NCBI RefSeq assembly: GCF_900156735.1
Contig: NZ_FTOL01000010.1
Location: 1 to 64,000 of the forward strand
Direction: 5' to 3'
From: Chryseobacterium ureilyticum
Lineage (GTDB): Bacteria > Bacteroidota > Bacteroidia > Flavobacteriales > Weeksellaceae
Length of the DNA: 64,000 nucleotides
Numbering within the stretch: position 1 is the first letter of the stretch; each line of letters opens with the position of its first letter. Shown piece by piece: positions 1 to 64,000 of this stretch. The notes under the pieces were generated by a model, which did no database searches, was not told where the DNA came from, and worked only from the letters and a program-made list of their open reading frames with translations. Position numbers and translations under genes: made by a program.

Positions 1-13
1 TCAATTGGGACTG

Positions 14-44
14 CAAAGATACTAACTTTATTTTAACTCGCAAA
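14..44 (-). promoter_or_regulatory. Bacteroidota-type promoter P1 facing out of window
   Basis: Read on the minus strand, TTTG (41-44) is followed after exactly 19 nt by TATCTTTG (14-21). This matches the Bacteroidota primary-sigma consensus of TTG around -33 and TAnnTTTG around -7. Transcription would start near position 7 and run out of the window to the left, so the gene served is not visible. Confidence 0.7.
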
Positions 45-160
45 TTTTATTTGATAAAAAATGCAAAGCTTTTTTTCGTTCCTCTCTTCTTGAAGCAATA
101 TCGTCTCTGCCTATCTAAAAGCTCTTCTGCGCTACTGATATACTCTCGTTTTCAGTGGGG

Positions 161-193
161 CAAAGATAACAACTTTATTCAACGCAAAACAAA
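161..193 (-). promoter_or_regulatory. second, upstream promoter P2 facing left
   Basis: A second TATCTTTG box (161-168, minus strand) has TTTG 21 nt upstream (190-193). Its surroundings resemble P1: CTTTATT and AACGC/ACTCGCAAA occur at matching places. Two tandem strong promoters 147 bp apart suggest a heavily expressed gene or a stable-RNA operon just left of the window. That last point is inference. Confidence 0.55.
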
Positions 194-312
194 CTTATTT
201 AACATAAATTTCATCTTAAATTCATATTCAACCCTAAACAACTGGTTTAAAGGGAGAAAAATATTAAACATCTGTTTGAGGGAGGGCTGTGGGGGGAATT
301 AAAGTTTTTAAG

Positions 313-445
313 TTTGGGCTAAAGCCTATGAGGTGTGATTTTTTGTAAACGGGCTAAAGACCGTTTCTAGTGAATATCTTGTGGATGGGCTTATGGGTGG
401 TGTATATTTTATTTAACCACAGAGGCATGGATGGCGCAGATTAGG
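313..445. repeat. degenerate flavobacterial intergenic repeats
   Basis: The motif GGGCTAAAGCC (315-326) and the imperfect palindrome AACGG-GCTAAAGA-CCGTT (349-366) are decayed copies of the GGGCTAAAGCCC palindrome that I know as a common intergenic repeat in Chryseobacterium. They are followed by a CCACAGAGGCA-type tail near 417-427. The whole 1-897 stretch otherwise shows no credible gene. The open frames at 51-302 (+) and 441-662 (-) have no family resemblance and lie in repeat-derived sequence. Confidence 0.4.
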
Positions 446-680
446 ATAGCTGATATATTAATATTATATAGAGGTATATAATAGGAATGGAAAAATATGG
501 ATGGTATAGATATAATAGCTTTGATTCATGATGACCCAAAATAACTCTACATATATATAGATAAGTGAAATTAGAAATAAATACTGAGAGCTCTACGGGA
601 AGACAAAGATTAAAGGATGCATACATTGAAATTGACCTCAAATTATTAATTATACCCATCATTCATTACCGGTACTTCTC

Positions 681-797
681 CCCTAGCCCCGATAGAAACG
701 GTTACCCCACAGCATACGTTGGAAAGCGTTAGGGCTTGGCGGTTGGATTGCATGGTGCGAGGAGTATGAGTGAAGAGCGGGAGATAGCTCCTAAATA
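681..797 (+). repeat. conserved CCCCGATAG...GATAGCTCC intergenic element
   Basis: The stretch begins CTAGCCCCGATAGAAACGG and ends GAGCGGGAGATAGCTCC. It is visibly more GC-rich than the AT-rich DNA on either side. The same bordered layout recurs in intergenic regions of many Bacteroidota genomes as I remember them. No reading frame in it looks coding. It could be a structured RNA or a non-autonomous repeat; its function is unknown to me. The + orientation is only by analogy with remembered copies. Confidence 0.4.
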
Positions 798-897
798 ATT
801 TAAGATCATGAGAAAAACATGATTTTATAAAGGATGGCTAAATATTGAAAAATAATAATTAAAGAATTATTTTTAAGATGGGATAGCAAGTGTAATA

Positions 898-1257
898 TCA
901 GAAGAAACGCTTGACTAATACTTTATATACATAGTATCCGATGAGACAGCCCACAGTGTCTGCAACAATGTCTAAGGATTCCATAGATCTGCCCAGTCCC
1001 ATTTCTTCCTGTAGAATCTCGGTAAGAAAGGCGTATATGAGGATGATCTGGAAAAAGTATGAGAATTTTATTTTTGGGAATGCGGCAATGAAAGAAAATC
1101 CTAAAGCGGCAAATATACTTACATGCAAAACCTTATCAATACCGTTGAACATAAACCAATACTCATGGTTTTCTTCCCCCGGCTTGAGGAGCATATAAGT
1201 AAGAAATGCCCAATAAATGGGCAATATCTTACTAAATATTTTTGAAATCTTATCCAA
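898..1257 (-). CDS. VanZ-like family membrane protein
   Basis: This is a small membrane protein with about four hydrophobic segments. It carries the VanZ-like signature [15 protein letters not shown] near the N-terminal third and a final segment that includes [16 protein letters not shown]. The family is named for the teicoplanin-resistance accessory VanZ, but in flavobacteria these genes usually follow gcvH and have no known resistance role. I prefer the TTG start at 1257 (119 aa, 8-nt overlap with the gcvH stop). An ATG at 1314 would give 138 aa but needs a 65-nt overlap with gcvH. The gene is probably co-transcribed with gcvH. Confidence 0.8.
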
Positions 1258-1627
1258 TGATAGCCTGATAATCTTCAGCAGAAAGTAATTCAGACTGATC
1301 TGCACCGTCAGCAAGTTCTAATTTGATGATCCATCCGTTTCCATAAGGATCTGTATTTAACAGCTCAGGCTGGTCTTCTAATTCTGAATTGAATTCGATA
1401 ACTTTTCCTGAGATAGGTAAGAATAAATCTGAAACAGTTTTTACTGCTTCTACACTTCCGAAAACGTCTCCGCCATTAAGATCATCGTCTACAGTATCTA
1501 CATCTACGTATACGATATCTCCAAGTTCTCCCTGAGCAAAGTCTGTAATACCAATTGTAGCTACATTCCCCTCAATCTTGATCCATTCGTGATCTTTAGT
1601 GTACTTTAATTCTGATGGTGTGTTCAT
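1250..1627 (-). CDS. gcvH: glycine cleavage system H protein
   Basis: This is the lipoyl carrier of the cytoplasmic glycine cleavage system. It shuttles the aminomethyl group between the P, T and L proteins. The 125-aa length fits the family (about 125-130). The lipoylation motif EAVKTVSD gives Lys63 as the modified residue, and [17 protein letters not shown] is the classic N-terminal region. The ATG at 1627 is chosen. The frame extends 11 codons upstream, but that stretch would start within 18 nt of the -7 box and lacks homology-like sequence. The gene has its own promoter (1648-1678) just after the sprA terminator. No gcvP or gcvT lies in the window. Confidence 0.95.
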
Positions 1628-1647
1628 TTTTAAATTTTTATTTTGTA

Positions 1648-1678
1648 CAAATGTATTCAAAATTCTACTAGCTTCAAA
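1648..1678 (-). promoter_or_regulatory. gcvH promoter
   Basis: On the minus strand TTTG (1675-1678) is separated by 19 nt from TACATTTG (1648-1655), an exact match to the TAnnTTTG -7 box. The expected start point near 1641 leaves a leader of about 14 nt before the gcvH ATG at 1627. It lies immediately downstream of the sprA terminator, which makes gcvH an independent transcription unit. Confidence 0.75.
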
Positions 1679-1691
1679 TATTGGATATAAA

Positions 1692-1719
1692 AAAAGTCCT
1701 TCAAAACTGAAGGACTTTT
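1692..1719 (-). terminator. rho-independent terminator after sprA
   Basis: A perfect 12-bp stem, AAAAGTCCTTCA with TGAAGGACTTTT, closes a 4-nt loop. On the minus strand it runs into a T-rich tract. It lies 16 nt past the sprA stop. Confidence 0.85.
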
Positions 1720-1734
1720 AATTTTATGCTATTT

Positions 1735-4700
1735 CTAGAATCCGCCGCCGGAATCTCCGAATGTAAATGTAGCGGAAATACCTGCTCGGATCGTGGACAG
1801 CGGGAATGCTGTTGAGATCTTGTACTTGGAAGTCATCTGTTCGTAGAAAACTCTCAGGTTCAGGTTTTCAGAAACATTATAGTCTGCAGAAAGCTTGATA
1901 TTCATTAATCTCTGCCCTCCTGTTACCTGTGCATCATTCAACAGGATGTTCATAATGGAGGTTTTGCTGTCTCTTAATGAAATATCTCCTCTGATGTTAA
2001 GATCGCTTCCCTTTCCTCTTGTTCCTCGTCCTCTGATATTAGCTGTTCCTAATCTGAAGTTTCTGATGATGTATCCAAGTCTTACTACATATTCTGAATT
2101 GGAATCTTCAGTAAGGGTATGGTTTACTAATCCCAATACCATCATTCTGTTTTTATTGTACTGGATTCCAAACTGCATATTATTTCTCATCGTAACATCT
2201 ATCCCTAAAAGCGGCGAGAATGATTCTACATAACCCACTTGAGCAAAGGTATATGGATTAATTTTATCTCCTCCGTTTTTATCAATAACGCCCGCATCGT
2301 CTACAGTCTGATAGAAACCGTTCGGATTGCTATGATAGTCAATGTTTCTTTGAATTCCTGTAGCAGTATAAGTGGAAGTATACACATGTGAAATGTCAAA
2401 TTTTGTAAACTGTCCGCTGATCATTGGAATATTCTTCAATCCTGAATACGTAATTCTCCAGTTTGGCAATGGCATTCCTGATTTTTTAGGATTACCCATC
2501 GGTGACATAGATCTACCTTCAAGCGCTGCTCTAAATGCAGGAATCAATACATAAGAATTGGCAATACTGTAATGTTTCGCAAATCCATCATTTCCTACTT
2601 CTGCGTTAGGTCCTGCCAACTGTAATGACATTATTCTTGCATTATCCCTGATTGCCTGATAAATTGCCTGTCCATCTTTAAATGATGAATTAAGAAGTAC
2701 CGTAGAATTGGAATACGTTGTCATATCCGTAGCGAATGTAAATTCCGGATCAGGAACTCCTCCATTGGTATAATTGAATCCTGTATGAGAGAAATTACTG
2801 TTATAATTATGCAATACGTTAAAATCAATTCTTAAGTCATTCATTGGCATCATCTGTAGATTCGCTCTGAATTCTTTAGTAGACGTTCTTACATATGGGT
2901 CTGTCATAAACTCTGAGTTACTTACCCAGCCTCTTTCCATTACCGTTCTTCTGATATCAGCCTGAGATCCGAAAAGGAATCCGATTGTAGGACCTCCTAA
3001 TGTCTGCCCTGAACCATACCAGTTAGGCGCTGACAATAATCCAGGAAGTACAGTACCGTTATTTTCCGTATAGCTGAAATCCAATTGCTTGAATGAAGTC
3101 AGGAAGAATGCTGCACTTTGAAGAACAGTAAGCTTATTCTTAAATTTATAGCTCTTGTATCTGTATCTGTTTTTTTCCCATTGCTTCGTATAAACAGTAT
3201 TAAGGGAATCCATTTCCTGCTTACGTTTCTGTAGTTTGGTACTTATATTTTTAAAGTATTTAAACTGTCCGAAGAATTTAGGAATATCCGCTGTACCTCT
3301 TGCTTCTAAAACACTTGTATTCTGCCCAATGGAACCTAAGCTTTCTACTTTATTGTTATTTGGATTTACCATACCATATAAAGCAGTACTTCGTGCGTTC
3401 CAATTGTATGTAAATGCATATCCTAATTCCGCTTCAAGGAAGTCCATATAAGGAAGGTATTGGAATGGTAGTTTATAGCTTAATTGTGCTTTATGATTAT
3501 ACAATACCGGTCGCCCTGCTCTGAATACATTTCCGAAAATAGACTTGTTATCCATTCCGTTTACATCAATGTTATCATTAAGGGTTCTGGTTGCTGAGCT
3601 GATCTCTAGTTTCAATGATTTTGTAAAATTAAATCCTAAACCATACTGCCATCCGAAGTAGAAGTTTCTGTTTCTGATCGCTTCCATATCTCCGCTTACA
3701 TTTCCTCCTAAAACAGCTTCAATATTTCTGAATTCAAGTTCGTTGTAATTTCTATCAATCTCAGTTCGGAAAGAAATTCTTGTAGGGATAGGATTAATAT
3801 TAAATTCCTTCACCCATCTCAGATACTTGGTTGATTTTGCAGTATCACTGATCATTTTATTAAATGGTTTTACTGACCAAGGTGTGAAGTTATAATTATA
3901 GTCAATATATCCTCTCAGATATTGTCTATAGTTTCTCTTTGTATAAATATCTCTGAAGTAGTCATCGTTATATACTGCAGTTACCGAAACGTTTTCAATA
4001 TCATAAAACTTATTCTTTCTGTTTTGGTTTACCTTCTCTTTACGCATATTCACAACTCCGATACTTCTTTGTTGTGTATATGTTCTAGCTACCTTTTTCA
4101 GTTGTTCTCTGTTTGGAGCTTTGCTGAATTCCACATCGGTATCTAAAGGATTGTACTTCGGATCTTCGATTGTTTGGGAATAAGAATAGTTTAATGGTAT
4201 TTTAAGTCCTGTCTTTTCCGGAAGAAGCTTATCTACATTCACCGCAGTATTAATACTGAATGCTGATTGTGTAGACTGGTTTCTTTCTGCCGGTTTTGAA
4301 TCAATATTTCCAAATCCTACTGAAGTATAAGATGCACTGGTATTTACCGTTGCAAAGTCTCCTAGATTGAAGTTTAAGCTTGCATTCGCTGCATACCCTC
4401 CATCATTATCAATATCAGAAAGACGGATTTCGTTTACCCAAAGTACTCTACTGATAGCGGTTGTCGGCAATCCTCTCGTGATACCGTTTTTAACCCCTAT
4501 CATAATGGTTGTAATATTTCCTAAACTTGGGCGTCCTTTGACGTAGATTCTTTTTAAATGATCCCCTGGTTCAAAAACAGGATCCAAAAATCTTTTTGCA
4601 ATATCATTTGGATATGCTTTATCTCTTCTGATTTTAGCGTCAACAAAATTCTGAATATCAAGATTCACTTCATTTTCCATTGGCCATATTTCCATTGGAG

Positions 4701-7700
4701 CAGTAGCATTTATTGAAGTTAAGTTCAAAGATGCTTCATATTCATAATAGTTATCTGTAGCATCACTACCAAAACGAATAAAGAATTTAGTATTGGCATC
4801 AAATCCTTCTTTTCCTCTCAATGCATCATGAGCATGTACAAAAAGTTTAAGCTTCTTATATCTTCTCATATCCAAAGTTGTATTCTTAAATACTCCTTTA
4901 GACTTACCAGAAGCAAGCTCGTTAATCTTCATATATAATGAAGCTTCATTCTGTCTTTGTGCTCCGGCATTTCCACTTAAAACCTGTCTGTCAATCCCAG
5001 GAGGCAATACATATGGAGGTCTGTTAAGTGCATTCTCTTCAATATTGACACTCCCTACTTCAAGCTGATTGATTTCATTATCTTCAATTACTCCTTCATT
5101 TGGAGCTGGGTCTATAGGTGCATCTGAATAAGTAGCAAGAGTATTGGTATATTTTCTCCAGTCTGATCTTACAAGATCCATCGTACCAAATCTCAACGTA
5201 GATGTATTCTCAAATCCTGCTAACATTAATCTTGCAAATCTTACATTATTAAGTACGTTTGGTTTGTGAGTTCCTTCCTGAGTATCATATTGAGAAACCG
5301 GTATTCTGAATAAGAACCATTTCACATCTGATGACTGACCATTCTGGAAATCTGCTTTTACAGTTTTTACGTCTACGATATTGTTTGTTCCCAGCGCAAG
5401 ACTTGCCTGGTCTAATTTTACTACATATTGGTTATAGTTTTCAACCTGATCAAGATTATAGTCTCTGTTGATATCTTCTGCATCCGGAGATTGTGAAGAT
5501 ACATTCAGTGAATTTGCTTCTGAGTTTCCATCCGGGTTTCTGAAATATTTGTATCTCTGAACCAATGAAGCAGCCTGGCTTCCTGTAAATTTATCTGACA
5601 AATAGAATACAAAGTCATCCACAGCAGGGTCTACAATATTGGTTACCGGATTCACAAATGTATTTCCGAATCTCATTGCTTCCTGATCTGAGCTTAACCC
5701 GTCATATCCAACATCCTGAGTTTTTCTTTCTTCTCCTTCAGTAGAGAACGCATATAAAATTGGAGGTTGTTTTGGCTGTATCCCCCAATTTGAATTGGTA
5801 GTGGAAGATGGTGTTGACGGAGTAGGAAGTCCGTTTTCGTACAACATTTTTCCATCTTTAAGAATATCTTCAGAAACGTTTCCTAAGTGTAATAAAAGTC
5901 TTGCATTTGTACCCAACTGATTTCCATCGGCGTAAGGGTCCATCATCCAGAATTCTACATATTCAATATTTGAACTGATAAAGTTCGGAACGCTGATTGG
6001 TCTCATAATCCCCGCCCATCTGCTTTGTGCTGTTTCAGTTCCAGGGTTTACGTTGTATGGTCCTTTTTCACCAGGATAGTAAGAAATATCGAATGTATTG
6101 GTATAGGTCTGCTCTCCTGCTACAAAGTCTCTGTTATTATAAATCTCAGAATATTGTACTCTTCTTGAAGCGTGATTTGATACGGATTGTTGCGTAATCC
6201 CTGTAGGTGCTTTTCCTCCAATACCCCAAAATCTCGGATCAATATTATACCATGATAACAATCCTCTTCCATAGCCACTTGTCAAGTCATCGCTCGTTGG
6301 TGGAATATTAAACGGGGCTATCGAATTTTTTTCCGGTCTTGATGCTAAGCTCCATGCTCCAGGTTCCTTTAAAGAGATTTTAGAAGTTGTCTGTTCAAAA
6401 TCGTCAATATAAGACTGGCTGTTGGTCGCTTTATTCAAGCCTGGGATAAGGTAAGCTCCCTCCATTCTGAAATTAATATTGGAAGGTGCCTCAGTTTTTA
6501 CTAATGGAAGTTTATCTGTAAGTCTGGTCAGGAATGGTGCCTGATTGTTATACATCAAATTGATACCTGCCATCGTATTATTCACAGCTTCCTGTCCGAA
6601 GTTTACTTTCTGGGTAAGCGGTGATTCTGAATAGTTGACAACTGTACCTCCTAATATAAAGTTCTCATTGAATCTTCTTTCTAAATTTAATCCTAAGAAT
6701 CTTTTTCTTTGGGTATTAAATGTCAACTGGTTTTCCAATGAAATATTAATAGCCTGCCCCGATTGTTTTACGTTTTCATTAATGATCGTAACGGTTCCAA
6801 GCATATAATCTACGGTATAGTCTACCCCTTCGGCAAGCTGTACTCCATTTGCGGAAACTTTTACAGATCCCTGAGGAACGTTTACTGCTCCCAGGGAAAT
6901 ACCTTGTCCCTGCACTCCCTTGTATCTACCTTCGATGGTATAACGTTGAGGAACCTGAGATTGTTGACCTGCTGAAGGTTTTATCTGATCGTAAATATCA
7001 TGAAAAACATATTGAGGATCATTAGTTCCTAATACCTGCTGCATATAATCTCCGAACGGCTGTACTTTGGTAAAGATAATCCTACCGGTTTCCGGTCTGA
7101 TTGTCACTCCATTCACAAAGTCAAAAATTCCATCTCCTTTGGTGCCGTCTTTATTATTTTGAATATCTCCATTCATATTCAGACGATCCCAATTCAATAG
7201 TTTCAATAAGTTGATATCCTTTACAGGTGTATCCGGAAGATAATTTACTTTACCTCCGGTCTTTTGATCCCTGTAATATATATTAAGCATGAAATTATCG
7301 GGAGATACTTGTCCTGCATCAAGGGAATAAATATTCTTCATCATCAGATCCCACGTTGGAGAGCTGGTATCTGTAGTGGTATTTGATCTCAAGATTTTAG
7401 TAATCAGAACAGGACTTTCTTCAGAGAATTCCCCTACTTTATATACTTTATTACTTCCGTTAACTGTATATGAATATGATACAGCCAAAAGTTGATTGTC
7501 ATTTAATTTTTGATTCAAAGAGATATACCCTAACTGTGGTTGGAATGTATATTCATTGGAGTTCAGCCTTCTTGCTTTAGTATTAAAAGTATAATGTTCA
7601 CCATTTATATAAGGCTCCGGAGTTCCGGGAAATATTTTCCCCTGAAATGCTGTGCTATAATCCTTACCTGATTCTCTGGTTCCCGCTGCACCTGAAATAG

Positions 7701-8850
7701 CATCATATAATCCGTTTAGAGAGTTGTCTGGTGATGAACCTCCGTTTTCACCAAGATCTCTGATCCCAATCACACTCTTTTGATACGCAAGATTACTATT
7801 TCCCTGATCCAATACCCAAACTTCTAATCTTGTAATATTGATTGTTGAGTTGATTTGTGGATAATTAAGTAAAGCATTATCATATTTATTGAGGAAGTAA
7901 TGTCCTAAAAAGTAGTGCTGGTTCTCTTCATAATCAATGGCATTGACTTTAAAATTATTCATCACACCACCACCTTGTACAACAATATTTCTGGCTTCAC
8001 CCTGCTGCTGGGAAAGGACAACTGTTCCAAAGGTTTTTCCTAACTGGAATTCAGTCTTAACCCCGAATAACGATTGTGATCCACGGATTAAACTTGTTGA
8101 AAGTGGCATATTTACGTTACCGAATTCAACTCTTTTAATGATTTTATCTTCTCCTCCTTCGTTGGGCTTATCGACATTTCCAAGCCCTTTGCTTTGAAGG
8201 TCTTTCCAGCTTCCTTTTGCCTGCCAAACGAGATTCATTCTGTTTTCAAAAGCAAAACCACTCTGGGTGTCATAATTAGCTTTTAACTGAAGGTTTTCTC
8301 CTACTTTCCCCAATAATCCCAACTGAATTCTCTGGTCTATATCAAAAGTAAAGCTGGTCCTGTTCTGTGGCAGGATCAGCGGGTTATCTATTTTCTGGTA
8401 AAGTCCTCCGAAATCAATGGATGCGTATCCTGAAGGTATGATCTCTATTTTATTTCCACCGAATATGGTTTCAAATAGTTTGTTATTGATCATTAATGAA
8501 GGGATGAGTCCTTTCTTTCTGGCATCAGTTTTGTCTTTTCTAAAAAGGAGATTATATTTATCAGACTTCTCCTTATAATACGCTTTTGTCTGGGTAGCGA
8601 GCATATATTCTTTATACTCTTCCGGGGACATGGCTGTAGGAGGACCTGTAATCGTATTTCCTATTTTGGGATATACATAGTACATCCCGGTTTTGATATC
8701 GTAGTAGGCTTCATACCTCGTGGGGTCTGCCACCTCGTATTGTTTTCTTATGATCGCTGTGTCTTTGGTCTGCTGCGCAAAAGCACTTACAGACATACAC
8801 AGGAACGATAGGAACAAAAATATCTTAAAATGCTTATTATTCGCCACCAA
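1735..8850 (-). CDS. sprA: type IX secretion / gliding motility translocon protein SprA
   Basis: SprA is the giant outer-membrane beta-barrel that forms the translocation channel of the type IX secretion system, needed for secretion and gliding in flavobacteria. At 2371 aa it has the typical size of SprA (about 2400). Residues 1-25 form a signal peptide ending AFA|QQ. The body has the repetitive aromatic beta-strand pattern of a large barrel, and the last residues (FTFGDSGGGF) form a final strand. The start is non-ATG: TTG at 8850, or GTG one codon later. It lies 3 nt past the ruvA stop, so translational coupling with ruvA is likely. At least three predicted T9SS cargo proteins are encoded elsewhere in the window. 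Confidence 0.95.
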   Translation of the reverse strand: MVANNKHFKIFLFLSFLCMSVSAFAQQTKDTAIIRKQYEVADPTRYEAYYDIKTGMYYVYPKIGNTITGPPTAMSPEEYKEYMLATQTKAYYKEKSDKYNLLFRKDKTDARKKGLIPSLMINNKLFETIFGGNKIEIIPSGYASIDFGGLYQKIDNPLILPQNRTSFTFDIDQRIQLGLLGKVGENLQLKANYDTQSGFAFENRMNLVWQAKGSWKDLQSKGLGNVDKPNEGGEDKIIKRVEFGNVNMPLSTSLIRGSQSLFGVKTEFQLGKTFGTVVLSQQQGEARNIVVQGGGVMNNFKVNAIDYEENQHYFLGHYFLNKYDNALLNYPQINSTINITRLEVWVLDQGNSNLAYQKSVIGIRDLGENGGSSPDNSLNGLYDAISGAAGTRESGKDYSTAFQGKIFPGTPEPYINGEHYTFNTKARRLNSNEYTFQPQLGYISLNQKLNDNQLLAVSYSYTVNGSNKVYKVGEFSEESPVLITKILRSNTTTDTSSPTWDLMMKNIYSLDAGQVSPDNFMLNIYYRDQKTGGKVNYLPDTPVKDINLLKLLNWDRLNMNGDIQNNKDGTKGDGIFDFVNGVTIRPETGRIIFTKVQPFGDYMQQVLGTNDPQYVFHDIYDQIKPSAGQQSQVPQRYTIEGRYKGVQGQGISLGAVNVPQGSVKVSANGVQLAEGVDYTVDYMLGTVTIINENVKQSGQAINISLENQLTFNTQRKRFLGLNLERRFNENFILGGTVVNYSESPLTQKVNFGQEAVNNTMAGINLMYNNQAPFLTRLTDKLPLVKTEAPSNINFRMEGAYLIPGLNKATNSQSYIDDFEQTTSKISLKEPGAWSLASRPEKNSIAPFNIPPTSDDLTSGYGRGLLSWYNIDPRFWGIGGKAPTGITQQSVSNHASRRVQYSEIYNNRDFVAGEQTYTNTFDISYYPGEKGPYNVNPGTETAQSRWAGIMRPISVPNFISSNIEYVEFWMMDPYADGNQLGTNARLLLHLGNVSEDILKDGKMLYENGLPTPSTPSSTTNSNWGIQPKQPPILYAFSTEGEERKTQDVGYDGLSSDQEAMRFGNTFVNPVTNIVDPAVDDFVFYLSDKFTGSQAASLVQRYKYFRNPDGNSEANSLNVSSQSPDAEDINRDYNLDQVENYNQYVVKLDQASLALGTNNIVDVKTVKADFQNGQSSDVKWFLFRIPVSQYDTQEGTHKPNVLNNVRFARLMLAGFENTSTLRFGTMDLVRSDWRKYTNTLATYSDAPIDPAPNEGVIEDNEINQLEVGSVNIEENALNRPPYVLPPGIDRQVLSGNAGAQRQNEASLYMKINELASGKSKGVFKNTTLDMRRYKKLKLFVHAHDALRGKEGFDANTKFFIRFGSDATDNYYEYEASLNLTSINATAPMEIWPMENEVNLDIQNFVDAKIRRDKAYPNDIAKRFLDPVFEPGDHLKRIYVKGRPSLGNITTIMIGVKNGITRGLPTTAISRVLWVNEIRLSDIDNDGGYAANASLNFNLGDFATVNTSASYTSVGFGNIDSKPAERNQSTQSAFSINTAVNVDKLLPEKTGLKIPLNYSYSQTIEDPKYNPLDTDVEFSKAPNREQLKKVARTYTQQRSIGVVNMRKEKVNQNRKNKFYDIENVSVTAVYNDDYFRDIYTKRNYRQYLRGYIDYNYNFTPWSVKPFNKMISDTAKSTKYLRWVKEFNINPIPTRISFRTEIDRNYNELEFRNIEAVLGGNVSGDMEAIRNRNFYFGWQYGLGFNFTKSLKLEISSATRTLNDNIDVNGMDNKSIFGNVFRAGRPVLYNHKAQLSYKLPFQYLPYMDFLEAELGYAFTYNWNARSTALYGMVNPNNNKVESLGSIGQNTSVLEARGTADIPKFFGQFKYFKNISTKLQKRKQEMDSLNTVYTKQWEKNRYRYKSYKFKNKLTVLQSAAFFLTSFKQLDFSYTENNGTVLPGLLSAPNWYGSGQTLGGPTIGFLFGSQADIRRTVMERGWVSNSEFMTDPYVRTSTKEFRANLQMMPMNDLRIDFNVLHNYNSNFSHTGFNYTNGGVPDPEFTFATDMTTYSNSTVLLNSSFKDGQAIYQAIRDNARIMSLQLAGPNAEVGNDGFAKHYSIANSYVLIPAFRAALEGRSMSPMGNPKKSGMPLPNWRITYSGLKNIPMISGQFTKFDISHVYTSTYTATGIQRNIDYHSNPNGFYQTVDDAGVIDKNGGDKINPYTFAQVGYVESFSPLLGIDVTMRNNMQFGIQYNKNRMMVLGLVNHTLTEDSNSEYVVRLGYIIRNFRLGTANIRGRGTRGKGSDLNIRGDISLRDSKTSIMNILLNDAQVTGGQRLMNIKLSADYNVSENLNLRVFYEQMTSKYKISTAFPLSTIRAGISATFTFGDSGGGF

Positions 8851-8853
8851 ATG

Positions 8854-9438
8854 TTAAATGTTTTTTAAAATTTGTTTAACCAATTCTTCAACCGAGACGC
8901 TTGGATTTTGTTTTAAAATTTTATCAGCAATCTTCTCGCTTGTTCGTTTAGGAATTCCTAAAACTTCTAATGCAGATAACGATTCTTCCTTGATTTTATT
9001 ATCCACTGCGGATGAAATACTCTCAGCAGGACCACTGAATTTCTGGACTTTATCTTTAAGATCAACAATAATTCTTTCGGCTGTTTTGGCTCCGATTCCT
9101 TTTGCTTTCTGTATCAGCGCACTATTCCCAGAAAGTATGCCGGCAGCAATTTCATCAAGGCTTAGTGTAGACAACAGAATAAGTGCTGAAACAGCCCCTA
9201 CTCCATTAACACTTATTAACAGATTAAACATTTCTTTTTCTGAACGAGTGTTAAAACCGAACAGAAGGTGAGCATCCTCACGGATTATTTGTTGAATGAA
9301 TAGAAAAGTTTGTTGATTTAAAACCAGTGTCTGTGAGGTCATTAAGCTGATCCCAACATAGTATCCAACGCCTTGTACATTGATTACCGCATAGGTAGGT
9401 GTAAGTTCTTGAACTGTACCTTGTAAAGAAAATATCAT
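8854..9438 (-). CDS. ruvA: Holliday junction branch migration protein RuvA
   Basis: RuvA binds four-way DNA junctions as a tetramer and loads the RuvB motor. The 194-aa length is normal. The N-terminal OB-fold domain (MIFSLQGTVQEL..., about 1-63) is followed by two helix-hairpin-helix motifs, VNGVGAVSAL and KGIGAKTAERI (about 77-120). A short C-terminal RuvB-binding helical domain ends the protein (about 145-194). The gene directly precedes sprA. A TATATTTG box at 9459-9466 gives it its own promoter, separating it from the peptide cluster upstream. Confidence 0.95.
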   Translation of the reverse strand: MIFSLQGTVQELTPTYAVINVQGVGYYVGISLMTSQTLVLNQQTFLFIQQIIREDAHLLFGFNTRSEKEMFNLLISVNGVGAVSALILLSTLSLDEIAAGILSGNSALIQKAKGIGAKTAERIIVDLKDKVQKFSGPAESISSAVDNKIKEESLSALEVLGIPKRTSEKIADKILKQNPSVSVEELVKQILKNI

Positions 9439-9458
9439 TATTAATTTTTGAAACTCCC

Positions 9459-9466
9459 CAAATATA
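9459..9466 (-). promoter_or_regulatory. -7 box upstream of ruvA
   Basis: An exact TATATTTG box lies 20 nt upstream of the ruvA ATG. The only nearby TTG is 13 nt away, shorter than the usual 19, so the -33 element is weak or absent. Confidence 0.45.
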
Positions 9467-9520
9467 AAAATTTAACCCCCAAATACAGCATTAAAGGTTA
9501 AAATAAATTGTTTTTAGCAG

Positions 9521-10324
9521 TTAAGGATATTTAATTGCGTCTGATAATTCTATCGGATTGTTGTGTTTTTTAAGGAAAGATTGAAGTTTTTTTGTCATTT
9601 CTCTAAAATCAGGTTGAATCTCATTTCCCTTTTCATCTTTAAATTTAGCTTTTACATTTCCCGACTTCATTTCTCTGAACGGATCGTTATAATAATCCAT
9701 CAATATTTTTTTCAGGTTATTGTAAGAAACTTCAAGAGGTTTCAGATTCATATTTTCCAATTCCATTTTATGGAAAGTTTTTTTGAGACCTGAAAATGTA
9801 AATTCATAGGATCCACGATTATCTTTCATATACACAATTAATCCTGGTAGCCCTTTGAAAACATAAGGTCCTTCCTGAACCGGAATATCCTGAGTAAACC
9901 AAGCCTCCCAGGTTCTTCCTTTATAGTTAAGTGTTGCTTTTTGGCATTTATAACCATATTTTTCCGCTACATCTTTCTCTATTTTCCAGTCAAATTTTGT
10001 AGGAGTTGCCAGTTTATATGAATCTCTGAGTACAAAATAATATCTTGAAACATGATTCTGATCTTTCTTTATAGTAAGGAAATCATGATCACTCACAGCA
10101 AAACCATTAAATCCTGTACTTCTTAGTGAATCTACATTATATTGTTTTTCAGTAAGAAACTTTGATCCTCCATCTTGAATGATGAGAACCATTTTCTTAG
10201 TAACGTTTTCTGAACTTAGAGAGTCTTCTTTATAAACCAAATTGTAATCTATTCGCATATCCTGTGAGTACAAGCTATGAAAAACAAAAAGGAGTATACT
10301 TACTATTAATATTCTATTGTGCAT
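9521..10324 (-). CDS. GLPGLI family secreted protein
   Basis: Residues 1-20 form a signal peptide ending SLYS|Q, so the protein is exported. The family-defining motif GLPGLI is at residues 158-163 (YVFKGLPGLIVYMKD), and the 267-aa length fits. GLPGLI proteins are common in flavobacteria, are of unknown function, and often lie beside peptide-modification or TonB-dependent uptake genes. Here it is the last gene of the grasp-with-spasm cluster, 11 nt past the thioredoxin gene. It may act on or sense the exported peptide, but that is inference from position only. Confidence 0.85.
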   Translation of the reverse strand: MHNRILIVSILLFVFHSLYSQDMRIDYNLVYKEDSLSSENVTKKMVLIIQDGGSKFLTEKQYNVDSLRSTGFNGFAVSDHDFLTIKKDQNHVSRYYFVLRDSYKLATPTKFDWKIEKDVAEKYGYKCQKATLNYKGRTWEAWFTQDIPVQEGPYVFKGLPGLIVYMKDNRGSYEFTFSGLKKTFHKMELENMNLKPLEVSYNNLKKILMDYYNDPFREMKSGNVKAKFKDEKGNEIQPDFREMTKKLQSFLKKHNNPIELSDAIKYP

Positions 10325-10335
10325 GGTGTCTTAGT

Positions 10336-10998
10336 TTATTCGTTATTTTCTATTATTCCTTCTATATGATAATACAGATCTTCTTTGTCAAATTCGGGAG
10401 GATAAATATACTCATTAATAAAAACGGAAGGTGTAGAAATAATATTATTCATGGAAAACCATTCATTCAAAGAAGTAATCTTGTCTTCATTCTCATTAGA
10501 AGGATCTAGCTTTTTATCTTTCCATGGCTTAAGATGCTTATTTTCAAACCAGAAATTGAATGCTTTCATAAACTCTTCAGATCCATCCGATAAAAACAGG
10601 TTTTGAAGAATGTATAAAGGTTCATTTTTGTCTTCAACAGGATGCTTTTTAAAAAAAATATTTATTCTGATTTCTTCTTCATAAGCAAAAAGTATCTTAT
10701 TGATTGTCTCACATATATCTTTGCACATTTCACAGTAAAGGCTTGTAAATATCGTCAATTCCTGTTCACTGCTTTTATTTCCAAGTACAATCACAGGTTC
10801 AGGTAATTCTTTCTTTTCCTCCGTATGTAAAGTATTAATAAAAAGGTTATAGTTTCTGGCAACTCTTTTTTTTCTTATCAGCTGATCTTTGATGTTTTCA
10901 TTTTGTTTTAAATAAGCTCTAATCCTTAGCCATAAAACAAGGATTAACAAATAAAAAACGGCATATAAAACCAAAGGCATAATAGGTATTACATTCAT
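10336..10998 (-). CDS. membrane-anchored DsbA-like thioredoxin (split from VKOR partner)
   Basis: An N-terminal hydrophobic anchor (about residues 8-28) is followed by a thioredoxin-fold domain with the redox pair C89-E-M-C92. The C-terminal part (TPSVFINEYIYPPEFDKEDLYYHIEG) contains the expected cis-proline (TP). It aligns by eye with the last 220 residues of the fused protein at 24142-25650, including the basic stretch RxxRNYxLF after the anchor. The ATG lies one nucleotide after the stop of the VKOR-like gene (TGA-T-ATG), so the two are translated together. Its likely role is to pass disulfides made by the VKOR partner to a periplasmic substrate, probably the cluster's own peptide. Confidence 0.8.
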   Translation of the reverse strand: MNVIPIMPLVLYAVFYLLILVLWLRIRAYLKQNENIKDQLIRKKRVARNYNLFINTLHTEEKKELPEPVIVLGNKSSEQELTIFTSLYCEMCKDICETINKILFAYEEEIRINIFFKKHPVEDKNEPLYILQNLFLSDGSEEFMKAFNFWFENKHLKPWKDKKLDPSNENEDKITSLNEWFSMNNIISTPSVFINEYIYPPEFDKEDLYYHIEGIIENNE

Positions 10999-10999
10999 A

Positions 11000-11857
11000 T
11001 CACATCAATAAAATATATGTTTGTAAGAGTAAAACAAGGATGATCCCAATACATAGAGGACATATTTTTTTGATCCTGAATATCTGATAAAAGAGTGAAT
11101 ATCCTATGACAGGAAAAATGACAATCAACAAAATTTTCTGTATCATGAGGAAAACTCCATCATTGTGGCTTGCTTGCAGAAGTAATAAGCTGACGATATT
11201 CGAAAAGAAATAAACTAAACTGAAATCTCCGAAATTTGAGACAAAATTTTTACTTTTCGTATCGTTGGAGAATGAACAATCTGTATAGTTTCCGGAACAG
11301 ACTCTGTTTACAATATGATTTTCTATTCCGAATATTTTCCTTAGCGAAAGCACAGACATAAAAAATCCACATAACGATAAAAGCAGATAGATGAAAGAAA
11401 ACCGATTTATCTGATAGGCTGCAAAAATCAATAAGATCAGAACAAGACCTACAATTACCCATGGAATATGTCTGTTATTACTTGTCTTTTGGGGTATGGA
11501 ATGTGTTTCATCGATTAAAATGACAATATTATTCCATTTTTTAAGGAAGTCGTTTTCGTCCAGTGTATGTTTTCCGTTGATCAGATAATCTGTATTTGCT
11601 TTCTCAACAAAAACTAATTCCGACTGGTTATCTTTAAGCTCAACATATGTTAAAAAGTCATTGGGTAACTCATGTACCTCTGAATTTTCAATTTCTATCG
11701 CGTAATTATAGATGAAATTTACATTGAGTGCACTTATTATAGACATCAGACTTGGAAAAGCAGGATGCGACTGAATTTGGGAGGTAAATGTTTTTCTTTC
11801 TAAAAGAATATCTTTTTTTTTCAGGTATTTCAAGATATTGTCTATGCTTTCAGCCAT
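11000..11857 (-). CDS. VKOR-family disulfide oxidase with C39-like N-terminal domain
   Basis: Residues about 1-115 resemble the C39-like domain found in Bacteroidota VKOR proteins (SHPAFPSLMSIISAL) but have no cysteine at all, so the domain cannot be a peptidase. Residues about 130-285 form a multi-pass vitamin-K-epoxide-reductase domain. It has the loop cysteine pair C187/C194 and the quinone-side pair C266-P-L-C269. VKOR enzymes reoxidise a thioredoxin partner using membrane quinone. The protein ends where the fused homologue at 24142 continues into its thioredoxin domain. It is downstream of the maturases gwsG and gwsS and a lipoprotein, in one leftward operon. Confidence 0.85.
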   Translation of the reverse strand: MAESIDNILKYLKKKDILLERKTFTSQIQSHPAFPSLMSIISALNVNFIYNYAIEIENSEVHELPNDFLTYVELKDNQSELVFVEKANTDYLINGKHTLDENDFLKKWNNIVILIDETHSIPQKTSNNRHIPWVIVGLVLILLIFAAYQINRFSFIYLLLSLCGFFMSVLSLRKIFGIENHIVNRVCSGNYTDCSFSNDTKSKNFVSNFGDFSLVYFFSNIVSLLLLQASHNDGVFLMIQKILLIVIFPVIGYSLFYQIFRIKKICPLCIGIILVLLLQTYILLM

Positions 11858-11870
11858 ACTATTTTACAGA

Positions 11871-12473
11871 TTATTGAAAGTCTACAGCATTTTTGTCCCA
11901 CAAACTCTGATTAAGATCAAAAAACAAGTTATTGACTTCACGATGAAATTTTTTAAACTGAGGGTCTTTTTCGTCTGGGTTATTCAAATTAATAAACCTT
12001 ATGACTCCCCCATTACTACACTTTCTATAAATATCAACTACATTAAATTTTCCGGAATCATAGGTATACAAAACGCCATTACCTAAATCTACATCTGGTT
12101 TTCTATCATAATCTTGTACTACATTTTCCAAAGAAATATCTTTATAATAAAACCCCAGCATATTATTATAAATGCTCATATTGGTATACATAAACATAAA
12201 TTGCTCTGCGTAAGCTTTTTTTATATGTGTTTTAAGAATATGATCTATATCTTTTGTTGCAAAGAAGACATACTTTTCATTTACTTTATTAAACTGATAA
12301 TCGGAATAGGTGATGAACTGTATATTTTCATCAGAAATTTTTAAGTTATGAATACGATTACCCTCCTCATTATTTGATGGAATAGTATGTTTCAGATAAT
12401 AATAATTTTTACAGCTTTGCATAAAAAAGCTTACACAAAGTACTCCTAACAGCCCTATCAGTTTTCTATTCAT
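11871..12473 (-). CDS. lipoprotein of unknown function in grasp-with-spasm cluster
   Basis: The signal sequence ends in a lipobox (MQSC), giving Cys21 as the lipidated residue. The mature part (about 180 aa) is hydrophilic with many Asn, Tyr and Lys residues. I recognise no family. Around the end of the second third it reads DLGNGVLYTYDSGKFNVVDIY, which looks like a beta-rich fold. It lies 5 nt after gwsS and 13 nt before the VKOR gene, so it is inside the operon. It could be a periplasmic or outer-membrane partner of the peptide (receptor, immunity or chaperone), but nothing in the sequence decides this. Confidence 0.7.
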   Translation of the reverse strand: MNRKLIGLLGVLCVSFFMQSCKNYYYLKHTIPSNNEEGNRIHNLKISDENIQFITYSDYQFNKVNEKYVFFATKDIDHILKTHIKKAYAEQFMFMYTNMSIYNNMLGFYYKDISLENVVQDYDRKPDVDLGNGVLYTYDSGKFNVVDIYRKCSNGGVIRFINLNNPDEKDPQFKKFHREVNNLFFDLNQSLWDKNAVDFQ

Positions 12474-12478
12474 TATTT

Positions 12479-13477
12479 CTAGTTTAATTCAGCATTATAT
12501 GGGTCATAATTACAGGCAACTGCATAGCCATTATTACTTTTAAAGGGAACCTGAACTACCGTACAACAGAATCTGAATTCACAAGCATTACATGGAGCGA
12601 TATCTTCTTTTTTAATATTCCACAACTCGGATAACTTCTGAATGGTTCCGGTTTTTATTTTTTCAAATGAATCTGTTATATTTCCGTAGTTATTGGTATC
12701 AGTGATATTAAATTTAATTTTCCCCGATTCATCTACAAATATGGTTTTATATAATGAAAGATTATAGTTCCTTGCAATATTATAAGCTGTAGTATTGATT
12801 TCAACGGTATTAATATTAAATTTAGGTAAGAACATTCTGGCATCACTTACCGTTATAAAAAGACTCGTCACTTCATTATTTACAAGCGCTTTTTCTTTAG
12901 GTGAGTTAAAGATATACAATGTTTTTAAACGATTATTGGTATATAGTTTTTTATCAATTTTCTGGTAAGGAATAGAGAATGATATATTGGTTACTCTTGT
13001 ATAATCCAAAGCATCCAGGATTGTATTAATTTCTTTCATACAATCTTTACGATCAATATGGATATGTAATCTTTTTACTCCCAATGCACTAATATTCTCT
13101 ATAACAGTATTAAAATGATCTCTAATAAAATCCGAGAGTATCAGCGTAACAAACTGTATTGTGCATGTATCTTCATTAATACTTTTAACAGCCAGCTTCG
13201 GAAAGAACTCTTTATGAGAATAAAAAATAATTTCATTCTTTGCTAAATAATCCAGATACTTTCCAGCCATTTTATCTGCTTCAAATTCATGCAGGACAGA
13301 ACTGATTTTCTTTTGATCAATATATTCCAAGAAATCTATCATTGTATTGGGTACAAATTCTATTTCTTCTCTCTGAAGATCATAAATAGCACCTCTTTCC
13401 TCCCCTTTCACAGGGATACAGCATGAAAATACGTGGATATATTTGTCTTTATTATTCTGTAGATATGTTAATTCCAT
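12479..13477 (-). CDS. gwsS: grasp-with-spasm system SPASM-domain peptide maturase
   Basis: This is a 332-aa protein of the GwsS type. The N-terminal HVFSCCIPVKGEERGAIYDLQ region is characteristic, and the C-terminal cysteine cluster C296-x2-C299-x4-C304-C305...C322 is the SPASM-like metal site. I see no CxxxCxxC radical-SAM motif, as expected for this family, whose members look like radical-SAM peptide maturases without the catalytic cluster. It is thought to act with the ATP-grasp ligase GwsG on the precursor at 14707-14898. The ATG at 13477 overlaps the preceding small gene by 26 nt, which suggests translational coupling. Confidence 0.88.
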   Translation of the reverse strand: MELTYLQNNKDKYIHVFSCCIPVKGEERGAIYDLQREEIEFVPNTMIDFLEYIDQKKISSVLHEFEADKMAGKYLDYLAKNEIIFYSHKEFFPKLAVKSINEDTCTIQFVTLILSDFIRDHFNTVIENISALGVKRLHIHIDRKDCMKEINTILDALDYTRVTNISFSIPYQKIDKKLYTNNRLKTLYIFNSPKEKALVNNEVTSLFITVSDARMFLPKFNINTVEINTTAYNIARNYNLSLYKTIFVDESGKIKFNITDTNNYGNITDSFEKIKTGTIQKLSELWNIKKEDIAPCNACEFRFCCTVVQVPFKSNNGYAVACNYDPYNAELN

Positions 13478-13652
13478 CTTTATAAATTCTTAAGCAATAG
13501 ATTTCTGACTGGTGAATATTAGTCTTAGCTAATCTAAACGGGCGGTCTCTTTTTATTTTACTAACCTCCATGGGAGCTATATGAGAGAAAATTACAGGGA
13601 GAAGCTCTTTCTTTTTTTCGTATCCCAATTCTTTTAATAATGTTTTTTTCAT
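13452..13652 (-). CDS. small basic protein between gwsG and gwsS
   Basis: This 66-aa frame starts with an ATGA overlap on the gwsG stop and ends inside gwsS (26-nt overlap). It is lysine/arginine-rich (MKKTLLKELGYEKKKELLP..., KIKRDRPFRLAK) with one cysteine and no signal or membrane segment. Because gwsS has its own complete N-terminus, this is not a lost front part of gwsS. The tight packing argues that it is real and co-translated. I do not recognise a family. A small leader-binding or scaffolding role for the two maturases is a guess. Confidence 0.65.
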   Translation of the reverse strand: MKKTLLKELGYEKKKELLPVIFSHIAPMEVSKIKRDRPFRLAKTNIHQSEIYCLRIYKDGINISTE

Positions 13653-14614
13653 GTATTCATCGCTTTTAGATGGTTTGCTACTTTATAATGGAGATCATAA
13701 TTACAAGGTAAGGACGTCATTCTAAACTGTCCTGAAGGATTTACTTCCAAAAAATAATAATCACCATCTTTTCCTTTTATAATATCCAGTGACCCTGTAT
13801 CAAGTCCGAGATTCTTCATCAGACTACAGATCTTTTCATCAATTTCTTCAGGTAATTCATAAGGAATCATCCTATTGGGTTTACTATAATTATAATGTCT
13901 ATAATCTACACCTGTCTGTGCATCTCTCTGAGAAAAGATAGCCATTGGGTAGTTTTTTCCATTCAGATGGAAAATTCTAAGTTCATATTCTTTTTCTATT
14001 TTCTCCTGAAACAAACTTGGGAAAAAGCCTTTATAACGGGACATTGTTTTTGGCTTCACTTCCTTTGTTAAAAAGAAAAATATTTCATCTTTAACATTCA
14101 CCACTGTTCCGTCTTTTATTGATTTGGTGATATATGATTCTTTGAGGTCCAGAGAATCAGCAGTATTAGTTATTGTCGTTTTGGGAATGCTTAATCCTAG
14201 CTTTTGAGAAGCGATCAGAGTACTGATTTTATTTATTTTTTTAATATTTGAATAATGATTAAGCCATTTTTTATCTTTTAAAAAATCAAAAAAAAGATCT
14301 AACGTCGTCGTATATTCCAATTTCAGGTATTCCAGCATCTCGATATTAGTTTCCCCTTGCAAATAGGGTTTGAATTTATCAAAAAATCCAAATTTTCTGA
14401 ACCAAACACATTTAACAGATGACAGGTCTGTTTTTTCAAAGTAAATACTTTCTACAAATAATTTAGGTTCCGGTGACAGCTCATAATGCATCTTTATATT
14501 TCCGTTAAACAAATCAAGATCATTTATTCTTAAGCACTTTTCACCTAAAGCAGCCAAATGTTCCATAACGATGTTTGTATCATCATCATTTGGGGTTGAT
14601 AAAATCAGAATCAT
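13649..14614 (-). CDS. gwsG: grasp-with-spasm system ATP-grasp peptide maturase
   Basis: This 321-aa ATP-grasp protein is of the graspetide-ligase (MvdC/MvdD-like) group. ILSTPNDDDTNIVMEHLAALG opens an N-terminal domain that bears the family's WFRKFGFFDKF segment. The ATP-binding part has TKSIKDGTVV, QEKIEKEYELRIFHL and the metal-binding LDTGSLDIIKGKDGDYYFLEVNPSGQF. Such enzymes use ATP to join acidic side chains to Ser/Thr/Lys, giving ester or amide macrocycles. The likely substrate is the peptide encoded 93 nt upstream. Translation is coupled to the next gene by an ATGA overlap. Confidence 0.92.
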   Translation of the reverse strand: MILILSTPNDDDTNIVMEHLAALGEKCLRINDLDLFNGNIKMHYELSPEPKLFVESIYFEKTDLSSVKCVWFRKFGFFDKFKPYLQGETNIEMLEYLKLEYTTTLDLFFDFLKDKKWLNHYSNIKKINKISTLIASQKLGLSIPKTTITNTADSLDLKESYITKSIKDGTVVNVKDEIFFFLTKEVKPKTMSRYKGFFPSLFQEKIEKEYELRIFHLNGKNYPMAIFSQRDAQTGVDYRHYNYSKPNRMIPYELPEEIDEKICSLMKNLGLDTGSLDIIKGKDGDYYFLEVNPSGQFRMTSLPCNYDLHYKVANHLKAMNT

Positions 14615-14651
14615 ATATTATAAATTACCGAATACTATACATTAGATAAAG

Positions 14652-14680
14652 GAAGACTCTTTAAAATATAAAGAGTCTTC
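14652..14680 (-). terminator. hairpin between precursor peptide and maturase genes
   Basis: A perfect 12-bp stem (GAAGACTCTTTA with TAAAGAGTCTTC) closes a 5-nt loop. On the minus strand it follows the precursor gene with only a short T-run (CCTTTATC). The longer T8 tract is on the plus side, where no gene precedes it. Most likely it stabilises or partly terminates the precursor transcript, so the peptide is made in excess over its enzymes. The same arrangement is present at 25926-25954. Confidence 0.65.
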
Positions 14681-14706
14681 AGTTTTTTTTAGATCAGAAG
14701 GGATAA

Positions 14707-14898
14707 CTAGTCACATCCATCATTAGTACCGCCTCCACCTTTTGTAATGGTAAGCGTTTCCAATACATGCGGATCATCCATAGAGCCTGTACCTCCACAT
14801 GGTCCAGCTAATCCTGCACCACCTCCTATTGCTTTTCCAGCCATAATGCTTTTCATGTTTCCTAATTTTTTCCCCTTAAGGTTTTCTAATTTTTTCAT
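14707..14898 (-). CDS. gwsA: grasp-with-spasm precursor peptide
   Basis: This 63-residue peptide has a basic leader (MKKLENLKGKKLGNMKSIM), a glycine-rich middle (AIGGGAGLAGPCGG) and a C-terminal core. The core is rich in possible crosslink partners: T48, T50, T52, K53 and T58 against D41, D42, E47, D60 and D63. It has exactly two cysteines, C34 and C62, so a single disulfide is possible, matching the VKOR and thioredoxin genes downstream. It is the first gene of the leftward cluster, 154 nt from the divergent HTH regulator. I infer the precursor role from size, composition and position. The exact modified residues cannot be read from sequence. Confidence 0.8.
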   Translation of the reverse strand: MKKLENLKGKKLGNMKSIMAGKAIGGGAGLAGPCGGTGSMDDPHVLETLTITKGGGGTNDGCD

Positions 14899-15005
14899 GC
14901 GTTAAATTTTTAATTTGATTTTTTTTGTCATTATTGACATCAATGAAGATACAAACAAAAAAATCACCCATAAAAGAAATAATATGCATTTTTCCTGTAT
15001 TTTTC

Positions 15006-15036
15006 TTGCAAATAATTCATAAAATCTGCACATTTG
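15006..15036 (+). promoter_or_regulatory. promoter of HTH regulator
   Basis: TTG (15006-15008) is 20 nt upstream of CACATTTG (15029-15036), one mismatch from TAnnTTTG. The start codon at 15053 is 17 nt beyond. The 15 bp of AT-rich DNA on either side and the divergent precursor gene make 14899-15052 the likely control region of the island. I see no equally good promoter toward the precursor, only a TATCTTCA-like box near 14945-14952. Confidence 0.45.
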
Positions 15037-15052
15037 TAAAAAACATCAAGAA

Positions 15053-15418
15053 ATGAAGGCGTATGAAAAGTTAAAAAACCTTAGAAGGCAAAAGGGTTTA
15101 TCCCAGTTACAAATGGGAAAGATTATAGGTACAGATGCATCTAATTACTCAAGAAAAGAACGTGGAGAAGTGAAAATCTACGAGGATGAATGGGAAAAAC
15201 TGGCAAAAGTTCTGGGAGTCTCTTCGGAAAGTATTAAAAATAACGAATTAAAACATTCTCAGCGATTGGAAAATGGTATTCAAGACAGTAATATCGCTTA
15301 TTCAAAGATTCCCAACTTTATATTGGAAACTCAACATAAGTACATCGAAAGATTAGAAAGAGAAAACAAAAAACTTATAGAAGAAAATAATAAACTAAAA
15401 AACGCGGGAATAAATTAG
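15053..15418 (+). CDS. XRE-family HTH regulator with C-terminal coiled coil
   Basis: Residues about 1-62 form a Cro/CI-type helix-turn-helix (LRRQKGLSQLQMGKIIGTDASNYSRKERGE). A linker follows, then a C-terminal leucine/charged coiled coil (YIERLERENKKLIEENNKL, about 100-118) that would support dimerisation. It is 121 aa long with an ATG start. It is transcribed away from the grasp-with-spasm cluster, and regulators of this build commonly flank such clusters in Bacteroidota. Control of the shared 154-nt intergenic region is therefore the natural inference. It is followed by a strong bidirectional terminator. Confidence 0.85.
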   Translation: MKAYEKLKNLRRQKGLSQLQMGKIIGTDASNYSRKERGEVKIYEDEWEKLAKVLGVSSESIKNNELKHSQRLENGIQDSNIAYSKIPNFILETQHKYIERLERENKKLIEENNKLKNAGIN

Positions 15419-15435
15419 TACTCTCTATTCAATAA

Positions 15436-15463
15436 AAAAAGCATCTTTTACAAGATGCTTTTT
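15436..15463. terminator. bidirectional terminator (HTH gene / maeB)
   Basis: The stem GCATCTT-TTAC-AAGATGC is extended by A5/T5 on both sides (12 bp in all). It serves the convergent HTH gene (+) and maeB (-) and marks the right boundary of the peptide island. Confidence 0.85.
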
Positions 15464-15482
15464 CATTATTATATTAATAATC

Positions 15483-17771
15483 TTATGCTTTTTTCTCTCT
15501 TCTCTGAGCGTCAAGAACAGCAATCGTTGCAAGATTTACGATCTCATCTACGCTTGAACGCATCTGAAGAACGTGTACCGGTTGTTTTAATCCCATAAGA
15601 ATTGGACCGATAACCTGTGCTACCTTCATTCCTCTAAGAATTTTGTAAGATAAGTTTGCGCTTTCAAGATTCGGGAAGATGAATGTGTTTGCCGGAGTTG
15701 TTCCTAATTTTGAGAAAGGATAATCACTTAAATGATCTGCATTCATTGCAAAATCCGGTTGAATTTCACCATCTACGATCATTTTAGGATATTTCTCGTG
15801 AAGGATACCCACTGCTTTTGCTACTTTTTTAGAAGTTTCAGAAATCGCAGCAAAGTTTTCAAATCCAAGCATTGCAATTCTAGGTTCAATAGCAAAAGAT
15901 TTTACTGTAAATTCTGCCATTTTAGCGATATTCACAAGATCTTCAGCTGTAGGATTTTGGTTGATAGATGTATCTGCAAAGAAAATAGGTTTCTTTTCAG
16001 AAAGGATCATCATCATTGCGGCTACTTTATCTACGCCTTTATCTTTTTCAATCACTTCTAAAACAGGACGTAATACAGAAGTATAGTTTTTAGAGAATCC
16101 TACAATAAGACCATCAGTATCTCCATGCTTCAGCATTAAAGGTCCGAAATAATCTCTCTGGCGAACATATCTTTTCGCTTTGTATTCGTTCATTCCTTTT
16201 CTCTGGCGAAGTTTCCAAAGAGTTTCTCTGTATTTCTTTCTGTTTTCTTTCTGATCGTCATCACTTGGATCAATGATTGGAATATCAAGGTTGATACCGA
16301 AACGCTCCATTTGTTCCTTGATGTATTTTTTATCTCCTAAAAGACTTGGGTAAGCAATTCCTTCTTCATAAAGAATTTGTGCTGCCTTCAGTACATTATA
16401 TTCTTCAGCATTTCCAAGGGTGATTCTCTTCGGATTGGATTTTGCACGGCTCTGCATCATTCTTACCAATCTTTCGTCTCTTCCCATTCTGTCTAGAAGC
16501 TGGTGTTCGTATTCTTCAAAATCAGAAATAGTTTTTCTTGCCACACCACTTTCAATAGCCGCTTTTGCTACAGCACTCGATACTTTTGTGATCAATCTGT
16601 TGTCAAATGGCTTTGGAATAAAATATTCTCTTCCGAATTGTAAATTCTGAACATTGTAAGCTAAAATTACAGCTTCCGGCACCGGTTCTTTTGCTAAATC
16701 TGCAATAGCATGTACTGCAGCAAGTTTCATTTCTTCATTGATTCCTGTTGCCTGAACATCTAATGCTCCACGGAAAATGTAAGGGAATCCTAATACGTTG
16801 TTCACCTGATTAGGAAAATCACTTCTACCTGTTGCCATGATTACATCTTTACGTGTTGAAAGCGCAAGGTCATAAGCAATTTCAGGATCAGGGTTTGCTA
16901 AAGCAAATACAATAGGATTCTCACCCATGCTTAACAACATCTCAGGAGTCATTACGTTTCCTTTAGATAATCCAACGAAAACATCAGAACCTTTTACAGC
17001 ATCTTCCAATGTTTCAATATCTGTCTGAGCGATAAAATCTAATTTCTCAGGAGTAAGGTTTTCTCTCTTATGATTGATCACTCCTTTACTGTCACACATC
17101 AGGACGTTTTCTTTTTTCAATCCTAATGAGATATAAAGTTTGGTACAAGCAATCGCAGCTGCTCCAGCTCCGTTCACGACCATTTTTACTTTATCAATAT
17201 CTTTATTAGCGATCTGCAATGAGTTGATCAAAGCAGCAGCAGAAATAATTGCCGTTCCGTGCTGATCATCGTGCATCAAAGGAATATTTAATTCTTCCTT
17301 CAATCTTTGTTCTATATAAAAAGCTTCAGGAGCTTTGATATCTTCAAGGTTAATTCCTCCGAATGTAGGAGCGATACCTTTTACAATTTCAATAAATTTG
17401 TCCGGATCCTTTTCATCAATTTCGATATCAAATACGTTGATATCAGCAAAGATCTTGAATAAAAGACCTTTTCCTTCCATTACCGGTTTTGAAGCTTCTG
17501 CTCCGATGTCACCTAAACCAAGTACTGCTGTACCGTTTGAGATTACAGCTACCAGATTTCCTTTCCCTGTATAATCGTATACTGTTTCAGGCTTATCGTG
17601 GATTTCCATACAAGGAACAGCAACTCCGGGAGAGTATGCCAATGACAAATCTCTTTGAGAAGAGTGCGGTTTGGATGGTATAACTTCTATTTTTCCTTTA
17701 GGTTCTGCTTTATGATAATCTAACGCGGCCTGACTAAAATTCTTTTCGTCGCGATTGTTGTTACTTGACAT
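15483..17771 (-). CDS. maeB: NADP-dependent malic enzyme with phosphotransacetylase-like domain
   Basis: This enzyme oxidatively decarboxylates malate to pyruvate, making NADPH. The 762-aa length is that of the large MaeB type. The N-terminal malic domain contains RDLSLAYSPGVAVPC and TGKGNLVAVISNGTAVLGLGDIG. It is followed by a Rossmann domain (VVNGAGAAAIACTKLY, about 190-400) and a C-terminal phosphotransacetylase-like domain (about 430-762, ending with LPGLKQPVH-type ILMGLKQPVHVLQMRSSV) that is regulatory in known homologues. The gene lies 15 nt after the kinase-like gene, so they probably form an operon. In other flavobacteria, as I recall, maeB lies directly upstream of ruvA-sprA. Confidence 0.93.
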   Translation of the reverse strand: MSSNNNRDEKNFSQAALDYHKAEPKGKIEVIPSKPHSSQRDLSLAYSPGVAVPCMEIHDKPETVYDYTGKGNLVAVISNGTAVLGLGDIGAEASKPVMEGKGLLFKIFADINVFDIEIDEKDPDKFIEIVKGIAPTFGGINLEDIKAPEAFYIEQRLKEELNIPLMHDDQHGTAIISAAALINSLQIANKDIDKVKMVVNGAGAAAIACTKLYISLGLKKENVLMCDSKGVINHKRENLTPEKLDFIAQTDIETLEDAVKGSDVFVGLSKGNVMTPEMLLSMGENPIVFALANPDPEIAYDLALSTRKDVIMATGRSDFPNQVNNVLGFPYIFRGALDVQATGINEEMKLAAVHAIADLAKEPVPEAVILAYNVQNLQFGREYFIPKPFDNRLITKVSSAVAKAAIESGVARKTISDFEEYEHQLLDRMGRDERLVRMMQSRAKSNPKRITLGNAEEYNVLKAAQILYEEGIAYPSLLGDKKYIKEQMERFGINLDIPIIDPSDDDQKENRKKYRETLWKLRQRKGMNEYKAKRYVRQRDYFGPLMLKHGDTDGLIVGFSKNYTSVLRPVLEVIEKDKGVDKVAAMMMILSEKKPIFFADTSINQNPTAEDLVNIAKMAEFTVKSFAIEPRIAMLGFENFAAISETSKKVAKAVGILHEKYPKMIVDGEIQPDFAMNADHLSDYPFSKLGTTPANTFIFPNLESANLSYKILRGMKVAQVIGPILMGLKQPVHVLQMRSSVDEIVNLATIAVLDAQRREKKA

Positions 17772-17786
17772 AGGTTTTATTTTTTG

Positions 17787-18638
17787 TTAGAGTATATATT
17801 TAATGTGGTAATCTACTAAGCTTTCAATTGGTTTCTGTACTACATGTCCCACATTTAAATTAAATTCTGTTGCTACAGAACGTAGAATATTTTCATAATA
17901 ATAAGCAATAGAGCCAATGAAATTGATCTCGGCGTCTTTTGCTTCATGATAAGGTAGAACCTGATATTCAAAGAAACTTTTCATTTCTTCGAAAACCATG
18001 TCCTTAAAATAAGGGTGATCTTTTCTTTCAATCACAAATTTGGTAAAATCTGCCAGATAGGCGTTTGGTCTTGGTTTGTGATACATATTTTTCAATGTAT
18101 CTTCTACGGTAAGTTTATATTCTGCTTCAAATTCAGCATGAAGGTCTGAAGGCAGTTTTTTCATAAAATACCTACGCACCAGCTGTTTTCCGATTGCACT
18201 TCCACTTCCTTCATCACCGATAAGGAATCCAAGAGATGGTAATTCAATTTTCAGGTTTTCTCCATCGAAATAACAAGAGTTTGATCCTGTTCCCAAAATA
18301 CATACAATAGCAGGTTTCCCGCTATATGCAGCATATGCGGCAGCCATCAAATCTTCTTTTACGATGATTTCAGCTTTACTGAATACCTTAATAAGTTCTT
18401 CTTGTATCGTTTCGCAGTTTTTTTTCACACCACATCCTGAACCATAGAAAAATACTTTGGTAATTGAATTTTTGACCAACATCAGGTTGCTGTTCTTCTG
18501 AATTTCAGGAGCGATAAGTTCTCTGTTGATAAAGTTCGGATTGAAACCGATAGTTTCTGTTTTTAAGAATACTTTCTTAAAGTCATCAAGTATTACCCAA
18601 TCCGATTTCGTAGAACCACTATCTACAATAGCAACCAT
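17787..18638 (-). CDS. N-acetylglucosamine kinase-like (BadF/BadG/BcrA/BcrD ATPase family)
   Basis: This 283-aa actin-fold sugar kinase-type ATPase is of the NAGK-like branch. The phosphate-1 loop is VDSGSTKSDWVILDD (4-18). A second nucleotide loop reads CILGTGSNSCYFDG, and GFLIGDEGSGSAIGKQL is the family hallmark. Likely substrates are N-acetylglucosamine or related amino sugars recovered from the cell wall or chitin. The exact substrate cannot be read from sequence. The start is the ATG at 18638; the gene is followed closely by maeB. Confidence 0.8.
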   Translation of the reverse strand: MVAIVDSGSTKSDWVILDDFKKVFLKTETIGFNPNFINRELIAPEIQKNSNLMLVKNSITKVFFYGSGCGVKKNCETIQEELIKVFSKAEIIVKEDLMAAAYAAYSGKPAIVCILGTGSNSCYFDGENLKIELPSLGFLIGDEGSGSAIGKQLVRRYFMKKLPSDLHAEFEAEYKLTVEDTLKNMYHKPRPNAYLADFTKFVIERKDHPYFKDMVFEEMKSFFEYQVLPYHEAKDAEINFIGSIAYYYENILRSVATEFNLNVGHVVQKPIESLVDYHIKYIL

Positions 18639-18723
18639 ATTTTAGATTTTAATTTAAGGGTGCTAAATTATGAATTTATCTTCAATTAGCGTTTAAAAAC
18701 AACCTGGAAGCTGTCTAAAATCA

Positions 18724-18987
18724 TTAATGTTTAATCTTTGCTTTTTTTTCATTGAACTGAATAAGCCAGTCTTCTATTTCGTCTTCCAGATAGGAAGCCT
18801 GTAATACCATGGCATTGATAAAGTCATCGGGAACGGGTTCCCCTGTAGAGTTCTCAAGATTCCAAAGTTCATTAGACATATTTTCATATTCAGAATACAC
18901 TCGTTTGAAGCGGGAGTTTTCTTTCTCAAGAGCTTCAATATTTTTCTGTTGAAGCTGGAATTTTCTGTATTTGTTTTGACGTTTCAT
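18724..18987 (-). CDS. small coiled-coil protein, unknown function
   Basis: With the ATG at 18987 this is an 87-aa hydrophilic protein (MKRQNKYRKFQLQQKNIEALEKENSRF...). It has a heptad-like N-terminal helix and an acidic second half (PVPDDFINAM, YLEDEIEDWLIQFNEKKAK). The frame stays open to an ATG at 19047 (107 aa), but the extra 20 residues do not look like the rest of the protein. No signal peptide or membrane segment is seen. I do not recognise the family. It is 85 nt upstream of the kinase gene on the same strand. Confidence 0.6.
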   Translation of the reverse strand: MKRQNKYRKFQLQQKNIEALEKENSRFKRVYSEYENMSNELWNLENSTGEPVPDDFINAMVLQASYLEDEIEDWLIQFNEKKAKIKH

Positions 18988-19047
18988 ACAAATATTGTTA
19001 TCAATTAGGACATAAAATTTAGGAGTCGTATGCTTCCAATCGCGCAT

Positions 19048-19343
19048 TACAAGATAGAAAAAACCATTAACACAAGGATTTGAAAATGAATTTATTATCA
19101 GGTTATTGTAACATCATTCTGCTTATTAAAATTAGAAATAATTTTTATTTAAAAAAATATTTTAACAACTTTTTTCAGTGTTTAACATATAGTTATAAAT
19201 TTGCATATTCATATAATGAGATACCACAATTATTAATAGATGTAAACTATTATTAATACATGGAACATTGCAAAGCAGCTGTTGCTGTACTTATAACACG
19301 TTCTAAGGTTCAGTATTATATGACATATATTTATATCAATTAA
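19048..19343. other. intergenic region, AT-rich divergent spacer
   Basis: I see no coding frame or hairpin here. A TAAATTTG box at 19196-19203 (+) matches the -7 consensus, but no TTG lies at the right distance. It could start the rightward transcript of the GtrA-like gene with a leader of about 135 nt. Confidence 0.35.
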
Positions 19344-19802
19344 ATGAAAGAAATACTCATACGCCAAAAACAAGTTTTGTTCTTCATTATTGCCGGAGGA
19401 CTAAGTGCTATTGTTGAAATTGGCAGTTTCAAAATATTCAGCACTTATTTACCACACTTCCTTGCTAAAGAAACTAACTTTCATGGGGTACATTATCCTT
19501 TAAGCAATATATTCTCCACCTGTTGCGGAATCATCACGAATTATTTTCTGAGCATCTGGTTCGTATTTGAAAGAGGAAAGCATTCCAAGAAAAAGGAATT
19601 TGCTTATTTTATGGCTGTTTCCTTCTTTTCGACATTGTTAAGCCTTGGGTTTTTCCAGATATTCTACAGTTTTATATTTAAAGATAATATCAATTTAATT
19701 TTTTATACCTTGAGTCCGGAAATGATCAGTAAGATTGCAGCAATTTTATTGGTTTCCATTCTTAATTATTCGGTAAAAAAGAAAGTAATTTTTAACGGTT
19801 AA
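19344..19802 (+). CDS. GtrA-like family membrane protein
   Basis: This 152-aa protein has four predicted membrane segments: FFIIAGGLSAIVEIGSF, IFSTCCGIITNYFLSIWFVF, FMAVSFFSTLLSLGFFQIF and ISKIAAILLVSILNYSV. This is the GtrA layout, including the conserved NY and a WxF-like motif in the second helix. GtrA proteins are thought to help flip polyprenyl-linked sugars during cell-surface glycan modification. Three nucleotides separate it from the acyltransferase gene, so they form an operon. Confidence 0.8.
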   Translation: MKEILIRQKQVLFFIIAGGLSAIVEIGSFKIFSTYLPHFLAKETNFHGVHYPLSNIFSTCCGIITNYFLSIWFVFERGKHSKKKEFAYFMAVSFFSTLLSLGFFQIFYSFIFKDNINLIFYTLSPEMISKIAAILLVSILNYSVKKKVIFNG

Positions 19803-19805
19803 GCT

Positions 19806-20534
19806 GTGACAAAAATTTTAAATTATCTCTGGAGATTTTGGCTGTTGTTATTAGCATTTGTTTTAACGACTACTATTGGAATCCCTGTTTATCTTTTATC
19901 TTTTAATAAAAAACATTACAAATATTCCTACAAGTTTATCCGCTTGTGGTGTTTTGGAATGTTTTACGGGATGGGTTTCCGATATGAGCTTATTAAACTT
20001 TCTGAGCAGGAAAAAGACAGAAATAAAGAATATGTTTTCATATCGAACCATACTTCGATCATGGATATCATGCTTACCTGCATTCTTTTTCCGCACCATC
20101 CGATTTGTTTTGTAGGAAAAAAAGAACTTGTAAAGATCCCTATCTTCGGAACTATTTACAAAAGAGTCTGCGTCATGGTAGACCGATCCAGCGCAAAAAG
20201 CCGTGCTGACGTGTACCGAAGATGTGCTGAAAAGATGGAGGAAGGTAACAGCATTGCTATTTTCCCTGAAGGTGGTGTTCCCGATGATACGTCTGTCATT
20301 CTCGATAATTTTAAAGACGGAGCGTTTATGCTGTCTTCAAAACACAACTCTCCTATTGCAGTTTATACTTTTATAGGGCTTAAGGAAATGTTTCCTTTTG
20401 AAAACTCCAAGGGCTATCCCGGAAGAGTAAAAGTCTATTTCAATGGAATTATAGAGCCTACTGATTCTCCAAAAGACTCTAAAGAAGAGGCTTATCAAGT
20501 AATTAAAAAAACCTTGACAGAACACTCTATTTAA
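19806..20534 (+). CDS. plsC: 1-acyl-sn-glycerol-3-phosphate acyltransferase-like protein
   Basis: This 242-aa membrane acyltransferase starts at GTG (19806). An N-terminal hydrophobic segment (about 8-32) is followed by the PlsC signature blocks: SNHTSIMD (the HX4D catalytic motif), VMVDRSSAKSRADV and IFPEGGVPDDTS (the EGT/EGG-type substrate motif). It would transfer a fatty acyl group to lysophosphatidic acid or to a related lipid. It shares an operon with the GtrA-like gene. The symbol is by family; a paralogue elsewhere may be the housekeeping enzyme. Confidence 0.82.
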   Translation: MTKILNYLWRFWLLLLAFVLTTTIGIPVYLLSFNKKHYKYSYKFIRLWCFGMFYGMGFRYELIKLSEQEKDRNKEYVFISNHTSIMDIMLTCILFPHHPICFVGKKELVKIPIFGTIYKRVCVMVDRSSAKSRADVYRRCAEKMEEGNSIAIFPEGGVPDDTSVILDNFKDGAFMLSSKHNSPIAVYTFIGLKEMFPFENSKGYPGRVKVYFNGIIEPTDSPKDSKEEAYQVIKKTLTEHSI

Positions 20535-20544
20535 AAGAAATAGC

Positions 20545-20552
20545 TATATTTG
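20545..20552 (+). promoter_or_regulatory. -7 box of the MFS transporter gene
   Basis: An exact TATATTTG lies 22 nt before the ATG at 20575. No TTG sits at the canonical distance (the nearest is 28 nt upstream), so the -33 part is weak. Confidence 0.5.
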
Positions 20553-20574
20553 TTTGCGAAATTTTCAATAAAAT

Positions 20575-22344
20575 ATGTCAAAAACCAACCAGCCGACTAA
20601 TTACCCGGCGCTGTACACACTTGTACTTGTATTTTTTTTCTGGGGTTTTATTGCTGCCGGCAATAGTATTTTCATCCCTTTCTGTAAAAACTATTTTTCT
20701 CTTGACCAGTTTCAGTCTCAGCTAATAGATTTTGCTTTTTATACTGCTTATTTTTTGGGAGCGTTACTGCTTTTCATATTCAGTACTATAAAAGGAATTG
20801 ATATTATCGGTAAATGGGGATACAAAAAGAGTATTGTTTACGGGCTTCTGTTATCCGCCTTTGGGGCAGCCATTATGATTATTGCGGTGAAAAGCAATGT
20901 ATATTATGGAATGCTTATCGGGCTTTTTGTGGTAGCATTAGGTTTTTCTATTCAGCAGACCGCTGCGAATCCGTTTGCCGTTCTTCTGGGAGATCCTAAA
21001 ACCGGAGCAAGCAGACAAAACCTTGCAGGTGGAATCAACTCTTTTGGAACATCCATCGGTCCTATTATCGTAGGATTGGCACTTTTCGGGACTACTGCTA
21101 CAGTAGATGATGATCAGATCAAACACCTTGCTCTTGATAAGGTAATTTTACTTTATACGGCTGTAGGTGCTCTTTTCTTAATTGCTGCCGGGATCTTCTA
21201 CTTTTCAAAGAAACTTCCTGATGGTATTTCTACTGAGCCTATGGAAAAAGCTGGTAAAGCAAGAAAGACACTGATTGCAATGACAATTCTTGTGATCCTT
21301 TTCTTTATTCCTGTATTCAGCAGCTACAATTCTGAGGAAGCAAAGAATATCGAGACGCTAAGCCAGCAGATAACTACATTGGAAAGCAATGTAGAGAAAG
21401 AAACAAATACTGCTACAATTGATTCTTATAAAGCACAAATTGTAAAAACAAAATCAGATCTGGAAGCCATCAAGCATCCATTGGAGAAAAAGAGAATGAT
21501 GTACCTGGGTGGTGCATTACTTGTTGTTATTATCTCTCTTTTATTTGCAAACTCAAGTGCTAAGAAAAATGCTGAAGGCTGGGGTGCTATGAAATATCCG
21601 CAGCTTGTATTGGGAATGATTGCTATTCTTGCTTATGTAGGGGTAGAAGTTGCTATCGGAAGTAATCTTGGAGAGCTTTTAAGCTTGCCTGAATTCGGAG
21701 GGCATCAGTCTTCTGATCTGGCACCTTATATTTCCATGTATTGGGGTAGTTTAATGATCGGAAGATGGACGGGTGCTATTGCTGTTTTTAATTTAACAAA
21801 ACAACAACAAACTATTGCTACTATTATTGTTCCTTTCATTGCATTCTCTGTGATTATCGGAATCAATACGATTGCTCAGAAAGATATGTCTCATCTGTAT
21901 TTCTATGCAGTATGTGTAGCTATTCAGGTTTTATTATTCTTAGTGAGTAAGAACAAACCTGCTTTAACATTAATTATTTTTGGATTATTCGGAACTGTTG
22001 CAATGATCGTAGGATTGTTGAGCACAGGGAACTTTGCTATTTATGCATTCCTTTCCGGAGGTCTTGCATGTAGTATCATGTGGCCTTCTATTTTTACACT
22101 TGCCATCACAGGTTTAGGAAAATACACAGCCCAGGGATCTGCATTCCTTGTTATGATGATCTTAGGTGGAGGTATCATCCCACCACTTCAGGGCAAGCTT
22201 TCTGATATTATCGGAATTCACAGTTCGTATATAATTCCTGTATTGTGTTTTGTATACATCACGGTATTTGCATATCTGGCTAAAAAATCTTTATTTAGAC
22301 AGGGAATTAACGTTGACGTTTTAGAATCCGAAGGTGCTCATTAA
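20575..22344 (+). CDS. sugar MFS transporter (FucP-like)
   Basis: This 589-aa major-facilitator transporter is of the fucose/glucose/galactose:H+ branch. The first helix reads [18 protein letters not shown], followed by the family motifs [14 protein letters not shown] and [32 protein letters not shown]. FucP is about 440 aa. The excess comes largely from a hydrophilic, coiled-coil-like insert (about residues 250-308, [18 protein letters not shown]...) bordered by hydrophobic segments. It probably imports hexoses or amino sugars. The gene overlaps the following DUF3810 gene by 11 nt. Confidence 0.88.
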
Positions 22345-23395
22345 GAATATACAACATATATATAAGAAGAAGAGATTTCGGGCAGGTATTTTACTTGCCC
22401 AATTTCTTTTATTTTACTGTTTTTCAAAGTCTAAGCACATGATTTCTTTTTTTGAAAGTTTCTTTGATTTTCAAAAAGGTTTTCATCAGATATTGTTCAG
22501 CTGGCTTCCATTTTCTGGGGGAGATGTTTTTTATATCCTATTAGGAATTAGCCTTTTATACTGTTTCATTACTTTATTTAAGAAAAAAAAAAGAAACACT
22601 TCCCTCGTAAGACTTCTTTTGATCATCAATATCTTTTACTTTACCTATCAGATATTCTGGGGGATGCTATATTTCCAGACTCCGATTATAAAAAAACTCT
22701 CGAGCCAGAACGAGCCTGAAATGAATAAAGCTAAAAAACTAGCACTCCAATATCTTGAAAAGTGTAAAGTTTCACGCCAATCTGTAAAGGAAGACAAGAA
22801 TGGGGTTTTCATCATTACAGACTTAAAATCCATACAGCTGGAAATTTTACAACAACAGGCAAAAATTCCCCGATATATTTCGGACAAAAAAGCAACCCAA
22901 ATTGCTTCCATTAAGCCTAGTTTATTTAAAAAAGTAATGAATTTTACAGGCATTCTAGGATACTATAATCCATTCACTGCCGAAGCACAATATAACGCTG
23001 AATTACCATCTACTTTCATTCCTTTTACTACAGCCCATGAGAGTGCTCATCAGCTTGGTTTTGCAAGAGAACAAGAGGCTAATTTTGTAGGATATCTGAT
23101 AGGGGTTCACTCTCATCATCCTGATTTGAGATATAGCACCGAATACTTTACTCTAAAAAGTCTTTTAAAATTTATTGTGGATGAAGATCCAGAGTTTGTA
23201 AAATCAGTTATCAACAATTATTCTCCTGCAATGAAAAGAGATCGTGCTTATGAAAAGGATTTCATTCTCAGACATCAGGGATGGCTGGATGACTTTTTTG
23301 GATTTACCAATAATCTCTTCCTAAAAAGCAATCAACAGGAAGGTTCTGTCACCTATTCTTACTTTATAGATCTCCTTTTAAACTACGAAAAATAG
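22334..23395 (+). CDS. DUF3810 domain membrane protein with HExxH motif
   Basis: This 353-aa protein has three N-terminal hydrophobic segments (about 17-33, 64-82, 91-110) and then a soluble domain. That domain carries H235-E-S-A-H239 followed by [16 protein letters not shown], the layout of a zinc metalloprotease (HExxH with a downstream Glu). This is the DUF3810 family, whose substrate is not known to me. The start overlaps the transporter by 11 nt, indicating co-translation. The sequence supports a membrane-bound peptidase, but activity is inferred. Confidence 0.8.
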
Positions 23396-23398
23396 AAT

Positions 23399-23486
23399 AA
23401 AAAAAGAATCGTATCAGGCGATACGATTCTAAAAACACAAATGATGAAAAAAAATTTATTACCTTGACTTGTTCCCTCATTCAAGG
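23399..23486 (-). ncRNA. candidate small RNA, about 88 nt
   Basis: On the minus strand a promoter-like pair (23492-23523) is followed by about 55 nt of leader-like sequence, then a perfect 11-bp hairpin and seven Ts, exactly the shape of a short terminated transcript. Within it TCAAGG and CCTTGA can pair. A 38-codon frame starting MREQVKVINFF runs through it and beyond the terminator, so a coding role is less likely. I recall very similar sequence in other Chryseobacterium intergenic regions. The alternative is that the hairpin only ends the DUF3810 transcript. Confidence 0.4.
23405..23430. terminator. hairpin terminator after DUF3810 gene
   Basis: A perfect 11-bp stem, AGAATCGTATC with GATACGATTCT, closes the loop AGGC. 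The T7 tract is on the minus-strand side (23399-23405). On the plus strand only A-rich sequence follows. It is strongest as a leftward terminator but may act in both directions. Confidence 0.7.
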
Positions 23487-23491
23487 CGATG

Positions 23492-23523
23492 TAAAAGTAC
23501 GACATATTTTATAAATACAAAAA
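23492..23523 (-). promoter_or_regulatory. promoter-like pair for candidate small RNA
   Basis: TTTTTG (23518-23523) is 18 nt from TACTTTTA (23492-23499, one mismatch to TAnnTTTG), on the minus strand. Confidence 0.4.
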
Positions 23524-24095
23524 CATTTTATTTCTTTTTTAAAACTTTATGAAAACTTTATGATTTTTTAAGTTTTTTTGAGTTTATAGAACAACAATAT
23601 TAATCTTAATCAAACTTGAGATACAATAATAAAAAATCAATTAAGTTGTACTTAATACGTTAAAAAACTACAGAATCAAAGTTTTGGTTACACATAAAAT
23701 ATTCCAGTTATCCCCTATTTTCAACAGAAGAAAAATTAGAGTTATTCCCTTTAAAAGAAGATATATATCTAAAATTTAAACCCATTAATTTGACTGATCC
23801 AAAAGATTATTTGTAGTGTCATTCGCCTGTCGAACTTATATATTTTTATTTCTTTAGAAAAGACTTAGTTTTTAAATAATGAAAATTCTATAACCATTGT
23901 TATTATGAATTTTAGATTAAGGGGAAAATAAGGATGTGGACAATACTTCTCTTTTATGAACCAGATCATCATTATGATGAACTTTAAAACTTTAATTTTT
24001 AAAAAACATTTCCAATTAAAATTAAATATAAAATATTGAAAATTAAACTAAATACGCCTACTCCACGCTATATCTCACTAATAAAAGAAAAATTT
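23524..24095. other. long AT-rich intergenic region upstream of exporter operon
   Basis: About 570 nt with no credible reading frame, tRNA or strong hairpin. It is extremely AT-rich and many frames are closed by stops. It separates the DUF3810 gene from the peptide-export operon and may contain regulatory sites I cannot identify. Confidence 0.5.
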
Positions 24096-24127
24096 TTTTG
24101 TTAATTTAAAACATCTGTGTATTTTAG
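24096..24127 (+). promoter_or_regulatory. promoter of the peptide-export operon
   Basis: TTG (24098-24100) is followed after 19 nt by TATTTTAG (24120-24127), one mismatch from TAnnTTTG. The ATG at 24142 is 14 nt downstream. Confidence 0.5.
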
Positions 24128-24141
24128 TTAAAAATATTAAT

Positions 24142-25650
24142 ATGATTTTTGACAAACTAATTAACTATCTGAAACTCGATAAGCAGGAGTTTATTTTCCA
24201 GTTTAATTCCCATCCGAATTATCCATCTGCGCTGGCATTTAGCGATACTTTGAACTTTATGGGAGTAAAAAATGATGCCTATGAACTTGACAAAGAATAC
24301 TGGAATGAACTTCCTGAAGAGTTTATTGCAATTGTAGAAAATTCGTTTTCCTTAGTCAAAAAATCAGGAACCAATTACTCAGTCTACTCGGAAAAAGCAA
24401 AAACTTTAAACAAAGAAGAGTTATATAACAAGTCTACAAACTTTGTACTTCTATTTGAAAAAACCGAAAATGCAGAAAGTAAAATGGTCTTCAATTTCAA
24501 GCCTGTTTTATATGCTATTTTTGCAGTCATTCTTATTTATTCCCTTCTCAACCAAACCATACAGGAAGCTATTTTCAACTTACTTTCACTAGCTGGTGTA
24601 TATATTTCATTGGAATTATTCAATCAGAAATTCGGAAATACTTCTACAGTGATCGGAAGTATATGTGGTGCTCCTACTGTTACACAGACAGTTAATGCTT
24701 GTGATAAAATCATAAAACAAGATAAAACCAGTATTTTAGGTTTAAAGTTTTCTGACTTTTCATTAATCTATTTCACAGGGCTTGCGGTATTAGGGCTGTT
24801 TTTACCTGCAACCGCTTATATTGTAAAAGGGTTTACATTTGTTTCCATACTGGCAATTGGATATTCTCTTTACGTTCAGGCTTTTGTAGAGAAGACATTT
24901 TGTAAAGTTTGTCTTTTAATCATTTCAATCCTTGTAGGACAATTGGTTATCAGCAGTTTCTTTTTTGAAAATTACTCATTTGCAGTTGGAATACTTCTAC
25001 TTACTGTTATCTTATGGGCTCTTATTTTTTCAGCAGTAATCTATTTCAATACTTTACTTGAGCAAAAAGAGGAGATTCAAAAGTCAAATGCTAAGAACCT
25101 GAGATTTAAAAGAAATTATGAGCTATTCAAAAGTCAATTATTAACAAAAGATAAAATTGATTTTCAGGATACTCAAACTTTCTCAGTAGGAAAAAAAGAT
25201 ACTAAAGTTCGTATTTCCATTGTTTCCAATCCATATTGTGGTTTCTGTAAAGATGCTCATAAAATTGTAGAAAACCTTTTAGAGAAATATCCGGATGACA
25301 TTTCATTACAAATGAGATTCAATTATATTCCAGAAAGAGCCAATGAAAAATACAATCAGTTGATCTCAGATTTCACTCACATTTACAATAATAAACCTGA
25401 AAAAGAATTCCTTCATGCCATAGAAAAATGGTTTGAAACAAAAGACGAAAGCCAGATCAATACTCTTGTAGGAGGAGTTCCTACATCAGAAAATGTAAGC
25501 CCTCTGGTAGCAATGTCTATGGAAAACAGCAATGCCGGGCTGAACTTCACTCCTGTATTTATTATCAACGGATATCAGTACCCTGAAAGATACGATCGTG
25601 AAGATATTGTATTCTTTGTTGATGAATTAATAGAAGATGAAGACTTTTAG
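24142..25650 (+). CDS. VKOR-thioredoxin fusion disulfide oxidase with C39-like domain
   Basis: This 502-aa protein has three parts. Residues 1-115 form a C39-like domain (HPNYPSALAFSDTLNFMGV) without a catalytic cysteine. Residues about 120-300 form a VKOR membrane domain with loop cysteines C175/C187 and the active pair C254-K-V-C257. Residues about 315-502 form a DsbA-like thioredoxin domain with C366-G-F-C369 and TPVFIINGYQYPERYDRED. It should make disulfides in the periplasm using quinone as acceptor. It is the first gene of the operon that encodes a four-cysteine secreted peptide (25723) and its exporter, so that peptide is the natural substrate. It is the fused counterpart of 10336-11857. 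Confidence 0.88.
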   Translation: MIFDKLINYLKLDKQEFIFQFNSHPNYPSALAFSDTLNFMGVKNDAYELDKEYWNELPEEFIAIVENSFSLVKKSGTNYSVYSEKAKTLNKEELYNKSTNFVLLFEKTENAESKMVFNFKPVLYAIFAVILIYSLLNQTIQEAIFNLLSLAGVYISLELFNQKFGNTSTVIGSICGAPTVTQTVNACDKIIKQDKTSILGLKFSDFSLIYFTGLAVLGLFLPATAYIVKGFTFVSILAIGYSLYVQAFVEKTFCKVCLLIISILVGQLVISSFFFENYSFAVGILLLTVILWALIFSAVIYFNTLLEQKEEIQKSNAKNLRFKRNYELFKSQLLTKDKIDFQDTQTFSVGKKDTKVRISIVSNPYCGFCKDAHKIVENLLEKYPDDISLQMRFNYIPERANEKYNQLISDFTHIYNNKPEKEFLHAIEKWFETKDESQINTLVGGVPTSENVSPLVAMSMENSNAGLNFTPVFIINGYQYPERYDREDIVFFVDELIEDEDF

Positions 25651-25722
25651 TAAAAAAAAGCTGACAATTCTAAAATTTCACTATCTTAGGAAAAATAAAG
25701 CATTAACCAAAAACTATATATT

Positions 25723-25887
25723 ATGAAAAATCTTAAAAAACTTTCAAGAGAGAACTTAAGAACACTAAAAGGTGGTATTACACAGGAATGTGCAAGAATC
25801 CAAAGTGAAGCAAGCTACTGCGAGTCCAAAATAAATCCACCTAAGGAAGGAGCTATTAATGCATGTAACAAATGGTGCTACTACTAG
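25723..25887 (+). CDS. double-glycine leader peptide with four core cysteines
   Basis: This is a 54-residue peptide. The leader MKNLKKLSRENLRTLKGG (1-18) is a typical Bacteroidota double-glycine leader for C39 exporters: basic, with Leu at the usual positions before GG. The 36-residue core contains C23, C33, C48 and C52 and ends WCYY, so two disulfides are possible. It lies 72 nt after the disulfide oxidase and 83 nt before the C39 exporter. It is followed by a hairpin. It resembles flavobacterial 'bacteriocin-like' peptides. Antimicrobial, signalling or other function cannot be told from sequence. Confidence 0.85.
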   Translation: MKNLKKLSRENLRTLKGGITQECARIQSEASYCESKINPPKEGAINACNKWCYY

Positions 25888-25925
25888 CCAACCATTTCTT
25901 TGAATTATAATATTGAATAAAGCAA

Positions 25926-25954
25926 AAAATGTCGTCAAAATATGACGACATTTT
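25926..25954 (+). terminator. hairpin between peptide and exporter genes
   Basis: Inverted repeat AATGTCGTCA / TGACGACATT (10 bp, plus A/T pairs) around a 5-nt loop, ending in TTTT. It sits 39 nt after the peptide stop and 17 nt before the exporter start. It could be a leaky terminator that sets a high peptide-to-exporter ratio. Confidence 0.7.
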
Positions 25955-25970
25955 ATAATGAGTATTAGTT

Positions 25971-28163
25971 TTGAAAAAATTCCCCTTTTATAAGCAGCCA
26001 GACACTAAAGACTGCGGACCAACCTGTCTGAGAATCGTAAGTAAATATTACGGTAAAAATATATCCCTACAACAGATACGAGCTCTTTCTGAGACTACCC
26101 GTGAAGGAAGCAGCCTTTTGGGGCTGAGTGATGCTGCAGAAAACCTGGGATTCCGATCGATGGGAGTTCAGGTTGACTTCAAAACCCTTGTAGAAGAAGT
26201 TCCACTTCCTTGTATTGCCCACTGGAACAAAAACCACTTTGTTGTAGTTTATAAAACAGATAAAAATAACAACGTATATATATCAGATCCAAGTTATGGC
26301 TTGATTTCTTACACACAGGAAGAATTCATTAAAGCCTGGATTGGAGAAAACGCTAATGAAAATACGGAAGAAGGAATTGTTCTTATTCTGGAAACCACAC
26401 CAGCATTCTTTCAAACGGAATTTGATTCTGAAGAAAGTAAAGCCAGCTTTTCATTCCTTTCCAAGTATCTGTTAAAATATAAATCCCTTGTCATTCAATT
26501 GGCGGTAGGGCTTTTAGCAGGAAGTTTACTTTCACTGGTATTCCCTTTCCTTACGCAAAGTATTGTGGATGTCGGTATTCAGAATCAGGACATCAACTTT
26601 ATCTACGTGGTACTTCTTGCCCAGATCATGCTGTTCCTTGGAAGAATGGGTATCGAAGTGATCAGAAGCTGGATCCTTCTTCACCTTTCAGCCAGAATAA
26701 ATATTTCGATCATTTCCGATTTCTTCATTAAGCTGATGAAGCTCCCTATAAGCTTCTTCGATACTAGGATGACGGGTGATATCATGCAAAGAATTAACGA
26801 TCATCACAGGATAGAACAACTTTTAACAAGTTCTTCACTGAACACTTTGTTCTCGCTTGTGAATCTTATTATTTTCAGCATTGTTTTATTACTGTATGAT
26901 TACAGGCTTTTCATTGTTTATCTGATTGGTGCTGGATTATATATCGGATGGATTACCTTTTTCCTTAAAAAAAGAAAAGAACTTGATTATAAAAGATTTT
27001 CCCAGGTTTCTCAGGAGCAAAGCAAAGTCATTGAATTAATCAACGGTATGCAAGAAATCAAAATGCATAACGCTGAAAAGCAAAAACGTTGGGATTGGGA
27101 ATTTCTTCAGGTAAAGTTATTTAAAATAAGGATAAAATCACTTTCATTAGAACAATGGCAGTCAGTAGGAGGAAATTTCATTAATCAGATTAAAGATATT
27201 CTGGTAAGCTTCCTTTCTGCAAAACTGGTATTAAGTGGAAACTTAACATTAGGGATGATGCTTTCTGTACAATACATCATTGGACAGCTGAACAGCCCGC
27301 TTTTGCAGCTCATCGATTTTATTAAGCAAACTCAGGATGCTAAAATATCCCTTGAAAGATTAGGAGAAATTCATGATAAAGAAGATGAAGAAAGTAAAGA
27401 TGAGCAGTACGCCATGGATATTCCACATAGAGATATCGAAATTACAGATATGTCTTTCAGATATGTAGGATCAGATGTTCCTGTCTTTGAAAACCTGAAT
27501 CTTACAATCCCTTATCAAAAAACTACTGCTATCGTGGGAGCAAGTGGAAGTGGAAAAACCACTTTACTTAAGCTTTTGATGAAATTTTATGATCCTGACA
27601 AAGGAGATATTAGAATCGGAAACACAAGCATGAAAAACATATCTCCACGTTTCTGGAGAGATCATTGTGGTGTAGTAATGCAGGAAGGTTATGTATTTAA
27701 CGATACTATCGCCAATAATATCGCAGTGGGTGAAGATCACATTGATAAACGGAAACTAAGGCGAGCAGTAGAAATTGCCAATATTAAAGACTTTATAGAA
27801 GGCTTACCTCTCAGCTATAATACAAAGATCGGAAATGAAGGTGTTGGAGTAAGTGGCGGACAAAAGCAAAGACTCTTTATAGCAAGAGCAGTTTACAAAT
27901 CACCTCAATACATCTTATTTGATGAAGCTACATCTGCATTGGACGCTAATAACGAAAAGGTTATTATGGAAAATCTAGAACAGTTCTTCCAGGGAAAAAC
28001 AGCCGTAGTTATTGCTCACAGGCTTTCCACTGTAAAACATGCCGACAAAATTATTGTATTGGATAAAGGAAGGGTTGTAGAAGAAGGAAGCCACGCAGAA
28101 TTAGTTGATTTAAGAGGCGAATACTACAGATTGGTTAGAAATCAACTAGAATTAGGAAATTAA
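25971..28163 (+). CDS. peptidase C39 / ABC exporter (PCAT)
   Basis: This 730-aa bifunctional transporter cleaves double-glycine leaders and exports the core. The N-terminal C39 peptidase (1-about 140) has QPDTKDCGPTC with catalytic Cys15, His89 (NKNHFVVVY) and Asp106 (ISDPSYG). A six-helix ABC membrane domain follows (about 160-455). The ATPase (about 485-725) has GASGSGKTT (Walker A), VSGGQKQR (signature), ILFDEATSALD (Walker B) and the H-loop IAHRLST. The start codon is TTG at 25971; the nearby ATG at 25958 is in another frame. Low initiation from TTG plus the upstream hairpin would both lower exporter levels relative to the peptide. Confidence 0.93.
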   Translation: MKKFPFYKQPDTKDCGPTCLRIVSKYYGKNISLQQIRALSETTREGSSLLGLSDAAENLGFRSMGVQVDFKTLVEEVPLPCIAHWNKNHFVVVYKTDKNNNVYISDPSYGLISYTQEEFIKAWIGENANENTEEGIVLILETTPAFFQTEFDSEESKASFSFLSKYLLKYKSLVIQLAVGLLAGSLLSLVFPFLTQSIVDVGIQNQDINFIYVVLLAQIMLFLGRMGIEVIRSWILLHLSARINISIISDFFIKLMKLPISFFDTRMTGDIMQRINDHHRIEQLLTSSSLNTLFSLVNLIIFSIVLLLYDYRLFIVYLIGAGLYIGWITFFLKKRKELDYKRFSQVSQEQSKVIELINGMQEIKMHNAEKQKRWDWEFLQVKLFKIRIKSLSLEQWQSVGGNFINQIKDILVSFLSAKLVLSGNLTLGMMLSVQYIIGQLNSPLLQLIDFIKQTQDAKISLERLGEIHDKEDEESKDEQYAMDIPHRDIEITDMSFRYVGSDVPVFENLNLTIPYQKTTAIVGASGSGKTTLLKLLMKFYDPDKGDIRIGNTSMKNISPRFWRDHCGVVMQEGYVFNDTIANNIAVGEDHIDKRKLRRAVEIANIKDFIEGLPLSYNTKIGNEGVGVSGGQKQRLFIARAVYKSPQYILFDEATSALDANNEKVIMENLEQFFQGKTAVVIAHRLSTVKHADKIIVLDKGRVVEEGSHAELVDLRGEYYRLVRNQLELGN

Positions 28164-28208
28164 AATAATATTCTTTTCAAATTTGGAAAGAAATTTTATC
28201 TCAGAAAA

Positions 28209-29507
28209 ATGAAAGAAGACGTTTTAGACAATATCGAACTCCGCTCAGAAAGTGTACAGGATATTCTTACCCAGCCGCCTAATTGGATGATACGTTGGGG
28301 AAACACAGTTATATTTGTGATTATCCTGCTTATTTTCGTAATGAGTTATATTATAAAATACCCGGAATTTGTGCCGGCTCCCATTATTGTAACTTCTCAA
28401 AATCCTCCGGAGAAAATAGAGGCAAGAATAGGGACCAGAATAGAGAAAATATTTATTAAAGATCATCAGGAAGTTAAAAAGAATGATGTACTAATGGTCA
28501 TGCAATCTGCAGCCAATTACAAGGATGTTCTGGAACTAAAAAAAATCGTTGATTCTATATCTCCGAATCAACTGTATTCTTTTCCTCTTGCCCAGTCATC
28601 CAGATTTAAGCTTGGAGAATTGCAGGGAGAATACAACAGTTTTGCAAAAGCTTTTCAAGATGAAGAACTTTTCAGAAGGTTACAACCTTACGTTCCCGAA
28701 AACCTCGCTTCTCAAAAGAGTATTTCTGAATATAAATTAAGAATGACAACTTTAAGACAGCAGAAAAGTCTGGAATCCGTAAAATATGATCTTACTAAAA
28801 AGAATTTTAACAGATCTCAGGAACTCTTTAATCAAGGAGTAATCTCTGCGGTAGAACTGGAAAATGAAAAGATTAAATATCTTCAGGCACAGCAAAACCT
28901 TGAGAATATTAATATATCCATATCTCAGGCTGAGGAAGGAATTTCAAATATTAACAAAACTCAAAGCGTTACAGCAATCAACTCGGAAAAAGAAAGAATT
29001 ACTTACTCTGCACAGACTTTACAGTTATTTGAACAACTTAGAAAGTCATTAAAGCAATGGGAGCAAAATTACCTTGTTATTTCTTCCACGAATGGTGTAG
29101 CAAGCTTCCAGCAGTTTTTCGGGGAAAATCAGTTTGTAAAGCCGGGAGAGCCTATAGTTTCTATCCTACCAAAGAACAAAGATCGAATAGTAGGAAGAAT
29201 GTCTGTTCCTACAGCCAATTCAGGGAAGATTATTCCAGGAGAAAAGGTCTTGATCAAACTTGATAACTTCCGTTTCCAGGAATATGGTATTATCGAAGGG
29301 AAAGTTCAGAATATATCTCTTATTCCGGACGACAAAGGAAATTACTATGTAGATGTAGTTTTGCCAAACGGTTTAAAGACAAGCTACAATAAAACCTTGA
29401 AGTTTGATAAAGAACTTAGAGGTAACGCTGAAATCGTCACAAAAGATCTCAGACTTATTGAAAGGTTCTTCTACCAAATCAGAGAATTATTAGGCTATCA
29501 GGCATAG
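28209..29507 (+). CDS. HlyD family secretion adaptor protein
   Basis: This 432-aa membrane-fusion protein links the inner-membrane exporter to the outer membrane. A single N-terminal membrane helix (about 32-56, VIFVIILLIFVMSYII) is followed by a lipoyl-like half motif (EARIGTRIEKIFIKDHQEVKKNDVLMVM). A long coiled-coil hairpin follows (about 160-275, SLESVKYDLTKKNFNRSQELF...), then a beta-barrel region (PGEPIVSILPKNKDRIVGRMSV). It lies 45 nt downstream of the C39 exporter and ends the operon before a strong terminator. Confidence 0.9.
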   Translation: MKEDVLDNIELRSESVQDILTQPPNWMIRWGNTVIFVIILLIFVMSYIIKYPEFVPAPIIVTSQNPPEKIEARIGTRIEKIFIKDHQEVKKNDVLMVMQSAANYKDVLELKKIVDSISPNQLYSFPLAQSSRFKLGELQGEYNSFAKAFQDEELFRRLQPYVPENLASQKSISEYKLRMTTLRQQKSLESVKYDLTKKNFNRSQELFNQGVISAVELENEKIKYLQAQQNLENINISISQAEEGISNINKTQSVTAINSEKERITYSAQTLQLFEQLRKSLKQWEQNYLVISSTNGVASFQQFFGENQFVKPGEPIVSILPKNKDRIVGRMSVPTANSGKIIPGEKVLIKLDNFRFQEYGIIEGKVQNISLIPDDKGNYYVDVVLPNGLKTSYNKTLKFDKELRGNAEIVTKDLRLIERFFYQIRELLGYQA

Positions 29508-29524
29508 TCATACAAAATAATCAT

Positions 29525-29553
29525 AAACCGTTTCTTTTTGAAGCGGTTTTTTT
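29525..29553 (+). terminator. terminator of the peptide-export operon
   Basis: A 10-bp stem AAACCGTTTC/GAAGCGGTTT with one G-T pair closes a 5-nt loop and runs into T7. It lies 18 nt after the HlyD stop. Confidence 0.9.
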
Positions 29554-29910
29554 ATACTATTTCATCATTCAAATGATGAGAGAAAAGAGTCTTGTCTATT
29601 ACATAGTGTCAAGTATAGAAACTTTCGCATCCTACAGCCCTTTTCCTCGCCATTTGCGCTGTTTTTTGTTCAATAGAATAAAATACCTTATCCAAATAGT
29701 TAAAACGATTAAAAACCTCTAATTAAGCCTTATTTGAAAATAATATTAAATACAGAATGTAAACGTCCTTTGAATGGAGATATTAAGAACATTAATTCTT
29801 TCCGAGAGAGTGGATTATTTACTTTAGGAAAAAAGAATCACCAAAAAGGAAGCTTGTCAGGAGAATTGACAGTATGAATACAAAAGATTGAACAACCTTA
29901 TAAAAATCGA
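29554..29910. other. intergenic region with possible degraded reading frame
   Basis: No intact gene is visible. One plus-strand frame is open without a start codon from about 29713 to a TGA at 29875-29877 (ending ...GLFTLGKKNHQKGSLSGELTV). It has protein-like composition and could be the tail of a decayed gene. I cannot assign a family. Confidence 0.3.
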
Positions 29911-29942
29911 AAACCGCAATCATTAGTTAATGATTGCGGTTT
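29911..29942 (-). terminator. tRNA-Met terminator
   Basis: A perfect 15-bp inverted repeat (AAACCGCAATCATTA / TAATGATTGCGGTTT) lies 5 nt past the tRNA 3' end on the minus strand and is followed by T-rich sequence. Confidence 0.85.
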
Positions 29943-29946
29943 ATTG

Positions 29947-30020
29947 TAGCGAAGACGGGAATTGAACCCGTGACCTCAGGGTTATGAATCCTGCGCTCTA
30001 ACCAACTGAGCTACCTCGCC
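29947..30020 (-). tRNA. tRNA-Met (CAU), elongator type
   Basis: A 74-nt cloverleaf can be read on the minus strand. The acceptor GGCGAGG pairs with CTTCGCT through two G-T pairs. The D arm is GCTC/GAGC. The anticodon loop TTCATAA carries anticodon CAT, and the T arm is ACGGG-TTCAATT-CCCGT. The discriminator is A. CCA is not encoded. The first acceptor pair G-T (a paired, non-C1 start) and the absence of the GGG/CCC anticodon-stem pairs argue for elongator rather than initiator Met. A CAU anticodon could in principle be a lysidine-modified Ile tRNA, but I judge Met likelier. It has its own promoter and terminator. Confidence 0.93.
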
Positions 30021-30032
30021 GTTTTGGTGGTG

Positions 30033-30064
30033 CAAATATAGAAATTATATTTTAACTACCAAAA
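30033..30064 (-). promoter_or_regulatory. tRNA-Met promoter
   Basis: TTTTG (30060-30064) is followed after 19 nt by TATATTTG (30033-30040), an exact consensus pair, 13 nt before the tRNA 5' end. The -33 element abuts the stop codon of the TlpA-like gene. Confidence 0.85.
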
Positions 30065-31357
30065 TTATTTTAACTTAAAATATTCTAAAACATTCCCAAC
30101 ATGTTCTGGTTTGCTGATTATCTTATTGTTAGCATCTAAAATAAAATACGTCGGAGTTGCATGAACATTGTAGGTTTCTACATAATTACTGTTCCATCCT
30201 CTTAATTCCGAATCATTGATCCAAGGAAATGCAGCAATCTTTTTTGTATAAGAATTTTTATCTACGTCCAAAGACAGAGCAATCACCTGAATATCTTTTG
30301 TCTTTAAATCATTGTATTTTTCTAATAATTTAGGAAGTTCTGTTTCACAATGTGAACATGTAGAAGACCAGAATACAATTACCTTTTTGTCTGCCTTTAC
30401 ATCATAAATAGACTTAGCTGTAGTATTAGTTGCTGACTGAAACTTATAGTTAGGGAAAGCAGCCCCCATTTCCACATTAGCATTGGACTTCAATGTAGAA
30501 GCAAGCCTGTCATTAATGGTACATTTAAGATTCTTAGCTAAACCAAGATACTTGGTCTTAAACTCATCCATTTGATAGACATCAAAGATATCAATAAGCT
30601 CTGATAATACTGTCTGTCCTCTTGGTGTCTCTACCTTTAAACGATCTAAAAGTTTATCTACAGAAGCCCCCACATTAGTATTTCCTCCTGAGTTTAAATA
30701 AGCCACCAATACAGGTCTCAATAACGATGAGCTTTCAAGCATATCATTAGACTTATCTAAGAAGTTGATTACTTCCTCCTGATCTACTTTTTTTGCTCCA
30801 TCAGGACTATTGGAAAGGAATTTACTGTAGTTTGTATTATAATATGAAATAAACGGATGTTGTGCAGCATCTATGGAAGATGATGATCCAGAAAGTCTCT
30901 CAATCTCTAGCTTCAATGCTTTACCAAATTCAGTATTATCTTTATAGTATTCTTTAATCTGTCCTAAAGCAGGTAAGATAAGCTCTTTCTTTTGTGAGCC
31001 ATCTTGCTGCTTACTCATTAATTCGTTAGCCTCATCAAGATAAACGACATCTTTCACTTTATCCTTTTGAATATCCAGTTTGAAATTTACATTCTTGTTT
31101 TCAGATATAAAACTCACTGTATTATTGGATCCTGGGAAATAAACTTTCATCATTCCCATATAATGATTGGGATATTTGAAAGTCCATGTATTATTTTTAC
31201 TTTGTTCTTTTGTAACAATAATATCTTTTGACCCGTTTAATGTATATAGAATTGCATCCTTATCTTTAAAATCTGCCGGTGTTTGAATAGTAACTGTAAA
31301 CTGAGCCTGTAAAGCAAATGCAGCTAACATTGCAGATAATGTATAAATCTTTTTCAT
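30065..31357 (-). CDS. TlpA-family secreted thioredoxin-like protein
   Basis: This 430-aa protein has a signal peptide (1-19, ending ALQA|Q). The long N-terminal region (about 20-290) has the beta-rich then helical layout seen in Bacteroidota TlpA-like oxidoreductases. The C-terminal thioredoxin domain carries WSSTC334-S-H-C337ETELPKLL and the cis-proline ATPTYFIL. Such proteins reduce or shuffle disulfides in the periplasm. It is downstream of the small secreted protein and the T9SS protein on the same strand, with a hairpin (31373-31398) just before it, so it may be expressed by read-through. Confidence 0.85.
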   Translation of the reverse strand: MKKIYTLSAMLAAFALQAQFTVTIQTPADFKDKDAILYTLNGSKDIIVTKEQSKNNTWTFKYPNHYMGMMKVYFPGSNNTVSFISENKNVNFKLDIQKDKVKDVVYLDEANELMSKQQDGSQKKELILPALGQIKEYYKDNTEFGKALKLEIERLSGSSSSIDAAQHPFISYYNTNYSKFLSNSPDGAKKVDQEEVINFLDKSNDMLESSSLLRPVLVAYLNSGGNTNVGASVDKLLDRLKVETPRGQTVLSELIDIFDVYQMDEFKTKYLGLAKNLKCTINDRLASTLKSNANVEMGAAFPNYKFQSATNTTAKSIYDVKADKKVIVFWSSTCSHCETELPKLLEKYNDLKTKDIQVIALSLDVDKNSYTKKIAAFPWINDSELRGWNSNYVETYNVHATPTYFILDANNKIISKPEHVGNVLEYFKLK

Positions 31358-31372
31358 AGAGTAAAAATAAAA

Positions 31373-31398
31373 AAACTCTCTGATTAATCAGAGAGTTT
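31373..31398 (-). terminator. hairpin between small secreted gene and TlpA-like gene
   Basis: A 26-nt perfect palindrome (AAACTCTCTGATT and its complement) is followed on the minus strand by a long T tract. It lies 21 nt after the small gene's stop and 16 nt before the TlpA-like start. This leaves no obvious room for a separate promoter. Confidence 0.75.
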
Positions 31399-31418
31399 CT
31401 TGTTATTTTAATAAAATT

Positions 31419-31643
31419 TTATGCTTTAACGTTTTTATACTTTTTTGTAAAGTATACGATGAATGCAAATGCCACAATAGAAAGTAAATATACATACATA
31501 TCAATTGGTGACGATGGAGCTCCTCCGGTACCGTGTCCTCCGGTTCCTCCACCTCCTGGAACTGGCATATCATCTATATCTGCCCTTACCAATAATGTGG
31601 CAAAGAAAAATAACGCAAATATTAGTTTATTTATGGTTTTCAT
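31419..31643 (-). CDS. small secreted protein with Gly-rich centre and C-terminal membrane segment
   Basis: This 74-aa protein has an N-terminal signal sequence (1-21, ending VRA|D), a short Gly/Pro-rich stretch (MPVPGGGGTGGHGTGGAP), a membrane helix (about 49-66, MYVYLLSIVAFAFIVYF) and a basic tail. Chryseobacterium genomes carry many such tiny proteins beside T9SS cargo genes; their function is unknown. The glycine-rich centre and C-terminal membrane anchor recall sorting tails of the PEP-CTERM type only superficially. It lies 8 nt after the T9SS protein gene. Confidence 0.75.
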   Translation of the reverse strand: MKTINKLIFALFFFATLLVRADIDDMPVPGGGGTGGHGTGGAPSSPIDMYVYLLSIVAFAFIVYFTKKYKNVKA

Positions 31644-31651
31644 ATTAATTT

Positions 31652-33625
31652 TTATTTTAAGATTTTGGTGTTCACTATTACTCCTTTATCCGAAACAACT
31701 TTTACGACATAAGTACTCTTCACTGAATCATTAAGTTCAATTACGAAGTCTTTGGATGTCTCAACAGCTTTCTTCGAGATAATAAGTTTACCACTCATAT
31801 CATAAACTTCAATATCTGCTTTTTTCCAATCTGGATCAAATCTAACGATATAGTTACTGATTGCAGGATTATAAACAACTGTTGTTCTAGAAGTTATATT
31901 CGTTTCTCTAGTTGCAAGAGTTCCTCTATCAGGTGCTCCATAGTATAGATTATATGACTTAGAAGTTACAGGAACTACATCTCCCTGTTTTGCTTCTTGT
32001 ACTGAACCATTGGATGCTTTAAAAAAGAATCCTGTTCCTGAAGACAATTGATGTGCTCCAGCAGCAATCATTTCTGCATTCTCTCTGATTTCAAATTTGT
32101 AAGAAACAATTTTCTTGTCTGGCTTACTGAAATCATAGTTCCATAGTAATACATCTCTTCCTAAGAAGTTATCTTCGTTAGCTTCATTAATATATAACCA
32201 ATATTTTAAATTTTGTTGCGGATCATATCCACCAGTTGGCAATTCTTCAAATGTACCAATCAGGTTACTTGGAGTTGCAGCAGCCTGTACTGTAGTGGCA
32301 ATAGACATCTGATGGCCTGTAGTGGCAGTAGGAGAAACTACATAATAGGTTCTTCCAATTTCATTACCATTAGCATCAAGACCAATAACTCCCAGCTGTT
32401 TAACTGTTCCGTTAGTTACTTTATTGCTAACTCTAGCTGCAGTTACACCATAATCTGTTCCATTTGCTCTTACAACATCCTTAAATCTTCTAAGAGTACT
32501 GAAATTAAGAGTCTGTGCTGAATTATCTCTCAACTTAATAATAAATGGTTGCATTGGTTTGATAATTAAACCCATATCTCCAACAGGAGTTCCATTTGAA
32601 TTAAATGTCTGTATTAATGCACCAGTAGTATAAGTATATCCATTAGCTAAGGTTACCACTGAACCTGCTGAATATTCAATCCCCATAATGTTAGCTACAT
32701 TATTTCCGTCTGTAATAGTACCACCTTCTATATAACCGATCTTAGAAAGATCCAAGTTGGTAAAGAATGGGTTACCAAACTGATAAATGTTTTTACCATA
32801 AGTAGCATTCCACGCACCATTCGGAAGATCAAACTGATCCTGAAGGTAAGAGTTATAAGCTTCTCCATGATTGTTTGCTCCGTTACCATTAGGTCCAAAA
32901 GACACATTTCCTCCATTCTGTAAGCTTACTGGAGCAAAAGTTGCATATGGTCTACCGTTTAAAGTATATACGGTATTAGCACCAAGAGGCGTATTAAGAT
33001 TTAGGTTATTATTTCTAGAACCTAACATATAATATGCCGGACCGTTACTTGTAGTACTTGACAAGTCCGTTACATGATCAGATTTAGCCTGTGGGTTATT
33101 CCATTGTAGAATAAGATCATTATTTATGTAACCAGGATTTTGGATATTCCTTGTGGTACCAAATGCTTTTCCTAATTCTGTGGATAATGAACTGTATGCC
33201 TTTCCATAGAAAGGAAGGGCAATCTGTTGGAAGTAATTACCGTTACCGTGTTTATCAGTAAGGTATTCTTTACTTACGACACCTGTAATGTTGGATTGGG
33301 ATAATCCATCGATGAACAACTGACCATACGTAGAAGAATTATAGTTTCCGGGGGTATTAAGCCTTAAAACAATATTTCCACCATCGGTTTTATCTGAACC
33401 TCCGGCGTCGATTGTTTTAAAAGCATCTGTACCAGATCCCACAACCATAATATTTCCATGTACGTCCAAAAGACCATTGCCTTTTGTTTGTACACCTCCA
33501 CCGCTATAAACTAGGGTGCCTTCGCTCACATACATATTAGCATTAGTGTCAACATGACATAGTATCTGCGCCTGAACAGAATAACTAATTGCTAAAAGAC
33601 CTATAGCAAATAAACTTTTTCTCAT
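31652..33625 (-). CDS. T9SS type A sorting domain-containing secreted protein
   Basis: This 657-aa protein has a signal peptide (1-19, ending SVQA|Q). It has a long beta-rich, Asn/Gly-rich body and a C-terminal type A sorting domain (about 585-657: ADIEVYDMSGKLIISKKAV...KSTYVVKVVSDKGVIVNTKILK). It should cross the outer membrane through the SprA-dependent type IX system and be cell-surface attached or released. No enzymatic motif is visible, and its job is unknown. It is co-transcribed with the small membrane protein gene that follows. Confidence 0.85.
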   Translation of the reverse strand: MRKSLFAIGLLAISYSVQAQILCHVDTNANMYVSEGTLVYSGGGVQTKGNGLLDVHGNIMVVGSGTDAFKTIDAGGSDKTDGGNIVLRLNTPGNYNSSTYGQLFIDGLSQSNITGVVSKEYLTDKHGNGNYFQQIALPFYGKAYSSLSTELGKAFGTTRNIQNPGYINNDLILQWNNPQAKSDHVTDLSSTTSNGPAYYMLGSRNNNLNLNTPLGANTVYTLNGRPYATFAPVSLQNGGNVSFGPNGNGANNHGEAYNSYLQDQFDLPNGAWNATYGKNIYQFGNPFFTNLDLSKIGYIEGGTITDGNNVANIMGIEYSAGSVVTLANGYTYTTGALIQTFNSNGTPVGDMGLIIKPMQPFIIKLRDNSAQTLNFSTLRRFKDVVRANGTDYGVTAARVSNKVTNGTVKQLGVIGLDANGNEIGRTYYVVSPTATTGHQMSIATTVQAAATPSNLIGTFEELPTGGYDPQQNLKYWLYINEANEDNFLGRDVLLWNYDFSKPDKKIVSYKFEIRENAEMIAAGAHQLSSGTGFFFKASNGSVQEAKQGDVVPVTSKSYNLYYGAPDRGTLATRETNITSRTTVVYNPAISNYIVRFDPDWKKADIEVYDMSGKLIISKKAVETSKDFVIELNDSVKSTYVVKVVSDKGVIVNTKILK

Positions 33626-33663
33626 TGTATAAATTATTTGTGTGTTAATACAATCTTCACCCG

Positions 33664-33671
33664 CAAAGGTA
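33664..33671 (-). promoter_or_regulatory. -7 box of the T9SS protein operon
   Basis: An exact TACCTTTG box lies 38 nt upstream of the ATG at 33625. The upstream DNA is a poly-T/A tract without a clear TTG. Confidence 0.5.
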
Positions 33672-33699
33672 TTATTTTTTTCTTAAAAAAAAAACATTT

Positions 33700-34887
33700 T
33701 TATCTATTAATCAAAATATTATCTTCCGTTAATACAATCTCTTTCTCCTCTCCGATTGAGAACATATAGTCTTCTAAAACTTTTTCTGTAGTCCCTCTCA
33801 GACCCCTTGCTCCTAATCCTTTTTCAATAGTTTCCTCTACGATTTTTTCGATTGCACCGTCTGTGATTACCAAATCCGTGCCATCCATTTTGAATAACTC
33901 TACAAATTGGTTCACGATTGAATTTTTAGGTTCTTTCATGATTCTTACCAACGTTTCTTTTGTTAGTTTATCAAGATAGGTGATGATTGGAAATCTTCCT
34001 AAAAGTTCGGGAATTAATCCGAATGAACGAAGATCGATTGCATTAATATTTGTTAATACATATTCATCTTCATCTGTTTTATTGATTTTCTCAGAACTGA
34101 ACCCAATTGCCTGTTTATTCATTCTTCTTTCGATAATCTCTTTGATTCCGTCAAAAGCTCCTCCGGCAATGAAAAGAATATTCTGAGTATTCACCTGAAT
34201 GTATTTTTGGTCTGGATGTTTTCTTCCTCCTTGTGGCGGAACGTTTACAATACTCCCTTCCAATAGCTTTAATAATCCCTGTTGTACACCTTCTCCGGAA
34301 ACATCTCGTGTAATACTTGGGTTATCTGATTTTCTGGCAATCTTATCGATCTCATCAATAAAGACAATTCCTTTTTCTGCTTTCTCTACATCGTAATCAG
34401 CCACCATCAATAGTCTTGAAAGAATACTTTCAACGTCTTCTCCTACGTATCCGGCTTCTGTTAAAATGGTTGCATCCACGATACAGAAAGGAACGTTAAG
34501 TTCTCTGGCGATGGTTTTTGCAAGAAGGGTTTTTCCCGTTCCTGTCTCTCCAATCATGATGATATTAGACTTTTCAAGCTCTACTTCTCTGTTTTCATCC
34601 TGAGCATGAAGCAATCTCTTATAATGATTATAGACAGCAATTGAAAGCTGTTTTTTCGCCTGATCCTGTCCGATGACGTACTGATCAAGAAATACCTTGA
34701 TTTCTTTTGGTTTTTTAAGATCTTCCATATTGTCTGCAGATGAATATTCTGATTTGGAAGCACTGTCTTTAACGATAGTGTGTGCCTGTTCTATACAATT
34801 TTCACAAATAAAACCGTTCTGCCCTGAAATCAGCATCTGTACTTCATTTCTTTTTCTACCGCAGAAAGAACACTGGTTTGAATTCAT
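33700..34887 (-). CDS. clpX: ATP-dependent Clp protease ATP-binding subunit ClpX
   Basis: This 395-aa AAA+ unfoldase feeds tagged proteins to ClpP. The N-terminal zinc-binding domain has [11 protein letters not shown] and CENCIEQA (four cysteines in two pairs). The ATPase has [11 protein letters not shown] (Walker A), VFIDEIDKI (Walker B), the pore-loop region GYVGEDVE, and the sensor-2 arginine in the GARGLRG motif. The length is slightly below the usual 410-420. No clpP is adjacent. The ATG at 34887 is chosen because the zinc domain starts a few residues later. Confidence 0.97.
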
Positions 34888-34914
34888 ATGATATAATATA
34901 TGTGTATATGTTAA

Positions 34915-34950
34915 AGAAAATCGTAAAAAATTTCTTTTTTACGATTTTCT
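34915..34950 (-). terminator. terminator between HIT gene and clpX
   Basis: A 16-bp perfect stem (AGAAAATCGTAAAAAA / TTTTTTACGATTTTCT) closes a 4-nt loop and lies 8 nt past the HIT stop. It separates greA-HIT from clpX. Confidence 0.8.
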
Positions 34951-34957
34951 GCTTTTT

Positions 34958-35347
34958 TTAAGAATTTATAATTGAGGTTTGAATCTCTGTATATTCTTCG
35001 TTCGTTAATTTTAATCTTTCATTTCTGAAGTTCATATCCTCCATCTTATTTAAAGGAATCAGATGGATGTGGGCATGAGGGACTTCAAGTCCTACAACTG
35101 CTACTCCTACTCTTACACATGGAATTGCAGTTTTGATCTTCTTGGCTACCTCTTGGGCAAATCCCCAAAGGTTTTTGTATTCTTCACTTTCAAGATCAAA
35201 AATCAAATCCACTTCTTTTTTAGGAACTACCAGAGTATGTCCTTTCACCAAAGGCATTGCATCTAAGAAAGCTATAAAGTTTTCGTCTTCTGCAATTTTA
35301 TATGAGGGAATTTCACCGTTGATGATTTTTGTGAATATAGTGCTCAT
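34958..35347 (-). CDS. HIT family nucleotide hydrolase (Hint-like)
   Basis: This 129-aa histidine-triad protein acts on purine nucleoside phosphoramidates or similar AMP conjugates. The catalytic motif is HAHIHLIPL near residue 90. SIFTKIINGEIPSYKIAEDENFIAFLD and KGHTLVVPKKEVD are the family's usual N-terminal and middle blocks. It is cytoplasmic. It is downstream of greA (59 nt), a pairing common in Bacteroidota, and is followed by a terminator. Confidence 0.9.
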   Translation of the reverse strand: MSTIFTKIINGEIPSYKIAEDENFIAFLDAMPLVKGHTLVVPKKEVDLIFDLESEEYKNLWGFAQEVAKKIKTAIPCVRVGVAVVGLEVPHAHIHLIPLNKMEDMNFRNERLKLTNEEYTEIQTSIINS

Positions 35348-35406
35348 TGTATTTAGAAGTTAGTCGTTAAATATTAGAAGTTTAGAAATAGAAAGATGGT
35401 ATCAGA

Positions 35407-35877
35407 CTATAGAGAGATGTCTAATACTTCAAAAGAAAGTTTGTTTCCGTTTGGTAAAGTAATCTCAGCTGTTTCACCTTTAGCTTTACCTAATAGTCCT
35501 TTAGCGATCGGAGTATTTACAGAAATCTTTCCTGTCTTAAGATCACTTTCGTTATCTGGTACCAATGTAAATACCTGCTCTTGCTTAGTCGCATTATTCT
35601 TAAGTTTCACCGTTGTAAGGATTGAAACTTTTGAAGTATCTAATTGGCTTTCGTCTATAATTTTAGAAGTTGAGATAACATCTTTCAGCTTGGAAATTCT
35701 CATTTCAAGCATCCCCTGAGCCTCTTTAGCCGCATCATATTCTGCATTTTCAGACAAATCTCCTTTGTCTCTTGCTTCTGCGATCTGCTGAGTAATTTTT
35801 GGTCTCTCTACAGTTTCCAACTGTTCCAGCTCAGCTTTCATTTTCTCTAGGCCCTCCTTTGTTACATAGCTTGCCAT
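35407..35877 (-). CDS. greA: transcription elongation factor GreA
   Basis: GreA rescues backtracked RNA polymerase by stimulating transcript cleavage. The 156-aa protein has an N-terminal antiparallel coiled coil (about 5-75: KEGLEKMKAELEQLETVERP...AEARDKGDLSENAEYDAAKEAQ) whose tip carries the acidic D/E residues that coordinate metal. A C-terminal FKBP-like domain ends it. The ATG at 35877 gives the normal MASYVTKEG start; an ATG three codons upstream is less likely. Confidence 0.95.
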   Translation of the reverse strand: MASYVTKEGLEKMKAELEQLETVERPKITQQIAEARDKGDLSENAEYDAAKEAQGMLEMRISKLKDVISTSKIIDESQLDTSKVSILTTVKLKNNATKQEQVFTLVPDNESDLKTGKISVNTPIAKGLLGKAKGETAEITLPNGNKLSFEVLDISL

Positions 35878-35961
35878 AATTTTCAAAATTTAGTTTTAGT
35901 ATAAAAAAATAATCCGACATTTGCCGGACAATGTTTTCGTGTTGTAATCGTTTAATTTTTA

Positions 35962-35969
35962 CAAATATA
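35962..35969 (-). promoter_or_regulatory. -7 box, probable greA promoter
   Basis: TATATTTG on the minus strand lies 85 nt upstream of the greA start. The leader would contain the imperfect inverted repeat TCCG-GCAAATG-TCGGA near 35915-35929. No clear TTG is found at the right distance. Confidence 0.4.
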
Positions 35970-35986
35970 TAAAAATTTAAATTGAA

Positions 35987-36445
35987 ATGAAAAAAACTTT
36001 TTCGATATTATCTATTTTTATTTTATTGGTTTTCAGTACATTATCTACAAACTCATGCGGAAGCAGAGAAGATACTGTAAGCTGCTTTCCCAATGCCCCC
36101 ATCAATGTAACCATTAACTTAAACACCATGCCTCTGTACAATTCTTTGAATTATGACAATGGCTGGGCTTACGTTGATGAGCAGCAATCCGGAACGCGAG
36201 GACTGATTATTGTACGTACGGGAAATGCATTTAAAGTGTATGACCGTAATGCACCTCACCTATGCCCCGATAACAATACTACTCTTGAAGTTAAAAACAA
36301 TATCTCTATTATTTGTCCAAAGGATAATACAACCTGGATCTTAAGAACTGGGCAACCTGAAAGTGGCTCTAAAACTTCACTACCACCGAAAACATATCCT
36401 TACAATTATGATGAAGTAAGCAAAACTTTAAGTATTTACTATTAA
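35987..36445 (+). CDS. Rieske-fold-like lipoprotein lacking histidine ligands
   Basis: This 152-aa lipoprotein has the lipobox TNSC at about residues 21-24. The mature part has the spacing of Rieske-type lipoproteins of flavobacteria: RGLIIVRTGNAFKVYDRNAPHLCPD, then ISIICPKDNTTWILRTGQPESG. Single cysteines stand where the C-x-H and C-x2-H ligands would be. Without the histidines a 2Fe-2S cluster is unlikely, so this looks like a structural relative. It is first in a rightward operon with dtd (9 nt gap). Confidence 0.7.
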   Translation: MKKTFSILSIFILLVFSTLSTNSCGSREDTVSCFPNAPINVTINLNTMPLYNSLNYDNGWAYVDEQQSGTRGLIIVRTGNAFKVYDRNAPHLCPDNNTTLEVKNNISIICPKDNTTWILRTGQPESGSKTSLPPKTYPYNYDEVSKTLSIYY

Positions 36446-36454
36446 AAATAAACA

Positions 36455-36904
36455 ATGAAGATCGTTATACAGAGAGTCTCTGAAGCCAGTGTAAAAGTAG
36501 ACGGAAACATCGTAGGTGAAATAGGAAAAGGATTGATGCTGCTGGTAGGCGTTGATGAAAATGATGAAAAAACAGATGCGGATTGGCTGGTACAAAAAGT
36601 TTTAAACCTTAGGATTTTTGGAGATGAAGATGACAAACTGAATCTTTCTGTTAAAGATATTTCAGGAGAAATATTATGCATCAGTCAGTTTACATTGATT
36701 GCTGATTATAAAAAAGGAAATCGCCCTTCTTTCATCAAAGCTGCAAAACCAGATAAAGCAGTTCCATTGTTTGATTATTTTAAAGAAGAAATTGCGAAAT
36801 CCGGTTTAAAAACGGAAAGCGGAATTTTCGGCGCAGACATGAAGGTTTCGCTAATCAATGACGGACCTGTGACTATCGTTATGGATTCTATTACCAAAAA
36901 CTGA
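36455..36904 (+). CDS. dtd: D-aminoacyl-tRNA deacylase
   Basis: Dtd removes D-amino acids (and glycine) wrongly attached to tRNAs. The 149-aa length is standard. Both catalytic signatures are present: SQFTL (about 77-81) and the cross-dimer motif NDGPVTI near residue 134. MKIVIQRVSEASVKVDG is the typical start. It lies between the Rieske-like lipoprotein and a membrane protein gene, all closely spaced. Confidence 0.95.
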   Translation: MKIVIQRVSEASVKVDGNIVGEIGKGLMLLVGVDENDEKTDADWLVQKVLNLRIFGDEDDKLNLSVKDISGEILCISQFTLIADYKKGNRPSFIKAAKPDKAVPLFDYFKEEIAKSGLKTESGIFGADMKVSLINDGPVTIVMDSITKN

Positions 36905-36916
36905 TCATAGAAATAC

Positions 36917-37510
36917 ATGACAAATAAAAAAATAGCCATCGCTTATCTCGTTATCTCACTGATTTTATTGTGTGGGATTCTCATGAGTATTAATAATTAT
37001 AGCTTTTCCGGATATTATCCCGATAAAATAATCGGCTGGCTTTGGCTGTCGATGACAGTTTTTGTCATTATAAAGTTCTGGAAAAAGAAAATCACTAAGG
37101 TTTATTTTACACTGATCATTTCAGGAATTATTTTGAGTATTCTACCCATGATGATTCCGTTTTTCGGGTTGGTACATTATTTTTCAACCATTGGAAGTTA
37201 TCAGCGAATTCAGCTTGATGATACCTATAGAATTGACAGAAATCGCCCGGGAGTATTATACAAACCACAAATAACCATTTACAGACAGGAAGGAATTCTT
37301 GAAAAACAAATTTTAAGAACACATTATGATAGTGTTGCTGAAAATGTTTTAGAACTTACTCCCGAAAGTCCAATAATAGGAAGTGACCAGCCTATTCAGA
37401 ATGCAAGACTTGTAAATGTAACTAAAGACAGCATCGGTATTGAATACCAAATCATGAATAAAAAGAAGATTTATTATCATAAAACAAAAGAAAATTGGTT
37501 TGAGGAATAG
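36917..37510 (+). CDS. membrane protein of unknown function
   Basis: This 197-aa protein has three hydrophobic segments near the N-terminus (about 7-26, 38-54, 62-88) and a hydrophilic C-terminal domain of about 100 residues (SYQRIQLDDTYRIDRNRPGVLYKP...), probably outside the cytoplasm. I recognise no family. It follows dtd by 12 nt and is closed by a terminator at 37542-37577, so it belongs to the same transcript. Confidence 0.65.
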   Translation: MTNKKIAIAYLVISLILLCGILMSINNYSFSGYYPDKIIGWLWLSMTVFVIIKFWKKKITKVYFTLIISGIILSILPMMIPFFGLVHYFSTIGSYQRIQLDDTYRIDRNRPGVLYKPQITIYRQEGILEKQILRTHYDSVAENVLELTPESPIIGSDQPIQNARLVNVTKDSIGIEYQIMNKKKIYYHKTKENWFEE

Positions 37511-37541
37511 TGTAAATTAGTTCTCATTTTATACCGCTTAC

Positions 37542-37577
37542 AAAATACCTTTCAGTAATTCTGGAAGGTATTTTTTT
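37542..37577 (+). terminator. terminator of the dtd operon
   Basis: A 14-bp stem AAAATACCTTTCAG/CTGGAAGGTATTTT with one G-T pair closes a 5-nt loop and ends in T7. Confidence 0.9.
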
Positions 37578-37649
37578 ATTTATGATTACAGAAGTCCCTT
37601 AAATAAAGCAAATTCAGCAGAAATAAAAAATAAACTCACAAAAACGTGA

Positions 37650-37676
37650 TTTGTTTTTATTTTATTATTATTTTTG
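37650..37676 (+). promoter_or_regulatory. candidate promoter of S8 peptidase gene
   Basis: TATTTTTG (37669-37676) matches the -7 box. TTTG lies at 37650-37653, spacing 15 nt, shorter than usual. The predicted leader is about 35 nt. Confidence 0.4.
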
Positions 37677-37717
37677 ATCTAACACAAAATTATTCACAAC
37701 CATTTAACAAAAACAAT

Positions 37718-39361
37718 ATGAAAACAAAATTTAGAATTCTTACACTTTTCGTGTTCTGTTTCTTCTTTTCTTTTGGACAATCACGCCCAGATCAAAACTC
37801 AATCATCTATGTGTGCTTTTCAAAAGGTATTACCTCAGAAAAAGCAGCTTTCAACAAAAATGCTGAGCTGGAAAAGTTCTCCAGAGAAAATGAAATTACA
37901 TTTACTTATGATCTTGAATTCAGTGATGAAAAAATCAATGAAATGATGATCAGCAGTAGGATGAATGGCAACTCAGGAGAATCTGTTCAAAAACTGAAAA
38001 GAATATTTAAGGCAAATATTCCTTTACATAACCCAGATTCTTCTCAAAAGCTGATTCAAACTCTTGAAAGATTTCCTGAGGTAGAATATGTATCTGTGAT
38101 GAGTGGAACGCCAGTTGAACCTCCTTTGGTTAATATGTTCGTTGCTACTCCTGATCTGGAAAGCGTTCAGACTTATCTTAATGACAATCCGGGCATCAAT
38201 GCAAAATACGCATGGTCCAGAGGAATTACCGGGCAAAATATCAGAATCCGTGATGTGGAATATGGTTTTTATAAAACTCATGAAATGCTAACCAATCAAA
38301 ACTCTATACAACTGGAACCAGGATATTCTCCCAATTCCGGGTTAGCTAATAACAATTATCGTGATCATGGGACTGCTGTTGTAAGTATTTTAGGCTCTAT
38401 AAAAGATAATATCGGACTTACCGGTGCCGTTTATAATGCTTCAGAAATAAAAGGGTATATGGAATGGACTACCGTTGGCTACAACAGAGCTTCGGCAGTG
38501 AGCAGATCCATTAATGCTTCTACGGCTGGAGATGTTATTCTTTATGAAATGCAGACTGGTGGGAAGAACGGAGAATATTGTCCTGCGGAATATGACAGTG
38601 TGATCTGGGATCTTACAAAAGCGGCTACAGATTCAGGAATCATTATCGTTGCTGCGGCAGGAAATGGAAATCAGGACCTTGATGATCCTTTTTATGCTAC
38701 TTACAGATCAAGAGGAAACAGCGGTGCTATCATTGTAGGAGCAGGAACTCCTAATACTACCCATTCAAAACAAAGTTTCAGTACTTACGGAAACAGAGTG
38801 GATGTGCAGGGATGGGGAAGCAGCGTTCTTGCCGCAGGATACGGATCGTATGCGAAATATGATAATGACAACAACAGAACTTACAATTATTTCAGCGGAA
38901 CAAGCTCTGCAACACCTACAGTAGCCTCAGCTGCGGTATTGATCCAATCTTTTTACAAGCAGACAACAGGACAATACTTAAGTCCATCAGCTATGAGAAG
39001 CCTTTTGGTTTCTACAGGAATTCCTCAGGGTGGTACAGATACCAATAAGAAAATAGGACCTCTTCCGAATGTAAAGAATGCGATATTACAACTGGAAGGT
39101 AAATCCAAAGCTACAGTTACCGCTTTACCTCCGCTGGAAGTTAAAATTTATCCAAATCCATCCAGTAGTTTCATAGCGATTCAAAGTAAAGAAAATAAAA
39201 AACTGGACATTGAAGTCGTTAATATGCAAGGAAGATCGGTGATCAAAAGCACAGTTTCTTCGGATGAAAAAATTAATATTTCACAGCTTCCGACAGGACA
39301 ATATATGATCAACATCAATGAAGGACCGAGAAGAGTTGTTGAGAAATTCACCAAACTATAA
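37718..39361 (+). CDS. secreted S8 (subtilisin-like) serine peptidase, T9SS type A
   Basis: This 547-aa secreted protease starts with MKTKFRILTLFVFCFFFSFGQ, a signal peptide. The frame extends 24 codons upstream, but those precede a normal signal sequence and span the promoter. A propeptide-like region (about 25-150) is followed by the S8 domain. The catalytic residues are Asp in IRIRDVEYGF, His in YRDHGTAVVS and Ser in FSGTSSATPTVA, with the oxyanion Asn in AAAGNGNQ. A C-terminal type A sorting domain (VKIYPNPSSSFIAIQ...GQYMININEG) sends it out through T9SS. Its role is probably extracellular protein degradation. Confidence 0.9.
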   Translation: MKTKFRILTLFVFCFFFSFGQSRPDQNSIIYVCFSKGITSEKAAFNKNAELEKFSRENEITFTYDLEFSDEKINEMMISSRMNGNSGESVQKLKRIFKANIPLHNPDSSQKLIQTLERFPEVEYVSVMSGTPVEPPLVNMFVATPDLESVQTYLNDNPGINAKYAWSRGITGQNIRIRDVEYGFYKTHEMLTNQNSIQLEPGYSPNSGLANNNYRDHGTAVVSILGSIKDNIGLTGAVYNASEIKGYMEWTTVGYNRASAVSRSINASTAGDVILYEMQTGGKNGEYCPAEYDSVIWDLTKAATDSGIIIVAAAGNGNQDLDDPFYATYRSRGNSGAIIVGAGTPNTTHSKQSFSTYGNRVDVQGWGSSVLAAGYGSYAKYDNDNNRTYNYFSGTSSATPTVASAAVLIQSFYKQTTGQYLSPSAMRSLLVSTGIPQGGTDTNKKIGPLPNVKNAILQLEGKSKATVTALPPLEVKIYPNPSSSFIAIQSKENKKLDIEVVNMQGRSVIKSTVSSDEKINISQLPTGQYMININEGPRRVVEKFTKL

Positions 39362-39369
39362 TATATACA

Positions 39370-39401
39370 AAAACACCTTTCAGCAAGCTGAAAGGTGTTT
39401 T
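39370..39401. terminator. bidirectional terminator
   Basis: A 14-bp perfect stem (AAAACACCTTTCAG / CTGAAAGGTGTTTT) closes the loop CAAG between convergent genes (S8 peptidase + and a lipoprotein gene -). Confidence 0.9.
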
Positions 39402-39423
39402 CTCTTCATAAACTATTATAAAA

Positions 39424-39936
39424 TTATTTCGCAGGAACACTGCTGAAATTAAGGGCTACTTTAATGTTCATATCTGAACTTGTCTGGTTTTTCAGTTCAT
39501 AAACGGTTCTTACCGTTAAACCAGAACTTTTTACAATTTCATCCAGAAATCCTGTATCATTCAGATCAAGATTGAGGCTTGAAGAATTGTTTGACATATT
39601 GGAACGTGACGCAATCAGCCTTTCTCCTGTTCCATTGGAAGAAACATATATTTTCACGGATTTAAAAGCGCTTAAATTTCCTCCTGAAGGACTTGCTACG
39701 GAAATCTTAGCTTCAGAAATTCTTACATCTTTAATCTTTGCATTGTTGTTACCTCCAAACCATGTCTGTACATTAGTTGCAGTTGCTGTAGAAGAAACTT
39801 CCTTATCACCAGGTACCCCTGTAGAAACTAAAACATTCGCTGTGTATGGGAACGTATTCTGAACCAATGACTGTACGGTTCCGCAACTTACAAGTGCGGC
39901 TGAGGCAACCATTGCTGTTAGAACTATATTTTTCAT
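39424..39936 (-). CDS. lipoprotein of unknown function
   Basis: This 170-aa protein has a lipobox LVSC, so Cys18 is probably lipidated. The mature domain is Ser/Asn/Val-rich and beta-like (SEAKISVASPSGGNLSAFKSVKIYVSSNG). Phrases such as IKDVRISEAKISVASPSG and GFLDEIVKSSGLTVRTVYELK suggest an LEA/immunoglobulin-like fold. I know no function. It stands alone between a terminator and another lipoprotein gene on the same strand. Confidence 0.65.
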   Translation of the reverse strand: MKNIVLTAMVASAALVSCGTVQSLVQNTFPYTANVLVSTGVPGDKEVSSTATATNVQTWFGGNNNAKIKDVRISEAKISVASPSGGNLSAFKSVKIYVSSNGTGERLIASRSNMSNNSSSLNLDLNDTGFLDEIVKSSGLTVRTVYELKNQTSSDMNIKVALNFSSVPAK

Positions 39937-39993
39937 AATATTTAATTTAAATTTTGGATATAGTTTGCAGAAATTGTACCAAAATTGATTGAT

Positions 39994-40533
39994 CTATTCT
40001 ACACTTACTGTAAAATGCCCTTTGGTATTTCCAGAAGCCATATTACTTTTCCCAATAATAAGCCATACCTCTCCTTTTTCTTTTATATCATAAGTGATAT
40101 CTCTCCCGAAAGGACCGTCATAATCTCCATTAGGAAGCTTTATCTGATTAAATCTGATATTAAAATCTTTCTCTTTTGTAGCAATCGTTGCTTTTATTTT
40201 AGACTGTTCAAAGTTTGTAAGTTTTAAAACCAGCTCCTGATCATCTTTTGTAAACTCCTCACCTAAAGTAAACGGAAGCTGAGAAGCATCTGCTGTTCTT
40301 ACGATCTGACCTTCTTTTTCGTTTCTCATTACCCCTTTACGTAAAACTTCTTTGGTCGCGGGAGCATTGTTAATGATTGAGTCTCTTTTTTTCAATGCTA
40401 TAGAATCTCTTTTATAAACTGAATCCGGCATTTCTGTTGCTGCGACAGAGTCTTTTCCTGGTGTTTCAGTGACTGCAGGATCTTTCTTACAGGAAATGAT
40501 AATCAATGGAATTAACAATAAGCTTTTTTTCAT
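39994..40533 (-). CDS. lipoprotein of unknown function
   Basis: This 179-aa protein has a short lipobox signal (MKKSLLLIPLIIISC, Cys15). It then has a low-complexity linker rich in Asp, Ser and Lys with a repeated RDSI unit (KRDSIALKKRDSII). A C-terminal beta-like domain follows (ITYDIKEKGEVWLIIGKSNMASGNTKGHFTVSVE). The linker would carry the domain away from the membrane. No family is recognised. Confidence 0.65.
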   Translation of the reverse strand: MKKSLLLIPLIIISCKKDPAVTETPGKDSVAATEMPDSVYKRDSIALKKRDSIINNAPATKEVLRKGVMRNEKEGQIVRTADASQLPFTLGEEFTKDDQELVLKLTNFEQSKIKATIATKEKDFNIRFNQIKLPNGDYDGPFGRDITYDIKEKGEVWLIIGKSNMASGNTKGHFTVSVE

Positions 40534-40694
40534 AATAATTAAATTTAAGGATGTGAGCCAAGATGGAAGTTTTTTAGGTTTTCCTGTCTTTTTCTTTTAT
40601 TCACTCCTGGTTAAAGTAGTTCTTTTTAAATGCTAAAATTGTTCCAATTCACCATTAATGGTCCGGTTTTCAATGTTCTATTTTGTTTTCTTTA

Positions 40695-42065
40695 TTATTT
40701 AACAGTTTGATAATAAATGATTTTAGAAAGAAAATTTTTGGACTTTTCATTTTTGAGTCTGTTCATCAGATCATTTTTGAGTTTCTGATTATTCTTCTCT
40801 TTGGCATATTCCATAAGACATTTTTCACTGAAATTAATAGCCGTAAAATGATAATTAACAGCGAAATCTTTACGTTTCATATTTTGTGAAGTGATAAAAC
40901 CGCCCCAATTAATATAACTGCAAATTAAAATTGTTGCATAAAAATACCAAACCATAGTATTAAACAGGAATGCATTTCTTTTTCTTTTCTGAATTTTAAT
41001 AAATGTCAAAACAAGCCCAATCAAAGATAAAAGCAGGAAAGCAAAAACTCCGAGTCTTTTGTAGGTGAAGCCATAATTGATGATATATTCATAGTTTTTC
41101 ACAGCGGCAGATATGATCAGTACAGCATTCAGAAAGATCCATATTTTGGCTAGTACTTTCAATAATTTTGCCTTAGGATCGAAATTGAACCCTGATTTAA
41201 AGTAAAACATAATCACCAAAATTGCCATAATGATAGACATGATCACGGCGTTTACTCTTTCATGGGTTTCTTCGGAAAGTTGAATGGATGTTTTTGATAC
41301 TTCATAAAACTGTTCGTAATTGTAGGTAATAATGAAAAATACCAATAAGATATTCAGACAAAAGAAAGATACTATTCCGCTTATTCTCTCGGAATCGACA
41401 TCAAGGAATGAGTAAGTAGACTTTGGTATTTGAGCATCTTTATTAAAATCATTATTCAAAACGTGATTTGTTTTGTAGATCAATTTTTCAACGGCATAAT
41501 TCCAATAATTAAAGGCAATAAAAAATCCTAAAACGATAAGACAGAATAGCTGCCAAAGATTTATATCCAATTCATAATCTGTAAAAAGGGACGCAAAGTG
41601 ATCACTTCCTGCTGCATAAATACCGAAGAAAACGGATAAAAGTACCAACGGAATCAATACAAATGCCATGATCTTCTGCCATAATCCGGAAACATTTCTT
41701 TGGGGCATCCATTTGTCAAAGTCAAAAAATCGACAAAAGGAGGTAAGGCAATTAACAACAAAAACAGGTATAAGGAAAAGGATCTTCATCTTTTTGTTTT
41801 TTGCTTTATAGGAAAGTAAAAGCAGTGAACTTACAACGGCAAGAAAAGACGGAAAATCACCATACCAGGCAAAGGCAATACTGGAGAGAATGCTTGTAGC
41901 TGTAAGAATGTAGAATGTTCTCGTTTTGTTTCTTTCTATAGTTTTAAAAAAGGTTAGAACAGCATACAGAATTCCTAGAATCCCGAAGTTTAATCCAAGA
42001 TCCTGGTCGTAAAACAGAATAACAAATGAGAGGGTTGTGAGAAATATATAATGATGTGTTTTCAT
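40695..42065 (-). CDS. polytopic membrane protein, DUF4153/DUF4173-like
   Basis: This 456-aa protein has about ten to twelve hydrophobic segments spread through its length. One characteristic stretch (FFGIYAAGSDHFASLFTDYELDINLWQ) precedes a segment FFIAFNYWNYAVEKL. This resembles the DUF4153/DUF4173 group of membrane proteins, whose function is unknown. I am unsure which of the two it belongs to. It is last of a leftward run of membrane-protein genes (43965 to 40695) that includes a winged-helix regulator. Confidence 0.65.
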   Translation of the reverse strand: MKTHHYIFLTTLSFVILFYDQDLGLNFGILGILYAVLTFFKTIERNKTRTFYILTATSILSSIAFAWYGDFPSFLAVVSSLLLLSYKAKNKKMKILFLIPVFVVNCLTSFCRFFDFDKWMPQRNVSGLWQKIMAFVLIPLVLLSVFFGIYAAGSDHFASLFTDYELDINLWQLFCLIVLGFFIAFNYWNYAVEKLIYKTNHVLNNDFNKDAQIPKSTYSFLDVDSERISGIVSFFCLNILLVFFIITYNYEQFYEVSKTSIQLSEETHERVNAVIMSIIMAILVIMFYFKSGFNFDPKAKLLKVLAKIWIFLNAVLIISAAVKNYEYIINYGFTYKRLGVFAFLLLSLIGLVLTFIKIQKRKRNAFLFNTMVWYFYATILICSYINWGGFITSQNMKRKDFAVNYHFTAINFSEKCLMEYAKEKNNQKLKNDLMNRLKNEKSKNFLSKIIYYQTVK

Positions 42066-42118
42066 GATGTTTAGAAATTTTAAAGGTTAGACCAAGAGAT
42101 AAAAGACTTATCATTTTT

Positions 42119-42604
42119 TTAGTATAAAACAACTGTGTCCTTCTGCTGGACAAAATTTTTCAGATGATCAAAATTCTGCCATAACAACTCTTCGAAATCC
42201 CAATGATGAAAAGTTCTCATGTTTTGTCCTTTCCTGTACGCCTTGATATAAATCTTCACATATTCAGGGAGAATAAATGTTCCTAAAACGATTACCGCAA
42301 GAAGATGGGCGTTGAGTTTTCCGTTTCCTAGCAAGAGATATTGCATGGCAATTTCGTCTTCGAAGTTGGTTCCACAACCGGTAATCAGGTGATGAACGTC
42401 ATGATTTTCCATTTTGGGAATCATAGAAAACCCATGTTTATGGTAGAATTCGCCAAGCTTTCGTCCTAATGAGTCTTCCTGAAATTCCAACAGTTGTTTT
42501 TCATTGAACTGCCATTGTCTTTTTTTCTTTTTGAAATATTTTCTGTAGAGCTTTTGAGTTTTATCGTACACAAAAAGCAGAAACTGAACGCGTATTTTTT
42601 TCAT
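42119..42604 (-). CDS. Coq4-like family protein
   Basis: This 161-aa soluble protein has the Coq4 metal-binding motif HDVHHLITG...(about residues 71-79) followed by an acidic residue (FEDEIAMQYLLLGNG). Coq4 proteins are helical scaffolds or decarboxylase/hydroxylase partners in ubiquinone synthesis. Flavobacteria normally use menaquinone, so a different, unknown role is likely here. It is preceded by 11 nt after a small membrane gene and followed by the DUF4153-like gene, all leftward. Confidence 0.7.
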   Translation of the reverse strand: MKKIRVQFLLFVYDKTQKLYRKYFKKKKRQWQFNEKQLLEFQEDSLGRKLGEFYHKHGFSMIPKMENHDVHHLITGCGTNFEDEIAMQYLLLGNGKLNAHLLAVIVLGTFILPEYVKIYIKAYRKGQNMRTFHHWDFEELLWQNFDHLKNFVQQKDTVVLY

Positions 42605-42615
42605 TGTGTATTATT

Positions 42616-42909
42616 TTAATTAAGGTTAAGTCCTATTAAAGCATAAATTATGGCTATTGGAATATTAATCATCAGTATACCTATAGCTTTGAGACAAGCA
42701 TCAGATCTTGACGGAATAACAACAGCCGATAAAAGAAGAATAAGTATGATCAGCAGATTTAGAGCTGAGCCAACAATTAGTAAGAGAAATCCTCCTATAG
42801 CAAAATCTTCCTCCTTGGTGATTAGGTATCCAAACAGACACATATTTCCCAGTAAAAAGCAAAGTCCAAAAACCGACTTTCCTATATTAATAATATCCTG
42901 ATCTTTCAT
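42616..42909 (-). CDS. small membrane protein
   Basis: This 97-aa protein has three hydrophobic segments (about 9-28, 36-64, 72-94). No family is recognised. It starts 35 nt downstream (in transcription direction) of the palindrome at 42945-42961, which suggests it is controlled together with the regulator next door. Confidence 0.6.
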   Translation of the reverse strand: MKDQDIINIGKSVFGLCFLLGNMCLFGYLITKEEDFAIGGFLLLIVGSALNLLIILILLLSAVVIPSRSDACLKAIGILMINIPIAIIYALIGLNLN

Positions 42910-42944
42910 AATTTTACAATAGTTTCAAATTAAAAAAACAAAGA

Positions 42945-42961
42945 ACTTTGAATTACAAAGT
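42945..42961. promoter_or_regulatory. palindromic operator-like site, copy 1
   Basis: ACTTTG-AATTA-CAAAGT is a perfect inverted repeat with a 5-nt spacer between the regulator gene and the 42616-42909 gene. The minus-strand half reads TTACTTTG, near a -7 box. An identical 17-bp site is at 43973-43989. Confidence 0.55.
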
Positions 42962-42983
42962 AAATTTTCAAAAAAATATAGGA

Positions 42984-43274
42984 CTATCGCCCCAATAATT
43001 TTTCAAGTGCATCCAGATGATCAGTAAATGCCTGTCTCCCACTTTGTGTGACTCGGTAAGAGGTTTTGGGCTTTTTACCTACAAATTCTTTTTTCACTTC
43101 TATATATCCTACTTTCTCCAAAGCGTTACTGTGGCTGGCAAGATTTCCGTCTGTAATTTCCAGCAATCCTTTCATTTCAGAGAAATCAACCCAATCGTTC
43201 ACCATAAGAACGGACATAATGCCCAATCTTACACGGCTTTCAAATTCTTTATTGAGTTGACTGATTTTGATCAT
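42984..43274 (-). CDS. winged-helix transcriptional regulator
   Basis: This 96-aa single-domain winged-helix protein belongs to the PF13601/MarR-like group. Its middle (FSEMKGLLEITDGNLASHSNALEKVGYIEVKKEFVG) is the recognition helix and start of the wing; KKPKTSYRVTQSGRQAF is the wing and the conserved T-x-x-G. Such regulators usually repress adjacent membrane-protein genes. Two identical palindromes nearby (42945-42961 and 43973-43989) are its plausible operators. It lies 73 nt after the membrane-protein gene 43348-43965. Confidence 0.85.
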   Translation of the reverse strand: MIKISQLNKEFESRVRLGIMSVLMVNDWVDFSEMKGLLEITDGNLASHSNALEKVGYIEVKKEFVGKKPKTSYRVTQSGRQAFTDHLDALEKLLGR

Positions 43275-43347
43275 AATAGGTAAAGGTTGCAGCTATTAAA
43301 ATGCAGATTATGGCGAATAGCATCCTAAGGGACTGCAAATTTAGTTT

Positions 43348-43965
43348 TTATTTATATTTTTTATGCATAATAAGTCCATAAACTATATGCAAAACACCGA
43401 AGCCTACTGCCCAGAAGAATAATCCCCAACCTAAAAAGAAAAGAGAAAATAAGCCAAGAGTTACTTCACAATATCCAAGATATTTTACATCTGGTAAGGT
43501 GTATCTCTCAGCACTGATTAATCCTAATCCATAGAATACTAAAGTTGTAGGAGCAATCCAAACTATTAATTGATGATAAATAAGAGCAGCGCAGAAAATT
43601 CCTCCCGCCGCCAACGGAACTGCAAAGGTTGCTAAAAGACGTTTGGTAGTGGCATCCCAAATCTTTAATCCTTTCTTTTTACTTTTATTGGCTGTAAAAA
43701 TATATCCACTTAAAACAGCCACCACTAGAACTACCAATCCAGTGATCACTAATTCCTGAACCAATGCCGGTGTAAAGCTAAGTCTGCCCCCGTTAATGTA
43801 CTCTACTTTTTTACTTTCCATAGCAAAATAGGCATATCCGGCACCTAAAAGTGCTACTATACCAGCCACCACTCCGGAGAGTCCGCTCAAAGAAATAAAT
43901 CTGGAAGACCGCTCCATCATGGAACGGATGTGGGATAAGTCTTCGTGATAATTTTTCGAATCCAT
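43348..43965 (-). CDS. membrane protein paired with winged-helix regulator
   Basis: This 205-aa protein has an N-terminal soluble helix (DLSHIRSMMERSSRFISLSGLSG) and about five to six hydrophobic segments. The sequence LSGVVAGIVALLGAGYAYF is followed by three helices toward the C-terminus. The same build, always next to a small winged-helix regulator, is familiar from Bacteroidota genomes; function unknown. The promoter at 43984-44014 overlaps the palindromic operator. Confidence 0.7.
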   Translation of the reverse strand: MDSKNYHEDLSHIRSMMERSSRFISLSGLSGVVAGIVALLGAGYAYFAMESKKVEYINGGRLSFTPALVQELVITGLVVLVVAVLSGYIFTANKSKKKGLKIWDATTKRLLATFAVPLAAGGIFCAALIYHQLIVWIAPTTLVFYGLGLISAERYTLPDVKYLGYCEVTLGLFSLFFLGWGLFFWAVGFGVLHIVYGLIMHKKYK

Positions 43966-43972
43966 AAAAAGA

Positions 43973-44014
43973 ACTTTGAATTACAAAGTTATAAATTTTT
44001 ATCAATCAACAAAA
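43973..44014 (-). promoter_or_regulatory. promoter overlapping palindromic operator, copy 2
   Basis: The 17-bp palindrome ACTTTGAATTACAAAGT (43973-43989) overlaps an exact -7 box TAACTTTG (43984-43991, minus strand). TTTTG at 44010-44014 is 18 nt upstream. A protein bound to the palindrome would cover the -7 region, which suggests repression by the nearby winged-helix protein. Confidence 0.65.
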
Positions 44015-44071
44015 TATTTTTTACTGAAATTTGAATTCATCAAACTGTTTCGACTTAATCATTCATAAAAA

Positions 44072-44094
44072 AGCCGCTGAATAGATCAACGGCT
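44072..44094 (-). terminator. terminator of enoyl-CoA hydratase gene
   Basis: A 9-bp stem with one G-T pair (minus strand AGCCGTTGA / TCAGCGGCT) is followed by T6. It lies 24 nt past the stop of 44118-44882. Confidence 0.85.
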
Positions 44095-44117
44095 CAATAT
44101 TTTAAATTGGCTGAAAG

Positions 44118-44882
44118 TTATTTTGCTCTCAGTCTTTCTTTAATTGCTTCGATATTCTTTTTGGCTGAATCTTCTAAAATAAGGCTTGCACTCATATGAA
44201 TTCTTGCCGGCATCAACTCATTGAAATGATCTGTACCTTCCCATGATACTTTTTTGATCAACGCTAATGCTTCTTTGCTTCTTGATGCTAAAGTCTGTAA
44301 AAATTTCTCCAGTTTTTCATCCATTTCGTGAATATTTTCTGATACAGAGTGATAAACGTTGTGCTGCTCTGCCCATTCTGCAGATCTGAAGTCTGCATCG
44401 ATAGCCATTGCAGAGAATTGTGATTTTCCGATTTTTCTTTCCACATAAGGTCCGATTACGAAAGGTCCGATCCCTAAATTGATCTCAGTAAGTGCCAATG
44501 CTGAATCTTTTGTTGCAAAACAGTAATCTGCTCCGCATGCAATTCCTACTCCACCGCCTGTTGTTTTTCCTTGAACTCTTACCACTACGATTTTGCCACA
44601 ATTTCTCATGGCATTCAGAACTTTTGCAAAACCTCCGAAAAATTTTGTAGAAGCTTCAAGTTCTTCAATAGCTAAAAGTTCATCAAAGCTTGCTCCTGCA
44701 CAGAATGCTTTTTCACCTTCACTTTTTACCAGGATTGCTTTTACCTCATCTTTTGCTCCTTCATCTAAAATAGTCTGAGCCAGTTTTTCTAAAATAGCAC
44801 CTGGAAGGGAATTGCTTTTTGGGGTTCCAAAGGTGATTTCAGCAATATTATTTTTAATTTCTGATACTACGAATTCGTTCAT
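44118..44882 (-). CDS. enoyl-CoA hydratase/isomerase family protein
   Basis: This 254-aa crotonase-fold protein has the oxyanion-hole regions EKAFCAGASFDELL and GKTTGGGVGIACGADYCFATKDS. The catalytic-loop region reads LTEINLGIGPFVIGPYVERKIG. The substrate cannot be read. It is separated from the paa cluster by about 6 kb and stands alone, so a role as the missing PaaF-type hydratase is possible but unsupported. A TATTTTTG box at 44905-44912 is its likely -7 element. Confidence 0.82.
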   Translation of the reverse strand: MNEFVVSEIKNNIAEITFGTPKSNSLPGAILEKLAQTILDEGAKDEVKAILVKSEGEKAFCAGASFDELLAIEELEASTKFFGGFAKVLNAMRNCGKIVVVRVQGKTTGGGVGIACGADYCFATKDSALALTEINLGIGPFVIGPYVERKIGKSQFSAMAIDADFRSAEWAEQHNVYHSVSENIHEMDEKLEKFLQTLASRSKEALALIKKVSWEGTDHFNELMPARIHMSASLILEDSAKKNIEAIKERLRAK

Positions 44883-45196
44883 TTTTATTTTTATTGGATT
44901 CTTACAAAAATACTAATTACAGTGGTTTTGAGGAAACTTAGGAAGCATAATTTTCAGTATAAAAGCCGGAAAATCAGGATAGGAAATTATGATTGAATAA
45001 GGAATTACTGATTATTGGCTAAAAAGTATAAAAATATCCCTTTACGTAGAAATACGGAGTGCTCAATTTGGTATTTTCTACTCTAGTACTGCCTTGGGAA
45101 TAGTTGTTCCTTTGGGTAAGAAAATAAACCATTAAAGGCGGAATCTGAAAAGCCCAGGAACAGAGTAGGAAATTAAAGCTTAAAAAAACTATTATT
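44883..45196. other. intergenic spacer, divergent
   Basis: About 310 nt between divergent genes. It holds a -7-like box (44905-44912, minus strand) for the hydratase gene and no clear rightward promoter. The frame at 45019-45222 on the minus strand overlaps the next gene's start and has no recognisable features, so I do not call it. Confidence 0.4.
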
Positions 45197-45745
45197 ATGG
45201 ACGAGTACATTGGAATTATCAAATTATTTGCAGGAAATTTTGCACCAAGAGGCTGGATGTTCTGTGACGGAAGCTTATTAAGAATTTCACAAAACAGTGC
45301 TTTGTTTTCAATTTTGGGAACAACGTACGGAGGAAATGGTATTGATACTTTCGCTCTTCCAAATCTTAAAGGAAAAATGGCTTTAGGTGCAGGAAATGTA
45401 AATGCAAACGAATATTATCCTTTGGGAGTGACGGCTGGAACAACTCAGAATACACTTTTAGCTGCTAACTTACCAAGTATTGCTGGTGGTTTTCAGCTTA
45501 GAATCAAAAATCAGAATGCGAATAGTGTAACTCCTACTGCCACTTCTTCTTTTGCTATTACAGGAATTCCTAACGGAAGGGATTTCAGCCCAGTTCCCAA
45601 TTTTATAGATGCAGATCCTGATACTACTCTCAATATGAAATCAATAATGTATACAGGGCAAAATCTTCCGGTAAACAATATGCCTCCATATCTTGGATTG
45701 AATTATATTATCTGTGTTGAAGGTACTTACCCTTCTCGTAGCTAA
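45197..45745 (+). CDS. phage tail collar-domain protein (Mdp-like)
   Basis: This 182-aa protein is of the microcystin-dependent-protein / tail collar type. MDEYIGIIKLFAGNFAPRGWMFCDGSLLRI is the collar-domain start (with FAPRGW...CDG), then LGTTYGGNGIDTFALPNLKGKMALGAG. MPPYLGLNYIICVEGTYPSR is the typical C-terminus. In Bacteroidota such genes often occur in tandem sets outside prophages, perhaps as parts of contractile injection or surface structures. Here it is single and no phage genes are near. Its real role is unknown. Confidence 0.85.
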   Translation: MDEYIGIIKLFAGNFAPRGWMFCDGSLLRISQNSALFSILGTTYGGNGIDTFALPNLKGKMALGAGNVNANEYYPLGVTAGTTQNTLLAANLPSIAGGFQLRIKNQNANSVTPTATSSFAITGIPNGRDFSPVPNFIDADPDTTLNMKSIMYTGQNLPVNNMPPYLGLNYIICVEGTYPSRS

Positions 45746-45880
45746 AAATATTAAAACTAATAACAGAATTTCACTATCAGAAAACGTTTTTTTATTAATG
45801 TCTGATAGGGTTGGTAGAGGTAAAGACGCAATTCTCTTCTTTTGCAAAACAGTTTTTAAAATGTAAAATTTCTGTGTCTT

Positions 45881-45888
45881 TACTTTTG
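45881..45888 (+). promoter_or_regulatory. -7 box of T9SS protein gene
   Basis: An exact TACTTTTG lies 47 nt before the ATG at 45936. No clear TTG is at the right distance. Confidence 0.45.
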
Positions 45889-45935
45889 CCTTCAATTACT
45901 AATTTTTTAAAACCTAATTTTTTAAAACAGAAATC

Positions 45936-46763
45936 ATGAAAAGCACTACTTTTTTTATTATCTGTAGCATGCTCATTTCAATTTTTTCATTTGGGCAGAC
46001 AAGTACAGAATTATTTGAAACTGAATCTTCCGAATCTACAAGTTTTACGGACAACGGTGTAATATTCAACATTATTTCCCATGTGTCTAATTTTGATATT
46101 ATCAACAGAGCCGCTACTGGCTGGAACGGACCTAGTACCTCAATTGACAATAGATATATTGATAACACCGGAAGTGTAGGTCCTGAATTTGCCTCTTTCA
46201 GTATAAGAACTACATCAAATCTCTTTAAAGTCAATAGATTTTGGGTATATGTTTCGAACCAATACTCCAATCAAAATGTAACAGGGTCCCTTACTATAAC
46301 AGGAAAACTTAGCGGAGTAACAAAATTTTCAAGAACCAAATCCTCAAATTTTAATACATCAATAAGTACCACCAATGGGTATACTCTTATTGATCTGACT
46401 AACCTGGATGGGCAAAACTATTCAAATATTATTATTGATCAGCTCCAGCTAACTCTTGGTGGTAATTTTTACTATATAGCGCTGGATTCATTCACTTGGG
46501 TGAAGGACAGTAATATTGTATTAGGAACATCAGAGTCCAAATTGTCATCAAAAAGTTTGAATGTATATCCGAATCCTACAAAAGGACCTCTTTCTATAAA
46601 GGCAGAAAAAAATTCTGAGGCGAAAATTTATAGTGCTGAAGGTAAAACCCTAAAAACAGTTCAGCTTCAAAAAGGTTCTAATGATACCAATATCTCAGAT
46701 CTACCAAAAGGAGTCTATTTTATAAGAACCGCCAACGAATCCACTAAAGTCATTAAAGACTAA
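45936..46763 (+). CDS. T9SS type A sorting domain-containing secreted protein
   Basis: This 275-aa protein has a signal peptide (1-20, ending FSFG|Q) and a beta-sandwich-like body of about 170 residues without catalytic motifs. The C-terminal type A sorting domain (about 205-275) reads LNVYPNPTKGPLSIKAEKN then KTVQLQKGSNDTNISDLPKG and VYFIRTANESTKVIKD. It is exported by the type IX system. A binding or adhesion role is possible. It is followed by a terminator at 46823-46855. Confidence 0.85.
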   Translation: MKSTTFFIICSMLISIFSFGQTSTELFETESSESTSFTDNGVIFNIISHVSNFDIINRAATGWNGPSTSIDNRYIDNTGSVGPEFASFSIRTTSNLFKVNRFWVYVSNQYSNQNVTGSLTITGKLSGVTKFSRTKSSNFNTSISTTNGYTLIDLTNLDGQNYSNIIIDQLQLTLGGNFYYIALDSFTWVKDSNIVLGTSESKLSSKSLNVYPNPTKGPLSIKAEKNSEAKIYSAEGKTLKTVQLQKGSNDTNISDLPKGVYFIRTANESTKVIKD

Positions 46764-46822
46764 TAACACAAGACATCCATATAAGTGCTTGTTCCCATAA
46801 AGATTCTAATTCAAGAATGACA

Positions 46823-46855
46823 AAACCCCTTAAATATTAAGGGGTTTGTTTTTTT
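46823..46855. terminator. terminator, convergent T9SS gene / helicase gene
   Basis: An 11-bp stem AAACCCCTTAA / TTAAGGGGTTT around ATA is followed by T7 on the plus strand. It touches the stop codon of the leftward helicase gene, so the convergent genes nearly share it. Confidence 0.85.
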
Positions 46856-49544
46856 ATCTGGTCCATTTATGAAGATGTTCTATTCTTCCGTTTCTTTTTA
46901 ATAAAGCTTCAAATCTTAGTTTTAAAAGAATTTTTCGTCCTTCAATACTTCTTGTGAAAACGAGTTCAGATTTCCCGATGATCTTATTCCAGCTTTTGTT
47001 AAAGAAGTCTGCGCTTTTTTTATTTTTTGAAAATATTTCCGGTATTGGATAGTACAGATCTTTTTTCATAAAGAAAAAGCTTTTCTTCTGCTTCAGTAAG
47101 TATTTCGGATTATCTACCTGAGAAACCAATTCCTGTAATGTCTGTATGAATTGTGTATTTTCATATTGGCTTCCTCCTTTAAGGTAACAGAATGCTCCTT
47201 CATTAGTATTGGCAGCGCTTACAATGGTGAGTTTTTCAAAAGGAGTTCTGATAACTCTTTCATAGATCAGTCCGTTCAATACAACCTCAGCAAGAGCGCC
47301 AAGCTGTTTTCCGACATCTTTATATTTCATATATTGTCTTGCTGATCTGTATAATTTTCTTCCGTATACAATAAAACCGGCTCCTCCAAAAAGGGAAATG
47401 ATTATCGAAAAGCTTTTCATAGAATCGATTTCCTGTATATTTCTGAGTATTCCGAACAAAAGATTCTGCCAGAACAATAAAACGGAAGATGCCATTACTT
47501 TGACCATATTTCCGGACATTTTACTAACGTAATCCATTTTCATTTCCTCCATGGCTGTCATATTCATGGTAGGAACCTGTATTTCTTCTACTAAAATATT
47601 TCCCTGATCAAGAGCGTTTGTCCATCGTCCTGTAAGTTCTGCCCTATTTGCAGCAAGATGAAAAAACGTCTTATTAACTTCTGGAATTTCTTCTTTATGG
47701 GCAATGACGTTAATATTGAGTCTTTCAAAGTTGTTCTCAATGGTAGGATTCTCTTTATTGGAAATTCCGACAAAGGTTTTAAATCTGCGTTTCATAATTC
47801 CCAGATCCTGCCCACCATTTTCATCCTTAGCATCAAAGCATACAAGATGCCATATATTTCCAGTTTTATTAGGGATATCTTTATCTGTTCTTATCACTCT
47901 ACCTCTCATTTGATTGGAAAGAACGAAAGAACTCACAAAGCTTGCTAAAATCAGTGTATTCATCTTCGGAGCGTCCCAGCCTTCACCCAATAATGATTTT
48001 GTTCCAATTAAAACCTGAATGCCTCCGCTTTGGAAAACTTCTGTAATAATGTGTACAATGGCATGCTTTATTTGATCTGTAAGACTAATGATAAGATATT
48101 CGGGATCATAGCTCAATGGTATAACTGATATTCCTGATAATGACTTTCGGGTACACAGCTCATCAAACATATCTTTCGAGCTTGCCGGAATGATTACGAG
48201 ACTTCCTGTAAGAACTCCTATTTTTTTATGTTGAAAATTCTCTCTTCTTAATTTTTCAAAGATTGGAACGGCTCCTATTTTATCAAGATTAATTGTATTT
48301 TGGGTTCCGTTATTTAGATATTCCTTTTTAATAAAATCAGTAAGAATTACCATTCTGAGGTTTTCCTTCAACACTGAAAATTCATGATCAGCAATGTCTT
48401 TTATTCCCTGAAGTTTCCCGATACTTGAATTAAGAATCTGATTTAAATTTTTACTATTAAAAAAGCTCAATGTTTTCTTTTCTAAAAAGCCATTCCTTTT
48501 TAATCTGTTTCCAAGGTCTGTACGGTGTTCTTCAAAATCTTTGAAATGAACTTCATCGATCAGTAGATAAAAGTCAAGCAGCTCTTCCAGCCAAATAAAA
48601 TCAAATTCAGGAACATATTTTTGCTGATCACCGATAATTTCAAAATGAACCTCAGCAATTTCTTTTCCCCTAAAATTAAGATAAACCAACCCTGAGGTGT
48701 AGGAGGAAATATTTTCATAGATCCATTCCAAATGTTCCCGTGGGTTATTATAAACGGGATGTTGTTCTATGGCTTTCAAAAGGGTTTCATCATTTTTGAT
48801 CTCTTCAAAAAAGCCGAGCGCCTGTGTGTGATAATATTCTATTTTTTTCTGTTCTTCCTCTGAAGGCAGTGTAAAATGTACAAGATCCTGATGTGGACAA
48901 AGATCGCCTTCTAGCATCAGTTCAGGAACGGATATCTCTACATCAATAGGACCGTTCAGCTTGATGTACTTCTGCCATTCACTCCCTGAAACATCAAAAG
49001 GAGGTGTAGCGGTGAGAGAAACTACGGTAGGCTCAATTTTTTCCTTCAGTTCCATGAGGCTTCTCCACCACGCATTTTTCAGATGGTGGGCTTCATCCAG
49101 AATAAGGGTTCCTACTTTTTGTTTTTGTAGTTTCTTTATAATTTCAGAAAAGGGAACTTTTGAAGATTTCCCTACTGCATTACTCTCTTCTTCTTCCTCT
49201 GCTGTTTCAGAAGCAGAATGAATTCCCTGATAAGTAGTAACAGTGATTATTCCCGGGTTTTTAATGTCTGATGATATCCAGTCGGGAATAGTTTCTGTAT
49301 TGAGAAAAAGCTCACAGAATCTTTGAATCCATTGGTTTTTGATTGCCAGTGTTGGGGCTACAATAAGAGCAGGTTTACCAAGCCTTAGCATTATTTCCAG
49401 TCCAAGTACTGTTTTTCCTGATCCCGGAGGTGCAGAAACATGCAGATGATTATCTGAAAGATAGGTATCAAGATTATCAAGAAATTTTTTCTGATAAGTA
49501 CGCCAACTGTATTTGAAGATTGTGTCTTTTGGGAAAACATTCAT
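46854..49544 (-). CDS. SF2 DEAD/DEAH helicase with predicted membrane hairpin
   Basis: This 896-aa superfamily-2 helicase starts at the ATG at 49544 (a GTG lies two codons upstream). The first RecA domain has APPGSGKTVL (Walker A), ILDEAHHLKN (DEAH box) and SLTATPP (motif III). A long insert precedes the second RecA domain, which has LIGTKSLLGEGWDAP and QMRGRVIRTD (motif VI). Residues about 683-700 (VMASSVLLFWQNLLFGIL) and 711-730 (SFSIIISLFGGAGFIVYG) are hydrophobic enough to be a membrane hairpin, which is unusual for a helicase. A C-terminal domain of about 160 aa is unrecognised. It follows the SMUG2 glycosylase gene by 49 nt. Confidence 0.8.
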   Translation of the reverse strand: MNVFPKDTIFKYSWRTYQKKFLDNLDTYLSDNHLHVSAPPGSGKTVLGLEIMLRLGKPALIVAPTLAIKNQWIQRFCELFLNTETIPDWISSDIKNPGIITVTTYQGIHSASETAEEEEESNAVGKSSKVPFSEIIKKLQKQKVGTLILDEAHHLKNAWWRSLMELKEKIEPTVVSLTATPPFDVSGSEWQKYIKLNGPIDVEISVPELMLEGDLCPHQDLVHFTLPSEEEQKKIEYYHTQALGFFEEIKNDETLLKAIEQHPVYNNPREHLEWIYENISSYTSGLVYLNFRGKEIAEVHFEIIGDQQKYVPEFDFIWLEELLDFYLLIDEVHFKDFEEHRTDLGNRLKRNGFLEKKTLSFFNSKNLNQILNSSIGKLQGIKDIADHEFSVLKENLRMVILTDFIKKEYLNNGTQNTINLDKIGAVPIFEKLRRENFQHKKIGVLTGSLVIIPASSKDMFDELCTRKSLSGISVIPLSYDPEYLIISLTDQIKHAIVHIITEVFQSGGIQVLIGTKSLLGEGWDAPKMNTLILASFVSSFVLSNQMRGRVIRTDKDIPNKTGNIWHLVCFDAKDENGGQDLGIMKRRFKTFVGISNKENPTIENNFERLNINVIAHKEEIPEVNKTFFHLAANRAELTGRWTNALDQGNILVEEIQVPTMNMTAMEEMKMDYVSKMSGNMVKVMASSVLLFWQNLLFGILRNIQEIDSMKSFSIIISLFGGAGFIVYGRKLYRSARQYMKYKDVGKQLGALAEVVLNGLIYERVIRTPFEKLTIVSAANTNEGAFCYLKGGSQYENTQFIQTLQELVSQVDNPKYLLKQKKSFFFMKKDLYYPIPEIFSKNKKSADFFNKSWNKIIGKSELVFTRSIEGRKILLKLRFEALLKRNGRIEHLHKWTR

Positions 49545-49593
49545 GATCACAATTTAATAAAAAACTGCCATTGAATCATGAAAAATAGGATGG

Positions 49594-50289
49594 TTATTGA
49601 TTTTCTCCTTTCAATGCCAGAATGTATTTGTCTATATAAAGCTGCTTTTCTTTGGATTTGTATTGCTGGATATATCTGGGGTGTTCCAGAACGGTCATTT
49701 TTTCAAATAGATTGGCTTCCTTATTAAGTTTTGCAATAAAGTCTGCATTCTTTTTCCCGAGGATAAAAACTTCTGAACTGTCAAGGTTTAAGCTGAGGTG
49801 CTGCTTTAATGATTCAATCATAAAGTTTTTTACAGCTTCGAAAAGTTCTTTATCGTCATAGTAATTGGCATTCAGCCACCCATTCTTTGTTTTTCTGACA
49901 ATGGCTAAAGGAAATGGTGAATTGATATAAACGTCTTTATAAAACAGTTCTGCCCCACCATAGTCTGCAATCATATCATACATGAATACGGAAGATACTT
50001 CGTGGGTATGGGCGGATTTCATTTTGATACCACAAACCGTTTCCAGTCTTTTGGTATCGGTGAACGGAACTCCCGTAACTCCTGCTCCATGACGGCTGGG
50101 ATTGATTCCAATGATGAATTTTCTTTTGTTGGAATCATTATAATATTTATGATAAAACTTTTGCATAACGATCATTGTTTCCGGATTATCCAGATATGGA
50201 TTCAAAATATCAAAACCTTCAGGAAGAGCTCCGGTATAAGTTAGATTTTCATTGAATGTAATGACCTGATCTGCAAAAGTTTTATTCAT
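49594..50289 (-). CDS. SMUG2-type uracil-DNA glycosylase family protein
   Basis: This 231-aa protein of the uracil-DNA glycosylase superfamily has the SMUG motif 1 region FIIGINPSRHGAGVTGVPFTD and the C-terminal motif LEHPRYIQQYK (HPR loop that penetrates DNA). Such enzymes remove uracil or 5-hydroxymethyl-uracil, or related modified bases, from DNA. It lies between a DUF4241 gene (5 nt) and a membrane-associated helicase gene. The operon may handle modified or damaged DNA, but this is inference from proximity. Confidence 0.8.
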   Translation of the reverse strand: MNKTFADQVITFNENLTYTGALPEGFDILNPYLDNPETMIVMQKFYHKYYNDSNKRKFIIGINPSRHGAGVTGVPFTDTKRLETVCGIKMKSAHTHEVSSVFMYDMIADYGGAELFYKDVYINSPFPLAIVRKTKNGWLNANYYDDKELFEAVKNFMIESLKQHLSLNLDSSEVFILGKKNADFIAKLNKEANLFEKMTVLEHPRYIQQYKSKEKQLYIDKYILALKGENQ

Positions 50290-50294
50290 TGGAT

Positions 50295-51068
50295 TTATTT
50301 TAGAAAAACGAAATTATCCTGTGAACCTGATTCTTCGTCGTCATCCTCTTCTTCATCGAACTCTGAAAATTCTAATTCAATATCAATGAAGTGAATATAT
50401 AATCCACAAATTTTGTCCTGTTCATCATAAGCAAAATAAACCGGATATACTCCATCTCCTATTCCACTGGCAAATATTGGAATCTGATAATCTGTACCGG
50501 GAACTTTCCAATTGATCCAATCTCCCAGCTCTCTTTGGTTTTCCGGATTCTCTTTGTAGCTTTTTGCAAATAGTTCTGCAAAGTAATCATCGTAGATATT
50601 CTCTACCTCCAACTCATCAATAAACTTATCCACATGAGGAACAACTTCCGGATCGGTAATACAAGCTAAACCGGCATCCACATTAAATCCGAAAAAAGCA
50701 TCTTCATCAGTTTCGTCGATATTTTCAATGCCAATTAAAGCTTCTCTGTAAATAACAGGTTTTTCTTTGGTAAATTCTACTTTTACAGCGGCATAACGAT
50801 CTCCCCAATCTTCAAATTTTGCCACAGCAATCGTGACCGGAAAATTACCTTTGGGAACTTCAACAAAGAAAGGTTGTTCTTTTTGATTCAGATATACCAA
50901 AGGGTCTCTTACAATTACCTTTCCTGATGGCAAAGAAACATTTCCTATTTCCATTGTTTCCATCTTCTGCTCCATGATTTCCTCTGAGGTAAAATAGCTT
51001 TCAATATCTATCGGAGATATCAGTTTGTCTTTTATCTCTTCCCATTTTTGCATCCAGCTTTCGTTCAT
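50295..51068 (-). CDS. DUF4241 domain-containing protein
   Basis: This 257-aa soluble acidic protein has the DUF4241 blocks VIVRDPLVYLNQKEQPFFVEVPKG, AVAKFEDWGDRYAAVKVEF and FGFNVDAGLACITDPEV. Its C-terminus ends in an acidic run (EFSEFDEEEDDDEE). DUF4241 has no established activity as far as I know. It is the first gene of the operon with the glycosylase and helicase, behind the promoter at 51093-51124. Confidence 0.85.
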   Translation of the reverse strand: MNESWMQKWEEIKDKLISPIDIESYFTSEEIMEQKMETMEIGNVSLPSGKVIVRDPLVYLNQKEQPFFVEVPKGNFPVTIAVAKFEDWGDRYAAVKVEFTKEKPVIYREALIGIENIDETDEDAFFGFNVDAGLACITDPEVVPHVDKFIDELEVENIYDDYFAELFAKSYKENPENQRELGDWINWKVPGTDYQIPIFASGIGDGVYPVYFAYDEQDKICGLYIHFIDIELEFSEFDEEEDDDEESGSQDNFVFLK

Positions 51069-51092
51069 TGTTTTTATTTTATGATTGAGGTT

Positions 51093-51124
51093 TAAAAATA
51101 CTATTCATTTATTGATTTTCAAAA
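51093..51124 (-). promoter_or_regulatory. promoter of DUF4241-glycosylase-helicase operon
   Basis: TTTTG (51120-51124) lies 19 nt from TATTTTTA (51093-51100, one mismatch), 25 nt before the ATG at 51068. Confidence 0.5.
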
Positions 51125-51188
51125 TCTTTCTCAGCAGGTTTTTCTAAGTTTAGATTTTTTTTCTCTCCTTGACAAGGATAAATTAAAA

Positions 51189-51215
51189 AGCCCGTTCCAG
51201 TAAACTGAACGGGCT
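51189..51215 (-). terminator. terminator at end of paa cluster
   Basis: A 9-bp GC-rich stem (AGCCCGTTC / GAACGGGCT), extended by further A-T pairs, is followed by T5 on the minus strand, 23 nt after the paaZ stop. Confidence 0.85.
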
Positions 51216-51237
51216 ATAAATTCACATTTATTTTGAA

Positions 51238-53733
51238 TTAAATCAATCCGAATTGTTCAAAATGATGGGTAAAGTGTTTTTTATGCATCAGTTCCCACAT
51301 TTCTTTATTCAGTTTTCCAAACACGAAATTCATATGCTCTGCCTGAGGGTTTTCTTTGTAGTATACCACAAATTTTTTCAGGTTATCAATGAATGCTTGT
51401 TTTGCTGCGTCCAGATTTTTGTATTTTGCTTCCGGAAGTGAACCATCCTGCGGTAAGAAAGGAGCGGTAAACTCTTTTGGCATTGCTCTGTGATTATAAA
51501 GAGAATCCTGCCATTTCTCAAGGTGTTCTTCAGGAGTGAAACATTTTTCAGCTTCTGGTTCGCCTAAGCTTACCAATACAGCTTCATCCAAATGCTCGAT
51601 CATTTGCTGCGGTGACATTTTCCCCCAAAGTGCAGGAGTACTTTCCGTTAATCCACCTAAAATCTTTTGAACATTTTTCACATTTAAATCGATAAATGGA
51701 GATTGCTTTGCCACCAATGTAAGAATTGTAGCTACGCAAACTACCTCATCTCTTTGGTTGATGACTTCTACTAACCATTTTACAACTCCGGATGGAATAT
51801 TTCTTCCTTTTACTCCTCTGTTAATTTTTTCCTTTGCTGTTAAATAAACCGTAATGGTATCTCCAGCGTATACAGGTTTAAAGAAACTACATTCTTCTAA
51901 TCCGTAGTTTGCGATCACAGGTCCTTTTTTACCGGAAACAAATAATCCTGCTGCTGCTGAAAGGATAAAATATCCGTGAGCAACTGTTTTATCAAAAATA
52001 GTTCCCGTTAAACTTGTAGCATCAGTATGTGCATAGAAGTGATCCCATGAAACGTTTGAGAAGTTTACAATATCTGCATCAGTAACGGTTCTTCCCGCTG
52101 TTTCTAAAGAATCTCCTACCTCAACTTCTTCAAAGTATTTCTGGAAAGGATGTTTGTCTGAGAATTTCTTCTCTGCTCCTTGCTGATAGATCTTCGTGAT
52201 AGCCTTCAATACATCAGGTGATCCCTGAATAGCTGTTTTCTGTAAAAAGAAATGAAGACCACTCAAACCGCCCATTTCCTCTCCGCCTCCGGCTCTACCA
52301 GGACCTCCATGCATCAATGTCGGAAGTGGTGAACCATGACCAGTACTTTCTTTGGCGTTATCTCTGTTCAAAACAAAGATTCTTCCGTGCTGAGAAGCCA
52401 TTTTCCAAGAAGTTTCTGCAATAAAGTTTTCGTCATGGGAAATGATAGATCCTACTAAGCTTCCTTTTCCTCTTTTTGCCAAAGCTGCCGCTTCTTCCGC
52501 ATCTTTATATGGCATCAAAGTGGATACCGGACCGAAAGCTTCTACGTCGTGAGAGATGTTTTTCTCGAAAGGCTTGTCATTCAGGAATAATTTAGGACTC
52601 ATGAATGCACCGTTTTCATAGTTGGCATCTACAAGCTCATGTTTTCCATCATAGACAAGTTCTGTTTCAGATTTTAAGATGTTTACTTTTCTTAAAACTT
52701 CTTCGTATTGTTGTTTACCCACCAAAGATCCCATTCTGGTTTCTCTACTTAATGGGTTTCCAATTTTTGTTTGGTCTAAAGCTTTAGATAAAGCGTTTTG
52801 AACGTCACCGATTAAATGCTCAGGAACGATAATTCTTCTGATTGCCGTACATTTCTGTCCTGCTTTTGTAGTCATTTCGTTACGAACTTCTTTGATGAAC
52901 AGATCAAATTCAGGAGTTCCCGGTTTTGCTTCCAACCCAAGGATTGAGCAGTTCAGGGAATCTGCTTCCATATTGAAACGAACAGCATTTCCTGCAACGG
53001 AAGGAAGTGATTTTAATTTTCTTCCTGTAGTAGCGGAACCTGTAAACAATACTGAGTCTCCATCCTGAACGTAATCCAGAATATTTCCCGGTTCTCCACA
53101 AACCAGCTGAACAGCTCCTTCCGGCAATACTCCACTTTCAATCATATCCTGAAATACTGCATTCGTAAGATAGGATCCGAAAGGTGATGGCTTAACGATA
53201 GCCGGAACACCTGCTAACAATGATGTGGATAACTTTTCCAACATTCCCCAAACAGGAAAGTTGTAAGCATTGATCTGTACGGAAACACCTTCACTAGGTG
53301 TCAAAATATGAGTTCCCAAGAAAGTTCCGTTAGCAGAAATCTTCTGCGTGTCTCCATCCACCCAAAATGAGGTATTGGGAAGCATTCTCTTCGCTAATCC
53401 TGAATAGGTAAAGAAGGTTCCGAAACCTCCTTCAATATCTACCCATGAGTCAACGTGTGTAGCTCCTGTTTTGTATGATAATTCGTAATATTTTTTCTTT
53501 CTTTCTAATAGGTAAAGGGCTACTTTTTTCAACATTTCTCCACGATCATAGAACGTCATTGAAGAAAGATTTTTGTAACCTATCGTTCTTCCATAGTCAA
53601 GGGCTTGCTCAAAATTAAGTCCTTCTGTATCGGAAACAGCAACCTGTTCACCTGTAACGGCGTTGTACAAAGGAATCCCATCTCCGTTTCCTTCTACCCA
53701 TTGCCCGTAGATATAGTTTTTTAGTTTTTCCAT
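51238..53733 (-). CDS. paaZ: PaaZ: oxepin-CoA hydrolase / semialdehyde dehydrogenase with extra C-terminal domain
   Basis: PaaZ opens the oxepin-CoA ring and oxidises the resulting aldehyde. The N-terminal aldehyde dehydrogenase (about 1-520) has the catalytic Cys in TKAGQKCTAIRRII and the Glu in FNMEADSLN. The MaoC-like hydratase (about 540-690) has SWDHFYAHTDATSLTGTIF and VAHGYFILSAAAGLF. E. coli PaaZ is 681 aa; this one is 831. The extra ~140 residues (ILGGLTESTPALWGKMSPQQMIEHLDE ... MNFVFGKLNKEMWELMHKKHFTHHFEQFG) resemble a DUF1569/DinB-like domain with a conserved His set. The gene is last in the cluster, before a terminator. Confidence 0.92.
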   Translation of the reverse strand: MEKLKNYIYGQWVEGNGDGIPLYNAVTGEQVAVSDTEGLNFEQALDYGRTIGYKNLSSMTFYDRGEMLKKVALYLLERKKKYYELSYKTGATHVDSWVDIEGGFGTFFTYSGLAKRMLPNTSFWVDGDTQKISANGTFLGTHILTPSEGVSVQINAYNFPVWGMLEKLSTSLLAGVPAIVKPSPFGSYLTNAVFQDMIESGVLPEGAVQLVCGEPGNILDYVQDGDSVLFTGSATTGRKLKSLPSVAGNAVRFNMEADSLNCSILGLEAKPGTPEFDLFIKEVRNEMTTKAGQKCTAIRRIIVPEHLIGDVQNALSKALDQTKIGNPLSRETRMGSLVGKQQYEEVLRKVNILKSETELVYDGKHELVDANYENGAFMSPKLFLNDKPFEKNISHDVEAFGPVSTLMPYKDAEEAAALAKRGKGSLVGSIISHDENFIAETSWKMASQHGRIFVLNRDNAKESTGHGSPLPTLMHGGPGRAGGGEEMGGLSGLHFFLQKTAIQGSPDVLKAITKIYQQGAEKKFSDKHPFQKYFEEVEVGDSLETAGRTVTDADIVNFSNVSWDHFYAHTDATSLTGTIFDKTVAHGYFILSAAAGLFVSGKKGPVIANYGLEECSFFKPVYAGDTITVYLTAKEKINRGVKGRNIPSGVVKWLVEVINQRDEVVCVATILTLVAKQSPFIDLNVKNVQKILGGLTESTPALWGKMSPQQMIEHLDEAVLVSLGEPEAEKCFTPEEHLEKWQDSLYNHRAMPKEFTAPFLPQDGSLPEAKYKNLDAAKQAFIDNLKKFVVYYKENPQAEHMNFVFGKLNKEMWELMHKKHFTHHFEQFGLI

Positions 53734-53747
53734 ATAGAATTTAATTT

Positions 53748-53847
53748 AACAATGTATCAATCTAACAGTTTACCAATAGATGCTTCGACTCCGCTCAGCA
53801 TGACAAATGGATGTTACATTTTTACATTGGTATATTGTTACATTTAT
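53748..53847. repeat. palindromic element, 8-bp period (type B) with embedded TTCGACTCCGCTCAG core
   Basis: The left arm is built of 8-bp units (AACAATGT, ATCAATCT, AACAGTTT, ACCAATAG; 53748-53779). The right arm (about 53813-53847) is the same kind of sequence in inverse orientation. Between them lies GCTTCGACTCCGCTCAGC (53782-53799), which I know as a separate widespread Bacteroidota intergenic repeat. The element begins 15 nt upstream of the paaZ start. Confidence 0.6.
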
Positions 53848-53850
53848 TAT

Positions 53851-54678
53851 TTATTTCGGTTCCTGATATGGAAACAATTTCACCAATCCTTCATATAAAC
53901 TTCTGTGAAGAATCGTCGCGTGGTTATCTGTTTCCATCATTTTATATTCTAATGTCCAGTTTTTCTTTCCCGCTTTTTTCAAAACATCATAAAGATCTTC
54001 TGCATCTTTTATCATAACAGGATGCTCTCCTTTTCCCACAGAAACGTAAACGAATTTTTTAGTATCCTGAGATTTTGAAAGAAGTTGAGGTGCCTGCTTT
54101 AAAAGGCTTTCGTCATCCCACCATAAACTTGGGCTGATAATGAAATAATTGTTGAACATTTCTGGCTTCTTCAACAAGATTTCTGTTGCTAAAAGACCTC
54201 CTAGAGATTGTCCAAAAAGGTACTTCTCCGTTGTTTTAAACTGACTTTCAACATAGGGTTTTAATTCTTTTTCAAAAAAAGTGATAAACTTATCTGAATG
54301 TCCTGTTGTTGGATAGTCTTTCTGTAAATCCTTCAGATCTGTATGGAAAGTAAAATCTCTTTTTCGGTCTACATTCGCAATTCCTACCACAATGGTTTCC
54401 GGCATGGAATACATCTGATTGAAAAATTGCACCAATCCTGTAACGTGAATAAAATCTTCATTCATGCTTCCATCTAAAAGATAGATCAGCGGATATGCTT
54501 TTGTTTTATCAAAATTTTGAGGAAGATAGATGTTCAATGTTCTCTCTTCATTGAGAACCTTAGACTTTATGGTTCTTACTTCTCCTATTGTAAGCGGTTT
54601 TGTTGTGACAGTCTGTGCTGATACCATCGAATTTACCGCAAACATCATACTGCATATAAGAGCAATTTTCTTTATCAT
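53851..54678 (-). CDS. secreted alpha/beta-hydrolase esterase
   Basis: This 275-aa protein has a signal peptide (1-21, ending MVSA|Q) and an esterase-D/Fes-like alpha/beta hydrolase domain. The nucleophile is the Ser of FGQSLGGLLA and the His lies in METDNHATILH. The acid may be in the SVGKGEHPVM region. It resembles the enterochelin-esterase/IroE group of siderophore or acyl esterases; the substrate is not determinable. It sits within the paa cluster between paaY and paaZ, but nothing suggests a direct catabolic role. Confidence 0.82.
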   Translation of the reverse strand: MIKKIALICSMMFAVNSMVSAQTVTTKPLTIGEVRTIKSKVLNEERTLNIYLPQNFDKTKAYPLIYLLDGSMNEDFIHVTGLVQFFNQMYSMPETIVVGIANVDRKRDFTFHTDLKDLQKDYPTTGHSDKFITFFEKELKPYVESQFKTTEKYLFGQSLGGLLATEILLKKPEMFNNYFIISPSLWWDDESLLKQAPQLLSKSQDTKKFVYVSVGKGEHPVMIKDAEDLYDVLKKAGKKNWTLEYKMMETDNHATILHRSLYEGLVKLFPYQEPK

Positions 54679-54698
54679 ATTTAATTTTGAATGGTTAT

Positions 54699-55292
54699 TT
54701 ATTTCACATCATCCCAAATACTGTAATCCACAATCTTTGTAGGAGTTTGATGGACATATTCAGTAAAAGGCTCACAAGGCAGAATCGCTTCTTTTCCTTC
54801 TCTGGCAAGTTCCTGATACAACTTTGTTCCTTCTGTTTTCCAATGGATCATTTCATCAGAAACGTCACGGATAATTTTTGCAGGACTACCCACAATCAAT
54901 TTTCTGGGCTCACATCTGAAGTTAGCAGGAACAAACGCTAATGCTCCGACAATACTTTCATCACCGATATAAGCTTTGTCCATGATCACAGAGTTCATTC
55001 CAATCAAACAATTTTTTCCGATGTGTCCGGAATGAATAATCGCTCCATGTCCAATATGTGCTGATTCCTCTAAAATGGTTTCTATATTGGGGAAAACATG
55101 AAGCGTACAGTTCTCCTGTACATTGGCTCCGTCTTTAATGATAATTTTCCCCCAATCGCCACGGATTACAGCATTGGGACCAATATAGACTTCTTCACCT
55201 ATTTCTACATTCCCGATAATCACTGCCTGCGGATGAATGTAAGCAGAAGGTTTTATAATGGGACGGATTCCGTGATATGAGTAGATGTTCAT
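54699..55292 (-). CDS. paaY: PaaY-like hexapeptide-repeat protein
   Basis: This 197-aa left-handed beta-helix protein of the gamma-carbonic-anhydrase/PaaY type shows repeated hexapeptides (IGNVEI GEEVYI GPNAVI; HIGHGAIIHSGHIGKNCLIGMNSVIM). PaaY in enteric bacteria is a thioesterase that protects the phenylacetate pathway by clearing dead-end CoA esters. The C-terminal stretch (EPRKLIVGSPAKIIRDVSDEMIHWKTEGTKLYQ) is PaaY-like rather than a plain carbonic anhydrase. It lies between the esterase gene and a gene of unknown function. Confidence 0.85.
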   Translation of the reverse strand: MNIYSYHGIRPIIKPSAYIHPQAVIIGNVEIGEEVYIGPNAVIRGDWGKIIIKDGANVQENCTLHVFPNIETILEESAHIGHGAIIHSGHIGKNCLIGMNSVIMDKAYIGDESIVGALAFVPANFRCEPRKLIVGSPAKIIRDVSDEMIHWKTEGTKLYQELAREGKEAILPCEPFTEYVHQTPTKIVDYSIWDDVK

Positions 55293-55354
55293 TTTATTTA
55301 ATTTGAAAATTAACTTTTAGATACATAAATTTTATTTATGCTTTTTAATAAATT

Positions 55355-55861
55355 TTAATCAATGGCTGAAAGTTTAAAATAATATAACTCATCTTGACTC
55401 TCAAGAATAAATTCATCATAATCTGATGCATAATAGCTTTTCAAATTCTGATATTCTATTTCATAAATTTGTATCGGATCTATTGTTTGAAGTAAAAGAT
55501 CAACAAAATCTTCAATCCATTCTCTTTTCCACTCATCAAAGTATAAAGAAAAATTATTTCCTACATCAGATAAATGATATTCACTGTCATCTTGATAGGA
55601 ATAAAACCATTTATCATACAATAGATTAAAGAAAAATTTAAATGCGTCCTTTAAACTTATTTTCTCTAATGTATAACTCTCACTAATATTTTCAACTTTA
55701 TATTCTATAGATTCCGCAATTGTATTTAATTTAGGTATAGAACTTAATTCAAAATTGTAAACATGGTTCGTCTTGTCGTTGAATCTAGCTATTGTTTCAA
55801 GTTTTCCTACAATAATTCCATAGTTAAATATTCTTCTTTCTTTATCAGTGAACTTATTCAT
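55355..55861 (-). CDS. hypothetical protein inside paa cluster
   Basis: This 168-aa acidic, Tyr/Phe-rich soluble protein (KDAFKFFFNLLYDKWFYSYQDDSEY, EWIEDFVDLLLQTIDPIQIYEIEYQNLK) has no signal or membrane segment. I do not recognise a family. Its base composition is visibly more AT-rich than the flanking paa genes, and its helical, acidic character recalls immunity-type proteins. It splits paaY from paaJ and may be a late insertion, but this is a guess. Confidence 0.6.
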   Translation of the reverse strand: MNKFTDKERRIFNYGIIVGKLETIARFNDKTNHVYNFELSSIPKLNTIAESIEYKVENISESYTLEKISLKDAFKFFFNLLYDKWFYSYQDDSEYHLSDVGNNFSLYFDEWKREWIEDFVDLLLQTIDPIQIYEIEYQNLKSYYASDYDEFILESQDELYYFKLSAID

Positions 55862-55909
55862 AAGAGATTAATATTTAAACTATTTATAGTCAATACTTTT
55901 TTAATTAAT

Positions 55910-57115
55910 TTAAACTCGTTCAATTACCATTGCGTAGCCTTGTCCAACTCCGATACAAAGGGTACACAATGCATATTTTTTATCCGGTTTCTGTAATTCT
56001 ATAGCAGCAGAACCAACGATTCTTGCTCCGGAAACTCCCAGTGGATGTCCGATGGCAATAGCTCCTCCGTTTGGATTTATTCTTGAATCATCATCTTTTA
56101 AACCTAAGCTTCTTGTTACTGCTAAAGCCTGTGCTGCAAAAGCTTCATTCAATTCAATGATGTCCATATCATCGAGTGAAAGGTTTAATCTTTTTAATAG
56201 CTTTTGAGTAGCTTCTACAGGTCCGATTCCCATAATTCTTGGTTCTACACCAGCTACGGAAGATCCTAAAATCTTAGCTTTTGGTTTTAATCCATATTTT
56301 TTAACAGCTTCTTCGCTGGCTAATATTAAGGCGGCAGCTCCATCATTCATTCCTGAAGCGTTTCCTGCCGTTACTGTTCCTTCTTTTCTGAATGCAGGAC
56401 GAAGTTTTCCTAATCCTTCCATTGAAGAAGTAGGTTTGATAAATTCATCTTTTTCAAAAACAATCGGATCTCCTTTTCTCTGTGGAATCTCAACTTTTAC
56501 AATTTCTTCTGCCAATCTTCCGCTTTCCTGAGCTTTAGTTGCTTTTTGCTGTGACCAAAGGGCAAATTTATCCTGATCTTCTCTGTTGATCTGATGCATG
56601 TCTGCAAGATTTTCTGCAGTTTCACCCATCCCGTCAACGCCATACATTTCTTTCATCTTCGGATTGATAAATCTCCATCCGAAAGTGGTATCATACATCT
56701 GACTGTCTCTTCCAAAAGCTGCACTTGGTTTTGACATAACATATGGAGAACGCGTCATCTGTTCTACTCCACCTGCAATGTAAATTTCTCCTTCACCTGA
56801 AGCTATAGAACGAAAAGCATTAGCAACAGCTGACATTCCTGAAGCGCAAAGCCTGTTCACTGTTTCACCTCCTATTTTATATGGCAGCCCAGCTAATAAA
56901 AGTCCCATTCTGGCAACATTTCTGTTATCTTCCCCAGCCTGGTTAGCACAACCGAAGATCACATCTTCAATTTCCTCAACAGGAACCTCAGGATTTCTTG
57001 CGACAACTTCTTTGATTACAATAGCTGCAAGATCGTCTGCTCTTACTTCTGATAATCCTCCCTGTAGTTTTGAGATGGGAGTCCTGACATAGTCTATGAT
57101 GTATACGTTGTTCAT
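55910..57115 (-). CDS. paaJ: 3-oxoadipyl-CoA thiolase (PaaJ/PcaF)
   Basis: This 401-aa thiolase cleaves 3-oxo-adipyl-CoA (and the dehydrosuberyl analogue) to acetyl-CoA plus succinyl-CoA. The active-site Cys is in [12 protein letters not shown] (about 90). The His motif is [16 protein letters not shown] and the second Cys is in [13 protein letters not shown]. The N-terminal [19 protein letters not shown] is typical. Catabolic context supports the 3-oxoadipyl-CoA assignment over acetoacetyl-CoA thiolase. Confidence 0.93.
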
Positions 57116-57120
57116 TTCTT

Positions 57121-57198
57121 ATTAGATTTTAGATGATAGATTTCAGATAACAGACATTTTCAAAATCTAATATCTGACATCTGATGTCTTTTATCTTA
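57121..57198. repeat. palindromic element of 7-bp AGATNNN units (type D)
   Basis: The left arm is made of about five 7-bp units (AGATTTT, AGATGAT, AGATTTC, AGATAAC, AGACATT). The right arm, read on the opposite strand, has the same pattern (AGATAAA, AGACATC, AGATGTC, AGATATT, AGATTTT). It spans nearly the whole gap between the paaJ start and the paaI stop. Confidence 0.65.
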
Positions 57199-57200
57199 TT

Positions 57201-57614
57201 TTATAATTCTGTTACTTTCTTTCCTATTTTATATACTGTTCCTACAAATTTTGCGATCAGTTCTTCGTTTTGATTGGTAATTTTAATATCATAAACAGCT
57301 GTTTTTCTTGTGTCATTGACCAAAATACTTTCTGCTCTGAAAATATCACCTTCCTTTCCGGCTTTGGTAAAATTGATGATACAGTTTAAAGCTACCGCTG
57401 CGTCTCCTGAGTTGTTGGATGAGAATGCCAATGCGGAGTCAGCAAAAGCAAACGTTACCCCTCCATGAACGGTTTTAAGCCCATTTATCATATCTTTTTT
57501 GATAGGCATTTCTATCAGGCAATAGTTTTCTTTAACTTCAATCATTTTGATATTCATCCATTGGGAAAAATAATCCTGATCGAACATATAATCTGCAACT
57601 TGTCTTGGATTCAT
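57201..57614 (-). CDS. paaI: PaaI hotdog-fold acyl-CoA thioesterase
   Basis: This 137-aa hotdog thioesterase has the active-site region GLKTVHGGVTFAFADSALAFSSN, in which the Gly-Gly helix starts the hot-dog sausage. CLIEMPIKKDMINGL is the opening strand. PaaI hydrolyses aryl-CoA esters, mainly hydroxyphenylacetyl-CoA, and prevents CoA trapping. It lies 2 nt after the 104-aa gene, which implies coupled translation. Confidence 0.9.
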   Translation of the reverse strand: MNPRQVADYMFDQDYFSQWMNIKMIEVKENYCLIEMPIKKDMINGLKTVHGGVTFAFADSALAFSSNNSGDAAVALNCIINFTKAGKEGDIFRAESILVNDTRKTAVYDIKITNQNEELIAKFVGTVYKIGKKVTEL

Positions 57615-57616
57615 TT

Positions 57617-57931
57617 CTATATGTTTGTTATTTCTTCATATAATTCATCAGATAATTTATCATAAATACTCATGGTTTTACCGAGAATTACCTGTTCATA
57701 TGAAAGTTGGGGGTCAGAATTGGCAGAACAGTTTTCCTCTTCATACAATGCATTTAAGTCAATTCCATTTTCATTGGCTAATCTATTGATCAGCATTCTG
57801 TATTTTTCATTAAACTCTCCCAGTAATTCAAGTCTTACATTACTATCCGTGGAAGAAGCTCTCTCAGTTAAATACTGCTTTTCAATAGCAAGCCTTGTTT
57901 CTAATTCAGCTCTGAATTCTTCTATATTCAT
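57617..57931 (-). CDS. small protein of unknown function before paaI
   Basis: This 104-aa hydrophilic protein (ATG at 57931, MNIEEFRAELETRLAIEKQYL) is largely helical. Its C-terminal tail contains a conserved-looking QVILGKTMSIYDKLSDELYEEI. No signal or metal motif is visible, and I do not recognise a family. An upstream ATG at 57955 is inside the repeat element and less likely. With only 2 nt to paaI, it is almost surely part of the paa operon. Confidence 0.65.
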   Translation of the reverse strand: MNIEEFRAELETRLAIEKQYLTERASSTDSNVRLELLGEFNEKYRMLINRLANENGIDLNALYEEENCSANSDPQLSYEQVILGKTMSIYDKLSDELYEEITNI

Positions 57932-57937
57932 TTTATT

Positions 57938-58021
57938 AATGTAGCAATATAACAATCTAGCAGTGTACCAGTAAAATATTTTGTAAGTCAGATATTGGTA
58001 AACTGATACATTGGTACATTT
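57938..58021. repeat. palindromic element, 8-bp period (type B)
   Basis: Left arm AATGTAGC-AATATAACAATCTAGCAG and right arm (opposite strand AATGTACCAATGTATCAG...) are imperfect inverted copies of the CAATnTAnCAATnTA pattern. It fills the gap between paaH and the 57617-57931 gene. Confidence 0.6.
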
Positions 58022-58023
58022 TA

Positions 58024-59154
58024 TTATAATTTTCTCAGCAAAGGACTTTGTCTGTACCTTTCTTCCTGATATTCTTCGTAAAGATTCTGTAGAGTTTCGG
58101 AGATTTTTGAATACCCGATTTCATTTCCCCAAGACAACAATCCTTTTGGATAGTTTACGCCTTTCTGCATTGCCAGTTCAATATCCTCGTCATTGGCAAC
58201 ACCTAATCTTTTAGCTTCCACGGCTTCATTGATCAACATAGAAATGATTCTTAAAAAGATCTGCTGATAAAGAGCATCGTCTTTCTGTGCTTCAGGTTTT
58301 ACAGCCCCTTCACTGTAATCGTAGAACCCTCTTCCTATTTTTCTGCCATGAAGTTTGGCTTCAGACATTCTCTGCTGAAGTAAAGATGGCTTATATTTAG
58401 GGTCATAGAAATAATCTTTGTAAACTGTTGTTGTTACAGCAAAATTCACATCCACTCCAATAAGATCCATCAATTCAAAAGGTCCCATTTTGAAGTTTCC
58501 AAGGGTTTTCATTGCATCATCTACCTGTTCAGGTGTAGCAATATTTTCTTCAACAATTCTTAGCGCCTCTCCATAATACGGACGGGCAATTCTGTTGACA
58601 ATAAATCCTGGGATATCTTTAGCAATCACAGGCATTTTACCCCATTCTTTCATGAGGTTATAAATTTTTTCTGCTAATGTTTTTTCTGTTAATAAGGATG
58701 GAATGACTTCCACTAAAGGCATCAATGGAGCCGGATTGAAAAAGTGAATTCCGATGAAACGCTCCGGTTTCTTTAATTCTGCACCAAGAGAGGTGATAGA
58801 AATGGATGAGGTATTGGAACCGATGATACAGTCTTCAGAAACATAGATTTCAAGTTCTGTAAAAACTTTGGTCTTAATTTCTTTATTTTCAATGATCGCT
58901 TCGATAACTAAATCAGAATCTTTTAAATCCTGCAATACTTCACCTTTAACGATATTGCTTCTTATTTCTGTTGCTTTTTCCTGAGAGATTTTACCTTTTT
59001 CAGTTAATTTCTGAAGCGTTTTCTCTAAACCTGCAAGTGCTTTATCTATTTGTGGAGCATTAGCATCGAATAAAACGACCTTGCATCCTGCTGTTGCAGC
59101 TACCTGAGCAATTCCTACGCCCATGGTTCCTGCACCAATAATTCCAATATTCAT
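58024..59154 (-). CDS. paaH: 3-hydroxyacyl-CoA dehydrogenase PaaH
   Basis: This 376-aa NAD-dependent dehydrogenase acts on 3-hydroxyadipyl-CoA late in the pathway. The N-terminal Rossmann loop is IIGAGTMGVGIAQVAA. The catalytic His-Glu dyad lies in HFFNPAPLMPLVEVIPS, and DIPGFIVNRIARPYYGEALR precedes the C-terminal helical domain (MDLIGVDVNF). It is longer than short 3-hydroxybutyryl-CoA dehydrogenases (about 285 aa), because a second C-terminal segment is present. The gene lies in the paa cluster. Confidence 0.93.
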   Translation of the reverse strand: MNIGIIGAGTMGVGIAQVAATAGCKVVLFDANAPQIDKALAGLEKTLQKLTEKGKISQEKATEIRSNIVKGEVLQDLKDSDLVIEAIIENKEIKTKVFTELEIYVSEDCIIGSNTSSISITSLGAELKKPERFIGIHFFNPAPLMPLVEVIPSLLTEKTLAEKIYNLMKEWGKMPVIAKDIPGFIVNRIARPYYGEALRIVEENIATPEQVDDAMKTLGNFKMGPFELMDLIGVDVNFAVTTTVYKDYFYDPKYKPSLLQQRMSEAKLHGRKIGRGFYDYSEGAVKPEAQKDDALYQQIFLRIISMLINEAVEAKRLGVANDEDIELAMQKGVNYPKGLLSWGNEIGYSKISETLQNLYEEYQEERYRQSPLLRKL

Positions 59155-59156
59155 AA

Positions 59157-59584
59157 TTTTAATTTGAAAATTTGAGAATGGGTTAATTTGAAAATTATTT
59201 AATTTTTGACGTTGAAATAATTTTAGACAGAATTAATACTATTTCTTTTAAATCTAAAAGCAATTTTTCTTCCGGTGAATTCAAATGTGGAGACTTTAAA
59301 CATAATAAAAGCCAATACTCAGTTTCATCTGCTTCTTTAGCTGCAATTTTTATTTTATGGATAAAATCTGCCTTACTTTCAGCATTCTGAGCTTCCTTTA
59401 CATTCGCTCCAATTGATGTACCTGATTTAAAAATCTGATTCGCTAGTGAAAATTTATTAATCCTATATAGTCCTTCTGAAAATTCTATAATGTTTAATGC
59501 AAACTCAAATGTTTTATTTACAATAATATTTTCTTTGTCATTTCTCATTTTCAAATTCTCAAATTAACCCATTCTCAAATTGAT
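59157..59584. mobile_element. four-helix-bundle gene bounded by 23-bp inverted repeats (type A element)
   Basis: A perfect 23-bp inverted repeat, left copy at 59169-59191 and right copy at 59559-59581, encloses the four-helix-bundle gene with 367 nt between. Both arms belong to an 8-bp-period family (AATTTGAA, AATTTGAG). The left arms of three other elements in the cluster (61938, 62351, 63417) align with this one but contain no gene. No target-site duplication is obvious. Mobility is inference. Confidence 0.5.
59195..59548 (-). CDS. four helix bundle protein (23S rRNA IVS / S23 family)
   Basis: This 117-aa protein (ATG at 59548; a TTG two codons upstream is also in frame) is of the TIGR02436 type: KTFEFALNIIEFSEGLYRINKFSLANQIFKSG, GTSIGANVKEAQNAESKADFIHKIKIAAKEADETEYWL. 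Four amphipathic helices are visible. The family includes proteins encoded in 23S rRNA intervening sequences and the Avd accessory proteins of retroelements; its molecular role is unclear. It interrupts the paaG-paaH pair and lies within the inverted repeats at 59157-59584, with its stop codon inside the left arm. Confidence 0.85.
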   Translation of the reverse strand: MRNDKENIIVNKTFEFALNIIEFSEGLYRINKFSLANQIFKSGTSIGANVKEAQNAESKADFIHKIKIAAKEADETEYWLLLCLKSPHLNSPEEKLLLDLKEIVLILSKIISTSKIK

Positions 59585-60385
59585 TTATTTTCCTTTATAA
59601 TTAGGTTTTCTTTTTTGTAAAAAGGCATTTACTCCTTCAATGAAATCTGCTGTTTCTGCTGCTTCCTGTTGTAGGTCTCCTTCTAACTCAAGTTGTTCTT
59701 TTAAAGTGTTTGTATAAGAACTTGCGAATGCTTTTTTCGTAAGCTTAATCGCTGCAGTTGGCATGTTTGCCATTCTTTCAAGAATTTCCATTGATTTTGG
59801 TAAGAATTCTTCATCACTGAAAACTTCTGCAACAAGTCCATAAGACTTAGATTCTTCAGCAGATAATTTCTTTCCTGTAAACGCTAAATAATTCGCCAAT
59901 TGTCTACCTAAAAGCTTCGGTAAGAAATATGTACCTCCTGTATCTGGAATCAAACCGATATTTGAAAACGCCTGAGCAAAGTAAGCTTTTTCATGAGCTA
60001 ACACGAAATCAGAAATTAAAGCCAGCATTGCTCCCGCTCCTACAGCCGGACCATTTACCAATGCAATAACGGGTTTCTTACAACGTGTAACTTCCATTAC
60101 CAAAGGATTGTAGTAATCCACCACTATTTTTCTGATGATATCATTATCATGGTGTTCTTTACCTACTACGAAAGCTTCATCAAGATTCTGTCCTGAACAA
60201 AAAGCTCTTCCTCTTCCGGAAATGGCAACGCATCTTACCGTCTCATCATTACTGCACTCTTTAACGAAGTCTCTTAAATCTGCCAAAGCAGGCTTCGTAA
60301 GGGCATTCATAGTTTCAGGTTGATTCAGATAAGCAATTTTTAGCTTTCCGTCAAAATGCGATTCAATATCGAGTTGTGTATACAT
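59585..60385 (-). CDS. paaG: 1,2-epoxyphenylacetyl-CoA isomerase PaaG
   Basis: This 266-aa crotonase-fold enzyme converts ring-1,2-epoxyphenylacetyl-CoA to oxepin-CoA. It has GRGRAFCSGQNLDEA, GPAVGAGAMLALISDFVLAHEKA and the PaaG-type catalytic segment AFSNIGLIPDTGGTYFLPKLLG with Asp/Glu-type acid residues. It lies between the four-helix-bundle gene and paaD in the expected cluster order. It could also serve as PaaF, but the IGLIPDTGGT segment is PaaG-like. No second paaF-type gene is in the cluster part seen here. Confidence 0.85.
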   Translation of the reverse strand: MYTQLDIESHFDGKLKIAYLNQPETMNALTKPALADLRDFVKECSNDETVRCVAISGRGRAFCSGQNLDEAFVVGKEHHDNDIIRKIVVDYYNPLVMEVTRCKKPVIALVNGPAVGAGAMLALISDFVLAHEKAYFAQAFSNIGLIPDTGGTYFLPKLLGRQLANYLAFTGKKLSAEESKSYGLVAEVFSDEEFLPKSMEILERMANMPTAAIKLTKKAFASSYTNTLKEQLELEGDLQQEAAETADFIEGVNAFLQKRKPNYKGK

Positions 60386-60403
60386 AGTTTTTGTATTTTA
60401 TAT

Positions 60404-60540
60404 TTAACAATGCACTAATTTAACAATATTAATCAATGTAACCGTCTAACAATTTAACAATATAGCCCTATCATCGTTATGTTTTGCATAGTCCGTAAAC
60501 CTTATGGATAAACTGATACTTTGATTTATTGTTATGTTCA
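60404..60540. repeat. palindromic element, 8-bp period (type B)
   Basis: The left side (about 60404-60465) contains AACAAT/ATCAATGT-type units. The right side (about 60506-60540) carries the inverse. It fills the gap between the paaG start and paaD stop. Confidence 0.55.
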
Positions 60541-60542
60541 TT

Positions 60543-61007
60543 TTAGTGGCATTTAAAATAATCAAAAGGTTCCAGACAATCCAGGCACTGATAAGACGCC
60601 TTACACAAAGTAGACCCAAATCTGCTGATCTGTTTGGTGTGCTCAGAACCACAGCGTGGACATTTTTTCGGTTTTCCGATGTGATGTTCATCTGCTCCTT
60701 TTTCGGGAGGTGTAATTCCGTAAACACGAAGTTTTTCTCTCGCTTCATCGGTCAACCAATCTGTTGTCCAAATTGGAAACATTTTGGTGACTACTTTGGC
60801 TTCCCATCCGTTTTCCTTCATGATCTTTATGATATCTTCTTCGATGGTAAACATTGCAGGACATGCTGAATAGGTAGGAGTAATTGTCACTTCACAAGAA
60901 TTTTCACCTGTAATCTGTGCCTCTCTTACAATTCCCAGCTCCACAATGTTGATCACCGGAATTTCCGGATCGGGAACCATTTCTAATATTTCTAAAGGAT
61001 TTTTCAA
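60543..61007 (-). CDS. paaD: phenylacetyl-CoA epoxidase subunit PaaD
   Basis: This 154-aa MIP18/SufT-type protein assists metal-cluster delivery to the epoxidase. The N-terminal part (PDPEIPVINIVELGIVREA) is the MIP18 fold. The C-terminal half carries a zinc-ribbon-like cysteine set: CPRCGSEHTK, then LCKASYQCLDCLEPFDYFKCH. The extended C-terminus is PaaD-typical. Confidence 0.9.
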   Translation of the reverse strand: MKNPLEILEMVPDPEIPVINIVELGIVREAQITGENSCEVTITPTYSACPAMFTIEEDIIKIMKENGWEAKVVTKMFPIWTTDWLTDEAREKLRVYGITPPEKGADEHHIGKPKKCPRCGSEHTKQISRFGSTLCKASYQCLDCLEPFDYFKCH

Positions 61008-61026
61008 TCTTTTTTTCTAATTTTTT

Positions 61027-61172
61027 AAACGCAAAATGCGCTAAGATTTTTTTGAAAGCTAAATGTTTTTAAGCTCGCAAAGGCGTTTCACTTAGCAAAG
61101 TCAACAAAAAGCAGTTTGTCAATATCTCGATTTTAAGATTGTTACATTGATAAATTGCTAGATTGTTACATT
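61027..61172. repeat. composite repeat: CGCAAA-type element plus one type B arm
   Basis: The stretch 61027-61102 has the AACGCAAAATGCGCTAAG ... AAGCTCGCAAAGGCG pattern that I recall from Chryseobacterium intergenic repeats. An inverse type B arm (GATTGTTACATTGATAAATTGC) follows at 61136-61172. It spans the paaD-paaC gap. Confidence 0.5.
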
Positions 61173-61179
61173 CCAAAAT

Positions 61180-61929
61180 TTACCAAGTACAACCCGGATA
61201 CGCTCGCTGCATATATTGAAGTTCACAAAGGATAAATCCGAAATACTCTGTATGATATCCTGTTCTTGATTTAGGCTGCATAAATGGATTCGCTGGATAT
61301 TCTAATCCAAAGCTTTGGAAATCTTTCTCCGTTACAGCCACAAATTCTTTATACAACTCATCAGCATTCGGAACAATATTTAGAGCAACCAGATCATCTT
61401 CACCTTCTGATTTTGCAAAAAGTCCTTTTGTATATTCCCAGATATCTTCAATAGCCCTTTCTAAACGTGTACGGCTTTCTTCTGTTCCCTGAGCAAAAAT
61501 TTTCATCCAGGATGCAGCGTGAGTATAGTGATATCTTACTTCTTTTAATGATTTTTGAGCAATTGCCGATAATTCCTCATTAGCCGAATTTGACAACGCT
61601 TCGTACATCAATTTCTGATACACAGAAAAAACATAAACCTTTAGAATCGTCTGAGCATAATCTTCATTGGGAAGTTCTGTCCAGTGTGCGTTTACATATT
61701 CGTGCTCGTATCTTAAGAAGGCGATATCATCTTCGCTTTTACCATTGTCGATTACTCTTGAAGCATACACATAAAAGTTATTAGCCTGTCCAAGTTCATC
61801 CAACGCAATATTCGTTAATGCAATATCTTCCTCTAAATAAGGACCTTCACCGCACCATGCAGACAAACGCTGTCCCATAATGAAACTGTCGTCTGCTAGT
61901 TTTAATAAATAATTATATAATGGGTTCAT
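61180..61929 (-). CDS. paaC: phenylacetyl-CoA epoxidase structural subunit PaaC
   Basis: This 249-aa ferritin-like helical protein is the non-catalytic scaffold of the multicomponent epoxidase. MNPLYNYLLKLADDSFIMGQRLSAWCGEGPYLEEDIALTNIALDELGQA and VRYHYTHAASWMKIFAQGTEESRTR are the family blocks. It contains acidic helix residues but not the full diiron set. It lies between paaD and paaB. Confidence 0.93.
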   Translation of the reverse strand: MNPLYNYLLKLADDSFIMGQRLSAWCGEGPYLEEDIALTNIALDELGQANNFYVYASRVIDNGKSEDDIAFLRYEHEYVNAHWTELPNEDYAQTILKVYVFSVYQKLMYEALSNSANEELSAIAQKSLKEVRYHYTHAASWMKIFAQGTEESRTRLERAIEDIWEYTKGLFAKSEGEDDLVALNIVPNADELYKEFVAVTEKDFQSFGLEYPANPFMQPKSRTGYHTEYFGFILCELQYMQRAYPGCTW

Positions 61930-61937
61930 TATTTTTT

Positions 61938-62058
61938 AATTTGAAAATTTGAGAATTAGTTAATTTGAAAATTGATTGATTACCTGAATTGAAAGTTTGA
62001 GAATAATTAACGTGGTTAAGGTCATTTTCAAATTTTCAAATTAGTACATTTTCAAATT
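61938..62058. repeat. palindromic element, 8-bp period (type A)
   Basis: The left arm is AATTTGAAAATTTGAGAATT... (8-bp units). The right arm (62023-62058) is its inverse. A central hairpin TTAAC-GTG-GTTAA is at 62007-62019. It fills the paaC-paaB gap and contains no gene. Confidence 0.65.
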
Positions 62059-62064
62059 ATTAAT

Positions 62065-62346
62065 CTACATATTTTTTACGTCGTTTGGAATTTCATAGAA
62101 CGTAGGATGACGATATAGTTTATCATCAGCCGGATCAAAGAATGCTTCTTTATCTACTCCTTCCGAAGTCACAATATATTTACTTGGAACTACCCAAACA
62201 GAAGTTCCTTCTTTTCTTCTTGTATAAACGTCTCTTGCGTTCTGTAAAGCCATTTCTGCTGTTGGCGCCTGTACTATTCCAACGTGTTTGTGAGATAATC
62301 CCGGTTTAGTCTGAATAAACACTTCCCACATATCTAAATTTGCCAT
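62065..62346 (-). CDS. paaB: phenylacetyl-CoA epoxidase subunit PaaB
   Basis: This small 93-aa epoxidase subunit joins PaaA and PaaC into the active complex. MWEVFIQTKPGLSHKHVGIVQAPTAEMALQNARDVYTRR and SVWVVPSKYIVTS are the classic family sequence. It starts at ATG 62346. Confidence 0.95.
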   Translation of the reverse strand: MANLDMWEVFIQTKPGLSHKHVGIVQAPTAEMALQNARDVYTRRKEGTSVWVVPSKYIVTSEGVDKEAFFDPADDKLYRHPTFYEIPNDVKNM

Positions 62347-62350
62347 AATT

Positions 62351-62471
62351 AATTTGAAAATTTGAAAATTGGTTGATTTGAAAATTGATTGATCGTCTTA
62401 ATTGAAAATTTGAGAATTATTTAACATTGTTAATTTCATTTCAAATTTTCAAATTGGCACATTTTCAAATT
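62351..62471. repeat. palindromic element, 8-bp period (type A)
   Basis: Left and right AATTTGAA-type arms are inverted around a central palindrome TTAACATTGTTAA (62421-62433). The right arm covers the paaA stop codon (62470-62472). Confidence 0.65.
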
Positions 62472-63408
62472 ATATAACTTCTTTTTGTTGTTTCTCTGCA
62501 AAAGCAATTGCAGCTTCTTTTACCCAGGAATTTTCTCTTTGAGCCTTTCTCTTAGTCTCGATACGCTTTTTATTGCAAGGTCCGTTTCCTTTTAAGATTT
62601 CCATGAACTCACCCCAAGGAAGTTCTCCGAAATCATAATGTTGTCTTTCCTCATTCCATTTCAGATCTTTATCCGGAATGGTTAATCCTAAGAATTCAGC
62701 CTGAGAAACGGTAACATCGATAAACCTTTGACGAAGACTGTCATTACTTTCTCTTTTTACTCTGTAATTCATAGAGATTTTAGAGTTTGGCGAGCTGTCA
62801 TCGTTAGGTCCAAACATCATTAAAGCAGGCCACCAGAAACGGTTTAATGAAGCTTGAGCCATTTCTTTCTGCTGTTTCGTACCACGACAAAGAGCCATTA
62901 AGATTTCATATCCTTGTCTTTGGTGGAAAGATTCTTCTTTACAAATCTTTACCATCGCTCTTGAGTAAGGTCCATAAGAATTCCCCATCAACATAACCTG
63001 GTTCATAATAGCTGCACCATCAACCAGCCAGCCGATTGCACCAATATCAGCCCAGCTTAATGTGGGATAATTAAAGATACTTGAGTATTTCGCTTTTCCT
63101 TCCAGCATATCATCATAAGTAGCATCTCTGTCTGCCCTGATGCTTCCGTCTCCTAATGTTTCTGTTGCAGAATAAAGGTATAAACCATGTCCTGCTTCAT
63201 CCTGAACTTTAGCTAAAAGCGCCATTTTTCTTCTTAATGAAGGTGCTCTGGAAATCCAATTGGCTTCCGGTAGCATTCCTACAATTTCAGAATGGGCGTG
63301 CTGTGAAATCTGACGAACCAAAAGTTTTCTGTAATCATCTGGCATTACATCTTTCGGTTCTACTTTATTTTCTTCGTGAACGTATTGAACAAATTTTTCT
63401 AAGTCCAT
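62470..63408 (-). CDS. paaA: phenylacetyl-CoA epoxidase catalytic subunit PaaA
   Basis: This 312-aa catalytic diiron monooxygenase subunit has the ferritin-like iron ligands in [23 protein letters not shown] (ExxH) and [19 protein letters not shown] (ExxH). It epoxidises the ring of phenylacetyl-CoA with O2 and electrons from PaaE. The N-terminal [43 protein letters not shown] is characteristic. Confidence 0.96.
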
Positions 63409-63416
63409 AATCTTTT

Positions 63417-63520
63417 AATTTGAGAATTTGAGAATTAGTTAATTTGAAAATTATTTAGAGAAACTGAGAATAAACGATTACCCATTTTCAAATCTCCAAA
63501 TTAGCGCATTTTCAAATTGA
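63417..63520. repeat. palindromic element, 8-bp period (type A)
   Basis: The left arm is AATTTGAGAATTTGAGAATT and the right arm is the inverse of an AATTTGAAAATG-type arm. The element lies exactly in the paaA-paaE gap. Confidence 0.6.
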
Positions 63521-63521
63521 A

Positions 63522-64000
63522 TTAAACATCATAATTAAGCATCACCACATTCGTTGTCGGGTGACATTGACAGGTAAGAACGTAGCCTCTTGCCACTTCG
63601 TCTTCGGTAAGCGCGTAGTTTTTCTCCATGAAAACTTCTCCTTCCAAAACTTCCGCTTTACACGTACAACAAACTCCTCCTTTACATGCAAAAGGCACAG
63701 GAAGATTGTCTTTCAATGCTTTATCTAAGATACTCTCTTTTTTGGAATTAAGGTGAAATGAATATTCATCATCATCAATAATTACCGTTACCATACTTTC
63801 AATATTGGCAATCGCTTTGAATTCATCACTCATTTCCTCCGTATTTTCTTCGTCAGGAGCCGTGAAGTATTCAAATAAAACCTGTATAGCTGGTACTTTT
63901 TTATCTTTCTTTAAATAATCTGCAATTCCTTTAATCATTTCTGAAGGACCGCAGATAAAATATGTAGATTCTTTTACATCAATCTCAGTATATCTTTCAA
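63522..64000 (-). CDS. paaE: phenylacetyl-CoA epoxidase reductase PaaE, C-terminal part
   Basis: This partial gene runs off the right edge: the open frame continues through 63939-64000 (YFICGPSEMIKGIADYLK) without a stop. PaaE passes electrons from NADPH via FAD to the epoxidase. The visible part covers the end of the flavin-reductase NAD-binding domain (ICGPSEM) and a plant-type 2Fe-2S ferredoxin domain with the cysteines of CKGGVCCTC and LTCQC. It leads the leftward cluster. Confidence 0.93.
   Translation of the reverse strand, partial: ERYTEIDVKESTYFICGPSEMIKGIADYLKKDKKVPAIQVLFEYFTAPDEENTEEMSDEFKAIANIESMVTVIIDDDEYSFHLNSKKESILDKALKDNLPVPFACKGGVCCTCKAEVLEGEVFMEKNYALTEDEVARGYVLTCQCHPTTNVVMLNYDV

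What the first reader, a model, noticed from the sequence alone, without database searches (positions are those of the whole stretch)
24142..29507. Self-contained secretion system for a disulfide-bonded double-glycine peptide
The operon carries in order a VKOR-DsbA disulfide oxidase, a short GG-leader peptide with four core cysteines, a C39 peptidase/ABC exporter and an HlyD adaptor. Seen in the sequence: cysteine counts, motifs, spacing and one promoter-terminator pair around the operon. Known: VKOR enzymes make disulfides using quinone, and PCAT exporters remove GG leaders. Inferred: the oxidase serves this peptide, so the product is a secreted, disulfide-stabilised peptide (antimicrobial or signal). 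I know of few reports of a dedicated VKOR next to GG-peptide exporters.
Basis: partly seen in the sequence, partly recalled or inferred. Interest (0 to 1): 0.75.

Follow-up and report, generated by a model that had tools for sequence, protein, structure and literature searches.

The report
Hub exporting disulfide-rich double-glycine peptides
A Chryseobacterium operon pairs a peptide exporter with a disulfide-making membrane enzyme that carries its own inactive copy of the exporter's signal-reading domain, and it appears to serve not one but dozens of small cysteine-rich peptides scattered over the genome.

Summary
In detail: the operon (24142-29507) encodes a three-domain VKOR oxidase, a 54-aa GG peptide (36-aa core, 4 Cys), a C39 peptidase/ABC exporter and an HlyD adaptor. 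"Self-contained" and "dedicated" do not hold. This genome has 32 leader-model matches over cut-off, all 32 with an even Cys count in the core, but two C39 exporters. Of 60 congeneric genomes 57 have the hub oxidase; 56 of these have 6-45 leaders and the 57th two weaker ones; the three without the hub have none over cut-off. Sixteen genomes have one C39 match and 297 leaders. In 7 of 55 hubs no peptide was found in the operon. The oxidase N-terminus has a C39-like fold without the catalytic Cys and His. Charge bias places this domain, the VKOR active site and the DsbA-like domain on the cytosolic side, opposite to most other VKORs tested. Best reading: GG leaders dock on the oxidase, disulfides are made before export, and one exporter secretes the whole set. 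Computed: association, parity, predicted fold, charge bias. Inferred: docking, orientation, export of unlinked peptides, activity. Nearest precedent: bacteroidetocins.

The parts
24142..25650 (+). C39-like/VKOR/DsbA-like fusion oxidase, 502 aa, six predicted membrane helices
   Evidence: Pfam VKOR and Thioredoxin_4; alignment A1 of 37 with invariant C175, C187, C254, C257, C366, C369 and P471; model and fold matches
24142..24489 (+). N-terminal C39-like domain without catalytic Cys/His (about residues 1-116); SHPNYPS motif
   Evidence: hhalign to the hub C39 domains prob 98.2, E 4.6e-14; Foldseek tops ComA, LahT150 and PCAT1 peptidase domains; VIA Z 11.7, rmsd 2.9, 109 aligned
24490..24549 (+). 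extra membrane helix (TM0, about residues 117-136) before the VKOR core
   Evidence: AF2 helix 120-137; hydropathy gives six helices with four before the CxxC helix in 62 of 64 homologs
24556..24972 (+). VKOR core (about residues 139-277) with four invariant cysteines
   Evidence: VIA to Synechococcus VKOR 4nv5 Z 12.9, rmsd 2.2, 123 aligned
25150..25641 (+). DsbA/ScsC-like thioredoxin domain (about residues 337-500), CGFC active site
   Evidence: VIA to ScsC 6mhh Z 15.7, rmsd 2.8, 158 aligned
25723..25887 (+). GG-leader peptide gene: 18-aa leader (25723-25776), 36-aa core with 4 Cys (25777-25884)
   Evidence: NF047798; family alignment; pN much lower than pS
25926..25954 (+). conserved 12-pair hairpin between peptide and exporter genes
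   Evidence: seen in the 13 of 13 sequences printed (window included), one with a mismatch, paired changes in L089
25971..28163 (+). C39 peptidase/ABC exporter (PCAT), TTG start
   Evidence: C15, H89 and D106 invariant in 14; 86-95% identical in the genus hubs read
28209..29507 (+). HlyD-family adaptor
   Evidence: conserved order
29525..29549 (+). terminator-like hairpin after the operon

Best explanation
The operon is a genus-core maturation and export hub for a genome-wide library of small disulfide-bonded peptides. Precursors made from many unlinked genes share a K/R-rich leader ending in GG. The dead C39-like domain of the oxidase docks that leader. The attached DsbA-like domain oxidises the cysteines of the core and is itself re-oxidised by the VKOR core, which passes electrons to membrane quinone. 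Charge bias indicates that all three parts face the cytosol, so bonds form while the leader is still attached. The active C39 domain of the exporter then binds the same leader, cuts after GG and exports the core through ABC-HlyD and, presumably, an outer-membrane channel encoded elsewhere (not searched). Computed here: gene order, phyletic association, even-cysteine parity, paired loss of cysteines, predicted C39-like fold, charge asymmetry. Inferred: leader docking, orientation, quinone coupling, timing of oxidation, export of unlinked peptides by this exporter. Whether the products are bacteriocins or signals is open.
For: Own genome: 55 leader matches at E<=1, 32 over cut-off, on nine contigs; 2 C39 exporters, 2 VKORs. 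Of the 55 rows 54 could be read: 32 of 32 over cut-off have even Cys (one with 2, the rest 4, 6 or 8); of 22 below it 20 have 4, 6 or 8, one 5, one none. Genus: hub oxidase in 57 of 60 (own included, one broken); leaders in 56 of 60, 1405 matches at E<=0.001. The leaderless are the three hub-less genomes plus G029, which has two sub-cut-off GG peptides with 6 and 4 Cys on contigs other than its hub's; Fisher p 1.2e-4 on the raw table 56/1/0/3, relatedness not corrected. 16 hub genomes have exactly one C39 match and 297 leaders; the match is at the hub in 15 and on another contig in G018. Five such genomes: 95 of 100 peptides read are even and the 5 odd are one family. 91 of 93 Cys-bearing core families have an even modal count; control ORFs with 4 or more Cys: 79 even, 48 odd. 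All 11 four-Cys members of the window peptide's family lack the same two cysteines of the 15 six-Cys members. Of 20 other C39 loci in the genus 17 have no oxidase nearby and their 7 GG peptides have 0,0,0,0,2,2,4 Cys. Outside the genus 10 of 20 VKOR loci carry the fusion; all 10 have Cys-bearing GG peptides, 8 have C39-ABC; the other 10 have neither. C39-like fold. K/R 0.164 per residue on the active side, 0.013 on the other, 37 of 37; of 24 VKORs without the C39-like domain 18 show the reverse.
Against: No experiment. In genomes with several C39 exporters the unlinked peptides may use another one. The positive-inside rule can fail: 5 of 24 control VKORs also had more K/R on the active side and 1 was equal. 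Cytosolic disulfides must resist the reducing cytosol, and the exporter must pass oxidised peptides. No co-fold of leader and C39-like domain could be run. Exporters close to the hub's occur without an oxidase in the stretch read (L316, L319), and two fusion loci show no C39-ABC in theirs (L226, L229). Odd counts occur: one family with 5 Cys, one peptide with 3 (L229), one with 7 in Aureibacter. 32 of 78 named hubs have no regex-detected peptide before the exporter. G038 keeps 42 leaders with a broken oxidase frame. No immunity gene or target is known.
Confidence: 0.6

Rival explanations
1. Same hub, but the oxidase works in the periplasm: peptides are cut and exported first, then oxidised by a periplasmic VKOR-DsbA; the C39-like domain only tethers the oxidase to the exporter.
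For: VKOR and DsbA usually act outside the cytosol (general knowledge); the shift of bacteroidetocins on reduction (PMC6671954 passages) fits either site.
Against: More K/R on the active side in 37 of 37; the split DsbA-like homologs read N-out/C-in in 6 of 6; with six helices the C39-like domain would also be periplasmic, where the leader has been removed.
Confidence: 0.25
2. Dedicated system: the operon matures and exports only its own peptide; the unlinked GG peptides use other routes or are not exported.
For: 48 of 55 hubs do have a peptide in one operon slot or the other.
Against: 16 hub genomes with a single C39 match hold 297 leaders; 7 of 55 and 15 of 78 hubs have no regex-detected operon peptide; unlinked genes share the leader and the Cys parity.
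Confidence: 0.07
3. The oxidase is the cell's general disulfide machinery that happens to sit beside the exporter.
For: DsbB found in only 2 of 60 genus genomes; own genome has only the two VKORs.
Against: Two genomes (G011, G057) show no match to the fusion at all (other VKORs were not searched there); outside the genus the fusion type tracks GG peptides while other VKORs do not; the C39-like domain is unexplained.
Confidence: 0.08

Closest known systems
Bacteroidetocins (class IIf; Coyne et al. 2019, PMC6671954, passages read)
   Same: GG leader, four core cysteines, thiol oxidoreductase and C39-ABC in one region; deletion of the oxidoreductase or of the five-TM protein attenuates the toxin
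   Different: There the oxidoreductase and an unexplained five-TM protein are separate genes; here one fusion with C39-like, VKOR and DsbA-like domains, an HlyD gene, and dozens of unlinked precursors. That their five-TM protein is a split C39-like VKOR is my guess, untested
PCAT/AMS exporters (LahT, PCAT1, ComA; PMC6363468, abstract and passages read)
   Same: Active C39 peptidase domain fused to an ABC exporter; broad leader tolerance reported for LahT150
   Different: Here a second, dead C39-like domain sits on a redox enzyme, not on a transporter
C39-like domain of HlyB (PDB 3zua)
   Same: C39 fold without the catalytic Cys; such domains serve substrate recruitment according to PMC6363468
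   Different: HlyB carries it on the exporter; here it is on VKOR-DsbA
Bacterial VKOR-Trx (Synechococcus, PDB 4nv6 and relatives)
   Same: VKOR core fused to a thioredoxin-like domain
   Different: Extra N-terminal C39-like domain and helix; opposite charge bias (3 K/R on the active side, 6 on the other, counted by eye on the alignment)
Prochlorosins (recalled; named in PMC6363468)
   Same: Many precursors, one maturation and export machine (recalled)
   Different: Lanthionine rings there, disulfides predicted here; unrelated enzymes
NCBIfam leader_Chryseo NF047798 and CCPGW NF047792
   Same: The leaders are already modelled and called bacteriocin-like
   Different: The window peptide is below the CCPGW cut-off (22.4 against 80); what was printed of the models names no exporter or oxidase

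Membership tests
C39 peptidase-containing ABC transporter (PCAT) | Peptidase_C39 plus ABC membrane and ATPase domains | tested here: met
   126.5, 111.3 and 103.5 bits, all over cut-off
C39 peptidase-containing ABC transporter (PCAT) | catalytic Cys, His and Asp kept | tested here: met
   C15, H89, D106 invariant in A3 of 14; the role of these residues is recalled
NCBIfam TIGR01193 bacteriocin_ABC | score over curated cut-off 523.85 | tested here: not met
   446.7 bits
VKOR family PF07884 | score over cut-off and four active-site cysteines | tested here: met
   34.8 against 27.5 bits; four invariant Cys in A1
VKOR in the usual orientation | active side opposite to the positively charged side | tested here: not met
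   inference from charges only, no experiment
C39-like domain (CLD) | C39 fold without catalytic Cys | tested here: met
   the profile match starts after the Cys15 segment and has no His at the H89 place
C39-like domain (CLD) | binds its substrate | not testable with these tools
   no co-fold or assay
leader_Chryseo NF047798 | score over 23.5 bits | tested here: met
   34.1 bits
Bacteroidetocin (class IIf) | separate five-TM protein and thiol oxidoreductase genes | tested here: not met
   one fusion gene in the operon instead
Bacteroidetocin (class IIf) | core sequence similarity to bacteroidetocins A/B | not tested
   their sequences were not at hand
Bacteroidetocin (class IIf) | kills Bacteroidales | not testable with these tools
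   needs an assay
Class IIa bacteriocin | YGNGVXC motif | tested here: not met
   absent from the core; motif as quoted in PMC6671954

The most novel reading that the evidence does not exclude
Disulfide formation here is a leader-directed modification carried out in the cytosol: a topologically inverted VKOR-DsbA with its own leader-docking domain knots a combinatorial, genome-wide peptide library before a single exporter secretes it.
Probability: 0.42. Interest if true: 0.92.

Novelty: new variant of a known kind. Interest (0 to 1): 0.8.

Why it matters
It would explain how a Gram-negative genus in which DsbB is rare (2 of 60 genomes) makes dozens of disulfide-rich peptides, give a new way to direct disulfide formation (dock the leader on the oxidase), and expose a large set of natural cysteine-rich peptides (1405 leader matches in 60 genomes). 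It also offers a testable reading of the unexplained five-TM protein of bacteroidetocin loci.

Tried and rejected
Dedicated one-peptide system: rejected, see rivals. Ordinary periplasmic VKOR: kept as a rival. The second exporter (C12:224851) as carrier of the unlinked peptides: not favoured, because 16 hub genomes have only one C39 match and neither VKOR of this genome lies on that contig. A shared Bacteroidetes promoter (TANNTTTG) upstream of the peptides: 33 of 148 against 16.2 expected, too weak to use. Control by one RNA element: DUF805b RNA lies before only some peptide genes. The first parity control was contaminated with GG peptides and was redone. The first tally of this genome's peptides used a regex on fetched stretches (49 peptides, 48 even); a tally by model coordinates followed. 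The first topology run gave 63 of 64 with one helix missed; projection on the alignment gave 37 of 37. One control VKOR (L354) was dropped because the CxxC helix was not found; 24 of 25 remain, and a profile of the C39-like domain finds none of them below E 1. In some controls (L217, L220, L222) the chosen start lies implausibly far upstream. The sets of 20 loci were picked by hand from the rows. Literature: searches showed, in the listings seen, no paper that joins VKOR with C39 exporters or GG peptides (one search listed 20 of 56); the library holds open-licence PMC papers only. Of PMC6671954, PMC6363468 and PMC10352776 I read passages found by terms; other papers only as listings. A paper on inverted VKOR/DsbB that I recall was not held, so that precedent is recalled only.
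Full report
The operon. The oxidase has an N-terminal domain, a VKOR core and a DsbA-like domain. In an alignment of 37 relatives the four VKOR cysteines (C175, C187, C254, C257), the CGFC pair (C366, C369) and P471 are invariant, and so are H24 and P28 of a SHPNYPS motif in the N-terminal domain. The peptide is 54 aa, with an 18-aa leader ending in GG and a 36-aa core with four cysteines.

Whose genome. The window lies in a 5.18-Mb genome of 27 contigs. The closest named relative of the oxidase is 98% identical, in Chryseobacterium artocarpi; the 80 named loci kept (of 445 relatives found) are labelled Chryseobacterium or Weeksellaceae.

Not self-contained. The genome has 55 matches to the leader model at E<=1, 32 over its cut-off, two C39 exporters and two VKORs, both on the window's contig. 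On that contig only the window's own peptide matches the leader model, so the others are unlinked. The flanks of seven loci (3 kb each), judged by eye, show solitary peptide genes among what look like ordinary genes, with no obvious immunity gene. Across 60 genomes of the genus, 56 have 6-45 leaders at E<=0.001 (median 25; 1405 in all). The hub oxidase is found in 57 of 60, in one of them broken. The three without it (G011, G053, G057) have no leader over cut-off. The fourth leaderless genome, G029, has the hub and two weaker GG peptides with 6 and 4 Cys on other contigs. G053 has an exporter about 90% like the hub's, a distant oxidase paralog and a 6-Cys GG peptide beside that paralog. Sixteen hub genomes have exactly one C39 match and 297 leaders; in 15 that match is at the hub, in G018 it is on another contig, the hub there being cut by a contig end. 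Of 57 hub loci read (window included), 55 show oxidase, C39-ABC and HlyD in order; in the other two the stretch ends too early. Peptide genes sit in two slots, 0-5 before the ABC gene and 0-4 after it; in 7 of the 55 the regex finds none in either slot. In the named set 78 of 80 have C39-ABC, 77 HlyD, and 15 of 78 have no peptide in either slot. The two sets overlap in strains.

Cysteines come in pairs. Own genome, by model rows: 54 of 55 read; over cut-off 32 of 32 even (2 once, 4 thirteen times, 6 sixteen, 8 twice); below it 20 even with Cys, one with 5, one with none. Hub loci: 146 regex hits, 143 even, three of those with no Cys and some on the other strand or outside the slots. Five single-exporter genomes: 100 of 109 rows could be read (9 of G049 were not fetched): 95 even; the 5 odd are one orthologous family, the same as the odd one in this genome. 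Named hubs: 120 of 120 regex peptides have 4 or 6. Pooled, 265 distinct peptides fall in 95 families; of 93 with Cys 91 have an even modal count. Random ORFs of 40-90 aa with at least 4 Cys are 79 even and 48 odd. In the window peptide's family (27 sequences) the 11 four-Cys and 15 six-Cys forms differ by joint absence of the third and fourth cysteine; the one three-Cys member is cut short. This is what disulfide bonding predicts.

Specificity. Twenty other C39 loci of the genus, picked by hand, were read: 17 have no oxidase match over 60 bits in about 16 kb, and the seven GG peptides the regex finds there have 0, 0, 0, 0, 2, 2 and 4 Cys; among the three with an oxidase it finds peptides with 2, 6 and 6. 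Two of the 17 (L316, L319) hold exporters close to the hub's. The regex was shaped on hub leaders and may miss others. In the phylum 73 of 296 genomes have a VKOR. Of 20 VKOR loci picked outside the genus, 10 match the fusion; all 10 have Cys-bearing GG peptides (22, of which 21 even) and 8 have C39-ABC in the stretch; the other 10 have neither. Records called plasmids show the set elsewhere: Aureibacter (fusion, two 6-Cys GG peptides, peptidase ABC, HlyD; a further 7-Cys one some 6 kb away), Spirosoma (fusion, a 6-Cys GG peptide, glycosyltransferases, peptidase ABC, HlyD), Parabacteroides distasonis (fusion, a 6-Cys peptide with a GG-type leader, LanC-like and glycosyltransferase genes, peptidase ABC); a second P. 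distasonis record has a split form and a 6-Cys peptide but no exporter in the stretch.

The oxidase carries a dead leader-reading domain. The N-terminal 109 residues, modelled alone (pLDDT 88.8), match C39 peptidase domains: ComA, LahT150 with bound leader, PCAT1, and the C39-like domain of HlyB (Z 11.7 to 10.7). Profile comparison with the hub's own C39 domain gives 98.2% and E 4.6e-14, but the match starts after the catalytic-Cys segment and has no His at the catalytic place. The fold is predicted; leader binding is inferred.

Which side. A further hydrophobic helix precedes the VKOR core: 62 of 64 fusions give six helices with four before the CxxC helix. The C39-like domain, the active-site loop, the CxxC and the DsbA-like domain then fall on one side. 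With helix limits projected on the alignment, that side has 0.164 K/R per residue and the other 0.013, in 37 of 37 sequences. In 24 VKORs without the C39-like domain the bias is opposite in 18, the same in 5 and equal in 1; of the 16 longer than 390 aa it is opposite in 14, and in all 11 of these that show three helices before the CxxC helix. In the solved Synechococcus protein as aligned I count by eye 3 K/R on the active side and 6 on the other. The split homolog in this window and five relatives begin with a membrane helix that has at most one K/R before it and several right after, which reads N-out and C-in, 6 of 6. So the active side is predicted to be the cytosol. This rests on sequence alone. 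It makes sense mechanistically: the leader exists only in the cytosol, and that is where a leader-reading domain is of use.

Relation to known systems. Bacteroidetocin regions have a five-TM protein, a GG peptide with four Cys, a thiol oxidoreductase and a C39-ABC exporter, and deletion of either of the two unusual genes weakens the toxin (PMC6671954, passages). The split homolog here (a C39-like VKOR ending after the CxxC helix, plus a separate DsbA-like protein) has a similar shape, so I guess their five-TM protein is a C39-like VKOR; I could not test it. The leader family is already named in NCBIfam. In the listings I saw no paper that links VKOR to C39 exporters.

Verdict. Ordinary parts, unusual combination: a leader-reading, probably cytosol-facing disulfide oxidase and one exporter serving a large unlinked peptide library. 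My odds: hub for many peptides about 0.85; oxidase makes their disulfides about 0.85; leader docking about 0.6; cytosolic face about 0.65.

Noticed in passing
window 10336-14898 (-): Second VKOR, split into a C39-like VKOR (11000-11857) and a DsbA-like protein (10336-10998), inside a grasp-with-spasm cluster (ATP-grasp 13649-14614, TIGR04192 270.6 bits over 230; SPASM protein 12479-13477, 133.9 below its 175); a 63-aa precursor-like ORF with two Cys at 14707-14898. No C39 exporter gene there.
   Followed up: partly
upstream of GG peptide genes, e.g. L022, L146, L175; window 45135-45171: DUF805b RNA (RF02914) lies just upstream of GG peptide genes: 15 of 41 matches in four genomes (only 150 candidates per genome were scored). 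One copy in the window precedes another gene.
   Followed up: partly
window 25926-25954 and hub relatives: Conserved hairpin between peptide and exporter genes, with paired changes in L089; may separate peptide from exporter expression.
   Followed up: partly
own genome C3:463-513 and G013, G024, G046, G049, G058: One peptide family has five cysteines in each of these six genomes (..PEFCMYAC..VICATCS..), the only consistent odd family; perhaps a dimer or a free thiol.
   Followed up: no
L120 (G038 hub); L240: Oxidase reading frame broken in G038 although 42 leaders remain (possibly an assembly error); a decayed peptide without the GG remains in the L240 hub.
   Followed up: no
L137 5969-12317 (own contig C12): Second C39 exporter with an HlyD-like gene; a 272-aa protein with a GG-type leader lies nearby on the other strand (read by eye).
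   Followed up: no
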